From the NCBI RefSeq assembly GCF_007858475.1, contig NZ_VIGX01000002.1, positions 1 through 64,000 on the forward strand: 64,000 nucleotides of DNA, read 5' to 3'. How positions within the stretch are numbered: the first letter of the stretch is position 1; every line of letters starts with the position of its first letter. Below, in pieces: positions 1 through 64,000 of this stretch. The notes under the pieces are model-generated. The model did no database searches. It had not been told where the DNA came from and worked only from the letters and a program-made list of their open reading frames with translations. The DNA is from Tsukamurella conjunctivitidis (GTDB lineage Bacteria > Actinomycetota > Actinomycetes > Mycobacteriales > Mycobacteriaceae). Position numbers and translations under genes: made by a program.

Positions 1-294
1 GGCGGGTGCGTCGGTCGCGGGTGCCTCGGCCGCCGGAGCGGCGTCGGCTGCGGGAGCGGCCGGCTTGGCGCCGCCGGGCTTCTTCGGCCCGCCCGGGCGC
101 TTGGCCCCACCCGCGAGGCCGAGGCCGACTGCGGGCTTCGCGGGTGCGGCGGGTGCGTCGGTCGCGGGTGCCTCGGCCGCCGGAGCGGCGTCGGCTGCGG
201 GAGCGGCCGGCTTGGCGCCGCCGGGCTTCTTCGGCCCGCCCGGGCGCTTGCCGCCGCCGGCCAGGCCGAGGCCGACCGCGGGCTTCGCGTCCTT
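1..294. repeat. Tandem 147-bp repeat inside the etfD 3' end
   Basis: Positions 1-147 and 148-294 are two copies of one 147-bp unit (49 codons). They are near-identical over the first ~110 bp and diverge at the end of the second copy. The unit encodes an Ala/Pro/Lys/Gly-rich segment of the EtfD tail. The first copy begins at the window edge, so further copies may lie outside. Confidence 0.9.
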
Positions 295-2697
295 CTTCTC
301 CGCCGGTGCGGCGGGCGCCACAGCGGCCGGGGCGGCCGCCGGAGCAGCCGCGGGGGCCTCGGCAGGTGCCTCGGCGAGGGCGGTGGCACCGTCGGACACC
401 TTGCGGTTGGGGTTGCCGACGACGATGCCCTCGGGAAGGCCGCGCTTGACGGACTCGAGGAGCATCTGGGCGACGTCGACGACCTCGGGCGCGGCGGCCT
501 CGTCGTCCGCGGTCTGGGCGGTCACCCCGTCGGAGAGCATCACGCGGCAGAACGGGCAACCGGTGGCGATCTTCTTGGGCGTGGCCTCGGGCGTCGAGGA
601 GAGGGTGTTGAGGGCCTCGTCGACGCGGTCGATGTTGATGCGCTTGCCGAGCTGTTCCTCCATCCACATGCGCGCGCCACCGGCGCCACAGCACATGGAC
701 CGCTCGAGATGCCGCGGCATCTCCTTGAGGGTGGCGCCGGATGCGCCGATCAGCTCACGCGGCGCCTCGTAGACCTGGTTGTGGCGACCGAGGTAGCAGG
801 GGTCGTGATAGGTCACGTCCTCGCTCGGGGGCGCGACGGGCACGAGCCGCTTCTCACGGACCAGCTTGTTCAGCAGCTGCGTGTGGTGGACCACCTCGTA
901 GTCGCCGCCGACCTGCGGGTACTCGTTGCCGAGCGCGTTGAAGCAGTGGGCGCAGGTCACGACGATCTTGCGCTGCTTCGCGGGCACGCCGTCGAAGACC
1001 TCGTCGAGCTGCTCGATGTTCTGCTGCGCGAGCATCTGGAACAGGAACTCGTTGCCCGCGCGACGAGCGGAGTCGCCCGTACACGTCTCGCCCTGGCCCA
1101 GGACCAGGAAGTTCACGGCGGCCACGTCGAGCAGCTCGGCGACGGCCTTGGTGGTCTTCTTGGCGCGGTCCTCGAAGGCGCCGGCGCAGCCGACCCAGAA
1201 CAGGTACTCGAAGCCGTCGAAGCTCTCGACGTCCTGGCCGTAGACCGGGATGTCGATGTCCATCTCGTCGATCCACGCGGTGCGCTGGCTGGCGTTCTGG
1301 CCCCAGGGGTTGCCCTTGTTCTCGAGGTTCTTGAACAGTCCGGCGAGCTCGTGCGGGAACTCCGACTCGATGAGCACCTGGTAGCGCCGCATGTCGACGA
1401 TGTGGTCGACGTGCTCGATGTCCACGGGGCACTGCTCGACACACGCGCCACAGGTGGTGCAGGACCAGAGGACCTCGGGATCGATGACGCCGCCCAGTGC
1501 GCCGTCCTCGCCCGCGGGCCCGACGAGCGCGCGCTCGGCCTCGGCGCGGGCGTCGGCGGGGATCTTCTCGAGTTTGGCCTCGTCGGGGTTGCCCTCGGCG
1601 TCGACCAGACCGATCTGCTCGCCCGACGGATCCGTGCGTCCGCCGGCCAGCAGGTACGGCGCCTTGGCGTAGCCGTGATCGCGCAGCCCCATGATGAGCA
1701 GCTTCGGGCTCAGCGGCTTGCCGGTGTTCCACGCGGGGCACTGGCTCTGGCAGCGACCGCACTCGGTGCAGGTCGTGAAGTCGAGCCAGCCCTTCCAGGA
1801 GAAGTCCTCGATCTTGCCGGCGCCGAGGTTGTCGACGTCGGGATCGGTGTTCTCCATCGTCAGGACCTTGCCGTTGGAGATCATCGGCTTGGCGGCGCCC
1901 AGCGCGCGCCGGCTGCCCAGGTCGCGCTTGAAGTAGATGTTGAAGAACGCCGAGAAGCGGTGCCAGGCCACGCCCCAGGTGAGGTTGCTGCCGACCAGGA
2001 TGAGGAACATCACGCCCGACATCAGCTTGATGAAGGCGAAGATCGTGACCATCGTCGGGCTCGCGGGGAGCAGCTCGGCGACCTGACGGGTGAAGAAGTC
2101 GGTGACGGGGCTGGACTCGCCGGTCATGGCGATCTTGCCGGCCTTCACCATGATCATGCCGAGGCCCTCGAACAGGACGATGGCCTCGATCGTGTACGCG
2201 GGCAGGAACTTGCTGCCGGAGAAGCGCGAGAAGAGGGCGGGATTACGCGGGTGCCTGACCTGGCGGACCACGATGAGCACGAGGATGCCCAGGAAGGTCG
2301 CGATGCCGAGGAGCTCGTCGAGCAGGTGGTAGAACGGCCACGAGCCGATGACCGGCCAGTGGAACGACGGGTCGAAGCTCTGCGGCAGCGCCTCGAACCA
2401 CAGGATCATGCCCGCGAGGAAGCCGACCATCACGAACCAGTGGGCGATGCCCACGGTGCGGTTCTTGATCATCTTGGTGTGGGCGAGGAACTCGACCACG
2501 ACCTCCGCGGCGCGGGGGATGAAGGGGAGCCAACGGTCCTTCGCGGACTGACCCTGGGCGATGATCCGCACCATGCGGAATGCGCCGCGGAAGAAGATCG
2601 CCCACGCGACGACGAACGCGACTGCGCCGATCGTGCCGAGGGCGATGTTCAGCGGGGTGATGTCGGACTCGGCGGCGGCCAAATACGTCTGGTCCAC
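1..2697 (-). CDS. etfD: EtfD-type membrane iron-sulfur reductase (3' end cut by window)
   Basis: The protein resembles mycobacterial EtfD (Rv0338c), which is thought to pass electrons from acyl-CoA dehydrogenases and EtfBA to the membrane quinone pool during fatty-acid oxidation. The first ~270 residues are hydrophobic (nitrate-reductase-gamma-like). Two ferredoxin motifs follow (CTECGRCQSQCP and CTTCGACVEQCP), then two CCG-type heterodisulfide-reductase domains with MCCGAGG and a late CPFC. The C-terminal tail is Ala/Pro/Lys-rich and contains a tandem 49-residue repeat. About 899 codons are visible, close to the full family length, so only a short tail is missing. I chose GTG at 2697 because AGAAAGG lies at proper spacing; the in-frame GTG at 2706 abuts that site. 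The identification is strong; the in vivo partner is known only from the family. Confidence 0.85.
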   Translation of the reverse strand, partial: MDQTYLAAAESDITPLNIALGTIGAVAFVVAWAIFFRGAFRMVRIIAQGQSAKDRWLPFIPRAAEVVVEFLAHTKMIKNRTVGIAHWFVMVGFLAGMILWFEALPQSFDPSFHWPVIGSWPFYHLLDELLGIATFLGILVLIVVRQVRHPRNPALFSRFSGSKFLPAYTIEAIVLFEGLGMIMVKAGKIAMTGESSPVTDFFTRQVAELLPASPTMVTIFAFIKLMSGVMFLILVGSNLTWGVAWHRFSAFFNIYFKRDLGSRRALGAAKPMISNGKVLTMENTDPDVDNLGAGKIEDFSWKGWLDFTTCTECGRCQSQCPAWNTGKPLSPKLLIMGLRDHGYAKAPYLLAGGRTDPSGEQIGLVDAEGNPDEAKLEKIPADARAEAERALVGPAGEDGALGGVIDPEVLWSCTTCGACVEQCPVDIEHVDHIVDMRRYQVLIESEFPHELAGLFKNLENKGNPWGQNASQRTAWIDEMDIDIPVYGQDVESFDGFEYLFWVGCAGAFEDRAKKTTKAVAELLDVAAVNFLVLGQGETCTGDSARRAGNEFLFQMLAQQNIEQLDEVFDGVPAKQRKIVVTCAHCFNALGNEYPQVGGDYEVVHHTQLLNKLVREKRLVPVAPPSEDVTYHDPCYLGRHNQVYEAPRELIGASGATLKEMPRHLERSMCCGAGGARMWMEEQLGKRINIDRVDEALNTLSSTPEATPKKIATGCPFCRVMLSDGVTAQTADDEAAAPEVVDVAQMLLESVKRGLPEGIVVGNPNRKVSDGATALAEAPAEAPAAAPAAAPAAVAPAAPAEKKDAKPAVGLGLAGGGKRPGGPKKPGGAKPAAPAADAAPAAEAPATDAPAAPAKPAVGLGLAGGAKRPGGPKKPGGAKPAAPAADAAPAAEAPATDAPA

Positions 2698-2732
2698 GTC
2701 GTGCACCTTTCTGCCTCGCGGGCTGGGTAGCC

Positions 2733-2760
2733 ACTCATGTTACTTGCGAGTAACATGAGT
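2733..2760. promoter_or_regulatory. Perfect palindromic operator upstream of etfD
   Basis: ACTCATGTTACT and its exact reverse complement are separated by TGCG: 12-bp arms with a 4-bp spacer, starting 36 bp before the etfD GTG. The size and symmetry suit a TetR-family dimer or pair of dimers. Because EtfD serves fatty-acid oxidation, an acyl-CoA-responsive TetR regulator is a reasonable guess, but no such regulator is adjacent. Confidence 0.7.
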
Positions 2761-2853
2761 GCGAAACCACTGCGTCTGGCATAACGGTAGATCGCGGACC
2801 GGGGGGCCTTCTCGCGAAGGTTGACCTAACTACCTGCTCGGTAAGGTGTGGTC

Positions 2854-3429
2854 ATGAGTTCCGTCGTCCCAGCGCTCGCGCGGCCCGTCTCGCGCCTGCG
2901 CTCCGTCGTGACGGGCATCACCGGGCTCGGGCCCTTGTATTCGCCCGCGACGGCGCCGTCCGCGCCGGTCGCGATCGCCTTCGGCGCGTCCGTGCGCGGC
3001 GGCCGGCCGGGCTCCTTCGTCGAGGGGCGACTCAAGGCGTCGCTGCAGCTCTATCGGCTGGGACAGGTCGAGAAGATCCTGGTATCGGGCAACGCCGGGG
3101 GACTCTCCGGTGACGAGATCGCAGTGATGACGGGGTGGCTCCGCGACCACGGCGTGCCGGATTCCGCCCTGCTCACCGACGGTGCCGGGCTCGACACCTA
3201 TCTCGCCTGCCTCCGTGCGCGGGACGAGTTCGGGGTGGAGCGCGCCCTGCTCGTCTCCCAGTTCTTCCATGCCCGACGGGCCGCCGCCCTCGCCCGGCAC
3301 CTCGGCCTCGACGCCGACGCCGTCCGCGCCGAGGCCGCATGTACCCGCCGCTCCTGGGTGCGCAACCTCGCCCGCGAGTACTTCCTCTCGCGCCCCAAGG
3401 CGGCTCTGGACATCGCGCGGCGCCGCTGA
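2854..3429 (+). CDS. YdcF/SanA-like DUF218 family protein
   Basis: This 191-residue protein has the DUF218 layout: an early hydrophobic strand ending in AFGAS, then GSFVEGRLKASLQLY, a KILVSGNAGG loop, and a later LLVSQFFHARRAAAL segment matching the family's F-x-R-A motif. SanA and ElyC relatives act at the cell envelope, but a biochemical activity is not established for this type. ATG 2854 is preferred over GTG 2848 because AAGG lies 7 bp upstream. The gene diverges from etfD and converges on the gene at 3540. Confidence 0.75.
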   Translation: MSSVVPALARPVSRLRSVVTGITGLGPLYSPATAPSAPVAIAFGASVRGGRPGSFVEGRLKASLQLYRLGQVEKILVSGNAGGLSGDEIAVMTGWLRDHGVPDSALLTDGAGLDTYLACLRARDEFGVERALLVSQFFHARRAAALARHLGLDADAVRAEAACTRRSWVRNLAREYFLSRPKAALDIARRR

Positions 3430-3539
3430 TGTGTGGCAGTGGTGGCACGCCGCGTCCTTCGGGGCTTCCTGTGGCGGGGCCGCGCGTCCGTGAATAAGGG
3501 CCCGGAGGCTGAGCCGGAGGGGCGGGCCGCGGCCGCGGG

Positions 3540-4586
3540 TCAGTCGCGGGTGTCGATCCACTCCAGGTAGGCGCTGCCGGCGACGGGCTCGTCGGCGAAG
3601 GTGCCGATGTAGGTGTACGCGCCGACGTACCCGCGACCGTGGCCGTACCGGAGCGGGCTGTCGACGGAGCTGTCGATCGTGAGCACCTCGGCATCGCCGT
3701 CGCGCACCGTCCATCGGAGGAGCACGGGCACCGACATCGTCCGGCCCAACCCGTCGACGAGATCGCGCGACTCGAGGACCTCCATGCGCACGTCGTCGTA
3801 GACCTCGGCCGGCTCGCCGAGGCGCCGCACGTGCGCGAGCCGGCAGGCCATGGCGCCGCGGGCGCGGACGTCCGTGAGCAGGATCTGCGTCGTCGGATCG
3901 ATGTCGATGATCTGGTAGGTGAAGAAGTCGATCGGCAGCTTGAGCGGGCCGGGGATGGGGCGCCGGGTCAGGGCCTGGTGGCTGCGGATGCGCGCGTACT
4001 CGAAGGTGCCGAGGCCCTCGACGTGATCGCCGTCGACGGTGCCGGCGTACGGCGCGGTGAGGCTCAGGTGGTCGTAGACGGGCGTCTTCACGAAGTAGGA
4101 GACCTGATCGGTCACTTCGAGTTCGAGGTCGACACTGAACCCGGGGTAGCGCCCGCGCACCGAGACGCGGGGGAGTTCGACGTCGATCGCCAGCTCGTCG
4201 CCCCAGCGCAGCTCGGATCCGTCCGCCGCGAAACGGCATTCGGTCGAAGCGTCGTAGGCGCGGTAGAAGTGCTGGTCGTCGTAGGCGGTGGAGGAGAGCA
4301 CCGTCGTGGTGTGGCGGGCATCGGTCGCGGCCAGATGATCCTGGTCGAAGAGTTCCGCGCCCGAAGCGCCGATCAGAGTCATCGTGTTCACGTACCGGTA
4401 GGGCTCGGGCAGATCGGGCACGAAGACGCCGTAGTGCGTGGTGGCCCACACCTTCGAATCGACGTGCGGCCGTAGGATGTCCGGCTGGTCGAACGGGCGA
4501 CGGGACGCCGCGATCCTGCTGTCGAGCAGGGGGAGCGCCGTGTCCACGACGGCGCGGGACAGAAGAGTGGAAACGATGCGGCTCAT
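3540..4586 (-). CDS. Conserved hypothetical protein, beta-rich
   Basis: I do not recognise a function. The 348-residue product has no signal peptide or membrane segment. It is rich in alternating hydrophobic/polar stretches that suggest beta structure, for example around IDVELPRVSVRGRYPG and YVGAYTYIGTF. A lipocalin-like or AttH/CrtC-like fold is possible but unproven. The start codon overlaps the stop of the upstream TetR gene (ATGA), so the two are translationally coupled and the regulator probably controls this gene. Confidence 0.7.
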   Translation of the reverse strand: MSRIVSTLLSRAVVDTALPLLDSRIAASRRPFDQPDILRPHVDSKVWATTHYGVFVPDLPEPYRYVNTMTLIGASGAELFDQDHLAATDARHTTTVLSSTAYDDQHFYRAYDASTECRFAADGSELRWGDELAIDVELPRVSVRGRYPGFSVDLELEVTDQVSYFVKTPVYDHLSLTAPYAGTVDGDHVEGLGTFEYARIRSHQALTRRPIPGPLKLPIDFFTYQIIDIDPTTQILLTDVRARGAMACRLAHVRRLGEPAEVYDDVRMEVLESRDLVDGLGRTMSVPVLLRWTVRDGDAEVLTIDSSVDSPLRYGHGRGYVGAYTYIGTFADEPVAGSAYLEWIDTRD

Positions 4587-5251
4587 GGCATCTCCGTTTC
4601 GGATGCGGTCGACGGTGCCGGGTACGAGAAGGCCGCGAGGATGCGGCCCGAGGTGGCGGACAGCTCCGCCGCGGACAGTTCGGGGTTGAGGCGCCACCAG
4701 TGCATCGACGCCGAGACCATGGACTCCCAGATGAGCACGGCGGCGGCGCTATCCCGGGGGTCGGCGAGTCCGGCCGAGCGGAGCACGTCGGCGACGGTGC
4801 GCGCGGACTGCTCGCGCAGCCGATGCCGTTGCGCGCGCGCCGCATCGCGGCCGGCGCCCGCGGGGAGCGTGCGGTCGTAGAGGAGCGCCCAGTAGCCCGT
4901 GCGCCCGTCGAGGGCGGTGAACAACGAGGTGAGGACGGCGTTCGCGGAGCCGCTGAAGAGGGACGACCCGGGGATCGCGGGGGCGGGGGCATCGACGGCC
5001 GCGGCAACCGCGTCGAAGACGATCGGGCCCGCCTTCTCGACGCACGCGATGTAGAGCTTCTCCTTGGAGCAGAAGTAGGCCAGCACCAGCGCCTTCGACA
5101 CCCCGGCGCGGCCCGCGATCGTGGTCAGCTGCGCGCTGGCGTAGCCCGCCCTGCCGAACTCCTCGGCGGCGGCTTCCAGGATGGCGGCGGCGCGAACGGC
5201 GCGCGGTACGCCACGGGTTCCGGATCGGCCGGACGTGATCGACGCGGTCAT
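4583..5251 (-). CDS. TetR-family transcriptional regulator
   Basis: The 222-residue protein has an N-terminal TetR helix-turn-helix (residues ~18-65, including AAAILEAAAEEFGRAGYAS and GVSKALVLAYFCSKEKLY) and a variable helical ligand domain with an unusual Trp-rich stretch (SASMHWWRLN). It is translationally coupled to the hypothetical gene at 3540-4586 through an ATGA overlap. A short palindrome (TGACC-TGTC-GGTCA) lies 39 bp upstream, consistent with autoregulation. The ligand is unknown. Confidence 0.85.
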   Translation of the reverse strand: MTASITSGRSGTRGVPRAVRAAAILEAAAEEFGRAGYASAQLTTIAGRAGVSKALVLAYFCSKEKLYIACVEKAGPIVFDAVAAAVDAPAPAIPGSSLFSGSANAVLTSLFTALDGRTGYWALLYDRTLPAGAGRDAARAQRHRLREQSARTVADVLRSAGLADPRDSAAAVLIWESMVSASMHWWRLNPELSAAELSATSGRILAAFSYPAPSTASETEMP

Positions 5252-5289
5252 CCGGCCTCCTCTCTCCTGGGCGGCCTGCGGATCAGATA

Positions 5290-5303
5290 TGACCTGTCGG
5301 TCA
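5290..5303. promoter_or_regulatory. Candidate TetR operator (TGACC-N4-GGTCA)
   Basis: Five-base inverted arms with a 4-bp spacer lie 39 bp upstream of the TetR gene at 4583-5251. The site is short and only suggestive; autoregulation is inferred from its position. Confidence 0.4.
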
Positions 5304-5355
5304 CATTAGGTCGCGCTCGGCCGATGGTCAATCGCGCGACGGTGCGGCTTGCTCG

Positions 5356-5395
5356 GCTAACGGTGTTCGCCTATCGTGAAGCTAACAACGTTAGC
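5356..5395. promoter_or_regulatory. Two repeated palindromic operators before the SRPBCC-TetR operon
   Basis: GCTAACaacGTTAGC (5381-5395) is a perfect inverted repeat. GCTAACggtGTTCGC (5356-5370) is a second copy with one mismatch, exactly 25 bp upstream. Both sit just before the SD (AAGGAGGAAG) of the gene at 5409. The TetR regulator encoded second in this operon is the obvious candidate to bind them. Confidence 0.7.
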
Positions 5396-5408
5396 CAAGG
5401 AGGAAGCG

Positions 5409-5915
5409 ATGAAGTGGATCCTGTCGATCGCCGCGGTGGTCGTGCTGGTGGGAAGTGCGGCCCTGGTGCTGTACCGGGAGCGGACCGTCGAGCGGTCGAT
5501 CGAGATCGCCGCCCCGCCCGCCGAGGTGTGGCGCGTCCTCGTCGACTTCGACGCGTACCCGCAGTGGAACCCGTTCGTGGTGCACGCCGTGGCCCCCGAC
5601 GGGCTGGCGGTGGGCCGCGATCTCGACGTGCGCATCCGCGGCCGCGGCTCCGAGACCGGCTTCCGCCCCGAACTCCTGGCAGTGGAGCCCGAGCGTGAGA
5701 TCCGTTGGGTGGGAAAGGTGCTGATCTCGGGGCTGCTCGACGGCGAGCACTCCTTCCGGCTGGAGCCGGCGGCCGGCGGCACCCGGTTCACGCAGGGGGA
5801 GAGATTCCGCGGCGTCCTCGTCCCCCTCGTCGGCTCATCGATCGACGTCGGCGACGGCTTCGACGCGATGAACTCGGCGCTCCGCGATCGGGTGCTCGCT
5901 ACGATCGCCCGGTGA
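5409..5915 (+). CDS. Membrane-anchored SRPBCC (START/Bet v1-like) protein
   Basis: The 168-residue protein starts with one transmembrane or uncleaved signal segment (residues ~4-22), followed by a polyketide-cyclase/SRPBCC lipid-binding domain. The family opening RSIEIAAPPAEVWRVLVDFDAYPQWNPF is cut in this description to its key part, PAEVWRVL...YPQWNPF, at residues ~35-52. Such domains bind hydrophobic ligands; a catalytic role is not evident. ATG 5409 is chosen because AAGGAGG lies directly upstream. The stop overlaps the next gene's GTG (GTGA), so it is co-translated with the TetR regulator. Confidence 0.8.
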   Translation: MKWILSIAAVVVLVGSAALVLYRERTVERSIEIAAPPAEVWRVLVDFDAYPQWNPFVVHAVAPDGLAVGRDLDVRIRGRGSETGFRPELLAVEPEREIRWVGKVLISGLLDGEHSFRLEPAAGGTRFTQGERFRGVLVPLVGSSIDVGDGFDAMNSALRDRVLATIAR

Positions 5916-6433
5916 TCCCCGACGACCTGGACCCCCTGCGCTCCGCGACGCCGCGGGCGCGCCAGATCGTTGACGCCGCACGCGGCCTCCTGGAACGCGA
6001 GGGCTGGGACCGGGTCACGATGCGCGACCTCGCCGACGACGTCGGGATCCGCGCACCGTCGCTCTACAAGCACTTCGCGAACAAGGACGCGCTCAAGGCG
6101 GTGCTGGTGGGCGTCGCGCTCGCCGAGTCGGGCGGGGCGCTGCGGCCCGTCACCGGCGTGTCCGATCTGTTGACCGCCTACCGCGCGGTCGCCCGGGGCA
6201 ACCCCAATCTGTATCGGCTCGCCACCGTTGGGCCGCTGGACCGGGACGCGCTGCCCGAGGGGCTGGAGGAGTGGTCGGGGGCGCCGTTCTTCGAGGTCAC
6301 CGGCGATGCGCACGCGGCGCAGGCCCTGTGGGCCGCGGCGCACGGCATGGCGATCCTCGAGATCGACGGTCGCTTCCCCACCGGCACCGCGCCTGACGAG
6401 ACGTGGGCCGAGCTGGCCCGCCGCTTCGCCTGA
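5912..6433 (+). CDS. TetR-family regulator coupled to the SRPBCC gene
   Basis: This 173-residue protein has a clear TetR DNA-binding domain (residues ~10-60, with MRDLADDVGIRAPSLYKHF) and a short C-terminal domain of the TetR/WHG type. The GTG start overlaps the SRPBCC stop codon by four bases. It probably represses its own operon through the paired GCTAAC-N3-GTTAGC sites at 5356-5395. The ligand may be the hydrophobic compound bound by the SRPBCC partner; this is inference. Confidence 0.85.
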   Translation: MIPDDLDPLRSATPRARQIVDAARGLLEREGWDRVTMRDLADDVGIRAPSLYKHFANKDALKAVLVGVALAESGGALRPVTGVSDLLTAYRAVARGNPNLYRLATVGPLDRDALPEGLEEWSGAPFFEVTGDAHAAQALWAAAHGMAILEIDGRFPTGTAPDETWAELARRFA

Positions 6434-6636
6434 AACGTCGTCGTCGCTGAGGCGGCTCCGTGGACGAAGTCGGTGCCCGCGCCGGAAAACGTGTCGAGGT
6501 TTCGCGGCGGCCGGGCGTAGGGTGGGGCCCATGAACCGAGGAGGAGTGTCCGGCGCCCTGCGCCACGGCAGATGACCACGCCCCGCAGCCGATCCGTCCA
6601 GGACCGGCTGCGCAGCTCTGCCCACACACTCCCTCA

Positions 6637-6656
6637 CCCCGCGTCCGGTCGCGGGG
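6637..6656. terminator. Hairpin, possible terminator of the TetR operon
   Basis: CCCCGCG and CGCGGGG flank a 6-base loop. No T-run follows, as is common in high-G+C actinobacteria. The hairpin lies 22 bp before the next gene and could alternatively act in that gene's leader. The rest of 6434-6678 shows no convincing gene. Confidence 0.4.
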
Positions 6657-6678
6657 CCTTGTGAAAGACGGTTCGATC

Positions 6679-7173
6679 ATGGATCCCGTATCCCAGCAGC
6701 AGATCATCGACGCCTTCCGCGGCGCCACCAAGAGTGAGGTCAAGCGGGTCACCTTCCCCGCGGACTTCGACGACATCGACTTCGGCAAGCTCGAGTTCCT
6801 CGGCTGGCGTGACAAGAAGATCCCGCGCCGCGCCTACGTCTCCGTGCCCACCGGCGACGGGTTGGTGACGATCCTGCTCACCCAGGCCGAGGCCAAGCCC
6901 AAGGCGAAGGCCATGTGCACCTGGTGCCGCGACGTGAACATCTCCAGCCAGGCGGTTCTGTACACGGTCCGACGGGGTGGTCCCGCGGGTCGCAAGGGCG
7001 ACACGATCGGCGTGCTCGTGTGCGAGGACTTCAGCTGCGCCGCCAACGCGCGGAAGCTGCCGCCCGCCTTCCACAAGGGCACTGACACCGAACTGATCCG
7101 CGAGCAGAACCTCGCCGACCTGCGGCGCCGGGTGAACGGTTTCGTCGCCGAGGTGCTCAGCACGGAGGACTAG
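6679..7173 (+). CDS. FBP-domain protein (EF-G-binding/FusB-like zinc finger)
   Basis: The 164-residue product matches the FBP domain family, whose FusB members bind elongation factor G through a C-terminal treble-clef zinc finger. Visible zinc ligands are CTWC at residues ~78-81 and a later C-x4-C pair (CEDFSC). The segment LAWxD-like LGWRDKKIPRRAYV is also typical. Most actinobacterial members are uncharacterised, so fusidic-acid protection should not be assumed. ATG 6679 is used; an in-frame GTG at 6661 would add six residues. Confidence 0.75.
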   Translation: MDPVSQQQIIDAFRGATKSEVKRVTFPADFDDIDFGKLEFLGWRDKKIPRRAYVSVPTGDGLVTILLTQAEAKPKAKAMCTWCRDVNISSQAVLYTVRRGGPAGRKGDTIGVLVCEDFSCAANARKLPPAFHKGTDTELIREQNLADLRRRVNGFVAEVLSTED

Positions 7174-7180
7174 CGGCGGG

Positions 7181-8437
7181 CTACCGGTACAGCGGCTTGC
7201 CGTAGTTCGGGTTGTTCCCCGTGGGGATCTCGATGTTGATGGGCCGGAACTCGCCGAGGTACAGCAGCTCCAGAGTGTTGGCGAGCTGATCGAACTGGCG
7301 GTAGATCTCCGGCGGCATGGCTGTCTGCGTGAGCACGCCCTCGCGGATCGCGACGTACGTCGGCCAGCCCGCGGTGAGCAGGCCCTGCAGCAGTGGCTGC
7401 CGGGGCAGCTGCATCCAGTCGGTCAGTTTGTCGCCCAAGGAGTACCGGGTGAAGGCCTCGAGGGAGGGGCGGGAGAGGATCGTGCCGTCGACGGATCTGC
7501 CCAGATCCATCAGCATGCTCGCGATCTTCACCCCCTCGGGCGTCGGGCCCATGATCGAGTCGAGATCCACCTGTGCCTGCCTCTCGGCCTGGTCCCAGCT
7601 CGACGGGATGTACGCGTCGTCGATGCCCAGCATGTGGCCGTTCACCTGCCACGAGTGCAGGAGCCCTTCGGTTTCGTCCTGCGGCAGGTGGACGCCCCAG
7701 TTGCGCATGATCCGCATGCCCATGGTCGCCAGGCTGTGCCAGGTGACCATCATGTCGGCCTGCGAGATGGGCAGGGGTTGCTTGTTCACCTTGCGCCAGT
7801 GCGGGGACTGCGGCAGCAGGTGTCGCACGGCGCTGTGCGTGAGCCGCACCTTGACCGCGGTCGTCGCGGCGCGGCCGCTGGGGCCGTAGGCGCCGACGGC
7901 GATCTGGTCGTAGACCAGGCGGTAGGTCTTGGCGATGCGGTCCTTCATGTCCGCGCCGCCGGCGGACCAGTACACCGCCTGCGACTCGCGGGGGATCACC
8001 GACATCATGACGCCGCCCGAGAAGCCGATGATGACCGACAGGTACAGGCTGCGGGTGGTGTAGAACTTGTCGGCGCCCTTGAGGAGGCGCCGGTCGAGCC
8101 AGTCCGGGAGTTTCCGGGCGTGCTCGATGAAGTCCCGCACGTCCGATGGCATTCCGGCCGGGACCGGCTGGTCGTTCGTCTGCCAATCCGCGAGTGCCCG
8201 GTTGACCCTGCCCGCGTCTCCCCGTTCGAGCACCGACTTCATGAGCTGGTCGCACTCGGTGTCCCACGTCCGTTGCGGATCCGGCGTGCCGTCCGTGCGG
8301 ACGCCCGGCGCCGCGGAGACGAGGCCTGTGCCGAGCGTCCCGCCCAGTGCCGCGACGCCCGCCGCGGCCGCGCCCACGCCGGCGGCGCGGAGCGCGCCCC
8401 GCCGGCTGATTCCGTCGTGCCCCAGGATCCCGCTCAC
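7181..8437 (-). CDS. Tat-exported MpaB/latex-clearing-protein-like oxygenase
   Basis: The protein (~418 residues) starts with a Tat signal (SRRGALRAAGVG plus an Ala-rich segment) and belongs to the DUF2236/MpaB group, which includes the haem b rubber oxygenase Lcp. Length and export match Lcp enzymes that cleave cis-1,4-polyisoprene outside the cell. Candidate haem or acid-base residues are in KVRLTHSAVR, MVTWHS and LLHSWQVNGH. Many paralogues have other or unknown substrates. GTG 8437 is preferred over GTG 8443 because GAGAGGG is then 7 bp upstream. Confidence 0.7.
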   Translation of the reverse strand: MSGILGHDGISRRGALRAAGVGAAAAGVAALGGTLGTGLVSAAPGVRTDGTPDPQRTWDTECDQLMKSVLERGDAGRVNRALADWQTNDQPVPAGMPSDVRDFIEHARKLPDWLDRRLLKGADKFYTTRSLYLSVIIGFSGGVMMSVIPRESQAVYWSAGGADMKDRIAKTYRLVYDQIAVGAYGPSGRAATTAVKVRLTHSAVRHLLPQSPHWRKVNKQPLPISQADMMVTWHSLATMGMRIMRNWGVHLPQDETEGLLHSWQVNGHMLGIDDAYIPSSWDQAERQAQVDLDSIMGPTPEGVKIASMLMDLGRSVDGTILSRPSLEAFTRYSLGDKLTDWMQLPRQPLLQGLLTAGWPTYVAIREGVLTQTAMPPEIYRQFDQLANTLELLYLGEFRPINIEIPTGNNPNYGKPLYR

Positions 8438-8505
8438 ACCCACGCCCTCTCGCCCATGATCTCGGCGTAGGGTAGCGAGTAGGTGTTGCTATTGCAATGT
8501 CGTGG

Positions 8506-9393
8506 TCATTCCTTGGCTTGGGGCAGCTTCGCGCCCCGGGGCGACACCCGCCCCGCGGACGGCGGCGGCACCATCGGGCCGATGTCCCCGTCGGGAGCGG
8601 TGTCGATGTCGAGCATCACGGGGGCGTGGTCCGACGGTCCTTTGCCCTTGCGGGCCTGCCGGTCGATCCACGCCGCGGCGGTGCGGTCGGCGACCTCGCC
8701 ACTGGCGAGGATGAGGTCGATCCGCATGCCGAGGTTCTTGTTGAACATGCCGGCGCGGTAGTCCCAGTAGGAGAACACCTGCTCGTCCGGCCAGCGCTCG
8801 CGCACGACGTCCCGCAGGCCGAGCTCCGCAAGTGCCGCGATGGCCGCGCGCTCGGGCGCGGTGACGTGCGTGTGTCCGTCGAAGGCGGCCGGATCGAAGA
8901 CGTCCTCGTCGGTGGGGGCGATGTTCATGTCGCCGCAGACGAGCTGGGGCACGGTGTCGGCCTTCACCTGGGCGACGAGGGCGGCGAGCCACTCGAGCTT
9001 GTAGCCGTAGTGGTCGGAATCGATCTCCCGGCCGTTCGGCGTGTACAGCGAGTGCACGCGGATGCCGGGGTCGCCGTCTCCGGCCCCGCAGACGCCCGAG
9101 ATCGCGCGGCCCTCCGTGATGCCGTCGAAGACGGGCGCTCCGGGGATACCGACGATCACGTCCTGCAGCCCGACCTTCGACAGCAGCGCCGAGCCGTTCC
9201 ACTGCGGCTGCCCGGCCGTGGCGAACTCGTAGCCGCGCTCTTCCAGATCGGGCCCGATGAGGGTGGCGAAGGCGTCGTCGGTCATCTTCAGTTCCTGCAG
9301 GCAGACGACGTCCGGCCGGCGCGAGTCCAGCCACTCCAGCAGCCGCCCGTGCCGCTGCTTGACCGAGTTCACATTCCAGGTGGCGACGCGCAT
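8506..9393 (-). CDS. xthA: Exodeoxyribonuclease III / AP endonuclease
   Basis: The 295-residue EEP-fold nuclease repairs abasic sites and 3'-blocked ends. Signature residues are the metal ligand E34 in CLQELK, the YTPNG segment, CGDMNIAP with catalytic Asp and Asn, and the terminal SDHAPV Asp-His pair. A 59-bp divergent region separates it from the phytoene synthase gene. The downstream Lcp-like gene on the same strand follows after 68 bp and may or may not be co-transcribed. Confidence 0.93.
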   Translation of the reverse strand: MRVATWNVNSVKQRHGRLLEWLDSRRPDVVCLQELKMTDDAFATLIGPDLEERGYEFATAGQPQWNGSALLSKVGLQDVIVGIPGAPVFDGITEGRAISGVCGAGDGDPGIRVHSLYTPNGREIDSDHYGYKLEWLAALVAQVKADTVPQLVCGDMNIAPTDEDVFDPAAFDGHTHVTAPERAAIAALAELGLRDVVRERWPDEQVFSYWDYRAGMFNKNLGMRIDLILASGEVADRTAAAWIDRQARKGKGPSDHAPVMLDIDTAPDGDIGPMVPPPSAGRVSPRGAKLPQAKE

Positions 9394-9452
9394 GCATCCA
9401 CCGTATCGGGGTGCCCTGACAGGTCCCGCGACGCGGTCGGGACACTGGAGGC

Positions 9453-10271
9453 ATGGATTCGAGCGAGCGATACCGCCGCGCCGCCGTCGCGGCCTCCGCG
9501 GTGGTGATCCGCGACTACTCCACCTCCTTCTCCCTCGCCGCGCGTCTCATGCCGCGGCGCGTGCGTGACCACATCACGTCGATCTACGGGTTGGTCCGCG
9601 TGGCCGACGAGGTCGTCGACGGTGCCTGTCCCACCGATCCGCGCGCCCACCTCGATGCGCTCGAGGGCGCCGTCGAGCGCGCGATGGAGGAGGGGTTCAG
9701 CGCGAACCTCGTGGTGCACGCCTTCGCCTGCACCGCCCGCGCCACGGGTTTCGGGACGGAGCTGACCAGGCCCTTCTTCGCGTCCATGCGCGCCGACCTC
9801 GAACCCGCGCCGCATACCGAGGAATCGCTCGCCGAGTACATCCACGGCTCCGCGGAGGTCGTCGGCCTCATGTGCCTGCGTGCCTACCTGGTGGGGGTGG
9901 CACCGTCGGACTACGAACGGCTCGCGCCCGACGCGCTCCGGCTCGGCGCCGCCTTCCAGAAGGTCAATTTCCTGCGCGACCTCACCGACGACGAGCTGCG
10001 GCTCGGACGGGCCTACCTCCCCGAGCTCACGCAGCGCGCCTACGACGATGCGCTCGACGACGCCGCCGCCGACCTCGCCGCCGGGCGGGCGGGCATCGCG
10101 CGGCTGCCGGGCGATGTTCAGCGGGGCGTCCGGGTCGCCGCCGACCTCTACGCCGAGCTCCTGCGCCGCCTCCGCGCCGCCGGCCTCGACGGTGCGCGGT
10201 CCGGCCGGATCCGCGTCCCCACCGCGACGAAGGCGGCCGTGATCGCCCGCTCGCTCTCGATTTCCCGATGA
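9453..10271 (+). CDS. crtB: Phytoene/squalene synthase family protein
   Basis: The 272-residue enzyme condenses two prenyl diphosphates, most likely two GGPP into phytoene, the first committed step to carotenoids. The family signature is present: YSTSFSLAARL near residue 22, the first Asp-rich motif DEVVD at residues 52-56, and the second, FQKVNFLRDLTDDE, near residues 168-181. A crtI-like desaturase lies 11.5 kb away (21793-23241), so the pathway genes are split. The symbol is inferred from family and context; squalene or C30 synthesis is less likely. Confidence 0.8.
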   Translation: MDSSERYRRAAVAASAVVIRDYSTSFSLAARLMPRRVRDHITSIYGLVRVADEVVDGACPTDPRAHLDALEGAVERAMEEGFSANLVVHAFACTARATGFGTELTRPFFASMRADLEPAPHTEESLAEYIHGSAEVVGLMCLRAYLVGVAPSDYERLAPDALRLGAAFQKVNFLRDLTDDELRLGRAYLPELTQRAYDDALDDAAADLAAGRAGIARLPGDVQRGVRVAADLYAELLRRLRAAGLDGARSGRIRVPTATKAAVIARSLSISR

Positions 10272-10292
10272 TGCGGTAGTCGCCCGGAAAGC

Positions 10293-10369
10293 CGTGCGTT
10301 CTGCGCATGTCTGGTGCATCTCCAGTTCAGAAGCTGTTTCTCGAAGTGGTGACATGCGTTCCGCGCATG
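10293..10369 (-). repeat. Two-hairpin intergenic repeat, copy 1 (inverted)
   Basis: Two palindromes of the form ATGCG-N5-CGCAT lie 60 bp apart: CGTGCG-N5-CGCATG at 10293-10309 (one mismatch) and CATGCG-N5-CGCATG at 10353-10369 (perfect). The reverse complement of the segment between them shares CTGAACTG and further bases with copy 2 at 11918-11995. The copies point toward each other around the PadR cassette. This copy could also serve as a terminator after crtB. Confidence 0.7.
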
Positions 10370-10413
10370 GGCTCCTCGACCGACGGTATTGCCCGCGAAT
10401 ATGGCGCCTGCTA

Positions 10414-10440
10414 TACCTAGATACAAATTCGATCTAGGTA
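10414..10440. promoter_or_regulatory. Perfect palindromic operator of the PadR cassette
   Basis: TACCTAGAT and ATCTAGGTA flank a 9-bp spacer (acaaattcg): nine perfect pairs, 9 bp before the ATG of the membrane-protein gene and partly overlapping its SD and a TATACC -10-like box. The PadR regulator encoded by the same operon is the likely binder. Confidence 0.75.
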
Positions 10441-10449
10441 GGAGTCGAG

Positions 10450-11448
10450 ATGGCGGTGGACGACTGGCCAGAGGGCGACCGGCAGTGGGCAGGGGAGTAC
10501 ATCCTGGGACTGTTCAGGGCGGGCGTTCCGGCGGGCGCGACCGTGACGCGACAGACGGAGCTCATCGCCGCGGCCGAGGCCGCGGGTGCCCCGGCGGTGG
10601 AACTGTTCGGAGATCCCGGCGAGGCCGCCCGCGCCGATGCCCCTGATCTCATGGATGCCGACGCCGTAGCGGCGGACGCGGACGAGATCGGCTTGCGGAA
10701 AACGCTTGTGTACGGCGGTGTTGCGTTGATGTTCATGGGGGTGATCGCTGCGATCATGGTCGTTATCGATGGCGCAGGAGCGGTCGATGTCACCGTGGGG
10801 ATGACCGTCGTGATGGTCGCCATCGTCGCCGCGCTGCTGCTCGGGATAGCGGCGACGAACCACTTCCGTGCCGGACGCCTGACGTCCGCGAAAGTGCTGG
10901 CGGTACTCGCGGTGACGGCCGTCGTGGTCGGTGGATCGCAGGTCGCCTGGCCGGGTCGTGACGTCATCCTGATGGATGGTCTTCCTCGATGGGCGGCCGC
11001 TCTCGCCCTGCTCGGTCCCGGTGTCCTCGCGATCATCGTCGGACGAATGATCCCGGAGCGCGTTCCACAGGATTCGTGGACTGACGAGGAGTGGTTCGAC
11101 CGTTTCCGGGGTGTGCTGGTGTCGAAGCAGGTTTCCCCTGCGGCCGCGCGCGAACACGAGCGTTCGCTACGAGACGGGCTGGCGGTCCCGGCATTCGAAG
11201 AATACGGCCGCCCGGACGTCCTCGCGCTCCGTCTTGCCAGTGAAGATCCGGCGGCGCCGAGTCGTCGGCAATGGTGGGGCGCCGCGGGCTGGTTCGCCTT
11301 CGCTGTGCTCCAGGCGACCTTCATCCCCGGCGAGACGGGCGCGTGGCTCGTCGTCCGCATCGCGTTCACGATCGGGTTGCTCGCGCTCGCCGTGCGCAGT
11401 GCACTCCGTGCACGAGCGGCGGGACCGGCGTCACGGGCGACGGCGTGA
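10450..11448 (+). CDS. Multi-pass membrane protein with HAAS-like soluble segments
   Basis: The 332-residue protein has no known enzymatic motif. It begins with a soluble ~80-residue segment ending in ELFGDPGEAA, followed by transmembrane helices near residues 85-108, 113-135, 141-160, 175-195, 280-295 and 300-320. A second soluble segment (around WTDEEWFDRF...FEEYGRPDVLA) repeats the same pattern. This resembles HAAS-type proteins commonly paired with PadR regulators. The stop overlaps the PadR GTG (GTGA). The base composition reads slightly less G+C-rich than its neighbours, which may hint at transfer. Confidence 0.75.
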   Translation: MAVDDWPEGDRQWAGEYILGLFRAGVPAGATVTRQTELIAAAEAAGAPAVELFGDPGEAARADAPDLMDADAVAADADEIGLRKTLVYGGVALMFMGVIAAIMVVIDGAGAVDVTVGMTVVMVAIVAALLLGIAATNHFRAGRLTSAKVLAVLAVTAVVVGGSQVAWPGRDVILMDGLPRWAAALALLGPGVLAIIVGRMIPERVPQDSWTDEEWFDRFRGVLVSKQVSPAAAREHERSLRDGLAVPAFEEYGRPDVLALRLASEDPAAPSRRQWWGAAGWFAFAVLQATFIPGETGAWLVVRIAFTIGLLALAVRSALRARAAGPASRATA

Positions 11449-11771
11449 GCACCGCGGCCTGGCAGCGGGCGACGTTGCCGCTCTTGATCCTCGGCGTGCT
11501 GGAGACGGTGCCGCGGCACGGCTACGGCGTCTCGGCGGCCCTCGTCGAGGTGGGACTGCAGCCGATCAAGGGGGCGCAGCTGTACCCCGCGCTGGTGAAG
11601 CTGGAGACCGACGGATTCATCGCCGCGTCCTGGGAGGCCGGCGATACCGGGCCGGCCCGCAAGGTCTACGAGCTCACGGACCTCGGTCGCGCCGAACTCG
11701 GGCGGCTGCGGGAGGAATGGCGCGCGTTCACCGCCGCGGCCGCCGCGCTCGGCGCCACGCCCACTCGTTGA
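11445..11771 (+). CDS. PadR-family transcriptional regulator
   Basis: The 108-residue protein is a minimal PadR winged helix (LLILGVLETVPRHGYGV..., then GAQLYPALVKLETDGFI and ARKVYELTDLGRAEL) with a short C-terminal dimerisation helix. The GTG start overlaps the membrane-protein stop, so the order is target first, regulator second. It probably represses both genes through the operator at 10414-10440. The inducer is unknown; membrane stress is a possibility from related pairs. Confidence 0.88.
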   Translation: MSTAAWQRATLPLLILGVLETVPRHGYGVSAALVEVGLQPIKGAQLYPALVKLETDGFIAASWEAGDTGPARKVYELTDLGRAELGRLREEWRAFTAAAAALGATPTR

Positions 11772-11810
11772 GACACCGCGATCCCGCTTCCCGCTATCGC
11801 TGCCGACACC

Positions 11811-11832
11811 TCATAGCGTTGCAACGTTATGA
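11811..11832. promoter_or_regulatory. 22-bp palindrome after the PadR gene
   Basis: The core CGTTGCAACG (11817-11826) is a perfect 10-bp palindrome, extended to 22 bp with one mismatched pair (G11816/T11827). It lies 40 bp beyond the PadR stop with no gene start nearby, so it is either an orphan regulator site or a weak terminator stem. Confidence 0.45.
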
Positions 11833-11917
11833 AGAGTCGGAAGTGATCGGTGGACTGCGGTCCGGCGGGTGAGCTCGAGGAAGTTGCACTCCGGGTACGC
11901 CGTAACGAGCGTCAGGT

Positions 11918-11995
11918 GATGCGTGCGACGCATCGGGAGGAACTCCGAAAGCGCTCCCCTGAACTGCGTCGATGACGGTATGCGAGAAACGCATA
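11918..11995 (+). repeat. Two-hairpin intergenic repeat, copy 2
   Basis: GATGCG-N5-CGCATC (11918-11934) and TATGCG-N5-CGCATA (11979-11995) are both perfect and lie 61 bp apart. The intervening sequence aligns with the reverse complement of copy 1, sharing the block CTGAACTG at a comparable position. The two copies therefore form an inverted pair about 1.5 kb apart. Confidence 0.7.
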
Positions 11996-12116
11996 GCCTC
12001 CGCGTGCGACATACCCCGCAGCCGGCCGCAGCGGAGACGGCGAATCGCCACCTGCGCGGCCTCCGATGGCGGCGCCGCCCGCGCCGCGCGCCCACGGGCC
12101 GTGAGCGGCTCCGCGA

Positions 12117-12989
12117 CTACTGCGATGCGGCCTTCGGCAGCTCCGACACGGCGTTGCGGTGCAGGAAATCGGTGATGAGCGCGGCGAACTCGCGGGAGCA
12201 CTCGAGCTGCGGCATGTGGCCCACGCCGGGCAGGAGGTGCGTCTCCGCGTGCGGGATGAGCTTCCGCGCGGCGTCGAGGTGCTTGGGCGGGAGGATGCGA
12301 TCCCGGTCGCCCCACAGCACCATCGTCGGGCGCGGCGTCGTGGCGATGGTCCGGTGCAGCTCGTCCCGCCACTCCTGTCGCACGCCGCCGAGTACGGAGC
12401 CGAGCGAATCGGCGGTCTTCCACGCCGTGAGGCCGGCGTCGGTCTCGCGCGCGATGGCCATCGCGTGATCGATGCGCGCGCGGGTCGCGAAGGACTTGTC
12501 GGCGAAGATCAGGCGCTCCTGCACGATCGCGCCGGGACGGCTCGCCGTGGTCGCGATCAGCTTGCCCAACACCGGGATCCCCAGCAGGCGCAGCAGCGGC
12601 GTGACCTCCTTGCCGAAGCCGGCGGGGTCCGCCAGAGTCATCGTCGCCACCAGGTCGGGGCGCTGCGCGAGCAGCATCATGGTGACGGCGCCGCCGAGCG
12701 AGTTACCGGCCACGTGCACCGGCTCCGAGACCTCGAGCGCGTCCAGGAGCTCGGCCACGCCGCGGGCGAGAGCCGCAAGCCCGGCACCGTCGGGATGGGG
12801 CGCGGACCAGCCGTAGCCGGACAGGTCCGGCGCGATCAGCCGGTACTCGCCCTCGAGTGCTTCGAAGGTCGGGTCCCAGTCCTCCAGGCTGCGCGTGATG
12901 CCGTGCAGCAGAAGCAGGGTGGGCAGGGTCTCGTCACCGGAGACGCGCACGCGCACCCAGCGGCCGTTCACGGGGATGCTGCGGATCAT
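12117..12989 (-). CDS. Alpha/beta-fold hydrolase (serine type)
   Basis: The 290-residue protein has LLLLHGITRS (oxyanion region), nucleophile Ser in GNSLGG, acid Asp in WGDRDRI and catalytic His in GVGHMP, a complete Ser-Asp-His triad. It resembles esterases and meta-cleavage-product hydrolases, but no substrate can be read from sequence. ATG 12989 overlaps the stop of the upstream epoxide-hydrolase-like gene (ATGA), making this the last gene of a four-gene operon starting at 15922. Confidence 0.85.
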   Translation of the reverse strand: MIRSIPVNGRWVRVRVSGDETLPTLLLLHGITRSLEDWDPTFEALEGEYRLIAPDLSGYGWSAPHPDGAGLAALARGVAELLDALEVSEPVHVAGNSLGGAVTMMLLAQRPDLVATMTLADPAGFGKEVTPLLRLLGIPVLGKLIATTASRPGAIVQERLIFADKSFATRARIDHAMAIARETDAGLTAWKTADSLGSVLGGVRQEWRDELHRTIATTPRPTMVLWGDRDRILPPKHLDAARKLIPHAETHLLPGVGHMPQLECSREFAALITDFLHRNAVSELPKAASQ

Positions 12990-13882
12990 CGGTTGGCCTC
13001 GATCCACTCGAAGGTCGCCTCCGCGAGCGGGCCGGGGTTCTGCGCCACCACCCAGTGCCCGCCGGGCACCGAGACGTGCCGCGACTTGGGCGACTTCTCC
13101 AGGCCGGCCAGCTGCAGCGGCGGCGTCACGAACAGATCGCCCTCGGGCGTGACCACCTGCACGGGCACCGACGTCGTCGCATCGGTCGGCTTGAGGAAGG
13201 GGCCGGGCATGTTGGCGCGGTACAGGTTCAGGCCGTTCGTGAAGTCCCGGTCGCTGCGCGTGTAGCCCTCGGCCGTTCTGCCGCCGGTGCCGCGCTTCTC
13301 CAGCGTCTCGATCAGCTTCTGGCCCCAGCCGCGCTTGTAGAGCGAATCCGCCAGTCCCGGAACGAGGAAGAACGGGATGTACGTCGAGCCGGCGGCTTGA
13401 CGCAGACGCGCGGGCACGTCCTTCGCGCTGCGCACGCCCTGCAGGTACTCGCCGGCGTGGTTGAGGTTCGGCCCGGACACCGACGTGTACGAGGCGGTCT
13501 TGTCGGCCACCGCGGGATCGACGACCGCGTGCCAGCCCTGGATCGAGCCCCAGTCGTGGCCGATGAGGTGCAGCTTCGACCGATCGCCGCTGACCTCGCG
13601 CACCGCGTCGATCACGCGGGAGACGTCGGAGATGAGGCGGTCGAACCGGTAGCCGGCCTTACCCGCCGGTGCCTCGGACTCGCCCGCGCCGCGCACGTCG
13701 TAGGTGTAGACGTTCGCCCGGCCGTCGAGCGCGGCGGCGACGCCGTCCCAGACGTGGTGGTTGTCGGGGTAGCCGTGGATCGCGAGCACCGTCGGGCGGG
13801 CCGCGTCGTGGGTGCCGTAGCGGAAGCCCGCGAGGGTCAGGCCGTCCGATGTGGTCACGTCGAAGCGGTGCTGGTCAGTCAT
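12986..13882 (-). CDS. Alpha/beta hydrolase, epoxide hydrolase/dehalogenase type
   Basis: The 298-residue protein carries HGYPDN (HGxP oxyanion motif) and an Asp nucleophile in HDWGS, not a Ser. Its catalytic His is in PGGHW. This pattern is that of epoxide hydrolases and haloalkane dehalogenases. The ORF could extend upstream to 13936, but ATG 13882 removes 18 residues without family character and lies 10 bp after the reductase stop. Operon position next to an oxygenase-like protein suggests it handles an oxidised product. Confidence 0.82.
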   Translation of the reverse strand: MTDQHRFDVTTSDGLTLAGFRYGTHDAARPTVLAIHGYPDNHHVWDGVAAALDGRANVYTYDVRGAGESEAPAGKAGYRFDRLISDVSRVIDAVREVSGDRSKLHLIGHDWGSIQGWHAVVDPAVADKTASYTSVSGPNLNHAGEYLQGVRSAKDVPARLRQAAGSTYIPFFLVPGLADSLYKRGWGQKLIETLEKRGTGGRTAEGYTRSDRDFTNGLNLYRANMPGPFLKPTDATTSVPVQVVTPEGDLFVTPPLQLAGLEKSPKSRHVSVPGGHWVVAQNPGPLAEATFEWIEANR

Positions 13883-13892
13883 GGTGTGCGCC

Positions 13893-15029
13893 TTACAGAT
13901 CGATGGTGAGATGGTCGCCGGCAGCGCGCGAGACACAGGTCAGCATCTGACCCTGCTCGCGCTCGAAGGGCGTCAGGGTCCGGTCCCGGTGGTCGACGAC
14001 GCCCTCGGTCACCGTCATCCGGCAAGTGCCGCAGAAGCCCTGCTTGCACGAGTACGGGGCGTCCGGCCGGGCCTTGAGGATCGCGGCCAGCAGGGTCTCG
14101 TCGGCGGCCACGTCCAGAGTCTGTCCGGACTTGGCGAGGGTGGCGGTGAAGGGCTTACCGTCCACCACCGGCGGGGCGGAGAAGCGCTCGTAGTGCAGCT
14201 CGACGTCCGTGCGGCCGATCAGGCCCACACGCAAGGACTCGAGCATCGGGATCGGGCCGCAGGCGTAGAGCGCCGTGGGGCCGGGGGTGTCGCCGATGAG
14301 CACGTCGGCGGTCGGAATGCCGTGCTCGTCGTCGGTGCGGACCTCGACCTTGTCGCCGAACCGCGCGACCTCGGCGATGAACGGGATCGTGTCGGTGGAA
14401 CGGCCGGTGTAGAGCATCGACCAGCTCAGGCCCAGGCGCTCCGCGGCGATCATCATGGGCAGGATCGGCGTGATGCCGATGCCGCCCGCGACGAAGCGCA
14501 GGTGCTCGGCCGAGGAGCCGTGGCCGGGGACGGCCATCGGCATGCCGTTGCGCGGGCCCTTGACGGTCACCGTCGCACCGACGTGCAGCGTCTCGTGCAC
14601 CTCGACGGAACCGCCCCCGCCGCCCGGGATCCGGCGCACCGCGATGCGGTAGGTCTCGGGGTCGGCGGGGTCGCCGCACAGCGAGTACTCGCGCATGCGG
14701 CCCGAGGGCAGCAGCAGGTCGAGGTGCGCGCCGGGAGTCCAGCGGGGCAGCGGGGTGTCGTCGGCGGAGACGAAAGTCAGTGCGACGACGTCCTTGTCGT
14801 GCGCGACGATCTCCCGTGAGACGACGCGCAGATCGCGGCTCGCGCTGGGCTCGGCCAGGTTCCGCGGCTTCATCAGGTGCGCGAACGCGGGAATGGTCAC
14901 GCCGAAGAAGGCGTTGGCGAAGCGCAGCAACGGGTCGCGCTTCCAGCGCCCGTACAGGTGCGGGGGGATCTCGGTGACGGGCTCGCCCCAGGGCCGGAAG
15001 ACCGACGGTGCCTTGCGCTCGCCCGTCAT
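13893..15029 (-). CDS. Ferredoxin reductase with C-terminal 2Fe-2S domain
   Basis: The 378-residue protein has an FNR-type FAD domain (MREYSLCG, the RxYS motif), an NAD(P) domain (GGIGITP and YACGP) and a plant-type 2Fe-2S domain (CKQGFCGTC and a later Cys in LTCVSRA). This is the architecture of one-component reductases that feed oxygenases. About 65 N-terminal residues precede the FAD domain (residues ~1-65, HLYGRWKRDPLLRFANAFF region). ATG 15029 overlaps the stop of the di-iron-type gene upstream, so the two are probably electron-transfer partners. Confidence 0.88.
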   Translation of the reverse strand: MTGERKAPSVFRPWGEPVTEIPPHLYGRWKRDPLLRFANAFFGVTIPAFAHLMKPRNLAEPSASRDLRVVSREIVAHDKDVVALTFVSADDTPLPRWTPGAHLDLLLPSGRMREYSLCGDPADPETYRIAVRRIPGGGGGSVEVHETLHVGATVTVKGPRNGMPMAVPGHGSSAEHLRFVAGGIGITPILPMMIAAERLGLSWSMLYTGRSTDTIPFIAEVARFGDKVEVRTDDEHGIPTADVLIGDTPGPTALYACGPIPMLESLRVGLIGRTDVELHYERFSAPPVVDGKPFTATLAKSGQTLDVAADETLLAAILKARPDAPYSCKQGFCGTCRMTVTEGVVDHRDRTLTPFEREQGQMLTCVSRAAGDHLTIDL

Positions 15030-15922
15030 CCGTTGGCCGCCCGGGCGGCCGGCGACGTGGCGAGGTACGCCACGGCCTGTGCGGTCGACCCGATCGACGC
15101 GGGATCGAAACTGGGCTTGAAGTAGATGAGCGTGAACTTCACGACGTCGCGCAGCTTCGGCAGGATGTTCTTGTGGGATCCCTTGAGGTACTCCCACCAC
15201 AGGCGAGGGTAGGAGTAGCTGAAGTTCGGGTCCTTGCGGAGCATGTAACCCGACGTGCGGTGCAGCGCCAGGATGAGGAAGACGATGCCCACGATCATCG
15301 CGCGGCAGCGGTGGAAGTAGCTCGGGTCGAAGTAGTTCGCCACGTCGTGCGCGACGGACCGGTGCTCGACCTCTTCCGCGCCGTGCCAGCGACAGATGTC
15401 GGCCATCGTCGGATCGACGTTGTAGTCGTCCCAGGCGTTGTTGAGCGCGAAGACGCCGAGGATGGCGGTGTAGTGCTCGACGGCCGCGATGAGCCACAGC
15501 CGCTGCACCATGTCGTTGTACTGCGCGCGGTCGGAGTGGTAGGTCCGCGGCGCGAGGATCTTGCGGAAGATGTACTCGAACTGCCGCGCGACGGGGGCGG
15601 TGTCGATCCCGCAGCGCTGCAGGTACTCGGAGAGCGCCCGGTCGTGCGATTCGGCGTGCATCGCCTCCTGGCCGATGAAGCCGCGCATGGTGCGCGCGAG
15701 GTTCTCGTCCTTCACGTACGGCAGCGCCTCGGTGTAGACCTCGCAGAACCAGCGCTCGCCCTCGGGAAGCACGGAGTGCAGGATGCTGCTGATGATGTCG
15801 CTGGCCACGGGCTCGCCGGGGATCCATTCAAGGGGCACGTTCTCCCAGTCGAACTCCACGTTCCGGGCGTGGATCTCGACCTCCGCGGGCTCGTGCTGCT
15901 GCGCCGATGTGCGCGAACTCAT
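15026..15922 (-). CDS. MDO/PF10118-type putative di-iron protein
   Basis: The 298-residue product belongs to the family annotated as predicted metal-dependent hydrolase (PF10118). It contains ferritin-like metal motifs: GQEAMHAESH near residue 84 and WHGAEEVEHRSVAHDV near residue 180. One hydrophobic helix (MIVGIVFLILAL) suggests membrane association. Coupling to a 2Fe-2S reductase argues for a di-iron oxygenase rather than a hydrolase; this is inference. An imperfect dyad (GACAT-N11-ATGTC) at 15950-15970 lies upstream as a possible operator. Confidence 0.8.
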   Translation of the reverse strand: MSSRTSAQQHEPAEVEIHARNVEFDWENVPLEWIPGEPVASDIISSILHSVLPEGERWFCEVYTEALPYVKDENLARTMRGFIGQEAMHAESHDRALSEYLQRCGIDTAPVARQFEYIFRKILAPRTYHSDRAQYNDMVQRLWLIAAVEHYTAILGVFALNNAWDDYNVDPTMADICRWHGAEEVEHRSVAHDVANYFDPSYFHRCRAMIVGIVFLILALHRTSGYMLRKDPNFSYSYPRLWWEYLKGSHKNILPKLRDVVKFTLIYFKPSFDPASIGSTAQAVAYLATSPAARAANG

Positions 15923-16069
15923 CGTCCGACTCCTTCCACGGGGTGTCTTGACATTCAACACCCTGATGTCCAGTGTGCGCCACCCGCGGTGAGAGCGCTC
16001 GGCTCGAAACCTATCACTTTCCTGCACCCATGCAGAACTGCTTGCGGGCCCGTTGTGACGGCGCTAACG

Positions 16070-16087
16070 TACAACCTGATGGTTGTA
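16070..16087. promoter_or_regulatory. ArsR operator spanning the arsR-type start codon
   Basis: TACAACC-TGAT-GGTTGTA is a perfect 7+7 inverted repeat; the ATG of the regulator lies across the spacer. Occupation would block transcription or initiation, giving tight autoregulation. ArsR-family regulators paired with SRPBCC genes commonly use such short dyads. Confidence 0.7.
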
Positions 16088-16423
16088 GATGAACTGGATG
16101 CGGATGAGGCCGACAGCCTCTTCCACGCCCTCGCGGATCGCACCCGGCGCGACATCGTCGTCCGCGTGATCGAGCGGGAGTGCTCCGTCTCGGAGCTCGC
16201 CCGCGGGTACGCGATGAGCTTCGCCGCCGTGCAGAAACACGTCGCGGTGCTGGAGCGGGCGCACCTGGTCGTCAAGACCCGACGGGGCCGCGAGGTGCTC
16301 GTCGGGCCGGACGTCGCGACCATCGCGCGCGGCAGCCGCCTGCTGCGTCGCTACGAGGACCTCTGGCGGGGGCGGGTGGCCCGGATGGACGCGCTGCTCG
16401 ACCCGCCGATCGACCAGGACTGA
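16079..16423 (+). CDS. ArsR-family winged-helix regulator
   Basis: The 114-residue protein shows the ArsR fold: LFHALADRTRRDIVVRVIE, then SVSELARGYAMSFAAVQKHVAVLERAHLVV as the recognition helix, and a beta-wing (KTRRGREVLVG). There are no Cys clusters for metal sensing, so it is of the non-metal subtype that accompanies SRPBCC proteins. It precedes the SRPBCC gene by 11 bp and probably controls both through the operator over its own start. Confidence 0.88.
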   Translation: MVVDELDADEADSLFHALADRTRRDIVVRVIERECSVSELARGYAMSFAAVQKHVAVLERAHLVVKTRRGREVLVGPDVATIARGSRLLRRYEDLWRGRVARMDALLDPPIDQD

Positions 16424-16434
16424 GGAGTTCCGCC

Positions 16435-16917
16435 ATGCCCGTGCTCACCACCGGCGCCGATCGTGAGGCGCTCAAGTTCACCCTCGAAGCCGAGTTCGCC
16501 GCGTCCCCGGAGCGGGTCTGGCAGCTCTGGGAGGATCCGCGACTGCTGGAGAAGTGGTGGGGCCCGCCCACCTGGCCCGCCACCTTCGTTCGGCACGAGT
16601 TGCGGCCGGGCGGTGAATCCCGCTACTACATGACCGGACCCGACGGCACGAAGGCCGGCGGCTGGTTCGCGACGGTGTCGACCGACGCCCCGTCGACCTT
16701 CACCTTCCGCGACGGCTTCGCGGGCGACGACGGTGAGCCCGTCGACCCCGAGGACTACTCGACGAACACCGTCGTCCTCGCGCCCGAGGGCGCGGTCACG
16801 CACATGACCCTCACCGCGACCCACCGCTCGCTCGAGCAGCTCGAGCGGGTGCTGGAGATGGGCATGGAGGAGGGCATGACGGAGGCCATGAACCAGATCG
16901 ACGCCCTCCTCGCCTGA
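16435..16917 (+). CDS. SRPBCC/AHSA1-domain protein
   Basis: The 160-residue protein is a typical Activator-of-Hsp90-homology-1-like SRPBCC domain: FAASPERVWQLWEDP, then KWWGPP and a GTxAGGWF-like segment (GTKAGGWFATVS). Such domains bind a small hydrophobic ligand; no catalytic residues are recognisable. It is co-transcribed with the ArsR regulator upstream, the common ArsR-SRPBCC arrangement. Confidence 0.85.
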   Translation: MPVLTTGADREALKFTLEAEFAASPERVWQLWEDPRLLEKWWGPPTWPATFVRHELRPGGESRYYMTGPDGTKAGGWFATVSTDAPSTFTFRDGFAGDDGEPVDPEDYSTNTVVLAPEGAVTHMTLTATHRSLEQLERVLEMGMEEGMTEAMNQIDALLA

Positions 16918-16919
16918 GC

Positions 16920-16960
16920 TGTGATGGATCGTGCCCGCCCAGCGGGCACGATCCATCACA
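16920..16960. terminator. Perfect 19-bp hairpin between convergent genes
   Basis: Arms 16920-16938 and 16942-16960 are exact reverse complements with a 3-base loop, beginning 3 bp after the SRPBCC stop and ending 9 bp before the stop of the opposing gene. This is the expected form of a bidirectional actinobacterial terminator without a T-run. Confidence 0.85.
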
Positions 16961-16969
16961 CGTGCTCGG

Positions 16970-17749
16970 TCACTCCCAGAACGAGCGCTGCGCCGCGACC
17001 GCCCAGGCCGTGACCCGGCGGGTGTCCGCCCGTTCGGGTAGCGGGCTCCCTCGATCGAGCAGCCCACGGATCTGCTGCTCGAGCACCGTGATCGTCGCCG
17101 AGACGGCGTCCCGGGGGACCTCGCCCCGCTTCACGGCGAGCACGTGCTCGCGCTGCTCGGGCGGCATCGGCAGGGTGAGCGTCGCGAAGCGGGCGATCTC
17201 GTACCCCTGGTACGCGAGTCGCAGGGCGTGGCTGCCGTACTTCACATCCCAGCCGTACCGCTCCACCAGTTCGGGTCGATTCGGCACGCCGCTCGCCCGG
17301 CCGAGCATCCGCTCGTGCTGCGCGTGCATGTAGCCGAGGAATCGCTCCACTGCCTGCCGGGACAGGAACGCCGCGCGCAGGTCCCGGAGCGACCGCCCGA
17401 GGTCGGTCACCGTGATCACCGATTCCTCGGGCGCGTAGAGCGGGAGGAGCACCGTCGGGTTGCCCTTGACGGCCAGCCGCAGGTACTTCCGCAGCGAGTA
17501 CATGACCAGGTCCGTATCGCCGGGGCCGCTGCGCACGCCCTCGGGCTGCGTCCGCCAGATGTAGTCCGCGCGCGGCTCCTCGACGCCGAGCAGGAACTCC
17601 GGCGGCTCGAGGTAGACACCGAGCTCGTCGTGATCGTCCGTGCCCGCGATCGCGATGCCGTGCACGCCCGAACCCACGACGGTGCGCAGGATCTCACCCT
17701 GCAGCGCGACGTCGCGGTTCCCGTACTCGACATTCTTCCGATCGGGCAT
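16970..17749 (-). CDS. RlaP-type nucleotidyltransferase of RNA-repair loci
   Basis: The 259-residue protein matches PF10127 (RNA repair pathway DNA-polymerase-beta family, RlaP): GSGVHGIAIAGT followed by DDHDELGV, the metal-binding acidic motif, and LEPPEFLLGVEEP. The C-terminal half is helical. Members are proposed to add nucleotides to damaged RNA ends in repair systems. Divergence from hen1-pnkp only 82 bp away supports that role. ATG 17749 is chosen; upstream extension lacks family similarity. Activity has to be inferred from the family. Confidence 0.8.
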   Translation of the reverse strand: MPDRKNVEYGNRDVALQGEILRTVVGSGVHGIAIAGTDDHDELGVYLEPPEFLLGVEEPRADYIWRTQPEGVRSGPGDTDLVMYSLRKYLRLAVKGNPTVLLPLYAPEESVITVTDLGRSLRDLRAAFLSRQAVERFLGYMHAQHERMLGRASGVPNRPELVERYGWDVKYGSHALRLAYQGYEIARFATLTLPMPPEQREHVLAVKRGEVPRDAVSATITVLEQQIRGLLDRGSPLPERADTRRVTAWAVAAQRSFWE

Positions 17750-17811
17750 GCCGAGCACGGTACGACTCTGCGGAAGTCCGCTCCACTGAATTTCGTTGGG
17801 CTCGCGCTGCG

Positions 17812-17829
17812 CGGTAGTGCAGACTACCG
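17812..17829. promoter_or_regulatory. Palindrome in the rlaP-hen1 divergent promoter
   Basis: CGGTAGT-GCAG-ACTACCG is a perfect 7+7 inverted repeat ending 2 bp before the hen1 GTG. No SD precedes that GTG, so hen1 may be leaderless and the palindrome would then overlap its -10 region. No regulator gene is adjacent. Confidence 0.6.
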
Positions 17830-17831
17830 GG

Positions 17832-19223
17832 GTGTACCTGACCATCTCCACGACGCACGTCCCCGCCACCGACCTGGGCTTCCTCCTGCACAAGCATCCC
17901 GACCGCGTGCAGGAGTTCCGGCAGCCCTTCGGTACGGCGACGGTGTTCTATCCGGAGGCCGGCGAGGCGCGCTGCACCGCCGCGCTCCTGCTCGAGGTGG
18001 ACTCCACGGAGCTGGCGCGCCGCCGCCGCTCCACCCCCGACTTCTCGTTGGGTCAGTACGTGAACGACCGCCCGTACGCGGCCTCGTCGCTCCTCGCCTC
18101 GGCGATGGCCGACGTCTTCCGCAGCGCTCGCGGCGGTCAGGGCGGCAGCCGACAGGCTTTGGCGGACAGCGCGATACCGCTCGAGATCGAGATCCCCGTA
18201 CTGCCCTGCCGCGGCGGCCCCGACCTGGCGCTGCGCGTCTTCCGCCCGCTCGGCTGGGAGGTGCAGGCGGAGCCGATTCCGCTCGACGACGCCTTCCCCG
18301 ACTGGGGCGACTCGCGCTACGTCCGTCTCCGGCTCGCCGGGACGGTGCGGCTGGCGGACGCGATCAACCAGCTCTACGTGCTGCTCCCGGCGCTCGACGA
18401 GTCGAAGCACTACTGGCAGAGCGGCGACGAAGTCGACAAGCTGATGCGCTCGGGCGAGGGCTGGCTCGCCGGGCACCCCGAGCGGGAGCTCGTCACGCGC
18501 CGCTACCTCGGCCGCGGGCCGGGCCTGGCGCGGGAGGCGCTCGACCGGCTCGCGGAGCTCGACGGCACCGTCGGCGAGGACGAGGTGGACACCGGGCCGG
18601 ACGGCCCGCCCACCCCGCTCAATCTGCTCCGTCACGAGGCGGTGCACCGCGTCGTCGTCGAGAGCGGCGCGGCCTCCGTGATCGACCTCGGCTGCGGGCC
18701 GGGCCAGTTCCTGGACCGGCTGCTGAAGACACAGGGTGTCGAGAAGGTCGCCGGCACCGACGTTTCCGTGCGCTCGCTGCAGCACGCGGCCAAGCGCCTG
18801 CACCTCGACGGCATGACCGAGCGGCAGCGCGAGCGCATCGATCTCTTCCAGGCAGCGCTCACCTACGAGGACCCGCGGCTCGCCGGCTTCGACGCCGCGG
18901 TGCTCATGGAGGTGATCGAGCACGTCGAACCATCGCGGCTCGGCGCGCTCGAGCACGTGGTCTTCGGCGCCGCCAGGTCCGGCACCGTGATCGTGACCAC
19001 CCCCAACCGCGAGTACAACGCGCTCTACCCCGACCTCGTGGGGATGCGGCACCCGGACCACCGATTCGAATGGGACCGTGCCGAATTCGCGCGCTGGGCC
19101 GGCGGCGTCGCCGGCCGGTACGGCTACGCGGTGCGGTACGACGGCATCGGCGACGTCGACGCCCACCGCGGCACCCCCACCCAGATGGCGATCTTCACCC
19201 GGAAGGAGTCGACCGATGACTGA
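17832..19223 (+). CDS. hen1: 3'-terminal RNA ribose 2'-O-methyltransferase Hen1
   Basis: The 463-residue protein has the bacterial Hen1 layout. The N-terminal ligase-activating domain (residues ~1-240, opening YLTISTTHVPATDLGFLLHK) stimulates Pnkp. The C-terminal SAM methyltransferase has VIDLGCGPGQ (G287, G289) and the metal-binding EVIEHVEPSRL near residue 357. Hen1 methylates the 2'-OH of the 3' end at a cut before sealing, protecting the repaired RNA from re-cleavage. The GTG 17832 start lacks an SD. The stop lies 8 bp inside the pnkp reading frame. Confidence 0.92.
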   Translation: MYLTISTTHVPATDLGFLLHKHPDRVQEFRQPFGTATVFYPEAGEARCTAALLLEVDSTELARRRRSTPDFSLGQYVNDRPYAASSLLASAMADVFRSARGGQGGSRQALADSAIPLEIEIPVLPCRGGPDLALRVFRPLGWEVQAEPIPLDDAFPDWGDSRYVRLRLAGTVRLADAINQLYVLLPALDESKHYWQSGDEVDKLMRSGEGWLAGHPERELVTRRYLGRGPGLAREALDRLAELDGTVGEDEVDTGPDGPPTPLNLLRHEAVHRVVVESGAASVIDLGCGPGQFLDRLLKTQGVEKVAGTDVSVRSLQHAAKRLHLDGMTERQRERIDLFQAALTYEDPRLAGFDAAVLMEVIEHVEPSRLGALEHVVFGAARSGTVIVTTPNREYNALYPDLVGMRHPDHRFEWDRAEFARWAGGVAGRYGYAVRYDGIGDVDAHRGTPTQMAIFTRKESTDD

Positions 19224-21714
19224 CACCCCGATCGCGGTCCCCGCCGCCGGCCTCGTGCTGCTCGTCGGCGTCTCGGGCAGCGGCAAGTCGACGTTCGCCC
19301 GCACGCACTTCCGTGCCACCGAGATCGTGTCCAGCGATACGTGCCGCGGGCTCGTGGCGGACGACGAGAACGACCAGGCCGCGACGGCCGACGCCTTCGA
19401 CCTGCTGCACCACCTCGTGGGGATCCGCCTGCGTCGCGGCCTGCTCACGGTGGTCGACGCGACCAACGTGCAGCGCCCCGCCCGCGCCTCCCTGCTGCAG
19501 GTGGCACGCGATCACGACGTGCTCACGGATGCGATCGTCTTCGACCTGCCGGACGAGGTCGCGGTCGAACGCAACCGAATCCGGACCGACCGCACCTTCG
19601 GCCCGCAGGTGATCACCCGCCAGGGACGCGAGCTGCGCCGCTCGCTCAAGGGGATCAAGAAGGAGGGCTTCCGCCGGGTCCACGTCCTGCGCGATGTCGC
19701 GGCGGTGGACGCCGCCGCGATCACCCGCGAGCGGTCCTGGAACGACCGCACCGAGCTGACCGGGCCCTTCGACGTGATCGGCGACGTGCACGGCTGCGCC
19801 GCCGAGCTGCGGTCCCTCTTGGGGGAGCTCGGCTGGCAGGTGCGGGACGACGGAGCCGAGCACCCGGAGGGCCGGACCGCCGTCTTCGTCGGTGATCTCG
19901 TCGATCGCGGCCCGGACACGCCGGGGGTGCTGCGCCTCGTCATGGGCATGGTCGCGGCGGGAACGGCGCTGTGCGTCAGTGGCAATCACGAGTCGAAGCT
20001 GGCCCGCGCGCTGCAGGGCCGGAAGGTCACGGTGGCGCACGGGCTCGAGCAGTCCCTCGAGCAGCTCGCCGCCGAGTCCGCGGAGTTCCGGTCGTCGGCG
20101 CTCGCCTTCATGGACGGACTGCTCAGCCACTACGTGCTCGACGGTGGCCGGCTGGTCGTCGCGCACGCCGGTCTCAAGGAGGAGTACCACGGGCGGGCCT
20201 CGCGCCGGGTGCGGGCCTTCGCGCTGTACGGCGACACCACCGGCGAGACGGACGAATTCGGTCTCCCGGTGCGCTACCCCTGGGCCCGCGACTACCGCGG
20301 CGCGGCGGCGGTCGTCTACGGGCACACCCCGGTCGAGGAGCCGCGGTGGGTCAACAACACGCTGTGCATCGACACCGGCGCCGTCTTCGGCGGCGCGCTC
20401 ACCGCACTGCGCTACCCGGAGCGCGAGATCGTCTCCGTACAGGCGGAGTCCCAGTGGTACGAGCCGACCAGGCCGGTCGTGGAAGAGGAGCCGGAGGACG
20501 ACCGCGGCGAGTCGGTGATCCGGATCGACGACGTCGCCGGAACCCGGTGGCTGGCGACCCGCACGGCCGGCCGGGTGAAGATCGAGGAGGAGAACGCCGC
20601 CGCGGCGCTCGAAGTGATGAGCCGGTTCGCGGTGGACCCGCGCTGGCTGATCCACCTGCCCGCCACCATGTCCCCGGCATCGGTGGCGAAGGCCGACGGC
20701 TACCTGGAGCACCCGGAGCGGGCCTTCGAGGACTACGCGGCGTGGGGCGTGCGCCGGGTGGTGTGCGAGGAGAAGCACATGGGATCGAGGGCCATCGCGG
20801 TGATCGCCCGCGACTCCGCCGTCGCCGCCCGCCGCTTCGGGATCAGCGACGGCAGTACGGGCGCCGTGTACACCCGGACCGGGAGGTCGTTCTTCCAGGA
20901 CTCGGAGGCGCTCGTCGACCGCGTCCGCACCGCCGTCGCGCCCCTGTTCGACCGGCTCGACACCGATTGGCTCGCACTCGATTGCGAGCTGCTGCCGTGG
21001 TCCGCGAAGGCGGGGGAGCTGATCCGGTCGCAGTACGCGTCCGTGGGCGCGGCGGCGGGCGCCGCGTTCCCCGCGGCGCTCGCCGGCCTCGACGGCGCAG
21101 CGGCCCGCGGCCTCGACGTCGCGGCACTGCGGGCGCGGACCGAGCGCCGGGCGCGCAGCGCCCAGGACTTCCGCGGCGCGTACGCCGGGTACTGCCGTCC
21201 CACCGACGGCCTGGACGGGGTCACCATCGCGCCGTTCCAGGTGCTGGCAGTGGAGGGGAGAGTGCTCGTCGGCGAGCCGCATGAGTGGCACCTCGCGCAG
21301 TTCGACGCGCTCGACGACCCGTTCCTGACGCGGACGGGGCGGCGGACCGTCGACCTGGGAAGCGAGGCCGACCGCGCCGAGGCGACCCGATGGTGGACCG
21401 AGCTCACGGAATCCGGCGGCGAGGGCATGGTGGTCAAGCCCGCCGAGCCCGGCGGCAGCCGGAAGTCGCAGCCCGGCCTCAAGGTGCGCGGGCGGGACTA
21501 CCTGCGGATCATCTACGGTCCCGACTACCTGGATTCCCTGGATGCACTGCGGGATCGGAACCTGGGCCGCAAGCGGAAGATGGCGATCACGGAGCACGCC
21601 CTGGGCCTGGACGCGCTGACCTCCTTCGTGGAGGGCGAGCCGCTCTGGCGCGTGCACCAGGCGGTCTTCGCGGTGCTCGCCTCGGAATCGGAGCCGGTGG
21701 ACCCACGCCTGTAG
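19216..21714 (+). CDS. pnkp: Polynucleotide kinase-phosphatase/RNA ligase Pnkp
   Basis: The 832-residue protein contains three catalytic modules in order. First is a 5'-OH kinase with P-loop GVSGSGKST (residues 18-26). Second is a binuclear-metal phosphatase with GDVHGC (D190, H192), GDLVDRG and GNHE (256-259). Third is an adenylyltransferase ligase with the KHMGSR motif I (K520 as predicted AMP-linked lysine). With Hen1 it heals and seals RNA cut by ribotoxins. The length fits the characterised Clostridium enzyme. It overlaps hen1 by 8 bp and ends in a convergent region with a long imperfect hairpin. Confidence 0.95.
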   Translation: MTDTPIAVPAAGLVLLVGVSGSGKSTFARTHFRATEIVSSDTCRGLVADDENDQAATADAFDLLHHLVGIRLRRGLLTVVDATNVQRPARASLLQVARDHDVLTDAIVFDLPDEVAVERNRIRTDRTFGPQVITRQGRELRRSLKGIKKEGFRRVHVLRDVAAVDAAAITRERSWNDRTELTGPFDVIGDVHGCAAELRSLLGELGWQVRDDGAEHPEGRTAVFVGDLVDRGPDTPGVLRLVMGMVAAGTALCVSGNHESKLARALQGRKVTVAHGLEQSLEQLAAESAEFRSSALAFMDGLLSHYVLDGGRLVVAHAGLKEEYHGRASRRVRAFALYGDTTGETDEFGLPVRYPWARDYRGAAAVVYGHTPVEEPRWVNNTLCIDTGAVFGGALTALRYPEREIVSVQAESQWYEPTRPVVEEEPEDDRGESVIRIDDVAGTRWLATRTAGRVKIEEENAAAALEVMSRFAVDPRWLIHLPATMSPASVAKADGYLEHPERAFEDYAAWGVRRVVCEEKHMGSRAIAVIARDSAVAARRFGISDGSTGAVYTRTGRSFFQDSEALVDRVRTAVAPLFDRLDTDWLALDCELLPWSAKAGELIRSQYASVGAAAGAAFPAALAGLDGAAARGLDVAALRARTERRARSAQDFRGAYAGYCRPTDGLDGVTIAPFQVLAVEGRVLVGEPHEWHLAQFDALDDPFLTRTGRRTVDLGSEADRAEATRWWTELTESGGEGMVVKPAEPGGSRKSQPGLKVRGRDYLRIIYGPDYLDSLDALRDRNLGRKRKMAITEHALGLDALTSFVEGEPLWRVHQAVFAVLASESEPVDPRL

Positions 21715-21723
21715 GCGGGCGCG

Positions 21724-21799
21724 CTCGTGACGAATCGGCCGATTTCGCGCCGGCGATCGCCATGAGCGTTCCCGTCGCGGAATCGGCCGGTTTCACGAG
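21724..21799. terminator. Long imperfect hairpin between pnkp and crtI
   Basis: The segment 21724-21749 (CTCGTGA...GATTTCGCG) pairs with 21776-21799 (CGCGGAATC...TCACGAG) over about 24 positions with a few mismatches. Each arm contains a TCGGCCG core. It lies between convergent genes and overlaps the last codons of crtI, as a bidirectional terminator would. Confidence 0.6.
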
Positions 21800-23241
21800 G
21801 AACCGAGCGCCTCCGCAGCGAGCCGGCCGGAGATGAGCGCGGGCGGCACGCCCACCCCGGGATGTGTCATCGAACCCGCGAGCACCGCGTTGCCGATGCC
21901 GGGCACGCGCTGCGGGCGGCGCAACGGCCCCGTCTGGGTGAGCGTGTGTGCTGCGGCGAAGGGCGTGCCCGCGGACATGCCCTGTCGCGCCCAGTCCGCG
22001 GGGGTGTCCACCCGAAGCGTCTCGGCGTCGGCGATCCCGCGGTAGCCGCGGCCCGCGAGGGTCCGCAGCACGTCGCGCACGTAGTCGGGGCCGATCGAAT
22101 CCCATTCCAGCAGGGCCGATTCCAGGTTCGGGCACGGCGCGAGGACGGAAACCGGGGAGTCCTCGCCGGTCGTGACCGAGGGCCGCGTGATCAGGAACGA
22201 CGGATCGCTCATCAGGCGGCCGCGCCCCCGCGTCGCGGTGATCTCCGCGAAGGTCTGTTCCCACGCGGCGCCGAAGTCCAGCGTGTGGTGCGCCTGCGTG
22301 GGCCAGTGCTCCTGCAGGTCGGGATCCACGTCGAGGTGCACGACCACCGCCGACGGCGAGAGCCGCACGCGCCGCGGCGCGCGGCCGCCCAGGGGCGCGA
22401 TGAGCCGGTCCGTGATCGGGGCGTCGGCGGTGAGCACCACCCCGTCGAACGGGAGCTGCCGCACGCCGGCCTCCGAGCGGGCCCGGAGCCCGGTCACCCG
22501 GCCGCGCCGGCCGTCGAGGCCGAGCACCTCGTGCCCGAGGAGGACGGTGCCCCCGGCCCGCTCGAACTGCCGCGCCATGACCTCCGCGACGCGGCCCATC
22601 CCGGCCCGCGGGTACCAGACGCCCAGGCCCACATCCATGTGCGAGATGACGGCGTACACCGCGCGGGCCGCCGACGGTGCCACCCCGGCGTAGAGCGCCT
22701 GGAAGGTGAGCATGCGGCGGGCGCGCGGATCGTCGACGCGGCGGTCCACCTGATGCTGCATCGACCGCAGCGCGCCGAGGCGCACGAGCCGGCCGAGCGC
22801 GGCCAGGTCGCGCGGGTTCACATACGAGCCCCACGCCGCGTCGCCGCCGATGAACCGCTCGTAGGCGGCGTCGAACATCGCCTCCTGCCAGCGCATGTGG
22901 TCGTCGACGGCGAGGTCGTCGGGCACGTGCAGCACGCCGGCCGGGCGACCGTCGAGAGCCGGGAACCGCCCCGCGTACGCGGGCGTCACGGGCAGCAGGT
23001 CCAGCTCGGCCTCGGCGGCCTCGCGATCCAGTCCCGCGGCGGCGAGGGCGTCGAAGACCAGCTCGGGCATCGTCAGCACGCTGGCGCCCGGATCGACGGG
23101 GTGCCCACGGAGGTGCTCCGTCCCCGCGCGCCCGCCGACCTGCGCCGACCGCTCCACGACGGTGACCCGATGGCCCGCCCCGAGCAGGTGCAGCGCCGCC
23201 GACAGTCCGGACAGTCCCGCCCCGATGATTCCGATGTGCAC
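21793..23241 (-). CDS. crtI: Phytoene desaturase-family FAD oxidoreductase
   Basis: The 482-residue protein opens with the dinucleotide-binding motif IGIIGAGLSGLSAALHLL and the VVERSAQVGGRAG segment, and closes with LAGSMTHPGVGVPPALISGRLAAE, the diagnostic C-terminal motif of CrtI-type desaturases. It probably introduces double bases' worth of unsaturation (desaturation steps) into phytoene made by the product of 9453-10271. Closely related oxidases (CrtO/CrtN types) cannot be excluded. GTG 23241 is the start; the promoter region is shared with a metal ATPase. Confidence 0.82.
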   Translation of the reverse strand: MHIGIIGAGLSGLSAALHLLGAGHRVTVVERSAQVGGRAGTEHLRGHPVDPGASVLTMPELVFDALAAAGLDREAAEAELDLLPVTPAYAGRFPALDGRPAGVLHVPDDLAVDDHMRWQEAMFDAAYERFIGGDAAWGSYVNPRDLAALGRLVRLGALRSMQHQVDRRVDDPRARRMLTFQALYAGVAPSAARAVYAVISHMDVGLGVWYPRAGMGRVAEVMARQFERAGGTVLLGHEVLGLDGRRGRVTGLRARSEAGVRQLPFDGVVLTADAPITDRLIAPLGGRAPRRVRLSPSAVVVHLDVDPDLQEHWPTQAHHTLDFGAAWEQTFAEITATRGRGRLMSDPSFLITRPSVTTGEDSPVSVLAPCPNLESALLEWDSIGPDYVRDVLRTLAGRGYRGIADAETLRVDTPADWARQGMSAGTPFAAAHTLTQTGPLRRPQRVPGIGNAVLAGSMTHPGVGVPPALISGRLAAEALGSS

Positions 23242-23269
23242 GGGACGAGTCTAGGAAGTGCCTGGAATG

Positions 23270-23293
23270 ACATATTGCAATGTATGCATATGT
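23270..23293. promoter_or_regulatory. ACATAT-N12-ATATGT dyad before the metal ATPase
   Basis: Six-base arms with a 12-bp spacer resemble ArsR/SmtB metal-sensor operators (ATAT...ATAT type). The site lies 17 bp before the ATPase ATG and 29 bp from the crtI start. No ArsR/SmtB gene is adjacent, so the regulator would act in trans. Confidence 0.5.
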
Positions 23294-23309
23294 GGCATAC
23301 GCTCAGGCC

Positions 23310-25334
23310 ATGAGCGCAGAACACGACCACGAATCCGGCCACTCGGCGCGGTGGGAGATCGGCTTCGCCATCGCCTCGGGCGTCACCTACACCGCGGGCA
23401 TGATCGCCGAGTACGCCCTGAAGCTGCCCGACGTGAGCACCGCCTTCTTCCTCGCCACGTACTTCTTCGGCGGCTTCTTCACGATCCGGTCCGCCATCAA
23501 GTCGACGCTGAACGGCAAGTTCGAGGTCGACTTCCTCATGCTGGTCGCGGCGATCGGCGCCGCCTCGATCGGCCGCTTCGCCGAGGGCGCGGTGCTGCTC
23601 TTCCTCTTCAGCCTCGGCCACGCGCTGGAGGAATTCGCGCTGGCCAGGGCGTCGAAATCCATCGAAGCCCTCGCCGGCCTCGCGCCCCGTACCGCGCTGG
23701 TGCACGTCGGCGGACCGTCGACCACCGCGGGTGAGTACGTCGATCGGCAGGTGGAGGACGTCGCCGTCGGCGACCTCGTGCTGATCCGCCCCAACGCACG
23801 CGTCAGCTCCGACGGCGTGGTGGTCGATGGCCGGTCCGCGATCGACCAGAGCGCCGTCACCGGCGAGTCGATGCCCGTCGAGAAGGAGCCGCTCGATCCC
23901 GCCCGCACCGGTCGCGTCGCCGACGAGAACAAGGTCTTCGCGGGCACGGTCAACGGCTCCGGCGCGCTCGTCGTGCAGGTCACGGCGCTGGCGAAGGACT
24001 CGACGCTGAGCAAGGTCGTCGAGCTCGTCGCGTCCACCGACCAGGCCAAGTCGCCCACGCAACGCTTCCTCGACAAGTTCCAGCGGATCTACGTGCCCGC
24101 CGTGATCGCCTTCGTCGTCGGCGTCTTCCTGGTCGGCTACTTCGCGCTGGGCAACCCCTTCGACGACGCCTTCTACCTCGCGATGGCCGTCCTCGTCGCC
24201 GCGAGCCCCTGCGCGCTCGCGCTCGCCACCCCGTCGGCCGTGCTGGCCGGCGTGGCCCGAGCCGCCCGCGCCGGCGTGCTGGTCAAGGGCGGCGCGCCGC
24301 TCGAGACCCTGGGCCGCGTCACGTCGATCGCGTTCGACAAGACCGGCACCCTGACCTGGGGCGAGCCGCGGGTCACCGACACCGTCGCCGCGCCCGGCGT
24401 CGAGCTCGACGAGCTGCTCGCGACCACCCTCGCCGTCGAGAAGCTCTCCGACCACCCCCTCGCGGCCGCGGTCGCCGAGGCCGTCGCCGCGCGCACCTCG
24501 ACGGTGCTCACCGCCTCCGACCTGCAGTCCGTCACCGGCCGCGGCGTCCGCGCCCTGGTCGAGGGGGACAGCGTCGAGATCGGCAACGAGCGCCTCTTCA
24601 CCGACGCCGGCATCGTGCTCGACGGTGCCGTCGCCGCCGACGTCGAGCGGCTGCAGGGCGCGGGCCGCACGCTGATGATCGTGCGCCGCGGCGGCCGCTT
24701 CCTCGGCGTGATCGGCGTGATGGACACGCCCCGCCGGGAGGCCGGGCAGGTGCTCGACCGCCTGCGCGAGTCCGGCATGACCGACATCGTGATGATCTCC
24801 GGCGATCACCAGCAGGTGGCCGAGGCGGTGGGCCGCGAGGTCGGCGTCGACCGCGCGCTCGGCGGCCTGCTGCCCGAGGACAAGGTGACGCAGGTCCGCG
24901 GCCTGTCCGGCGCCGGCGCGGGCCCCGATGCCCGACGGTGCGCGATGGTCGGCGACGGCGTCAACGACGCCCCCGCGATGGCGCAGGCCGACGTGGGCAT
25001 CGCGATGGGGGCCGCGGGTTCCGCGGTGGCACTCGAGACCGCCGACGTCGCGCTGATGAGCGACGACTTGGGCCGGCTGCCCTTCGCGGTGCGGCTGAGC
25101 CGGCAGACCAGCCGCATCATCCGGCAGAACCTCATCGCGTCGCTGGGCATCGTCGTCTTTCTGGTGATCGTCACCTTCCTCGGCATGCCGATGGGGCCGG
25201 TGGTCTTCATCCACGAGGGCTCGACGCTCATCGTCGTGGCGAACGCGCTGCGCCTGCTGCGCTTCGAGGTGGGTAGGGAGCACGAGGGTGTGGAGCACGA
25301 GACACGCCCGGAGCGCGAGCCCGCCGCGGCCTGA
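23310..25334 (+). CDS. P1B-4-type heavy-metal-transporting ATPase
   Basis: The 674-residue P-type ATPase carries SPC (S299-C301) in TM4 instead of CPC, and HEGST (H635) in the last transmembrane region; this combination defines P1B-4 pumps such as CtpD/CtpJ/CoaT, which export Co, Fe, Ni or Zn. DKTGT (D343 phosphorylated), SDHPLA and GDGVNDAP are present. The N-terminus has a small His-rich tail (EHDHESGH) and no MXCXXC domain. A palindrome immediately upstream suggests metal-responsive repression. Confidence 0.9.
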   Translation: MSAEHDHESGHSARWEIGFAIASGVTYTAGMIAEYALKLPDVSTAFFLATYFFGGFFTIRSAIKSTLNGKFEVDFLMLVAAIGAASIGRFAEGAVLLFLFSLGHALEEFALARASKSIEALAGLAPRTALVHVGGPSTTAGEYVDRQVEDVAVGDLVLIRPNARVSSDGVVVDGRSAIDQSAVTGESMPVEKEPLDPARTGRVADENKVFAGTVNGSGALVVQVTALAKDSTLSKVVELVASTDQAKSPTQRFLDKFQRIYVPAVIAFVVGVFLVGYFALGNPFDDAFYLAMAVLVAASPCALALATPSAVLAGVARAARAGVLVKGGAPLETLGRVTSIAFDKTGTLTWGEPRVTDTVAAPGVELDELLATTLAVEKLSDHPLAAAVAEAVAARTSTVLTASDLQSVTGRGVRALVEGDSVEIGNERLFTDAGIVLDGAVAADVERLQGAGRTLMIVRRGGRFLGVIGVMDTPRREAGQVLDRLRESGMTDIVMISGDHQQVAEAVGREVGVDRALGGLLPEDKVTQVRGLSGAGAGPDARRCAMVGDGVNDAPAMAQADVGIAMGAAGSAVALETADVALMSDDLGRLPFAVRLSRQTSRIIRQNLIASLGIVVFLVIVTFLGMPMGPVVFIHEGSTLIVVANALRLLRFEVGREHEGVEHETRPEREPAAA

Positions 25335-25346
25335 TCGCGAAAGCGT

Positions 25347-25375
25347 TGCCCCCGGCACGATGGGTGCCGGGGGCA
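25347..25375. terminator. 12-bp hairpin terminator
   Basis: TGCCCCCGGCAC and GTGCCGGGGGCA flank a 5-base loop between the convergent ATPase and aldolase genes, ending 9 bp from the latter's stop. It probably works in both directions. Confidence 0.85.
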
Positions 25376-25383
25376 GGGTTCGC

Positions 25384-26082
25384 TCAGTGTAGAGGATCCA
25401 GCGTGCGTGCGAGGTAGTCCCAAACCTGTTGTTGCGCTTCGTCGGAGTAGATGTGCTCGCGCTTCGCGCGCGACTCCGCCGGATCGGACCGGCTCGGGTC
25501 GCCGCCGTAGCCCAGAGTGGTCAGCTGCTGCTGGCAGGCGCGGTCCAGGATCACCGCGGCCACCGTCGCCGTCTCCAGATCCGGCCCGACGGTGACGATC
25601 CCGTGGTTCACCAGGAAGAGGGCCTGCGCCTTGCCGAGAGCGGCGGCCACGCTACGGCCAAGATCGCGGGTGAGGATCAGGTCAGCGGTCTCGGTGAAGC
25701 GCGGAACCCCGTTTCCTGCGAAGTAGTTCGCCTCATGGCTCACCGGCAGTAGTTCCGCCCCCGCGGCGGCGAGCGCGACCGCGTACCGGCTGTGTACGTG
25801 CACTACGCCGCCGACGTCCGGACGGGCAGCCATCACCTCGGTGTGGATCGGAAATTCGCTGTGCCGCTGGCCGCCGCCGTCCAGGACCTCGCCGTCGGGC
25901 GCGACCAGGTGCACGCGGTCGGGGGTGATCTCCTCCAGCCCGTACGACGCCTGCTTGAGCCAGACCCCGCGGCCCTCCGGGTCGCGGACGCTGACGTGCC
26001 CCCAGATGAGGTCGCCGGCGCCGGTCGCCGCCATGATGCGCGACGAGGTGGCGACCGTTGCGCGAGGATCGTTGTCGGTCAT
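25384..26082 (-). CDS. Class II aldolase/adducin-family protein
   Basis: The 232-residue enzyme has the zinc-binding pattern of the family: HSEFPIHTEV, the VVHVHSRYAV pair of His and a later LVNHGIV. Relatives include fuculose-phosphate aldolase and aromatic decarboxylases such as the 3,4-dihydroxyphthalate decarboxylase PhtC. In this cluster an aromatic-acid decarboxylase feeding hydroxybenzoate metabolism is attractive, but sugar aldolase activity is not excluded. It is the last gene of the minus-strand hyuAB operon, 34 bp after the aldehyde dehydrogenase gene. Confidence 0.8.
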   Translation of the reverse strand: MTDNDPRATVATSSRIMAATGAGDLIWGHVSVRDPEGRGVWLKQASYGLEEITPDRVHLVAPDGEVLDGGGQRHSEFPIHTEVMAARPDVGGVVHVHSRYAVALAAAGAELLPVSHEANYFAGNGVPRFTETADLILTRDLGRSVAAALGKAQALFLVNHGIVTVGPDLETATVAAVILDRACQQQLTTLGYGGDPSRSDPAESRAKREHIYSDEAQQQVWDYLARTLDPLH

Positions 26083-26116
26083 GAGAATGCTCCAATCAGT
26101 AGTGGCGGGTGTGGGG

Positions 26117-27622
26117 TTATCGGAACATCACGTTGATGACCTTCTCCTCCGTGTAGCTCAGGAGCTCCTCCAGGCACTCCTCCTTGCCCCCGACGCCCGA
26201 CCCCTTGACGCCGCCGTAGGGCACGTTGGGGAAATGCATCGACGAGCCGTTGATCCAGGTGTGTCCCGCCTCGAAATCGCGGGCGACGCGGTGCGCGCGG
26301 TCCAGGTCGCGGGTCCACACGCTGGCGGTGAGCCCGTAGTCCACCGAGTTCGCGATCGCCACGGCCTCTTCCTCCGTGTCGAACGGGATCACCGAGAGCA
26401 CCGGCCCGAAGACCTCCTCGCGGGCGATGCGCGAGGCGGGGTCCACGTCGGCGAGGACCGTGGGCGCGACGAAGAAGCCCGTGGCGAAGTTCTCGCCCTC
26501 GGGGCGGCCGCCGCCCGTCACCAGGCGGGCGCCCTCCGCACGCGCGATCCCGATATAGGACAGGGACTTCTCGTACTGGGCGCGGTTGATCATGGTGCCC
26601 TGCTCGCTCGACTCATCGAGCGGATCGCCGATCCGCCGCGCCTGCACCAACTCGGCCACGCGGGTCACGACCGCGTCGTAGATCTGCCGCTGCACCAGCA
26701 GGCGGGAGTTCGAGCCGCAGGACTGGCCGGACCAGGTGAAATTCATTCCGGACACAGCGCCGGCGGCCGCGGCGTCCACGTCGCTGTCAGCGAAGACCAC
26801 CATCGCGTTCTTGCCACCCAGCTCCAGCGTCACGTGCTTGACCGCGGCCTCCGCCGCGGCGCGCTGAATGGCCCGGCCCGTGGGCTCGGACCCGATGAAG
26901 CCGATGCGCCGCACGGCGCGGTGCCGCACCAGCCGGTCCGGGATGGCGGGGCCGTCGCCGACCACGATGTTCACCACTCCGGGCGGGAAGACCTCGGCCG
27001 CCAGCTCGGCGAGGCGCAGCGTGGAGAGCGGCGCCGCCTCCGGCGGCTTACCGACCACGGGGTTCCCCGCGACGAGAGGCGCCGCCATCCGGCAGGCGAA
27101 CATGAGCGGGTGGTTGTACGGCCAGATCTTGGCGACGACGCCCACGGGCTCGCGGACCGTGAGGTGCAGTGCGTTCGAGGCGGGGATGGTCTGCCCCTTC
27201 ATCTCCAGCGCGAAGCCGGCGAACATCCGCATCTGCTGGAGCGCGATCTCGACATCGAAGCGCGCGTTGCTGATCGGCGAGCCCGCATCCACGCAGTCGA
27301 GGAAGGCGAGCTCATCGGCGTTCGCCTCGATCAGGTCGGCGAAGCGCAGCACGAGGGCCGCGCGCTCGGTGGCCGGCGTCGCCCGCCAGCCCGGCCGGGC
27401 CGCCTCCGCGGCCTCCGCGGCGGCGTCCACATCGGCGGCCGTCGCGTCGGGGACCCGGGCGAGCTCCTGCTCGCTGAACGGATCCGTGGTGGCGAAGGTC
27501 CCGCCGTCGGCGGCGGGCCGCAGCTCGCCGCCGATGAGCAGCCGCCACGGGTGCGCAGCGAGCGCGGTGATCTGATCGGCGTGCGCCGCATGGCCACTCG
27601 CGGCGTGTGTCGTGGTGGTCAT
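26117..27622 (-). CDS. NAD(P)-dependent aldehyde dehydrogenase
   Basis: The 501-residue ALDH has the general base Glu in LELGGKN and the nucleophilic Cys in GQSCGSNS, with PYNHPLM for cofactor binding. It resembles betaine-aldehyde/aromatic aldehyde dehydrogenases; the substrate is not readable from sequence. The start ATG 27622 overlaps the stop of the iron alcohol dehydrogenase gene, implying consecutive alcohol-to-aldehyde-to-acid steps. A good SD (AGGAGG) precedes it. Confidence 0.9.
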   Translation of the reverse strand: MTTTTHAASGHAAHADQITALAAHPWRLLIGGELRPAADGGTFATTDPFSEQELARVPDATAADVDAAAEAAEAARPGWRATPATERAALVLRFADLIEANADELAFLDCVDAGSPISNARFDVEIALQQMRMFAGFALEMKGQTIPASNALHLTVREPVGVVAKIWPYNHPLMFACRMAAPLVAGNPVVGKPPEAAPLSTLRLAELAAEVFPPGVVNIVVGDGPAIPDRLVRHRAVRRIGFIGSEPTGRAIQRAAAEAAVKHVTLELGGKNAMVVFADSDVDAAAAGAVSGMNFTWSGQSCGSNSRLLVQRQIYDAVVTRVAELVQARRIGDPLDESSEQGTMINRAQYEKSLSYIGIARAEGARLVTGGGRPEGENFATGFFVAPTVLADVDPASRIAREEVFGPVLSVIPFDTEEEAVAIANSVDYGLTASVWTRDLDRAHRVARDFEAGHTWINGSSMHFPNVPYGGVKGSGVGGKEECLEELLSYTEEKVINVMFR

Positions 27623-28764
27623 GTCCTGTCCTCCTGGAGAATCGGTGCGGCACCGACGGTGCCGGCGAGCAGCTCGCGCAGTTCGCTGTCTGTCACGCTG
27701 ACCCGGTTGTTGGCGCGGAACGGGTGGCCGTCGCTCGCGGCGACCATGGATTCGAGCTGTTCGCGGCCCACCGCCGCCGGGTCGAACCGCGGCGTGAACT
27801 CCAATTTCCGGTACAGACCGGGGAGCAGGTCGATCAGCGCGACGCCCGCGGGGGCGACGGCGACCCGGTTGAGCTCGGCCACCCGGGGCAGCAGTACGCC
27901 GTTCTGCAGGCCGTGGGCGAGCGGGACCCGCACTGACGAGGACAGCGCATGCACCAGGCCCAGGCCGCTGTTCCCACAGGCCAGGTTGGCCATCGTGCTC
28001 GCCTCCATTAGCTGCTGCAGCGCAGCGTCGTTGCCGCCCTCGGCGTTGCCGCGCACGATGTCCCGGCCGGCGCCCGCCACCGCGACCGGCAGTGCCGCCA
28101 TGATGTCCTGGGCGGCGCGCAGAGCGAGCGCTTCGGTGAAGACCGTCGCTCCGCGCGCCCACAGTGATTCCAGGGCGTGGGTGAGCGCGTCGAGGCCTGC
28201 GTAGAGCATCGGCGCCCGGGGTAGGCCGCGGAGGACCGTCGCGTCTAGTACAGCGACCTGCGGCTCGCATCCCTGCCCGCGGACGATGATCTCCCGGTCG
28301 CGGCCCGGCTCGTGCAACACCAGGGCGTTCGAGACCTCGCTGCCGCTGCCCGCCGTGGTGGGGACCGCCACCAACGGTGCCGGCGGCACGGGAACCCGGC
28401 CGGCCCCCTCGTATTCGGTGATCGGGCCCGGGTTGGTCAGCAGGATCGCGGCGGCCTTGGCCGCGCCCAGTCCCGAGCCGCCGCCGATGCCGAGCACGCT
28501 CGTGCAACGCGCGGAGCGGGCCACATCGGCGGCGCGCTCGACGGCCGCCACGTCGGGGTTCGGATCCACGAAGACGGTGGCACCGATCCGGTCCGGCGCT
28601 ACGTGCCGGAGGATCCCGCCGAGCAGGCCCGCGGTGTCGAGCCCGCGATCGGCGATCACCGCGACGGGGCCCTGCAGGGCGCCCAGCTCGGCGTCCAGCC
28701 GCTCGAGCGAACCGATGCCGGTGACGATCCGGGGCGGCGCGCTGAAGATTCCGGCGGCGGTCAT
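27619..28764 (-). CDS. Iron-containing alcohol dehydrogenase/maleylacetate reductase family
   Basis: The 381-residue protein has the family NAD motif GIGGGSGLGAAKA, the PTTAGSGSEVS segment and metal ligands in GLDALTHALE (Asp, His), LVHALS and LAHGLQNG. Members either oxidise or reduce alcohols or reduce maleylacetate. Since the nearby ring-cleavage route is gentisate, maleylacetate is not an obvious substrate, so an alcohol dehydrogenase role alongside the ALDH is more likely. ATGA overlaps join it to hyuB upstream and the ALDH downstream. Confidence 0.85.
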   Translation of the reverse strand: MTAAGIFSAPPRIVTGIGSLERLDAELGALQGPVAVIADRGLDTAGLLGGILRHVAPDRIGATVFVDPNPDVAAVERAADVARSARCTSVLGIGGGSGLGAAKAAAILLTNPGPITEYEGAGRVPVPPAPLVAVPTTAGSGSEVSNALVLHEPGRDREIIVRGQGCEPQVAVLDATVLRGLPRAPMLYAGLDALTHALESLWARGATVFTEALALRAAQDIMAALPVAVAGAGRDIVRGNAEGGNDAALQQLMEASTMANLACGNSGLGLVHALSSSVRVPLAHGLQNGVLLPRVAELNRVAVAPAGVALIDLLPGLYRKLEFTPRFDPAAVGREQLESMVAASDGHPFRANNRVSVTDSELRELLAGTVGAAPILQEDRT

Positions 28765-30917
28765 CGCAGCTCGATGGTCAGCATGTCGGCCGCGCCGATC
28801 CGCGCGACGGCGGCATCCAGCAGGGTGCCGCACATCGGGCAGGCGTACTCGCGCAGTTCGAGGCCCTCGTGCAAGCGCAGATAGTCGCCGTGGCTGCGAG
28901 GATCCACCACCCGCCGCACGGTGCCGGACAGCCAGTCATTGGCCGGGCCGAGCGCGCAGCCGCACCCGCAGGCGACGGTGCCGCCGGTGGTCCGGACCAG
29001 CGCGGGGCCCACCCCGGCGCCGGATACGGAGGCGCCGTCCGCGTGTGCGGATGCCGTGATGGCAGAACCGGATCGGTCGGCCCGGGCGGCGGCGCGCCGC
29101 GCGGTGGTGGCGGGCTCGTCGACCTCGCCGCCTCGCAGCACCACGCCGTACAGGTTGTGGGCCGCGTCCTCGCTGATGTAGCCGTTCGTGACATCGTCCG
29201 CCACGGAACGAGGGTCGCGCGTGAGCGGGTCGCCGTAGCCGCCGCCGCCCTGGAAGCTGTACGCGAGGCTGTCCCCGGCGCGGAGCGAGAGGAATCCGGG
29301 CTTGGCGCCGAGCACCTGCACCGCATCGTGTCCGGTCAGGTCGTCGGCCGACGAGATGCGCCCGACGGGGCTCTTCCCATCGCTCGGCAGCAACTGGTTC
29401 CGGTTGCACGAACCCTCCAGGCCGCCGAACAGCCCGACGCTGTTGGGCACCTCGACGCCGTGGCCGACGATCATCGCCGAGAGCGACTCGGTGTCGTGCG
29501 GCGTGATCGCGAGGCCCACGGTGTTGCCGCCGCGGAACCGGCCGGCGCCGCCGGTATCGGTGAGGATCGATCGGTACAGGAACAGGATCGGTCCGTTCGC
29601 CTCGTGGCTCTCGACGTTCGTGATCGCGGGCCGCGGCACGCAGAAGTCGCCGGAGCCGGTGAGACCGTCGTGGTCGACGTAGGCGCCGCCGCCGCCCGCG
29701 GTGGAATCGAGCAGGAAGTTGCCGTAGGGCAGCCCGTCCCGGTCGCGTCCGTTGAGTACTAGCGCCGTCATCGAGCCCTTGGTGATCGCCGCAGCATCGG
29801 GTGCCGTCACCGGAGAGGTGGCCGCGAGGCGGGACAGCGCGGCCAGGGCCACGTTCTGCACTACCCACACCGCGGAGATGGTGGCAGAGGAGACTGGAGC
29901 GGGCCAGGTCGCGTTGCAGATAACACCTTGCGGCGCGGTGATGGTCAGCGGGCGGAACAGGCCCTCGTTCCAGCTGATTCGCGGCGCCAGGGTGGGCAGC
30001 AGCGCGGTGAAGACGCCCGCGACGAGTCCCGAACGGGTGCAGTTGACGAAACCGGGCGCCTGCGGATCGGTGCCGGTGAAGTCGAACTCCAGTTCGTCGC
30101 CGGATTTGGTTACGGTGAGCCGGAATTCGTACAGTTCGTTGGTGTGCCCGTCGTGCTCGAGGTAGTCGACGGCGCGGAAGACACCGTCGGGCAGCTGCCG
30201 CAGCCGATCCCGCAGCTGCTCCTCGGCGTGCTCGATCTCGAGGTGCATCACCCGTAGCACTACATCGAGCCCGTACCGGTCGAACAATTCGTTCAGCCGG
30301 CGGGAGGCCACCTGATTGGCCGCGATCATCGCCTTGAGGTCCAGCCCCACGGCCATCGGCATCCGGGACATCCCCATGACCATGTCCCACAGGTCGCCCC
30401 GGATATCGTCGTTCTCCACGATCTTGACCCCGGACAACAGCATGGCCTCCTGTTGGATCTCGGTGGCACCGAAGGCCCAACTGCCGAAGTTCATCCCGCC
30501 GACGTCGATCTGGTGGGCGCACGCGCCCACCCACGCCACCCGCTCGCCGCCGTGGAAGACCGGCGCCACGATCGACACGTCCTGCTGGTGCAGGGCGCCC
30601 TTGTACGGGTTGTTGAGGATGAACATGTCGCCTTCGGCGATGCCGGGATTCTCGGTGCGGTCGGCGATGATGTTGCGCACCACGCTGGCCATGGAGCCGG
30701 AGTGGAACAGCACCTGCGGGCCCATCGTGACGATCGAGCCGTCGGACAGGTAGGTGCCCACGTTGAAGTCGGTGGCGTCCGTGACGACAGGGGAGCCGGA
30801 GACGGACTTCAGGGTGATCGCCTGCTCCTCGGTGATCGCCGAAAGGCGGTTGCGGATCACCTCGAAGGTGATGGGGTCGACGTCGGCGACGGCCTCGGTC
30901 AGGATGTCGGTGGTCAT
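28761..30917 (-). CDS. hyuB: Hydantoinase B/oxoprolinase protein with carboxylase-gamma-like C-terminus
   Basis: The first ~620 residues match HyuB/acetone-carboxylase alpha-type subunits (PITFEVIRNRL start, NNPYKGALHQQD, FGATEIQQEAM, the GGGGYGDPLTRDP motif). After an Ala-rich linker the last ~75 residues hold CGCGC and, near the end, REYACPMCGTLL, the Zn-binding pattern of acetone/acetophenone carboxylase gamma subunits. A natural fusion of the two suggests ATP-dependent carboxylation rather than hydantoin hydrolysis; this is inference. At 718 residues it is longer than plain HyuB proteins. It follows hyuA by 23 bp. Confidence 0.85.
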   Translation of the reverse strand: MTTDILTEAVADVDPITFEVIRNRLSAITEEQAITLKSVSGSPVVTDATDFNVGTYLSDGSIVTMGPQVLFHSGSMASVVRNIIADRTENPGIAEGDMFILNNPYKGALHQQDVSIVAPVFHGGERVAWVGACAHQIDVGGMNFGSWAFGATEIQQEAMLLSGVKIVENDDIRGDLWDMVMGMSRMPMAVGLDLKAMIAANQVASRRLNELFDRYGLDVVLRVMHLEIEHAEEQLRDRLRQLPDGVFRAVDYLEHDGHTNELYEFRLTVTKSGDELEFDFTGTDPQAPGFVNCTRSGLVAGVFTALLPTLAPRISWNEGLFRPLTITAPQGVICNATWPAPVSSATISAVWVVQNVALAALSRLAATSPVTAPDAAAITKGSMTALVLNGRDRDGLPYGNFLLDSTAGGGGAYVDHDGLTGSGDFCVPRPAITNVESHEANGPILFLYRSILTDTGGAGRFRGGNTVGLAITPHDTESLSAMIVGHGVEVPNSVGLFGGLEGSCNRNQLLPSDGKSPVGRISSADDLTGHDAVQVLGAKPGFLSLRAGDSLAYSFQGGGGYGDPLTRDPRSVADDVTNGYISEDAAHNLYGVVLRGGEVDEPATTARRAAARADRSGSAITASAHADGASVSGAGVGPALVRTTGGTVACGCGCALGPANDWLSGTVRRVVDPRSHGDYLRLHEGLELREYACPMCGTLLDAAVARIGAADMLTIELR

Positions 30918-30940
30918 AGCGATTCTCCTAGAAGTGCCGC

Positions 30941-33049
30941 TCACGCGGTGATGATGAGGTTGCCGAAGGTGTCGATTCCTACGCGCTGGCCGTGGCCGGT
31001 GTAGACGGTGGTGGTGGGGTGCTCGACCACGGCGGGGCCGGGGATCGTCTCGCCCGGTTCGAGCGAATGCCACTGCACGACGGTGGCGTCCATCCAATCG
31101 TGCGCCGCGAGGTCGTACACGGGACGCGAGTGCGCGTTCGCCGCGGTGGTGGGTGCGGTGTCCCGGAACGAAGGCTTGGGGGTGCGCCCGATGCCGCTCA
31201 CCCGGAAGGTGGTCAGCTCGATGCCCGCCTCGCGGAAGCCGGCGCCGCGTCCGTAGGTGTCCTCGTACGAGGCCTCGAACCGTTCGACGATGCCGCGCAC
31301 GAGCGCCGCGTCGACGGCGCCGTCGGGGACCGGGGTGATGAGCTCGTGGGTCTGGCTGCGGTAGCGCACGTCCACGGAGCGTTCGATCACCGTGTCGGCG
31401 GGGTCCACGCCGTCGCGGGCGAGTTGCTCGCGGGTGCTGGCCTCCAGCTCGGCGAAGATGACGTCGAGCGACGCGGCGTCGATGTCCTCCCACGGCCGCG
31501 GGTTGCCCGGCGTGGTCTTGACCAGGTGCGAGCGCTCAGCGCTGTGGTAGATGTCCGCCGCAAGCGCGCCGTACGCGGAATGCGCCATCGAGGTGGCCGG
31601 GACCACGATCTCGGTCACGCCGAGGTCGGCGCCGAATCCGGCGCAGTGCATCGGGCCCGCGCCGCCGTAGGCGTAGAGCACGAAGTCTCGCGGGTCCAGT
31701 CCGCGGCCCACCGACAGCTCGCGGAGGGTGTCGGCCATGCGTGAGTCCACGATGTGCCGGATGCCGGCCGCGGCCTCGACCACGGTCAGCCCCAGTGGCT
31801 CCGCGATCTGCTCGGCGATGGCGCGCTCGGCGGCCTCCTTGTCGAGCCGCATGCGGCCACCCAGGAAGGTGTCCGGGTCGATCACGCCGAGCACCACGTC
31901 CGCGTCGGTGACGGTGGCGCGAGTACCGCCGCGGCGGTAGCAGACGGGCCCCGGGAAGGCGCCGGCGCTCTCGGGGCCGACGCGCAGCTCCCCGGCGACG
32001 ACCTCCGCGATGGAGCCGCCGCCGGCACCGATCGCGGTGATGCTCACCATCGGCGCGGCCACGTGGTACTGCGCGACCTCGGTCACCGCGGAGACCACGG
32101 GCCGCCCGTCCACGATGAGGCCGACGTCGAAGCTGGTGCCGCCCATGTCGGAGGTGATCACATTGCGGTGGCCGAGCTGTTCGGCCAGGTGCTGGCTGCC
32201 GAGCACGCCGCCCGTGGGGCCGCTGGCCAGTAGGAGGACGGCGCGGTCGGCCGCGTCGCGGGCGCTCATCACGCCGCCGATGCTGTTGAGCACGCTGAAC
32301 CGGCCGGACATGCCAGCCTCGATGAGCTTGCGCTCCATGCGCTCGAGGTAGCGCTGGACGCTCGGTCCGAGGTAGCTGTTGAGTACCGTCGTCGATGTGC
32401 GCTCGTACTCGCCCAGGACCGGATTGACCTCGCTGGACAGGCTCACGTAGACGTCCTCGCCCGCGATCTCCCGAACGATCTCGCCGATCCGTCGTTCGTG
32501 CGCCGGGTTGCGGAAGGACCAGAGGAGGGCGATCGCGTAGGCGGTGACTCCGTCGGCGGCCAGCTCCTCGACGGCGCCGCGCACAGCGGTCTCGTCGAGT
32601 TCGATGATCACCTGGCCGGCCTGGTCCACGCGCTCGAGCACCTCCTTGATCCGGTTGCGCGGAACCAGTGGGTCCGGGTAGCGGCGGCGGCTGAACTCGC
32701 CGAGCTGCTCCACGGGCGTGCCGGCGGTGAAGCCCATGAGGCGCTGCAGCAGCAGGGTGTCGCCGAAGCCCTTCGTGGTGATCAGGCCGGTGGTGGCGCC
32801 GCGGCGCTCGATCAGCGCATTGGTGGCCTGAGTCGTACCGTGGCCGAAGCTCACGACCTTGGCGAGCATCTCGCCGAGCGTCTCGCCGCGCTCCTCGGCG
32901 ATCAGACTCAGAGCGGCGAAGACGCCGTCCTCAAGCGCCTGCGGGGTGGTCGGTGCCTTGTTGGTGAGCACCGCCCCCGACTCGTCCATCACCACCACGT
33001 CGGTGAAGGTGCCGCCCGTGTCCACGCCCACGTAGAGTCCCTGTTTCAT
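30941..33049 (-). CDS. hyuA: Hydantoinase A/oxoprolinase-family ATPase subunit
   Basis: The 702-residue protein has the HyuA ASKHA-type phosphate motif YVGVDTGGTFTDVVV, HGTTQATNALIERRG, and the central SDMGGTSFDVGL and GAGGGSIA signatures. Related subunits (AcxA, Apc) use ATP to activate substrate or bicarbonate. ATG 33049 with AAAGGCG upstream is chosen over an earlier one at 33070. It is the first gene of a five-gene operon and diverges from the iclR gene, whose regulator probably controls it. Confidence 0.88.
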   Translation of the reverse strand: MKQGLYVGVDTGGTFTDVVVMDESGAVLTNKAPTTPQALEDGVFAALSLIAEERGETLGEMLAKVVSFGHGTTQATNALIERRGATTGLITTKGFGDTLLLQRLMGFTAGTPVEQLGEFSRRRYPDPLVPRNRIKEVLERVDQAGQVIIELDETAVRGAVEELAADGVTAYAIALLWSFRNPAHERRIGEIVREIAGEDVYVSLSSEVNPVLGEYERTSTTVLNSYLGPSVQRYLERMERKLIEAGMSGRFSVLNSIGGVMSARDAADRAVLLLASGPTGGVLGSQHLAEQLGHRNVITSDMGGTSFDVGLIVDGRPVVSAVTEVAQYHVAAPMVSITAIGAGGGSIAEVVAGELRVGPESAGAFPGPVCYRRGGTRATVTDADVVLGVIDPDTFLGGRMRLDKEAAERAIAEQIAEPLGLTVVEAAAGIRHIVDSRMADTLRELSVGRGLDPRDFVLYAYGGAGPMHCAGFGADLGVTEIVVPATSMAHSAYGALAADIYHSAERSHLVKTTPGNPRPWEDIDAASLDVIFAELEASTREQLARDGVDPADTVIERSVDVRYRSQTHELITPVPDGAVDAALVRGIVERFEASYEDTYGRGAGFREAGIELTTFRVSGIGRTPKPSFRDTAPTTAANAHSRPVYDLAAHDWMDATVVQWHSLEPGETIPGPAVVEHPTTTVYTGHGQRVGIDTFGNLIITA

Positions 33050-33100
33050 CGAATCGCCTTTCTCGCCCATCGAGCTTGAGAGTCCGCCGATCGAGGTCGA

Positions 33101-33115
33101 TGCCGCTGTGCGGCA
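33101..33115. promoter_or_regulatory. Short perfect dyad in the hyuA-iclR divergent region
   Basis: TGCCGC-TGT-GCGGCA is a perfect 6+6 inverted repeat with a 3-bp spacer, 52 bp upstream of hyuA. Its geometry equals that of the other IclR-type sites here (arms plus 3-bp spacer), but its sequence differs. Confidence 0.35.
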
Positions 33116-33194
33116 GCGTCATCCGTCGGTTGCGGCGGTGTTGCTGTGCTCGTGACGAGAACGCTACTGTGATCCACGCAACACTCGATCTACG

Positions 33195-33211
33195 ATTCTG
33201 GTATGCGGAAC
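33195..33211. promoter_or_regulatory. IclR-type operator over the iclR start codon
   Basis: ATTCTG-GTAT-GCGGAAC matches 11 of 17 positions of the perfect site GTTCTGCACAGCAGAAC at 36671, keeping the TTCTG and GC-GAAC halves. The iclR ATG (33203) lies inside it, which would give autoregulation. Confidence 0.5.
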
Positions 33212-33970
33212 CGACCGGCGTACGGGCAGAGCTCAGTCGACAATGCGCTGCTCCTGTTGCACATCCTGCGGGACCAGGGGATCGTCACCGTGAGTCAAGC
33301 GGCGGAGCTGCTGGGGGTGGCCCGCTCCACCGCGCACCGATTGCTCGCGATGCTGGTGTACCGCGACTTCGCGGTGGAGAACGAAGAGCACAAGTACCTG
33401 CCCGGTCCCGCCCTGTACGTCGCCGCGGTCGAGAACCGGCCCACCGGCGAGTACAACGCGCACCTGCGGCCGGTGATGACGGTGATCGCCGCCGAGACGG
33501 GGGAGACGGTGCAACTCGCGGTGCGGACCGGGCGGTGGGTTCGGTTCATCGCCACCGTCGAGTCGGCGCAGGCCATCCGCGTCGGCGACCGGCGGGGCGT
33601 CGCGCTGCCCGCCCGGCTCACTTCGACAGGGCGCGCGATGCTCGCGGAGCTCGCGCCGCAGCAGCTGCGGGCGCTCTATCAGAGCCCGGGGAACGACGGC
33701 GAGGCACGGCTGGGCAATGCGCAATGGCAGCGCCTGGTCCGGGAGTTGGAGCTCACGCGGCACCGTGGGTACGCCGTGAACGCCGAGGATACCGAGGCGG
33801 GCCTCACCGCCGTCGGGATCGGTGTGCGCGATACGAACGGTGCAGTGGGCGCCGCGCTCTCGGTGGCGGGTCCGGCAACGCGGGTAGGGGGCGCCCGGGT
33901 TCGCGAGATCGGGGAGTACTTGCTGCAGCAGGCGGAACTGTTGCGGCTGCCGAAGGACCGCCCCGAGTAG
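33203..33970 (+). CDS. IclR-family regulator of the catabolic island
   Basis: The 255-residue protein has an N-terminal winged helix (residues ~10-65, VDNALLLLHILRDQG and VSQAAELLGVARSTAHRLLAML) and the IclR ligand domain (RRGVALPARLTSTGRAMLAEL and GYAVNAEDTEAGLTAVGIGV). IclR proteins commonly control gentisate and 3-hydroxybenzoate genes. It sits between the divergent hyuAB operon and the convergent gentisate operon, and matching palindromes are found at its own start and at the gentisate promoter. Confidence 0.9.
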   Translation: MRNRPAYGQSSVDNALLLLHILRDQGIVTVSQAAELLGVARSTAHRLLAMLVYRDFAVENEEHKYLPGPALYVAAVENRPTGEYNAHLRPVMTVIAAETGETVQLAVRTGRWVRFIATVESAQAIRVGDRRGVALPARLTSTGRAMLAELAPQQLRALYQSPGNDGEARLGNAQWQRLVRELELTRHRGYAVNAEDTEAGLTAVGIGVRDTNGAVGAALSVAGPATRVGGARVREIGEYLLQQAELLRLPKDRPE

Positions 33971-34705
33971 TCAGAGCCAGTGTGGTGGGGGATCCGACGG
34001 CCCATCGCTGAGGCCGACTGCGCCGCGTCCGGCGGCCCAGCGGGTGACCGCGGCGAGATCTCCGGCCACGGGGGTCCGTGCGGCCGGCGGCATGGCGTCG
34101 TCGATGGCGATGGGCGCCCGCCCGGCTGCCCGGAGCTCGAGGACGCTGCCCTCGCCCGTCGATCGCCATCGGGTCACGACATCGCTCAGGAGGCCGTCGA
34201 GCACCTCCGGCGGCGCGTCGCCGAACCGGGCGCCGGTGCCCAGGTCAACGGCGTGCACCCACACCTCGCGGGCGCGCATCCAGATCGTCTCCGCGGCGGC
34301 GATGTCCCGCCCCTGCGCCGATCGCACCCGTGCCGACCACGCTGAGGGAGAGGCGTTGCGCCACTTCTCGTCGAGCCGGGCCACGGTGTGGTCGAACAGG
34401 TTGCGCAGCGCCGAGGGCGGCAGGGTGGCGCCCTTGTCGATTTCGGCTGCGCGGGCAGCGGGGGAGGCGTACATCGGGTTCTCGGTGCCCGTTATCGCCC
34501 AGTCCATCAGCCGGCACAGCGCCGCCGCGTTGTAGGCGACGTGCGCCAAGAGGTGCCGCCGCGTCCACCCGTCGAGGTCGCAGGGCTCGCCCAGTTGCGC
34601 GTCGGACAGAGTGCCGAGGTGTCGCGCGAAATGTGCCGTACCCCTGCGGCACAGCGTCAGCTGCTCGTCGCGGGGAAGGTCACGGAAGACGACGCCGTCG
34701 GACAT
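33971..34705 (-). CDS. Mycothiol-dependent maleylpyruvate isomerase
   Basis: The 244-residue DinB-fold enzyme isomerises maleylpyruvate to fumarylpyruvate. Candidate zinc ligands H55 (in LLAHVAYNA), E147 and H151 (in MRAREVWVHAVDL) match those of the Corynebacterium enzyme, and an MDMSCP-like C-terminal domain follows. It is the last gene of the gentisate operon, 1 bp after the fumarylpyruvate hydrolase, and abuts the iclR stop from the opposite strand. Confidence 0.9.
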   Translation of the reverse strand: MSDGVVFRDLPRDEQLTLCRRGTAHFARHLGTLSDAQLGEPCDLDGWTRRHLLAHVAYNAAALCRLMDWAITGTENPMYASPAARAAEIDKGATLPPSALRNLFDHTVARLDEKWRNASPSAWSARVRSAQGRDIAAAETIWMRAREVWVHAVDLGTGARFGDAPPEVLDGLLSDVVTRWRSTGEGSVLELRAAGRAPIAIDDAMPPAARTPVAGDLAAVTRWAAGRGAVGLSDGPSDPPPHWL

Positions 34706-34706
34706 G

Positions 34707-35528
34707 TCAGGCGACGATCGTTCGGTTGCGGACCGAGCCCAGGCCCTCGATGCTCACCTCGACGGTCTCGCCGTCGCGGATGTACCGGGCCGGCGTGCGG
34801 GCATGGCCCACGCCGCCCGAGGTGCCGGTGATGATCACGTCGCCCGGCTGCAGCGTGACGATGTGCGAGATGTACTCGACGAGTTGCTCCGGGCCGAAGA
34901 CGAGGTCGTCCGTGGTCGCCGACTGCATGACTTCGCCCTCCAGGCGCGTCTCGATGCGGGTACCGAGGCGGTAGTCGGTGTCCAAGTAGGGCCCGAACCC
35001 GGAGGTGCGGTCGAAGGTCTTGCCCTGGTCCCACTGCAGGGTGCGGTACTGGTAGTCGCGCATGGTGTAGTCGTTGATCACCGAGTAGCCGGCGATGAAG
35101 GACGCGGCAGCGTCGGCGCCCACGCGGGTGGCGCGGGCGCCCACGATCACTGCGAGCTCCGCCTCCCAGTCCAGCTCGGACGCGGCGTAATCGGGCACGA
35201 TCACGTCGTCGTACGGGCCGGTGAGGGCGTCCGCGAACTTGGCGAACAGCGTCGGGTACTCGGGGAGGTCGCGGCCCATCTCGGTGATGTGCGTGCGGTA
35301 GTTGAGGCCGACGCACACGATCTTCCCCGGCCGTGGCACCACAGGCCCGAAGTCCGCCGCGCGTAGGTCGATCCGTGCGCCACGGGCGGCGGCGGCGACG
35401 GAACGCCAGTCCGGATCGGCCAGGAGGGCGGACAGGTCGGGGTAGCCGTCGATCACGGTGGCCGTGGTCTCGTCATCTGCGCGGACCGCGACCGTGCCGG
35501 TCTCGGTGCGGAGGGTTGCTAGGCGCAT
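34707..35528 (-). CDS. Fumarylpyruvate hydrolase (FAH family)
   Basis: The 273-residue protein has the FAH-fold core: KIVCVGLNYRTHITEMG, ELDWEAELAVIVG with the metal-binding acidic residues, and IITGTSGGVGHARTP. In a gentisate operon this enzyme hydrolyses fumarylpyruvate to fumarate and pyruvate. ATG 35528 is chosen because GAAGGAG is 7 bp upstream; ATG 35534 overlaps the preceding stop but is too close to that SD. Confidence 0.9.
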   Translation of the reverse strand: MRLATLRTETGTVAVRADDETTATVIDGYPDLSALLADPDWRSVAAAARGARIDLRAADFGPVVPRPGKIVCVGLNYRTHITEMGRDLPEYPTLFAKFADALTGPYDDVIVPDYAASELDWEAELAVIVGARATRVGADAAASFIAGYSVINDYTMRDYQYRTLQWDQGKTFDRTSGFGPYLDTDYRLGTRIETRLEGEVMQSATTDDLVFGPEQLVEYISHIVTLQPGDVIITGTSGGVGHARTPARYIRDGETVEVSIEGLGSVRNRTIVA

Positions 35529-35530
35529 GA

Positions 35531-36601
35531 TCATGCTCCTTCGGGGAAGTAGGTACGGGAGAAGTGCAGGCGTTCCATGATCGGAGCGTCGGAGAAGGTG
35601 AACAGGTCGATGCCAGTGTCGCTGCGCACGGACCACTCGGACCACGACGGGATCACCACGAGATCGCCGGTGCGCAATGGCGTCTCGTCCCCGTCGAGCT
35701 TCACCGTGCCGGCACCGTCGAACACCTGGAAGACGGTGGAGCCCACGTCCCGGCGGGTACGGGTGTGCGCTCCGGCCCGCAGCCGGTGGAACTCGGCTCG
35801 GATCGTGGGCAGCACATCGCCGCCCGTCGTCGGGTTGGTGTACCGGACGGCCGCGTGTCCGGGCTCGACCGTGGCGGCGTGGCCCTCGTCCTCGAGTGCG
35901 AGCTGTTCGATGAGCGCGGCATCGGTGTGCGCCCAGCGGTAGCAGGAGATCGGGGAACTGGTGGCGGCGTCCATGCCCACCAGGGGGCGCAGGCCCGGGT
36001 GCGCCCAGAGCCGCTCGGAGCGGGAGATGTCGGGCGTTCCCTCGTCGGTGACGCCGTCTGCCCCGAACTCGAAGAAGCCCGTGTCCGTATCGCGCACGAA
36101 CGGGATGTCCAGACCGTCGATCCAGGCCATCGGCCGATCGGACTCGTTGTGGTGCCCGTGGAAGGCCCAGCCGGGCGTCAACAGCAGGTCGCCGCGGCGC
36201 ATCGCGACGGGATCGCCGTTCACCACGGTCCACACGCCCTCGCCCTCGACCACGAAGCGGAAGGCGTTCTGCGCGTGCCGATGTTCGGGCGCGGTCTCCT
36301 TGGGGCCGAGGTACTGGATCGCAGCCCACAGCGTGGGGGTGGCATAGGGCACGCCGCCCAGTCCGGGGTTCGCGAGAGCGATGGCCCGGCGCTCCCCGCC
36401 GCGCCCGACCGGCACCAGATCGCCCGCGCGCTGCGCCATCGGCAGCAGGTCGGACCAGCGCCAGACGTGCGGGACCGCGCGCGGGGCCGGTGCCTCAGGC
36501 ATCAGGTCGCCGAGCTGCGTCCACAACGGGTTGAGATGGGCTGCTGCGAAATCCGCGTACAGGCGGTCCAGTTCGGGATCGCCGGTGAGGTCGATGGACA
36601 C
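35531..36601 (-). CDS. Gentisate 1,2-dioxygenase
   Basis: The 356-residue bicupin opens gentisate to maleylpyruvate with Fe(II). The N-terminal cupin has [18 protein letters not shown] (H107, H109 as metal ligands) and [10 protein letters not shown]. The C-terminal cupin shows [18 protein letters not shown] without the metal His set, as in known enzymes. GTG 36601 follows a strong GAGGAGG. It heads the operon with the hydrolase and isomerase and diverges from the 3-hydroxybenzoate hydroxylase gene. Confidence 0.93.
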
Positions 36602-36670
36602 GGTGCCTCCTCGGGTGGTGTGTCGTGCCTGGCACCACGCTAGGGAGCTCGCGCCGTCGGTGGCGGCGCT

Positions 36671-36687
36671 GTTCTGCACAGCAGAAC
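36671..36687. promoter_or_regulatory. Perfect IclR-type operator in the gentisate divergent promoter
   Basis: GTTCTGC-ACA-GCAGAAC is a perfect 7+7 inverted repeat in the 155-bp region between the gentisate dioxygenase and hydroxylase genes. A related site covers the start of the iclR gene at 33203, so the same regulator probably binds both. Confidence 0.7.
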
Positions 36688-36756
36688 CTTCGTGGGTGCG
36701 GACCGGTGGCGGGCGTCACAGTCGATGCAGTGTTCGCGGAGATCGAGGAGCAGATG

Positions 36757-37944
36757 ATGGCGAAACGAGCAATTGTTGCGGGCGGCGGTATCGGCGGAGT
36801 CGCCGCGGCGTTGGCCCTGAGTAGGCGGGGCGCCGAGGTGACGGTGCTTGAGGCCGCCCCGGAGTTCGGGGAGGTGGGCGCCGGGCTTCAGATCGGGCCG
36901 CACGGCTCCCGTATCCTGCAGGAGTGGGGAGTCTTCGACGAGGTGGTCTCCCGCGGCGTGCTGCCGAAGAACCTCGTCTTCCGTGACGCCCTCACCGCGG
37001 AGGAGCTGACCCGACTCGACCTGGGCGCCGACTTCCAGCGCCGTTACGGCGGCGTCTATTTCGTGGTGCACCGCTCGGATCTGCACGCGGCGCTGGTGGA
37101 GGCCGCCCGCGCGGCGGGCGCCGACCTGCGCACCGACAGCCGGGTGGCCGATGTGGTGACCGACGGCGCCGGAGTCCGTGTGATCCTGGCGGACGGCGAG
37201 GAACTGCGCGGCGACGTCGCCCTCGGCATGGACGGCCTGAGGTCGACCCTGCGGGCGAAGCTGTCGCGGGACGAGCCCGTCGGCTCGGGATATGCGGCCT
37301 ACCGCGGCACGTTCCCGATCGAGCAGGTGCCCTTCGCCGACGATATCGAGGACGTGATCGGCTATATCGGACCCGGCTGCCACTTCATCCAGTACCCGCT
37401 ACGCGGCGGCGCGATGCTGAACCAGGTCGCGGTGTTCCAGTCGCCCGGTTACCTCCGCGGCGAGACGGAGTGGGGCGGGCCGTCCGAGCTCGAGGACGCA
37501 TTCGCGCACTGCCATCCCAGCGTCCGCGCGGCCACCGACTACCTGTGGAAGGACCGGTGGTGGCCGATGTTCGATCGCGAGCCGATCGAACAGTGGGTGG
37601 ACGGGCGGATGATCCTGCTGGGCGATGCCGCGCACCCGCCTCTGCAGTACCTGGCCTCGGGCGCCGTGATGGCGCTGGAGGACGCTCGGTGCATCGCCGA
37701 GAACGTGCCGGATACGAACTCCGGCTGGGAGGCCGCGCTGGCCGCGGTGAACGCCGCGCGGGCGCCCCGATGCAACCGGATCCTGTCCACGGGACGGATG
37801 TGGGGCGAGTTGTGGCACCTCGACGGTGCCGGGCGCCAGGCCCGGAACGAGCTGTTCCGGTCGCTCCACGGCGACGCTGTGTACAAGTACACCGACTGGC
37901 TGTGGGCGCCTCAGGAGGCGCCGCGCCCGGCGGGAATCCGCTGA
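36757..37944 (+). CDS. 3-hydroxybenzoate 6-hydroxylase-type FAD monooxygenase
   Basis: The 395-residue group A flavoprotein hydroxylase has the FAD motif [15 protein letters not shown], the middle DG motif (GMDGLRS) and [24 protein letters not shown], which closely follows the known 3-hydroxybenzoate 6-hydroxylases that make gentisate. Salicylate-type hydroxylases are related alternatives, but the gentisate operon divergently adjacent favours 3-hydroxybenzoate. ATG 36757 is chosen with GAGGAG 6 bp upstream. Confidence 0.88.
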
Positions 37945-37949
37945 CGGCG

Positions 37950-37993
37950 AACGCCGATGCCCGGCCGGAACAACCCGGCCGGGCATCGGCGTT
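37950..37993. terminator. 19-bp perfect hairpin after the hydroxylase gene
   Basis: Arms 37950-37968 and 37975-37993 pair perfectly around the loop AACAAC. It ends the hydroxylase transcript and stands immediately before lon. The arm and loop also contain the proposed -35 element of the lon promoter. Confidence 0.85.
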
Positions 37994-38011
37994 GAGCGGA
38001 TCAGACTGAAC
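37967..38011 (+). promoter_or_regulatory. lon promoter: SigH/SigR-like element plus degenerate HAIR
   Basis: GGAAC (37967-37971) and GTT (37991-37993) are separated by 19 bp, matching the actinobacterial SigR/SigH consensus GGAAY-N18/19-GTT. GTTGAGC-N7-ACTGAAC at 37991-38011 matches the HspR box CTTGAGT-N7-ACTCAAG in 10 of 14 positions. HspR control of lon is known in Streptomyces; here it is inferred. Confidence 0.55.
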
Positions 38012-38023
38012 TTGGGAGGCCCA

Positions 38024-40354
<2,331 letters not shown>

Positions 40355-40369
40355 CAGGTTCGACGGTGC

Positions 40370-40399
40370 GCGGGCGGGTCGCTGCGGCGGCCCGCCCGC
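40370..40399. terminator. 9-bp hairpin terminator after lon
   Basis: GCGGGCGGG and CCCGCCCGC flank a 12-base loop, 15 bp after the lon stop and before the convergent EthD-family gene. Confidence 0.7.
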
Positions 40400-40469
40400 A
40401 GGCGTTTCGTGGGGAGTCGGCGCGGCGCGGGGGACGTCGCGTACACCGCGACGGCGCTGTCCGAGGCGC

Positions 40470-40781
40470 CTACAGGGAGACCTCGGTGACCTCGGTGAAC
40501 ACCATGGAGGCGCCGCCGGTGGCGAAGTTCGCGACGTCCTTGCCGACCTCGCGGCCGATGTCCGAGCCGAGTGCGGCCAGCAGGTCGGCCTTGCTGTCGA
40601 AGTACAGCTCGGCCACCTGGTAGATCTCCGGCGTGCTGCCATCGAGTGTGTCGCCCTTCGACACGGCGGCGCTCCGCAGCCCCGGCAGCTTCGCGGCGAG
40701 CGGCAGATGCGTGCCCGTGTAGTACGCGTCGAACGCTGCGGGATCGGTCGGCTGGTTGTAGAGCACGGTCAATCGGTACAT
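40470..40781 (-). CDS. EthD-family small dimeric alpha-beta barrel protein
   Basis: The 103-residue protein has the EthD signature: YRLTVLYNQPTDPAAFDAYYTGTHLPLAAKLPG at its start (key residues Y-x2-H-x-P-L) and a terminal beta strand. EthD in ethyl-tert-butyl-ether degraders is required for that pathway, but most homologues are of unknown function. It appears monocistronic. ATG 40781 is chosen; a longer frame to 40844 lacks similarity. Confidence 0.85.
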   Translation of the reverse strand: MYRLTVLYNQPTDPAAFDAYYTGTHLPLAAKLPGLRSAAVSKGDTLDGSTPEIYQVAELYFDSKADLLAALGSDIGREVGKDVANFATGGASMVFTEVTEVSL

Positions 40782-41057
40782 CGTCTTCTCCTGGGTCGGC
40801 GCGGGCTTCGACCCCGACGCTACCGAGGCCGACGGTGCCGCCACGTCGCTTCCGCCACCCGACCCGTGCGATCAGGGCCGTCCTCGGGCGCCGTGCCGCG
40901 AGGAGTGCGGGCGTTCAGTGGGACGCGGCGGCCAGCACGGTGAACAGGACGGCGGCGACGACGGGGCCGGTCATCAGGAGGCGTCCAGTCCCGCCGGGGT
41001 GGGGACGCCGGCGGGGGTGGGCGGCACCGTCGAACCATGCGACCTGGGACAACGGGC
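40782..41057. other. 276 bp between ethD-type gene and dnaK operators, no gene seen
   Basis: Only short Pro/Arg-rich frames are present. A 19-codon hydrophobic frame on the minus strand (about 40919-40978) lacks an SD. I see no clear promoter for the EthD-type gene. Confidence 0.5.
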
Positions 41058-41200
41058 CTTGAGTGGGATCCGCTCAAGTTTTTTCAGGAATCGGGAACAT
41101 TCCTGTCCGCCCGCCCGTTGGACATGACGTACTACTTGAGCGTGCTGCGCTCAATGGGGTAGAACTGAAGTGTTCGCCCCTTGAGCCGGGGGCGCTGAAG
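41058..41200 (+). promoter_or_regulatory. dnaK promoter region with three HAIR (HspR) boxes
   Basis: HAIR boxes CTTGAGT-N7-GCTCAAG (41058-41078), CTTGAGC-N7-GCTCAAT (41135-41155) and CTTGAGC-N7-GCTGAAG (41180-41200) are visible. A housekeeping-type promoter TTGAGC-N18-TAGAAC (41136-41165) has its -35 inside the second box. A SigH/SigR-type promoter GGAAC-N18-GTT lies at 41094-41119. The operon encodes its own repressor HspR. Confidence 0.85.
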
Positions 41201-41238
41201 TCTGGATCAGAAGCAGAACTATCAGGAGGCAAATCAAT

Positions 41239-43091
<1,853 letters not shown>

Positions 43092-43092
<1 letters not shown>

Positions 43093-43670
43093 TGACGAGT
43101 CCCGAGAATCCGGTGGATCCGGAGGAGGTGACCCCGGAGTCGGAGGTCGCGGCGGAGGAATCCGCCGCGGTCCCGGCCGAACCGGGAGAGGCCGCGGACG
43201 CCGAGGCCGTCGAGGAGGCCGCGCCGGACAAGGAGGCGGAACTCACCGCCGACCTGCAGCGCGTGACCGCCGAGTACGCCAACTACCGCAAGCGCACTGC
43301 GCGCGACGTGGTGGACGCCCGCGCCGCGGGCAAGGCCTTCGTGGTCGGCGAACTGCTGGTCGTCCTCGATGACCTGGATCGCGCGCGCAACCACGGTGAC
43401 CTCGAGGCCGGGCCGCTGAAGTCGGTGTCCGACAAGCTCGACGGCGTCCTCAAGGCCCTGGGCCTGGAGTCCTTCGGCGAGGTGGGCGACGAGTTCGACC
43501 CGGCGATCCACGAGGCAGTGCAGCACGAGGGCGACGGCGCCGATCCCGTTCTGGGAGCGGTCCTGCGCCAGGGATACCAGATCGATGGCAAGGTGATCCG
43601 TAACGCGATGGTCGCCGTCACGGATCGCCCGGCGGATGCACAGGGTGAATCCGCGCAGGACGAGACATAG
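43092..43670 (+). CDS. grpE: Nucleotide exchange factor GrpE
   Basis: The 192-residue protein has an acidic low-complexity N-terminus (~50 residues rich in Glu/Ala), the long helix ([22 protein letters not shown]), and the C-terminal beta domain ending in the typical [12 protein letters not shown] and [20 protein letters not shown] segments. It releases ADP from DnaK. One-base overlap with dnaK (TAATG) and a strong SD for dnaJ following 3' show the operon structure. Confidence 0.96.
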
Positions 43671-43687
43671 AAAGGAGGTGATGCCCA

Positions 43688-44919
<1,232 letters not shown>

Positions 44920-44920
<1 letters not shown>

Positions 44921-45318
44921 TGATGAACGTCGACCAGCAGTTCCCCGAGGATCCGGACGCGCACGTGTTCATGATCTCGGTTGCTGCGCAACTCGCGGGG
45001 ATGCACGCGCAGACCCTCCGCACGTACGACCGGCTCGGGCTCGTGACGCCCGAGCGGTCGGCGGGCGGGGGCCGGCGTTACTCCTCGCGCGATGTCGACC
45101 TGCTCCGCGAGGTGCAGCGCCTCTCGCAGGACGAGGGCGTGAACCTCGCCGGGATCAAGCGGATCATCGACCTGACCAACCAGGTGGACGCCCTGCAACG
45201 TCGGGTCGAGGAACTCACCGCACAGGTCGAGAACGTCCGCCGCGGAGGCGAACTGGTGCACGTGCCGAAATCCTCCGCCATGGTGGTCTGGCAGCCGCGG
45301 AGTCGCCGCAAGGGCTGA
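44920..45318 (+). CDS. hspR: Heat-shock repressor HspR
   Basis: The 132-residue MerR-type protein has the winged helix with VFMISVAAQLAGMHAQTLRTYDRLGLVTP and RRYSSRDVDLLREVQRL, then a coiled coil (residues ~80-105). HspR binds HAIR boxes with DnaK as co-repressor. Matching boxes occur before dnaK (three), clpB (two) and, weakly, lon in this window. The start ATG overlaps the dnaJ stop; a second in-frame ATG follows at once. Confidence 0.95.
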
Positions 45319-45332
45319 GCAGAAGGCCTCGT

Positions 45333-45367
45333 CACGGCCCCGGGAGTCCGACGACCCCGGGGCCGTG
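45333..45367. terminator. 12-bp hairpin terminator of the dnaK operon
   Basis: CACGGCCCCGGG and CCCGGGGCCGTG flank an 11-base loop, 15 bp after hspR and before the convergent flavohaemoglobin gene. Confidence 0.8.
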
Positions 45368-45418
45368 GCGCGTCCTGGGTCGTCGCCGCGCATCCGGAGC
45401 GGCGTCGCCGACGTCCGC

Positions 45419-46612
45419 TCACAGCGGGTCGTGCACCACGTCCTCCGGTGCGGCGCCCCGCTCCACGGCCTTCTCGCTCGCGGCGCGCAGCAGGCCCTTC
45501 GGGCCGGCGATGAGCACGCGGTGGCCGGTGAGATCCAGGCCGTCCATCGCCTCCACCAGCGAGCCGTGCCGCAACGGGAGCGCGCGGTAGGCGGTGGCGG
45601 GATGCTTGAGCCACCACGGATCCCGTCGCGCATCCGTCACCTGCGTCACCTTGAGCCACGGATTCGTCGCCGCCAGCGGCGCGAGCGAGTCCGAGTCGTA
45701 CAGCAGCCCCGGCGATCGCGCCCCCACCAGGAGGTGCACGTCGGGGTTGTTCGCGTTCATGGACATCGCCAGCAGGATCGACTTCATCGGCGCGAGGCCC
45801 GTGCCACCGGCGATCATCGTGACGGGGCGGTCACCGTCGGGCCGCAGGAGCCCGTGTACCTGCCCGAACTGCCACACGTCGCCCGCGCGCGTCTCGCCGA
45901 AGACGGTGCTGGAGAGGTAGCCGCCCGGTACGGAGCGGATGTGGAACTCCACTTGGCCCTGCGTGTTCGGCGGCATCGCCAGCGACAGCGGCCGCCACAC
46001 GCGCGGCACCTGCGGAATCTGCGTCTCCACGTACTGGCCGGGCCGGAAGAGCAGCGGATCGTCCGCCAGGAGCCGCACCACCGACAGGCCGGGATGGGGT
46101 CGCAGCACCTCCACGACGCGGGCCGTGCGCCGGGCGGGCGTCGGATCGGAGTGCGCGCCGCCGCGCATGACGCCGGTGAGCAGTTGCACGCCCTGCTCGA
46201 GCACCGCGGCGTCCTCGTCGTCGAGCCCGCCGTGGGGCTTGTAGACGGCGTGCACCTCGGCGATGATCGCCGCCGACATCGTCTCGTAGTGGGCCTCGGT
46301 GAGGCCGTACTTGCGATGATCCCGCCCGAGCTGCGCGAGGAACTCGATGAGTTCGTCGTGCCCCTCGGTCTTCGGGATCGACGTGAAGACGTGGTCCAGC
46401 ACGCGCAGGAAGACGGCGCGGTGTCCCGTCATGTTGGCGGGGAAGAGATCGCGCAACGACGGATCCATCGCGAACAGCCGGGCGAACAGGCCCTTCGTGA
46501 AGTCGTCCGCCACGGGGCGGAGATCAGCCGCGATCTGCGCCAGACCGTGCCGTGCATGCGCACCCACTGCCGCTCCGCTCCTGCCTTCCGATCCCTGCGT
46601 TGACGGGCCCAT
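45419..46612 (-). CDS. Type II flavohaemoglobin-like protein
   Basis: The 397-residue protein joins an N-terminal globin (residues ~15-150, with proximal-His segment LGRDHRKYGL) to an FAD/NAD reductase module (PGQYVETQIP, WRPLSLAM, AGGTGLAPMKSIL). It resembles Mycobacterium Rv0385, a type II flavohaemoglobin whose NO dioxygenase function is doubtful and for which D-lactate oxidation was proposed. The RxYS-type FAD motif is altered to RPLS, consistent with that subgroup. Its neighbours (hspR, clpB) resemble the mycobacterial context. Confidence 0.85.
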   Translation of the reverse strand: MGPSTQGSEGRSGAAVGAHARHGLAQIAADLRPVADDFTKGLFARLFAMDPSLRDLFPANMTGHRAVFLRVLDHVFTSIPKTEGHDELIEFLAQLGRDHRKYGLTEAHYETMSAAIIAEVHAVYKPHGGLDDEDAAVLEQGVQLLTGVMRGGAHSDPTPARRTARVVEVLRPHPGLSVVRLLADDPLLFRPGQYVETQIPQVPRVWRPLSLAMPPNTQGQVEFHIRSVPGGYLSSTVFGETRAGDVWQFGQVHGLLRPDGDRPVTMIAGGTGLAPMKSILLAMSMNANNPDVHLLVGARSPGLLYDSDSLAPLAATNPWLKVTQVTDARRDPWWLKHPATAYRALPLRHGSLVEAMDGLDLTGHRVLIAGPKGLLRAASEKAVERGAAPEDVVHDPL

Positions 46613-46728
46613 CCTACCTGCGGCTTTTCCTCCATCACATCGTCGCGCGCACGGCGCGCCCGGTTCTGCACCGAACCGCCCGGTCGAGTATCTTTCTCCC
46701 GGGGCGCGGGGATCGTGCCGAGGGATCG

Positions 46729-47619
46729 ATGAACTCGAAGAGAGGGTTCCACCGCATGGTCGCTTTGCGAGTCAGTCGCCGCGTGCGCCGCATCGGGTAC
46801 GGCATCGCCGTCGGGACGGGCATCGCCCTCGCGCCGATCGCCGCCGGTGCCGCTTCCGCCGATACGGGGCCGACGCCGGCCGCCGACGCACCCGCCGCGT
46901 CCACGGCCGTGCAGCGCGTGAAGCCGGTCGTCGTGCCCAAGCCCGTCGCCGCGAAGCCCGTGGCTGCGAAGCCGGTCGCCGCGAAGCCTTTCGTTGCGAA
47001 GTCGGCGGCTGCGAAGCCTGTTGCGGGGAAGCCCGTCGCGCGGCCGGTCGCCGCGAAGGCGGCGTCCGCGGGACCCGCGCTGCGGGGCGGCACCGTCGAT
47101 CGCCGGCCGGTCGTCGTCATCGGCGCCTCCGTCTCCTCGGGTAAGGAGGTGTCCGCGGCGCAGGCCTACCCGCGCCAGGTCGCCGCGCTGTCGGGTCGAC
47201 CGGTCGCGGTCAGCTCCCGTGTGGGCGCCGGGTACGCCGACGGTTCCATCGCCCGCCTCACCCGCGCCGCGAACCTGCCTGCACAGAATCCGTCGCTCGT
47301 GGTGCTCCAGGCGGGTACGAACGACGTCGGCGCGCCCCCGGCCCTCGTCGCGGGCCAGGTCCGGCAGGTCGTCTCGACGGTGCGCCAGCAGGCGCCCGGC
47401 GCGAAGATCGCCGTGGTCACGGTCTTCCCGTCGATCCACAACGGCGCCGCGGCCCGCCGCACCGACGCCGCGATCATCGGCGCGGCGCGGTCCGTCGACC
47501 CGAACGTCGCCGTGATCTCCCCGCTCAACGAGGGCTGGACCTACCGCGCGTCGGAGGACGGGCACCCCGGTGCCGCCGCGCACGAGCGGATCGCCGAGCG
47601 GGTCTCCGGCCTGGTCTGA
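46729..47619 (+). CDS. Secreted SGNH/GDSL hydrolase with Ala-Lys-Pro repeat linker
   Basis: The 296-residue protein has a signal peptide (Arg-rich n-region, hydrophobic core ending in ASADT). A linker of degenerate five-residue repeats (AKPVA type, residues ~66-110) follows, then an SGNH domain: catalytic Ser in IGASVSSG, AGTNDVG (block III Asn/Asp) and DGHPGAAAH (Asp-His). It probably hydrolyses an ester in the cell envelope; substrate unknown. An alternative ATG at 46756 with AGAGAGGG upstream would give a more usual signal peptide. A paralogue follows. Confidence 0.82.
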   Translation: MNSKRGFHRMVALRVSRRVRRIGYGIAVGTGIALAPIAAGAASADTGPTPAADAPAASTAVQRVKPVVVPKPVAAKPVAAKPVAAKPFVAKSAAAKPVAGKPVARPVAAKAASAGPALRGGTVDRRPVVVIGASVSSGKEVSAAQAYPRQVAALSGRPVAVSSRVGAGYADGSIARLTRAANLPAQNPSLVVLQAGTNDVGAPPALVAGQVRQVVSTVRQQAPGAKIAVVTVFPSIHNGAAARRTDAAIIGAARSVDPNVAVISPLNEGWTYRASEDGHPGAAAHERIAERVSGLV

Positions 47620-47634
47620 CACCCGCGCGAGCGC

Positions 47635-47662
47635 GAGCCCCCACCGCTGTCGGTGGGGGCTC
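47635..47662. terminator. 12-bp hairpin terminator
   Basis: GAGCCCCCACCG and CGGTGGGGGCTC flank a CTGT loop, followed by ccgtcgttt, 15 bp after the first SGNH hydrolase stop. It separates the two paralogues into independent transcripts. Confidence 0.85.
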
Positions 47663-47748
47663 CGTCGTTTCCGGGGGCGCCCCGGTCGTCCGAGTGAGCC
47701 AAGGGGCGGAAGTTACTCATGCGGCTGGTGTTGTGTCAAGATGTCGGC

Positions 47749-48381
47749 ATGAGCGTGTCGCGTTTCGGTGCAATGGTCGGAATCGGAGCCGTGGTGGTCG
47801 CGTCGGTGAGCGGGGGGCCCGCCGCCGCCGAGCCCGCGGCCGCACCGCGGACCACCGACTCCCGGCCGATCGTCGTGATCGGGGCGTCGATCTCGACGGG
47901 CTACGAGGTACCCGGCGTCGTGGCCTATCCGCGGATGATCAGCGCCATCGCCGGCCGCTCGGTGTACCTCAGCGCCCGCGGCGGGGCGGGATACAACGAC
48001 GGCGCCATCGCCGGGCTGACCCGGGCCGCGAACCTCGCCGGCCGCGACCCGGCGCTCGTCGTCGTGCAGGCGGGCTCCAACGACGTGGGCGCCGCACCCG
48101 CCGCGATCGACGGCCAGGTGCGGCAGGTGATCACCACGGTGCGGTCGCAGGCGCCGAACGCCAGGGTCGCGCTCATCACGGTCTTCCCGTCGGTCCGCGG
48201 CAGCGGCCCCGACGCCCGCACCACCGAGGCGACGATCGTCGGCGCCGCCCGCGCCGTCGATCCGTCGGTGTCCGTCATCTCGCCGCTGACCGAGGGCTGG
48301 GTCTACGGGGCCAGCAGCGACGGGCACCCCGACGCGGCGACGCACCAGAAACTAGCCGAGCGCGTCGCCGCGCTGGCCTGA
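47749..48381 (+). CDS. Secreted SGNH/GDSL hydrolase, paralogue
   Basis: The 210-residue protein repeats the catalytic domain of the gene at 46729: VIGASISTG, AGSNDVG and DGHPDAATH occupy the same places, and the core segments (TRAANLAGRDPALVVVQAG) align almost throughout. It has a signal peptide (to ~residue 30) but no repeat linker. A tandem gene duplication is evident. ATG 47749 is chosen; the longer frame from 47719 would disrupt the signal peptide. Confidence 0.83.
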   Translation: MSVSRFGAMVGIGAVVVASVSGGPAAAEPAAAPRTTDSRPIVVIGASISTGYEVPGVVAYPRMISAIAGRSVYLSARGGAGYNDGAIAGLTRAANLAGRDPALVVVQAGSNDVGAAPAAIDGQVRQVITTVRSQAPNARVALITVFPSVRGSGPDARTTEATIVGAARAVDPSVSVISPLTEGWVYGASSDGHPDAATHQKLAERVAALA

Positions 48382-48494
48382 CCGTTCACGGCCGCTCTCC
48401 GCGCCGGACCCGGTCGCGGGGTAGTGCGGGCACCACCCGGGAAAGGGGTGCGCGCGTCAGGGTGCCGAGTCCGCCCGCCGCATACGGTCATCGG

Positions 48495-50084
48495 GTGAAG
48501 CACTCCTGGCGGCGTCCTGCCGCGGTCCTGGTCGCGACGGCGGCGATCCTCCCGGCCCCGGCGACGGCGAGCGCCGAACCCCTGTCGAGCACGGCGGTCG
48601 CGGAACTCCTCGAACGCTCGACCATCCCCGACCTCCAGCGCGCGATGGACGGTCGCCGGCTGACCTCGCGAGACCTCACGCGCGCGCTCGAGAACCGGAT
48701 CGCCCGCGTCGATCCGGGCCTGCGTGCGGTGATCCGGACGAATCCCGACGCCGTGCGCTCGGCCGAGGCCAGCGATGCGCGACGTCGTGCGGGTGCCGTG
48801 CGCGGCCCCCTCGACGGCATCCCGGTGCTGCTCAAGGACAACATGGACACCGCGGACGGTATGCGGACCACCGCCGGCTCGACCGCGCTCGACGGTGCGC
48901 GCCCCGCCCGCGACGCGCACGTGGTGACCGCCCTCCGGAACGCGGGTGCCGTGATCCTCGGGAAGTCCAACCTCTCGGTCTGGTCCAACTTCCGCAGCTC
49001 CGAGGCCATCGCCGGATGGAGCCCCGTCGGGGGACAGACCCGCAATCCGTACGCGCTCGACCGCAGCGCCTGCGGATCGTCGAGCGGCGCCGCCGCGGCG
49101 GTGGCGGCGGGCCTGACCGTGGTCGCGATCGGCACCGACACCGACGGATCGGTGCTGTGCCCGGCGTCCATGACCTCGACCGCCGGGATCCGGCCGACGG
49201 TGGGCGTAGTGAGCCGGACGGGGATCGTGCCGATCACGGCCCAGCAGGACACCCCCGGACCGATCGCCCGGTCGGTGACCGACGCGGCTCTCACGCTCCG
49301 GGCGATGGCCGGGCAGGACCGCGCCGACTCCGCCACGGCATCGTCGACCCAGGTGCGGATCCCGACGGACCTGCGCGCCGATGCGCTGCGCGGCAAGCGC
49401 ATCGGGCTGTGGCGGACCGGGCGCGTCGGCCTCGACCCGGCGGTGGACCGCGCCTTCGAGGACGCGGTGCGTAGGCTCCGCGCGGCGGGCGCCGCCGTGG
49501 TCGACGGTGCCGACGTTCCCGCGATCGACCGCATCGTCGCGAAGGACCTGGTCCCGGCGCTGATGACGGAGTTCAAGCACGACCTCAATGCCTACCTCGC
49601 CGCGACGCCGGGGACGCACCCGCGGGACCTCGCCGGGCTGATCGCCTTCGGACGCGCCCACGCCGGAGTCGAGTTGCCGCTGTTCGGGCAGGACCTCTTC
49701 GAGGCCGCCGAGGCGTCGGACGGTGACCTCACCGCGCCCGCCCACCGCGCCCGCCGGGCCGCGGCCACGGCCGCCGCCCGGCGCGCGATCGACGACGTGA
49801 TGGCGCGCCTGCGGCTGGACGCGATCGTGACACCGACCGCCGAGGCGGCGCCCCGCGTCGACCGGCAGGGGCCGCCCGAGCGACCCTTCACCTCGTCGAC
49901 CCGGCAGAGTTCGACGGCCGGTTACCCGCAGGTCACGGTGCCCGCCGGCTACGACCCGGACGGACTCCCGCTCGGGCTGTCGTTCCTGGGCGGAAGCGGT
50001 TCCGACGCCGCGTTGGTGCGGTACGCCGCCGCGCTGGAGCAGATCGAGAAGGTCCGCCGGGCGCCGGCCCTTCATGTGAGGTGA
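48495..50084 (+). CDS. Secreted amidase-signature-family enzyme
   Basis: The 529-residue protein has a signal peptide (residues ~1-28, ending ATASAE) and the full amidase signature: catalytic Lys in VLLKDNMDT, cis-Ser in SACGSSSGAAAAVAAGL and nucleophile Ser in GTDTDGSVLCPAS. Exported members hydrolyse amides outside the membrane; the substrate is unknown. The canonical GGSSGG is changed to CGSSSG. GTG 48495 is the start. The clpB promoter begins 19 bp beyond its stop. Confidence 0.87.
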   Translation: MKHSWRRPAAVLVATAAILPAPATASAEPLSSTAVAELLERSTIPDLQRAMDGRRLTSRDLTRALENRIARVDPGLRAVIRTNPDAVRSAEASDARRRAGAVRGPLDGIPVLLKDNMDTADGMRTTAGSTALDGARPARDAHVVTALRNAGAVILGKSNLSVWSNFRSSEAIAGWSPVGGQTRNPYALDRSACGSSSGAAAAVAAGLTVVAIGTDTDGSVLCPASMTSTAGIRPTVGVVSRTGIVPITAQQDTPGPIARSVTDAALTLRAMAGQDRADSATASSTQVRIPTDLRADALRGKRIGLWRTGRVGLDPAVDRAFEDAVRRLRAAGAAVVDGADVPAIDRIVAKDLVPALMTEFKHDLNAYLAATPGTHPRDLAGLIAFGRAHAGVELPLFGQDLFEAAEASDGDLTAPAHRARRAAATAAARRAIDDVMARLRLDAIVTPTAEAAPRVDRQGPPERPFTSSTRQSSTAGYPQVTVPAGYDPDGLPLGLSFLGGSGSDAALVRYAAALEQIEKVRRAPALHVR

Positions 50085-50102
50085 GTCACCGCGGAAAGCA
50101 GG

Positions 50103-50175
50103 GTTGAGTGGAACAGACTCAAGAGTCTGCGCGTTGAAGGACACAGAAGGCATACTTGAGTGAAGAGCGCTCAGG
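50103..50175 (+). promoter_or_regulatory. clpB promoter: two HAIR boxes and a SigH/SigR-like element
   Basis: GTTGAGT-N7-ACTCAAG (50103-50123) and CTTGAGT-N7-GCTCAGG (50155-50175) match the HspR box with one and three changes in this reading. GGAAC (50110-50114) and GTT (50133-50135) are 18 bp apart, the same spacing as at dnaK. Dual SigH and HspR control of clpB is known in mycobacteria. Confidence 0.82.
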
Positions 50176-50212
50176 GTGCACGACGTGTTCGAGACGACCC
50201 AGGAGGAAGTAC

Positions 50213-52765
<2,553 letters not shown>

Positions 52766-52776
52766 TCACGTCCCTC

Positions 52777-52806
52777 TGTGGCCGGGTCCTGGCGGGCCCG
52801 GCCACA
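52777..52806. terminator. 10-bp hairpin terminator after clpB
   Basis: TGTGGCCGGG and CCCGGCCACA flank a 10-base loop between the convergent clpB and cupin genes. The stem can be extended inward with one mismatch. Confidence 0.8.
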
Positions 52807-52824
52807 GTCGTATCGGTGTCGCGA

Positions 52825-53139
52825 TCAGATGGAACCGGCCTTCTCGACGACGAGGATGCTCGCCTCGCCGACAGGTACCGCCTTGTGTTCGTCGCCCACC
52901 TCGGCGACACAGACGGTTCCGGGCGACAGCCTGCGTACGTGCTCCTCGCCGTGCTCATCGCGATAGTGCATGTCGACCTCACCGGCTACGACAGCGAACA
53001 CCTCGATGCCGTCGTTCCGATGCCAGACGTACTCCCGATCGGTCCAGTGCAGTCGCACCGTCGCGGTGTGTAGTGACGCGAGATCGATGGCATCCCATGG
53101 CTTCTCCGGGGTGAAATCGCTGGTCGTGACGAAGCGCAT
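52825..53139 (-). CDS. Small cupin-domain protein
   Basis: The 104-residue single-domain cupin has the conserved barrel pattern (REYVWHRNDGIEVFAVVAGEVDMHY and later VGDEHKAVPVGEA), with His and Glu residues that could bind a metal. No specific activity can be assigned. It is preceded by 63 bp separating it from fprB on the same strand, so it may be the distal gene of that transcript. Confidence 0.75.
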   Translation of the reverse strand: MRFVTTSDFTPEKPWDAIDLASLHTATVRLHWTDREYVWHRNDGIEVFAVVAGEVDMHYRDEHGEEHVRRLSPGTVCVAEVGDEHKAVPVGEASILVVEKAGSI

Positions 53140-53202
53140 GGGTCCTCCGGGTAGGGGGTCGGCGGCCTCCGAAGCCTAGCGAATCAGTCGCACGCAGGCG
53201 GT

Positions 53203-54675
53203 TCAGCGTGCCTCGGGCGCCGACAGCACGCCGGCGTGGAAGTCCGCGATCAGGGCGTCGACGGTGCCGCGGGCGTCGAAGCGGTTCGTGCCGATCACGC
53301 CGGTCGGACCGCGCTTGCACCAGCCGGCCACGTACACGCCGGCGAGCGCGGCACCGTCGGGACCGAGGACCCGGCCGTCCGCGTTCGGGATGGTGCCGGT
53401 GGCCTCGTCGTAGGGCACTCCGGGTACCGAGGTGCCGCGCAGCCCGATCGACGGCAGGACCAGGCCGCACTCCAGCTCCGACGGTGCGCCGTGGTCGTCG
53501 ACGGCGACGATCAGGGCACCGTCGGCCGCGGTGATCGCGGTGGGCGCGGTCCCGAACCGCAGCACGACCCGCCGGCCGTCCGGGCCGGAATCCGCCGCCG
53601 GGAGCGCACGCAACAGCGACAGCTTCTGCGCGCGGTAGTAGCGGGCCTGCGCGTCGGCGGGCTCGTCGCCGGCGTCCTCGAGGTCGCCCGGCTCGACCAC
53701 CACGGGCACGGTACGGGCCAGCCCCACCAGCTCCGGCGCGGTGAAGGCGGCGTGCTCCGGGCCCCGTCGGGCGAGGATCACGACCTCCCGCACCTGCGAA
53801 TCCCGCAGCGCGGCGAGGGCCTCCTCGGTCATGTCGGTGCCGGCGAACGTCTCGGGGTCGGCGGTGAGGACCCGCGCGACGTCGAGCGCGACGTTGCCGT
53901 TGCCCAGCACCACGACGCGCTCGTGCGCGAGCGCGACGGAGAGGCCGGCGAAATCGGGATGGCCGTTGTACCAGGCCACGAAGTCCGCTGCGGCGGTGAC
54001 ACCCGGCAGGTCGGCACCCGGCAGGCCCAGGTCGCGGCCGTGCAGGGAGCCCACCGCGTACACCACCGCGTGATGCGACCGGGCCAGGTCCTCGTGCGTC
54101 ACGTCCTCGCCGATCCGCACGCCCAGGTGCGTGGTCACGCCCGACTGCGTGCGCGACTTCGCGAACTGCTCCTGCACCTTCTTGGTGTCGGCGTGGTCGG
54201 GGGCCACGCCGAAGCGCACCAGCCCGCCGGTCTCCGGGAGCCGCTCGTAGACGTCGATCGTGGCCCGGACGTCGATGCGATGCTGCAACTCGCTCACCAC
54301 GTAGTGCCCCGCCGCACCGGCGCCCACGACGGCGACGCTCAGCGTCTCGGCGTCCGACGACGGACGCTTGCGGCCGATCCGCGGGTCGGTGAACGGGTGG
54401 TCGCGGTCCGCGGCCGAGCCCACCGCCTCGTAGTACTCCGCGTTCATCGACTCGAACGGCGCCATCTCCGTGGTCAGCTCGTAATCGGTGGTGATCGCGG
54501 AGACGGGGCACGCGTCGATGCAGGCGCCGCAGTCGATGCACACGTCCGGGTCGATGTAGAGCATCTCGGCGGTGGCGTAGTCCGGCTCGTCGGGCGTGGG
54601 GTGGATGCAGTCGACGGGGCACTCGGGGACGCACGACGCGTCGTTGCAGCAGTTCTGGACGATCACGTGGGGCAT
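53203..54675 (-). CDS. fprB: Ferredoxin-fused NADPH-ferredoxin reductase FprB
   Basis: The 490-residue protein has an N-terminal seven-iron-type ferredoxin (Cys in CCNDASCVPECPVDC and the CIDCGACIDACP cluster motif), then an adrenodoxin-reductase-like module with VVGAGAAGHYV (FAD), VVLGNGNVALDVARVL (NADP) and GWCKRGPTGVIGTN at the end. This matches mycobacterial FprB (Rv0886), an electron donor to cytochromes P450 or other acceptors. No P450 is adjacent here. Confidence 0.93.
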   Translation of the reverse strand: MPHVIVQNCCNDASCVPECPVDCIHPTPDEPDYATAEMLYIDPDVCIDCGACIDACPVSAITTDYELTTEMAPFESMNAEYYEAVGSAADRDHPFTDPRIGRKRPSSDAETLSVAVVGAGAAGHYVVSELQHRIDVRATIDVYERLPETGGLVRFGVAPDHADTKKVQEQFAKSRTQSGVTTHLGVRIGEDVTHEDLARSHHAVVYAVGSLHGRDLGLPGADLPGVTAAADFVAWYNGHPDFAGLSVALAHERVVVLGNGNVALDVARVLTADPETFAGTDMTEEALAALRDSQVREVVILARRGPEHAAFTAPELVGLARTVPVVVEPGDLEDAGDEPADAQARYYRAQKLSLLRALPAADSGPDGRRVVLRFGTAPTAITAADGALIVAVDDHGAPSELECGLVLPSIGLRGTSVPGVPYDEATGTIPNADGRVLGPDGAALAGVYVAGWCKRGPTGVIGTNRFDARGTVDALIADFHAGVLSAPEAR

Positions 54676-54732
54676 GCCTCGATACTGTGCCGCCGACGGC
54701 GCGGGGGCAAGGGGCTCGCCGTGGAGATCCGG

Positions 54733-54790
54733 CCCGCTCGCTCCGCTCCCGGCGCCGTGTCGATCCGCCCGCTCGCTCCGCTCCCGGCGC
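54733..54790. repeat. Direct 23-bp repeat upstream of the epoxide hydrolase gene
   Basis: CCCGCTCGCTCCGCTCCCGG plus CGC occurs at 54733-54755 and again at 54768-54790, a period of 35 bp. A diverged copy in the opposite orientation covers the 5' end of pyrE at 58338-58362. Such CGCTC-type repeats are common between actinobacterial genes. Confidence 0.7.
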
Positions 54791-54812
54791 GGCGACGTGT
54801 CAGGGTGGAGAC

Positions 54813-55841
54813 ATGACGACCTTGACGCCGCACGTCGTGCGGACCGCGCGCCACACCACGTCGTACCTCGCCTCCGGCCCCGCCGACGGCCCGCTGCTGA
54901 TCTTCGTGCACGGCTGGCCCGAGCTCGGCTACACCTGGAGGCACCAGCTGCGCGCCCTCGGCGCGCTCGGCTTCCGGTGCGTCGCGCCCGACATGCGCGG
55001 CTACGGATCGTCGACCGTGCATCCCGAGAAGAGCGCGTACCGCCGGGAGGAGGCGGTCACCGACATGCTGGAGCTGCTCGCCGCGCTCGGGCGGTCGAGC
55101 GCGATCTGGATCGGCCACGACTGGGGCGGGCCCGTGGTGTGGAACATCGCCACCCACCATCCGGACGTCGTCGACGCGGTGGCCTCGCTCAACGTCCCGC
55201 ACTTCCCGGCGAGCGGACCCTCGCCCTTCGACCTCATCGACCGCGACAAGTACCCCGCCAACGAGTACCCGTACGGCCAGTGGGACTACCAGGTGCACTA
55301 CCTCAAGGCCTTCGACGAGGCGACGTCCCAGTTCGAGAGCGACATTCCCGGCCTCGTCGCCGCCTTGTTCCGCAGCGGCGATCCGCGCCACCTCGAGGGC
55401 CCGGCGCCCACTGCGCTGGTCACCCGGAACGGCGGCTGGTTCGGCGGGGGTCCGGTGCCGCAGCTGCCGCACGACCCGGCGGTTCTCACCCCCGAGGACC
55501 ACGCCGTCTACGTCGCGGCCTTCGAGCGGAACGGCATGGCCGGACCCAACTCCTGGTACGTCAACACCCCCGCCGACGTCGAGTACGCGAAGACGGAACT
55601 CGACGACGGCCGGATCGACAAGCCGGCGTTGTTCCTGCACGGCCGCTACGACGCGACCCTCGACACCGTGGGGACCGGGCTCGCCGACCCGATGCGCGCG
55701 GCGTGCACGGACCTCACCGAGGTGATCGTCGATTCCGGGCACTGGATGGGGGAGGAGAAGCCCGCCGAGGTCAGCGCGGCGATCGCGGGCTGGATCGCCC
55801 GCAGCGTCCCTGCGTCCTGGCCGGTTACGCTGGGTGCATGA
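54813..55841 (+). CDS. Epoxide hydrolase-like alpha/beta hydrolase
   Basis: The 342-residue protein has HGWPELGYTWRHQ (HGxP), the Asp nucleophile in GHDWGGPVVW, a cap with Tyr residues (QWDYQVHYLKAF) and catalytic His in DSGHWMGEE, all as in soluble epoxide hydrolases. It hydrolyses epoxides by an ester intermediate; the substrate is unknown. The stop overlaps the following ATG (ATGA), coupling it to the PPOX gene. Confidence 0.88.
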   Translation: MTTLTPHVVRTARHTTSYLASGPADGPLLIFVHGWPELGYTWRHQLRALGALGFRCVAPDMRGYGSSTVHPEKSAYRREEAVTDMLELLAALGRSSAIWIGHDWGGPVVWNIATHHPDVVDAVASLNVPHFPASGPSPFDLIDRDKYPANEYPYGQWDYQVHYLKAFDEATSQFESDIPGLVAALFRSGDPRHLEGPAPTALVTRNGGWFGGGPVPQLPHDPAVLTPEDHAVYVAAFERNGMAGPNSWYVNTPADVEYAKTELDDGRIDKPALFLHGRYDATLDTVGTGLADPMRAACTDLTEVIVDSGHWMGEEKPAEVSAAIAGWIARSVPASWPVTLGA

Positions 55842-56215
55842 CTTCGACCGTCGCTGATGTCGCGGACGTCAAGTACGTCCTGCTGACCACCTTCCGCAAG
55901 GACGGCACCCCCGTCGCGACCCCGATCTGGGCCGTGCGCGACGGTGCCGACCTCGTGGTGTGGACCGTCAGCGACTCCTGGAAGGTCAAGCGGCTGCGGC
56001 GCAACCCGTCGGTACTGGTCCAGGCCTGCGACGCGCGCGGCAAGAAGACCACGGGCCCCGAGGTCGCGGGCACGGGCGAGGTCTTCGACGGCGGTGAGGC
56101 CGCGTCGAAGATCGCGAAGAAGTACGGGATCCTCGGCTGGCTCACCGTGACCGGTTCCAAGCTCCGACGGGGATCGGGCGGGACCGTCGGGATCCGGGTC
56201 CGCGACGCGGAGTGA
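55838..56215 (+). CDS. PPOX-class (F420/FMN) small flavoprotein
   Basis: The 125-residue protein has the split-barrel fold: KYVLLTTFRKDGTPVATPIWAV, KVKRLRRNPSVLVQACDARGK and GTGEVFDG. In Mycobacteriales such PPOX-class enzymes use F420 or FMN to reduce diverse substrates; the class name is all that can be supported. It is co-translated with the epoxide hydrolase gene. Confidence 0.82.
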   Translation: MTSTVADVADVKYVLLTTFRKDGTPVATPIWAVRDGADLVVWTVSDSWKVKRLRRNPSVLVQACDARGKKTTGPEVAGTGEVFDGGEAASKIAKKYGILGWLTVTGSKLRRGSGGTVGIRVRDAE

Positions 56216-56219
56216 TTCC

Positions 56220-56284
56220 GAAACCGCGTCGACGTGCGGTCAGGACGAAGTATGTCCATCGTGGCCGAACTCGAACGCGGTTTC
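56220..56284. terminator. Inverted repeat between convergent operons
   Basis: GAAACCGCGT (56220-56229) and ACGCGGTTTC (56275-56284) are perfect 10-bp arms with a 45-base loop. The large loop makes it a weak terminator; it may alternatively be a protein-binding pair. The rest of 56216-56400 holds no convincing gene. Confidence 0.4.
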
Positions 56285-56400
56285 CGTCAGCGTGACGCGT
56301 CGTGACGCCGCTCGACGGCAGGCAGCAGGCCGAGGTGAGCGACGCAGTCCGGGGCGGCAGTGGTGAGAAGGCCCGGCTCGCCGGGGTAGCCGCGGCCGCA

Positions 56401-56664
56401 TCAGCGCAGCGTCTCGACCAGGCCCACCGCCGCGAGCGCCACCACGAGCCCGACGAAGGCCGCTGCGCGGCCGGGCCCGAGCGGCGCCCGGTGCAGGCGG
56501 GAGGCGACGGCGACCACGGCCACCACCAGGCACACCAGCGCCGCGGCCGGCCAGCTCGACAGCGCGGCGCGGCCGACGATCGCCGCGGTCAGGAGCACCG
56601 CGACGACCGTGCGCACCCGGGCGAGCTGGGTCCGCTCCGCGGCCAGGGTCGACGGTGCGCTCAC
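56401..56664 (-). CDS. Small DUF202-like membrane protein
   Basis: The 87-residue protein has LAAERTQLARVRTVVAVLL, a variant of the DUF202 LANERTxLAWxR motif, and three predicted transmembrane helices. Its GTG start overlaps the stop of the larger DUF202/YidH gene (GTGA). Such pairs are common; some DUF202 proteins associate with inner-membrane complexes, but function is unknown. Confidence 0.75.
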   Translation of the reverse strand: MSAPSTLAAERTQLARVRTVVAVLLTAAIVGRAALSSWPAAALVCLVVAVVAVASRLHRAPLGPGRAAAFVGLVVALAAVGLVETLR

Positions 56665-57023
56665 GTCACCAGCAGCGACACCGCCAGGACGCCGCCCGCG
56701 ACCAGGATCAGCGCCGCGAGGACGAGCGTGGCGGGGGAGCCGCGCAGCTCCCGGCCGGTCCGCATCGCACCCTCGACCGACACCCAGCGGACGAAGGCGA
56801 ACCCCGCCAGGCCGGCGGCGACGAGCAGCAGCACCACGACCAGCGGCGTGCGCACGGGCGAGGGCACGACATGCGGTGCGAAGGCCTCCAGACCGACCGC
56901 CGCCGCGACCAGCCCGAGCGCGGTGCGGATCCACGCGAGGAAGGTCCGCTCGTTCGCCAGAGTGAACCGCGCGTCCGGCGCCTCACCATCGGTGAGGGCG
57001 CGCGGCGGCCACAGTCGTCCCAC
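56661..57023 (-). CDS. YidH/DUF202 family membrane protein
   Basis: The ~120-residue protein has the diagnostic RFTLANERTFLAWIRTALGL segment (residues ~19-38) and three transmembrane helices. Function is unknown in the family. The start is uncertain: GTG 57023 gives the usual family length, while ATG 57047 would add eight residues; neither has a strong SD. It is translationally coupled to the smaller DUF202 gene downstream. Confidence 0.78.
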   Translation of the reverse strand: MGRLWPPRALTDGEAPDARFTLANERTFLAWIRTALGLVAAAVGLEAFAPHVVPSPVRTPLVVVLLLVAAGLAGFAFVRWVSVEGAMRTGRELRGSPATLVLAALILVAGGVLAVSLLVT

Positions 57024-57163
57024 GCCGACAACGCTAGCGGGGTGCATAGAGATTCGCCCGTCACATTCACAGGCCCGTCTCAGACACGACGAATAGTTTC
57101 GCGCAGGGCGCGCTCGACGAGGCGCACGATGAGGACGGGAACGCATGCGAGGAGGTGGTCGCC

Positions 57164-57607
57164 GTGGGTGGTGACGCGCGCTCCCGCGGCCCCTGGCCCG
57201 CCGTGGTCCTGTGTCTCCTGGGGATCGGTGTCGTCGGCGCGGGCATCGCATACGCGTTGCACATGTCCGCCGACCTGGGCAGTGCCCGCCGCGTGCTCCC
57301 CGCGGCCCAGTCCGCCGGCGTCTCCGTCAGCGATCAGCGCTCCGTCGCCATCACGCCGGGGCGGGAGGTCATCGGCGCGGTGATCTCCGTCGGCGACGGC
57401 GCCGTGACGGTGCGCTCGGCGCCCGACGGCCGCACCGTCGTCCTGCGCACCGGCCCCACCACCCAGGTGACCACCACGCACGGCAGCACGCTGTCCGATA
57501 TCGAGGTCGGCGACGTGGTCATGATCCAGGTGAGCGCCGACGGGAAGTCGGCCCTGGCGATCTACGCGGGTCAGATCTCGGTCGCCGGAACTCCGTCGGT
57601 CGGGTGA
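57164..57607 (+). CDS. Membrane-anchored protein with DUF5666-like domain
   Basis: The 147-residue protein has an N-terminal anchor (residues ~10-30) and an extracytoplasmic domain with the IGAVISVGDGAVTVRSAPDG... pattern of DUF5666-like beta barrels (short OB-like repeats ending VGDVVMIQVSADGKSALAIY). Its role is unknown. GTG 57164 has AGGAGG 8 bp upstream. It lies 31 bp before the next co-directional gene and may share its transcript with pyrE. Confidence 0.65.
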   Translation: MGGDARSRGPWPAVVLCLLGIGVVGAGIAYALHMSADLGSARRVLPAAQSAGVSVSDQRSVAITPGREVIGAVISVGDGAVTVRSAPDGRTVVLRTGPTTQVTTTHGSTLSDIEVGDVVMIQVSADGKSALAIYAGQISVAGTPSVG

Positions 57608-57638
57608 AGTCCCCGGTCGACGCGCTACTGTAGTGGCG

Positions 57639-58334
57639 ATGTCGTACGTAGTGTTCCTGATCCTCGCGGTGGTCTGCGCGGCGCTCGCCGCCGCGCTCAT
57701 CTGGTATGAGCGCAACCACACGCCCGCCATGAACTCCGAACGCGCCGACTGGGCCGCCGAGCGCGAGTTCGTCTACAGCGCGGCCGACCCGTCCCTGCAC
57801 GACGAGTTCCACCGGGGCGGCATGGCCGTCGCCGGTGACCCGCCGATCGTCGACGTCGCCTACGGCAGCTACTTCGGTGCGGCCGCCTACGTCTTCGACC
57901 TGCAGGACACCGTCACGGTCGTGGCCGTGAGCCGGGGCGCGACGTCGGGCGCCCTGCTCGACCTGCGGCCCGAGGGCCGGCCCGGTCCCGCCGAGCCCGG
58001 CATGGAGCCGCTCGGCGCGCTGGGGCCGCGCGTGCTGTACACGAACAACGCCGAGGTCGCGCGCCGCGTCGCCGATCGCCGCATGATCACGTTCGCCGAG
58101 CAGGTGCCCGACTACATCGAGTCGCTGTGGAACGAGGGCGAGTGGACGCTGGCGTCCACGGCCGTGACCGACGACCCCGACGACCTCGACGAGGCGCTCG
58201 AAGCCGTGCGCCGCTTCGGCGACCTGCTCCGCGTCCTCCCGCCGGAGGGCCACGCGCGCGTCGTCACGTCGGGCGGGCCCCGCGACCCGGGCCAGCCCGT
58301 GCCCGTCCGCTCCGGCAAGGAGTCCGGACGGTGA
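57639..58334 (+). CDS. Membrane-anchored conserved protein (Rv0383c-like)
   Basis: The 231-residue protein has one N-terminal transmembrane segment (residues ~2-22) and a soluble domain without known catalytic motifs (VDVAYGSYFGAAAYVFDL is distinctive). In mycobacteria a similar secreted conserved protein (Rv0383c) adjoins pyrE and clpB, and the same order is found here. Function is unknown. Its stop overlaps the pyrE GTG (GTGA). Confidence 0.8.
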   Translation: MSYVVFLILAVVCAALAAALIWYERNHTPAMNSERADWAAEREFVYSAADPSLHDEFHRGGMAVAGDPPIVDVAYGSYFGAAAYVFDLQDTVTVVAVSRGATSGALLDLRPEGRPGPAEPGMEPLGALGPRVLYTNNAEVARRVADRRMITFAEQVPDYIESLWNEGEWTLASTAVTDDPDDLDEALEAVRRFGDLLRVLPPEGHARVVTSGGPRDPGQPVPVRSGKESGR

Positions 58335-58915
58335 CCGGCGCCGGGAACGGAGTGAGCGGATCGAACGTGAGCGCATCGCTCGACCCGACGGCCACGGCCC
58401 GGCTCGCCGAGCTGGTCCGCGCGCTGGCCGTCGTGCACGGCAAGGTCACGCTCTCCAGCGGCCGTGAGGCGGACTATTACGTCGACCTGCGCCGCGCGAC
58501 GCTGCACCACGAGGCCTCCCCGCTGATCGGCGCGCTGCTGCGCGAGCTCACCGCCGACTGGGACTTCACCGCCGTCGGCGGCCTCACCCTGGGCGCCGAT
58601 CCGGTCGCCACCGCCGTCATGCACGCGCCCGGCCGTCCGATCGACGCTTTCGTCGTGAGGAAGGCCGCGAAGGCGCACGGCATGCAGCGCCAGGTCGAGG
58701 GCCCCGACGTCGTCGGCAAGCGCGTCCTCGTCGTCGAGGACACCACGACCACCGGCAACTCGCCCCTCACGGCCGTCCGTGCGCTCCGCGACATCGGCGC
58801 CGAGGTCGTGGGCGTCGCGACCGTCGTCGACCGCGCCACCGGCGCCGCCGACGTCATCGCCGCCGAGGGCCTCGAGTACCGCTCGGTGCTCGGCCTCGCC
58901 GACCTGGGGCTGTGA
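58331..58915 (+). CDS. pyrE: Orotate phosphoribosyltransferase
   Basis: The 194-residue enzyme makes OMP from orotate and PRPP in pyrimidine synthesis. It has LSSGREADYYVDLRRATLH, GGLTLGADPVATA and the PRPP loop VLVVEDTTTTGNSPL. The first ~18 residues are unlike the family and overlap a diverged CGCTC-type repeat; a later start (about 58354) is possible, but GTG 58331 gives the GTGA overlap with the upstream gene. Its stop overlaps the methyltransferase GTG. Confidence 0.94.
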   Translation: MTGAGNGVSGSNVSASLDPTATARLAELVRALAVVHGKVTLSSGREADYYVDLRRATLHHEASPLIGALLRELTADWDFTAVGGLTLGADPVATAVMHAPGRPIDAFVVRKAAKAHGMQRQVEGPDVVGKRVLVVEDTTTTGNSPLTAVRALRDIGAEVVGVATVVDRATGAADVIAAEGLEYRSVLGLADLGL

Positions 58916-59619
58916 CCTCCTCGTCCGACGCCGCGGGGGGCCCGGACGAGCAACTCGGGCCGACCGAGTGGGTGACGGGCCTGCCCGGACCGCACACCGT
59001 CGGGCTGGGGCCGTGGGCCGACGAGCACCCCGGCGAGCCCGCCCCGACCGATCCCCGGTACGACCCGCAGCTGCTCGCCGAGGGCGATCGCCGCAACGTG
59101 GTCGACGCCTACCGGTACTGGACGCGGGAGGCGATCGTCGCCGACCTGGATGCGCGCCGGCACCCCTTCGAGGTGGCGATCGAGAACCTGGGCCACGACG
59201 CCAACATCGGCACCGTCGTGCGCACCGCCAACGCCTTCGGCGCCCGGGCCGTGCACATCGTCGGGCGTCGGCGGTGGAACCGGCGCGGCGCCATGGTCAC
59301 CGACCGCTACCAGCACCTGCACCACCACGCGGACGTCGACGCCCTCGCCGCCTGGTGCGCGGAGCGCGACCTGCCGATCGTCGCCGTCGACAACCTGCCG
59401 GGCTCCGTGCCGTTGGAACGCGCCCCGCTGCCCCGGCGCTGCCTGCTCCTGTTCGGACAGGAGGGACCGGGGGTCTCCGGGGGCGCGCGGCACGTCGCCG
59501 GCACGACGGTGTCGATCGCCCAGTTCGGGTCGACCCGCTCGATCAACGTCGGCGTCGCGGCCGGTATCGCCATGCACGCCTGGGTCCGCGAGCACGCCGA
59601 CCTCGACGCGGCGTGGTGA
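58912..59619 (+). CDS. TrmH/SpoU-family RNA 2'-O-methyltransferase
   Basis: The 235-residue SPOUT enzyme has motif 1 NIGTVVRTANAFGARAVHIVG, motif 2 LLFGQEGPGVS and motif 3 STRSINVGVAAGIAMHAW. It methylates a ribose in tRNA or rRNA with SAM; the target nucleotide cannot be told. It is homologous to the gene next to pyrE in mycobacteria (Rv0380c). GTG start overlaps the pyrE stop. Confidence 0.9.
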   Translation: MTSSSDAAGGPDEQLGPTEWVTGLPGPHTVGLGPWADEHPGEPAPTDPRYDPQLLAEGDRRNVVDAYRYWTREAIVADLDARRHPFEVAIENLGHDANIGTVVRTANAFGARAVHIVGRRRWNRRGAMVTDRYQHLHHHADVDALAAWCAERDLPIVAVDNLPGSVPLERAPLPRRCLLLFGQEGPGVSGGARHVAGTTVSIAQFGSTRSINVGVAAGIAMHAWVREHADLDAAW

Positions 59620-59676
59620 CCGCTCGCTGACCTGCGCGGACGTGCACACGTCGGTGACCCGTGATGTGATGTCATC

Positions 59677-60792
59677 ATGAGTTCGGTCGAGTGGAATCAG
59701 CGTGCGGCCGCGGCGCAGGCCGCGGTCGTGGAGCGGCACCTGAAACCCGTCTGGGGCATCCCCGGCACCCTGCTCGGCACCCCCGCGTACCCGGCGACCC
59801 GGCGTGATGCGCTGTTCGTCAGCTGGAACTACTGGTGGCAGGCGCACCTGCTCGACGTGGCCGTGGACGCCTACGTGCGGGACGGCGCACCGTCGACCCG
59901 GAAGCTGGTGCTGCGCATCGCCCGCGGCCACCGGCTGCGCAACCTGCTGCGCGTCACCAACTCCTACTACGACGACATGGCATGGATGGGGCTCGCGCTG
60001 GAGCGCGCGCAGCGGCACGCCGGGCTGAACGCGCACCGCCGGCTGCGGGTGCTGCGCGACGTCCTCTACGACGCCTGGGTGCCCGACGCCGGCGGCGGCA
60101 TCACCTGGCGGACGAAGGGGCTCTTCCTCAACGCGCCCGCCAACGGCCCGGCCGGGATCTTCCTCGCCCGGATGGGGCGCTTCGAGCGCGCGGAGGAGAC
60201 CTCCGACTGGCTGTACCGGCGGCTGCTCGACCTGGAGACGGGGCTGATCAACGACGGGGTCGACGGCGACTACGACAGCCCCGAGGTCGGCAAGATCTAC
60301 CCGGAGAAGTACTCCTACAACCAGGGCGTCACGATCGGCCTGGACACGGAGCTCTCCTCGGACCTGGCGCCCACGCACGCGGTCCGCGCCGCGGGACTCA
60401 TCGCTGCGGTCGCCGAGCACATGACCGAGGGCGACGTCATCATCGGCGGTGACGGGGGCGACGGCGGCCTGTTCAACGGCATCCTCATCCGTTACCTGGC
60501 GCTCGCGGCGCGGTCCCTGCGCGGCCCGGGCGCGGAGGACGCGCGGGACACGGCGTCGGCGATCGTCTTCGCGTCCGCGGAGGCGGCCTGGCGCGGGACC
60601 CGCGAGCTGGACGGGCGCGTGTTGTTCTCCGCGGACTGGACCCGCGACGCCCGGATCCCGGGCACTACGGACGCGCCCGCCTACTTCACCGGCGGCACCG
60701 TGCGGTCCAGCGAGACCCCGGAACGCGACCTGTCGGTGCAGGTCGGTGGTTGGATGGCGATGGAGGCCGCGGCGGCGCTCGCACGGAGCTGA
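59677..60792 (+). CDS. Glycoside hydrolase family 76 protein
   Basis: The 371-residue protein resembles GH76 alpha-1,6-mannanases: the acidic pair in NSYYDDMAWMGLAL, KGLFLNAPANGP, and YSYNQGVTIG. Bacterial GH76 enzymes act on mannan; in Mycobacteriales a cytoplasmic homologue may process lipomannan-related glycans, but substrate is unproven. No signal peptide is present, so it appears intracellular. It starts 57 bp after the methyltransferase gene. Confidence 0.85.
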   Translation: MSSVEWNQRAAAAQAAVVERHLKPVWGIPGTLLGTPAYPATRRDALFVSWNYWWQAHLLDVAVDAYVRDGAPSTRKLVLRIARGHRLRNLLRVTNSYYDDMAWMGLALERAQRHAGLNAHRRLRVLRDVLYDAWVPDAGGGITWRTKGLFLNAPANGPAGIFLARMGRFERAEETSDWLYRRLLDLETGLINDGVDGDYDSPEVGKIYPEKYSYNQGVTIGLDTELSSDLAPTHAVRAAGLIAAVAEHMTEGDVIIGGDGGDGGLFNGILIRYLALAARSLRGPGAEDARDTASAIVFASAEAAWRGTRELDGRVLFSADWTRDARIPGTTDAPAYFTGGTVRSSETPERDLSVQVGGWMAMEAAAALARS

Positions 60793-60820
60793 GCCGGGCG
60801 CCGGGACCGAGGAGGTCGCC

Positions 60821-61669
60821 ATGCAGGTCATCGAGGTCGACGGTGCCGCGCTCGCGGTCGACGCGACGGGGCCGGCCCACGGCCCGACGGTGCTGCTCGT
60901 CGCCGGCGGCGGGCAGTCGATGGACTGGTGGACACCGGAGTTCTGCGCGCTACTCGCGGGCGACGACCTGCGGGTGATCCGCTACGACCATCGCGACACC
61001 GGGCAGTCCGCGGCCTCGCCGCCCGGGGCCCCGGACTACACCGGCACCGACCTCGCGGCCGACCCCGTGCGGATCCTCGACGCGCTCGGCATCGACGCCG
61101 CGCACCTCGTCGGCATGTCGATGGGCGCAGGGATCGGCCAGACGGTGGCGGTACGGGAACCCGGCAGGGTGCTGTCGCTGACGCTGATCGAGTCCAGCCC
61201 GGCCGGCGGCGACCGCGGCCCGCTGCCCGGCCCGGCGCCCGCAGTGGCCGCGAGCTTCGAGGAGGCGCCGCCGGAGATCGACTGGTCCGACGAGGCGGCG
61301 GTCATCGACTACCGCGTCGCCGTCGAACGACCCTACGCCGGCCCCGGTGGCCTCGACGAGGAACGGACGCGGACGATCGCGGCGCGCGAGGTGCGCCGGA
61401 CGCGGAACATGGCGTCGTCGCTGAACAACCACTTCCTCGCGGAGCCCGCGCCGCCCGTCGATCCCGCGGCGATCGCCGCCCCGGCGCTCGTGATCCACAG
61501 TGCCGACGACCCGATGTTCCCGCTGCCGCACGGCGAGGCGCTGGCGCGGATGATCCCGGACGCGCGACTACTCGCACTGCACGGGCCGGGGCACGAGATC
61601 CCACCGCCCGCGACATGGGACGTGGTGATCCCCGCACTCCGCGCTCACGTCCTCGGCCGGGAGGCGTGA
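60821..61669 (+). CDS. Alpha/beta-fold hydrolase
   Basis: The 282-residue protein has VAGGGQSMDWW (oxyanion region), nucleophile Ser in VGMSMGAGIG, acid Asp in HSADDPMFP and His in GPGHEIP, a complete triad. It resembles aclacinomycin methylesterase RdmC-like hydrolases. Substrate is unknown. ATG 60821 follows GAGGAGG. It may be co-transcribed with the GH76 gene 28 bp upstream. Confidence 0.87.
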   Translation: MQVIEVDGAALAVDATGPAHGPTVLLVAGGGQSMDWWTPEFCALLAGDDLRVIRYDHRDTGQSAASPPGAPDYTGTDLAADPVRILDALGIDAAHLVGMSMGAGIGQTVAVREPGRVLSLTLIESSPAGGDRGPLPGPAPAVAASFEEAPPEIDWSDEAAVIDYRVAVERPYAGPGGLDEERTRTIAAREVRRTRNMASSLNNHFLAEPAPPVDPAAIAAPALVIHSADDPMFPLPHGEALARMIPDARLLALHGPGHEIPPPATWDVVIPALRAHVLGREA

Positions 61670-61676
61670 GCGGCGC

Positions 61677-62612
61677 CTAGCCCGCTTCCAGGTGCGGGGC
61701 GTCCGCGGCGGTGGCCCCGGCCGCGGTGCCGCGGTGCACCGGGCAACCCGGGGCGAAGGTGCCCAGCGCCTCGGTGCGGAAACCCTTCGGGTAGCTGCGG
61801 ATCCGATGATTGTTCCGCACCAGTGCGGGTGTGCGCCGCGACGGCATCACGGCGAGGAAGCGGGCCCGCAGCGTCATCGCGGCGGTCGAGAGCCGCCGCA
61901 CGAGCGGCCCGGGATCGTCGTAATGGAAGGCGCGCAGCAGCGGCGGGTCCATGAGGGCGCGGCTGAAGACGCCGATCGCCGGGCGCACGGGCGCGAGGTA
62001 GAAGCTCTTGAGTAGTGCGAGGGTCGAGTCGGCGACGCGGCGGGCGCCCTCGTCGAAGGCGAAGTGCTCGGCCTCGTAGCGGTCCATGTAGTCGGCGAAC
62101 TCGTCGTACGTCGCGGGGATGTTCGGGATCGCCATGTGCTTGCCGAGCGACTGGTAGTAGCGGACCGTCGCCAGCTTCTCGGCCTCGGTGAGCTCGCGCC
62201 AGCCGTAGTCGGCGATCCACCGGACCGGCACCACGACGAAGGTGCACAGCACGTAGCGCATGTCGTCGTCGGAGATGTCGTACATCTTGTGCATCTGGTT
62301 GATGCGCCGGATCGCGGACTTGCCCTCCGGGCTGGCGAAGCCCTTGAGCAGCGGGACCTCGAGGAGGAGCGCGGTGTCGTCGTAGCGTTTCTGGACCCGC
62401 TCGGTGAACTCGCCAGTGTCGGCCAACAGGCGGCCGATGCTGGGCACCGCGTACGTCCGGAACAACGCGAAGCTCAGTGCCTGGGTGATGTCCCACGGGA
62501 AGTCGTAGGTCCCGAGGTTCCGGGAGATCTCGACGAAGTCGGTCTCCGGGTCCAGGCCGCGGTTGCGGTCGATCTTCCAGGGCCGCAGCGAGCGGGCCGC
62601 AGGTAACTGCAT
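61677..62612 (-). CDS. MpaB-type (DUF2236) oxygenase family protein
   Basis: The 311-residue protein is a second DUF2236 member, unrelated in length to the exported one at 7181-8437 and lacking a signal peptide. Conserved features are IRRINQMHKMYDISDDDMRYVL and FVVVPVRWIADYGWREL. The MpaB fungal enzyme cleaves a prenyl side chain; bacterial relatives are mostly uncharacterised. The stop lies 8 bp from the hydrolase stop. Its upstream region carries several palindromes. Confidence 0.78.
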   Translation of the reverse strand: MQLPAARSLRPWKIDRNRGLDPETDFVEISRNLGTYDFPWDITQALSFALFRTYAVPSIGRLLADTGEFTERVQKRYDDTALLLEVPLLKGFASPEGKSAIRRINQMHKMYDISDDDMRYVLCTFVVVPVRWIADYGWRELTEAEKLATVRYYQSLGKHMAIPNIPATYDEFADYMDRYEAEHFAFDEGARRVADSTLALLKSFYLAPVRPAIGVFSRALMDPPLLRAFHYDDPGPLVRRLSTAAMTLRARFLAVMPSRRTPALVRNNHRIRSYPKGFRTEALGTFAPGCPVHRGTAAGATAADAPHLEAG

Positions 62613-62641
62613 GACGTCTCCTCCGTGGGCTGACCTCACTG

Positions 62642-62686
62642 TAAGTCGACTTATACAGATGTGCAAGAGGTCACACTCGGTGTGAC
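62642..62686. promoter_or_regulatory. Two palindromes between the MpaB-type and parD genes
   Basis: TAAGTCGACTTA (62642-62653) is a perfect 12-bp palindrome of TetR-operator style, 30 bp before the MpaB-type ATG. GTCACAC-TCG-GTGTGAC (62670-62686) is a second perfect 7+7 inverted repeat. No regulator is adjacent, apart from ParD on the other side. Confidence 0.55.
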
Positions 62687-62718
62687 AACGTGCGTGGCCT
62701 GGACCTGATGGCCACATG

Positions 62719-62733
62719 TACCAATCATTGGTA
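62719..62733. promoter_or_regulatory. parDE operator
   Basis: TACCAAT-C-ATTGGTA is a perfect inverted repeat 11 bp before the parD ATG, overlapping a probable -10 box (TAATCT, 62732-62737). ParD antitoxins typically bind such sites and repress their own operon. Confidence 0.75.
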
Positions 62734-62744
62734 ATCTGCGGGAC

Positions 62745-62978
62745 ATGGCGACGAACACTTCGATCAGCCTCGATGACCACATGACCGAGTTCCTCGCTCG
62801 AGAGGTGGCGACGGGCCGCTACCGATCCGCGAGCGAGGTCGTCCGTGCGGGACTCCGCATGCTCGAGGATCACGAGACCCGAATGGCCTCGCTCCGCGAC
62901 GCATTGATCGCCGGCGAGCAGAGCGGTGACCCGGAGCCCTTCGACTTCGACGACTTCTTCGCCGCCAAGAAAGCGTGA
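62745..62978 (+). CDS. parD: ParD-type antitoxin
   Basis: The 77-residue protein has the CC2985/ParD ribbon-helix-helix domain (NTSISLDDHMTEFLAREVATGRYRSASEVVRAGLRMLED, residues 4-42) and an acidic C-terminus (EPFDFDDFFAAKK) that wraps the toxin. It binds its operator as a dimer and neutralises ParE. The stop overlaps the toxin start (GTGA). Confidence 0.93.
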   Translation: MATNTSISLDDHMTEFLAREVATGRYRSASEVVRAGLRMLEDHETRMASLRDALIAGEQSGDPEPFDFDDFFAAKKA

Positions 62979-63265
62979 ACGCGTTTCGGCTCACCCCTGC
63001 CGCGCGGCACGACCTCTCCTCGATCTGGGATTACACGGAGGAGCGCTGGGACGTTCGGCAGGCGGAGGCGTACCTCGTCGAGATCCGTGCCGCGATCGAG
63101 CGCATTGCCGAGGATCCCGACCGGGGTCGGGCGTGCGACGACGTCCGTGACGGCTATCGGCGATACGCGATCGGGAGCCACCTGATCTTCTATCGAGCAC
63201 GCAGCGGTGGGATCGATGTCGTCCGCGTCCTGCATCAGCGCATGGACCCCACGCGGCACCTCTGA
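62975..63265 (+). CDS. parE: ParE/RelE-superfamily toxin
   Basis: The 96-residue protein matches ParE: FRLTPAARHDLSSIWDYTEERW, AEAYLVEIRAAIERIAEDPDRG and RYAIGSHLIFYRA. ParE toxins poison DNA gyrase. GTG 62975 overlaps the parD stop by four bases, so toxin synthesis depends on antitoxin translation. The gene is intact with no sign of decay. Confidence 0.92.
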   Translation: MNAFRLTPAARHDLSSIWDYTEERWDVRQAEAYLVEIRAAIERIAEDPDRGRACDDVRDGYRRYAIGSHLIFYRARSGGIDVVRVLHQRMDPTRHL

Positions 63266-63272
63266 CGGAGCT

Positions 63273-64000
<728 letters not shown>

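Follow-up and report, generated by a model that had tools for sequence, protein, structure and literature searches.

Introduction

Among the described systems closest to the locus studied here are the bacterial Pnkp–Hen1 RNA-repair pair and RlaP, a nucleotidyltransferase family (PF10127) associated with RNA ligases. The key paper on that association is reportedly the one by Burroughs and Aravind from 2016. RlaP has been published as an RNA-ligase-associated nucleotidyltransferase (PMC7824862, PMC6514570; excerpted texts). In other bacteria, a transesterifying ribotoxin leaves 2′,3′-cyclic phosphate and 5′-OH ends, and Pnkp processes both. The Pnkp ligase is activated by Hen1, which also 2′-O-methylates the 3′ end, and Pnkp then seals (PMC4411300; excerpted text). 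We analysed a stretch of 64,000 nucleotides from Tsukamurella conjunctivitidis, called the window throughout, in which genes of both systems lie side by side.

A Pnkp–Hen1 pair beside a divergent RlaP gene

A sequence-only reading of the window had placed signatures of RlaP, Hen1 and a three-domain Pnkp at one locus, with hen1 and pnkp overlapping by 8 bp and rlaP divergent from them. This description held up. All three proteins score above the curated cut-offs, the overlap lies at 19216–19223, and rlaP is on the opposite strand, 82 bp away. The features, in window positions, are these:

16970–17749, minus strand: rlaP, PF10127 nucleotidyltransferase, 259 aa, ATG at 17749
17750–17831, no strand: putative divergent control region of 82 bp between rlaP and hen1, from an alignment of seven regions
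17832–19223, plus strand: hen1, 3′-terminal RNA ribose 2′-O-methyltransferase, GTG start
about 17832–18554, plus strand: N-terminal ligase-activating region of hen1 (PF12623)
about 18609–19202, plus strand: methyltransferase domain of hen1, by alignment to solved bacterial Hen1 domains
19216–21714, plus strand: pnkp (TIGR04075)
19216–19223, plus strand: overlap of hen1 and pnkp, 8 bp, from the ORF coordinates
about 19231–19725, plus strand: 5′ kinase domain of pnkp (PF13671)
about 19735–20469, plus strand: metallophosphoesterase domain of pnkp (PF00149)
about 20602–21696, plus strand: ATP-dependent RNA ligase domain of pnkp (PF16542)

Hen1 scores 643 bits against TIGR04074 (cut-off 340) and 366.5 bits against PF12623, and it aligns to the solved N-terminal domain 4dqz and to the methyltransferase domains 3jwi and 3jwh. 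Pnkp scores 1286.9 bits against TIGR04075 (cut-off 750), with its domains in the order kinase (PF13671), metallophosphoesterase (PF00149) and PNKP-ligase (PF16542). It is matched to the solved domains 4j6o and 4drf, with alignments to ligase and phosphatase domains, and its kinase to 4gp6 (a table match only). Aligned to the solved proteins, Pnkp has the ligase lysine motif EEKHMGSR, and Hen1 keeps ExxEH and the downstream histidine (MEVIEHVE...RHPDHRFEW). We take these motif residues to be catalytic. By predicted function, hen1 and pnkp of the window are a bacterial Pnkp–Hen1 RNA-repair pair, and their 8-bp overlap may couple the translation of the two genes.

No interrupting stop is present in the rlaP, hen1 or pnkp frame of the window. 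A longer rlaP reading frame, reaching to 17893, was rejected because the two nearest relatives begin at the residue encoded by the ATG at 17749, which is thus their common start. RlaP matches the PF10127 profile at 98.8 bits (cut-off 23). Both aspartates of D39-x-D41, as well as E42 and D78, are found in 54 of 54 aligned rows. G26 and S27 of the GS motif (residues 26–27) are each found in 53 of the 54 and D80 in 52, the remaining two having glutamate. The predicted structure has a pLDDT of 94 and a pTM of 0.90. Among 80 named loci of 186 relatives found, the closest are T. spumae (91%) and T. pseudospumae (90%), and the protein has its near relatives among actinobacterial and mycobacteriophage RlaPs. 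No PDB chain is credibly similar to RlaP by sequence, and PADLOC gives no hit for it.

Five neighbouring genes were scanned by profile search: a ferredoxin-type reductase, a PF10118 gene, an AHSA1-family gene, a CrtI-family desaturase and a heavy-metal P-type ATPase. No ribotoxin-like gene is among the five, nor is a toxin–antitoxin partner family of the MenT or MNT-HEPN type among the scanned neighbours of rlaP.

The 82 bp between rlaP and hen1 were aligned across seven Tsukamurella regions. A TGAAT(T/A)TCG block is kept in all seven. A −10-like box, CAGACT, lies at 17820–17825, 6 nt ahead of the hen1 GTG; it reads CAGA(C/A)T in five of the seven regions, CACAAT in G300 and CAGCAT in T. spumae, from which hen1 is missing. 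The layout is consistent with two divergent promoters and a leaderless hen1 start. By eye, a palindrome ahead of hen1, at about 17811–17829, is not conserved in the other six Tsukamurella regions, and it was discarded as a candidate operator or RNA element; the regions have only the block and the −10-like box in common.

RlaP and Hen1 occur together more often than expected

The search covered three samples: 298 genomes from the order, 241 from the phylum and 14 controls. In the order sample PF10127 is found in 92 genomes and the Hen1 N-terminal family in 102, and the two occur together in 64, against 31.5 expected (Fisher p 2.5e-17, kinship ignored). The phylum sample has RlaP in 18 genomes, Hen1 in 22 and both in 13. 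After removal of the eight genomes shared with the order sample, both are found in 10 of 233, with RlaP in 15 and Hen1 in 19 (p 2e-9, kinship ignored). RlaP is found in three of the 14 controls, of which Deinobacterium chartae is the only one with Hen1 as well. The proposed association of RlaP with hen1-pnkp in related genomes is therefore borne out, with Hen1 in 64 of the 92 RlaP genomes of the order and 13 of the 18 of the phylum.

Other counts speak against the association. In the order sample, 28 of the 92 RlaP genomes have no Hen1. That RlaP is integral to the set is not supported, since no PF10127 gene was detected in 38 of the order's 102 genomes with Hen1 and two Tsukamurella have an intact rlaP without hen1-pnkp. 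The three-gene set had been called complete; what stands is three intact genes of RNA-repair type in a divergent order common to related species, and what lacks support is RlaP as an integral member. Elsewhere in the same class, a genome without an RlaP match (G438) has a Hen1 and an RtcB match on opposite strands, separated by about 0.2 kb (C1 1557229–1559289).

Linkage recurs in several gene orders

Of the 64 genomes that carry RlaP and Hen1, 12 have them no more than about 6 kb apart, where chance placement in genomes of an assumed 6 Mb would yield about 0.13. A long distance or a contig boundary separates the two in the remaining 52, and some of the contigs concerned are short draft ones. 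Counted by locus, hen1 and pnkp are within the available flank in 12 of 80 named RlaP loci (186 relatives found; some flanks short). The divergent arrangement goes beyond chance: six of the 16 Tsukamurella genomes have it, counting that of the window, and RlaP–Hen1 linkage recurs elsewhere.

Four gene orders were seen. The divergent order occurs in Tsukamurella, in L167, in Nocardioides aequoreus (L173) and in G027. The order hen1-pnkp-rlaP on one strand occurs in Glycomyces (L219–L221), Planosporangium (L195 and L197), Cellulomonas (L218) and G062, and hen1-pnkp-rlaP-rlaP in L068–L072. The fourth, hen1-rlaP-rlaP-pnkp, is found on two Deinococcus plasmids, where PF10127 was confirmed; the D. 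ficus plasmid operon has one further gene ahead of pnkp. In some of the linked RlaP operons the genes overlap or abut.

An RlaP tree was built from 109 rows, 7 of the 116 matched rows having been dropped as fragments. On this tree the label "linked to hen1-pnkp" needs nine changes, eight of them forced by well-supported branches, a count that overstates the number of separate events because five tandem-pair loci entered twice, losses are counted and the tree carries a long-branch warning. Together the loci suggest that the linkage of RlaP with hen1-pnkp arose or was rebuilt more than once, the differing gene orders being a firmer sign of this than the tree count.

Several loci of this kind have features of their own. 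The divergent rlaP of G027 (L063, 5408–6301) is broken by an in-frame stop, and the hen1-pnkp frames there are open. Tandem pairs of different RlaP genes stand in hen1-pnkp operons of actinobacteria (L068, 8107–9866; L069–L072) and of the Deinococcus plasmids (L244, 4368–6100; L245, 3334–5039). In the actinobacterial tandem rows both partners have D-x-D, and one has GA replacing GS. Tandem pairs without Hen1, with RtcB present, are found in one genus (L085–L087, L104–L110, L112), where L112 has a stop within its second copy. In D. ficus a 237-aa protein with no Pfam match (E up to 0.01) is encoded between the rlaP pair and pnkp (L244, 6097–6810). In D. gobiensis the hen1-rlaP-rlaP-pnkp operon is followed, about 0.5 kb downstream, by an annotated AbiEi/AbiEii type toxin–antitoxin pair (L245, 8116–9490).

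Natural losses within Tsukamurella

The Tsukamurella set comprised 16 genomes, the window's and 15 others. RlaP is found in 8 of these, a Pnkp-ligase match in 7 and RtcB in 12, and rlaP adjoins pnkp in divergent order in six of the seven Pnkp genomes, including the window's. Five genomes have all three genes plus rtcB, and the window's has all three without rtcB. Two have rlaP and rtcB without hen1-pnkp, namely G282 (T. spumae) and G308 (strain TY48). Four have rtcB only, as does G302 apart from a hen1-pnkp remnant, and three have neither rlaP, hen1-pnkp nor rtcB.

In T. spumae the deletion joint is visible: about ten hen1 start codons and a few pnkp end codons are recognisable by eye, and rlaP is intact, 91% identical to the window's. 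In the window's own genome no RtcB match was found; the syntenic site (G000 contig C221, about 92387–92812; L248) spans about 0.4 kb, against a 1.9-kb rtcB-bearing stretch in G207. With hen1-pnkp lost in two genomes and rtcB missing in the window's, rlaP is therefore present where either ligase has been lost. These close relatives, which lost one part and kept the other, suggest that RlaP is a separable partner. Such separability from hen1-pnkp makes the role of RlaP easier to test, and the Tsukamurella series lets it be separated from the role of the ligase in closely related hosts.

In two further loci the frames are disrupted. G302 (L273, 4186–6064), the seventh of the Pnkp genomes, where rlaP is absent, carries an out-of-frame deletion remnant in which the N-terminal part of Hen1 abuts the ligase part of Pnkp. 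A 623-aa open frame over pnkp was considered as a Hen1–ligase fusion and rejected; the Hen1 and ligase parts sit in different frames, and the locus is therefore read as a remnant. In Tsukamurella sp. PLM1 (L165, the same genome as G304), one of the six with the divergent order, hen1 is split into two frames in an assembly rated at 83% completeness.

A proposed accessory role for RlaP, and the case of RtcB

The best explanation, to which we assign a probability of about 0.55, is a Pnkp–Hen1 repair pair with RlaP as an accessory, gap-filling nucleotidyltransferase that shares its 82-bp control region. From published prediction and our own reading, RlaP would add one or a few nucleotides, template-free, to a 3′-OH RNA end. 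Ends that have lost a base, for example by RloC-type wobble excision, might in this way be mended by RlaP ahead of sealing by Pnkp. On this view RlaP is optional and exchangeable. Its gains, losses and new linkages are independent of those of the ligase, and it also persists where RtcB is the only one found of the three ligase families searched.

RtcB is found in 210 of the 298 genomes of the order. Among those without Hen1, it is present in 27 of 28 with RlaP versus 90 of 168 without (p 4e-6). Hen1/Pnkp or RtcB occurs in 91 of the 92 RlaP genomes of the order, the exception being G163 (kinship ignored), and 79 of all 298 have neither Hen1 nor RtcB. In the phylum sample Hen1 or RtcB occurs in 17 of 18 RlaP genomes, the exception being G499 (kinship ignored). 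A further RNA ligase family, PF09414, is absent from both exceptions. All three controls with RlaP have a ligase family: D. chartae has Hen1, RtcB and PF09414, Methanocaldococcus jannaschii has RtcB and PF09414, and Bacillus subtilis has PF09414 only, of the ligase families searched.

RtcB joins a 3′-phosphate to a 5′-OH, and nucleotide addition at a 3′-OH would therefore not help it. "Fill in, then seal" is thus most doubtful in the Tsukamurella with only rlaP and rtcB. These genomes bear on a second explanation, which we consider possible but rather unlikely, that RlaP is a general 3′-end nucleotidyltransferase acting apart from sealing. It might repair or tag tRNA acceptor ends after nuclease attack, and its linkage to ligases would reflect a need for both kinds of enzyme during such an attack. 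The intact rlaP beside the T. spumae scar and in TY48 fits such a role, as do the presence of RtcB, an enzyme whose chemistry makes no use of a filled 3′-OH, in 27 of the 28 RlaP genomes that lack Hen1, and the tandem RlaP pairs that occur without Hen1. The acceptor ends of tRNA are also the target of a further nucleotidyltransferase, MenT3 (PMC11541572; excerpted text). The recurrent tight operons with hen1-pnkp, however, suggest a step in the same pathway, which speaks against a separate role.

A related reading, of similarly modest probability, is that RlaP works on RNA ends independently, as a nucleotidyltransferase or as a template-free polymerase of the HalB kind, kept with whichever ligase is at hand and not the gap-filler of one of them. 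If true, RlaP would be the constant element of RNA-damage tolerance in lineages that have lost a ligase, hen1-pnkp in the case of T. spumae and rtcB in that of the window's species.

Phages and other nucleotidyltransferases

The window's RlaP is matched in 493 of 50,697 phage records (tblastn, E up to 1e-5), 326 of them from Mycobacterium phages. Many of these Mycobacterium phages have genomes of about 151–157 kb, presumably those of the tRNA-rich cluster C1. The tRNAs of cluster C1 phages have been proposed to escape host tRNases (PMC10264068; excerpted text). An insert of about 1 kb splits the RlaP gene in some mycobacteriophages, such as Gizmo (L256, 473–2344), and inteins in a cluster C1 nucleotidyltransferase have already been described (PMC5050341; excerpted text). 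In Microbacterium phage A3Wally a gene next to RlaP is annotated "RNA ligase"; it matches 2H phosphoesterase / 2′-5′ RNA ligase families below their cut-offs and was therefore rejected as ligase evidence. RlaP is widespread, in 92 of 298 genomes of the order and 326 Mycobacterium phage records, yet we found no experimentally tested activity in the literature searched.

RlaP might instead resemble HalB of Hailong and polymerise an oligonucleotide without a template; this product, either free or attached to a protein, would serve to control the repair pair or a defence response. We regard this as improbable. RlaP has 14% identity with HalB, and no HalA channel-like gene was seen beside rlaP, where the flanking genes, judged by family, are the AHSA1-family gene and hen1. 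A role for RlaP as toxin or regulator (an AMPylating nucleotidyltransferase, for instance), with Hen1–Pnkp as its counterpart, is very improbable; rlaP is intact in two genomes without hen1-pnkp, which is unexpected for an unopposed toxin. Nor do we give more than slight weight to rlaP and hen1-pnkp being neighbours by chance or through shared defence islands, which the 52 of 64 genomes with RlaP and Hen1 apart (some on separate draft contigs) would favour but the 12 linked genomes against 0.13 expected, the overlapping or abutting genes and the intergenic blocks kept across seven Tsukamurella oppose.

Comparison with known systems

With the NrdC.11 type nucleotidyltransferases of phage T4, RlaP shares the PF10127 family, to judge from the gene examined, the T4-type NrdC.11 of Krischvirus ECD7 (53.6 bits). 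The setting differs, as NrdC.11 belongs to a lytic phage. T4 itself carries out tRNA repair with Pnkp and Rnl1 (PMC4411300; excerpted text).

The hen1-pnkp genes share with bacterial Pnkp–Hen1 RNA repair (TIGR04074 / TIGR04075) the domain order, the two-gene operon and the residue-level alignment. The difference here is the added rlaP on the opposite strand; in Tsukamurella the repair function is a predicted one. With published RlaP (PF10127), the window's protein has in common its family membership, the nucleotidyltransferase motif and the association with RNA ligases, and it adds to this association, itself already known. What sets it apart is the divergent order with hen1-pnkp and the retention of rlaP after hen1-pnkp has been lost.
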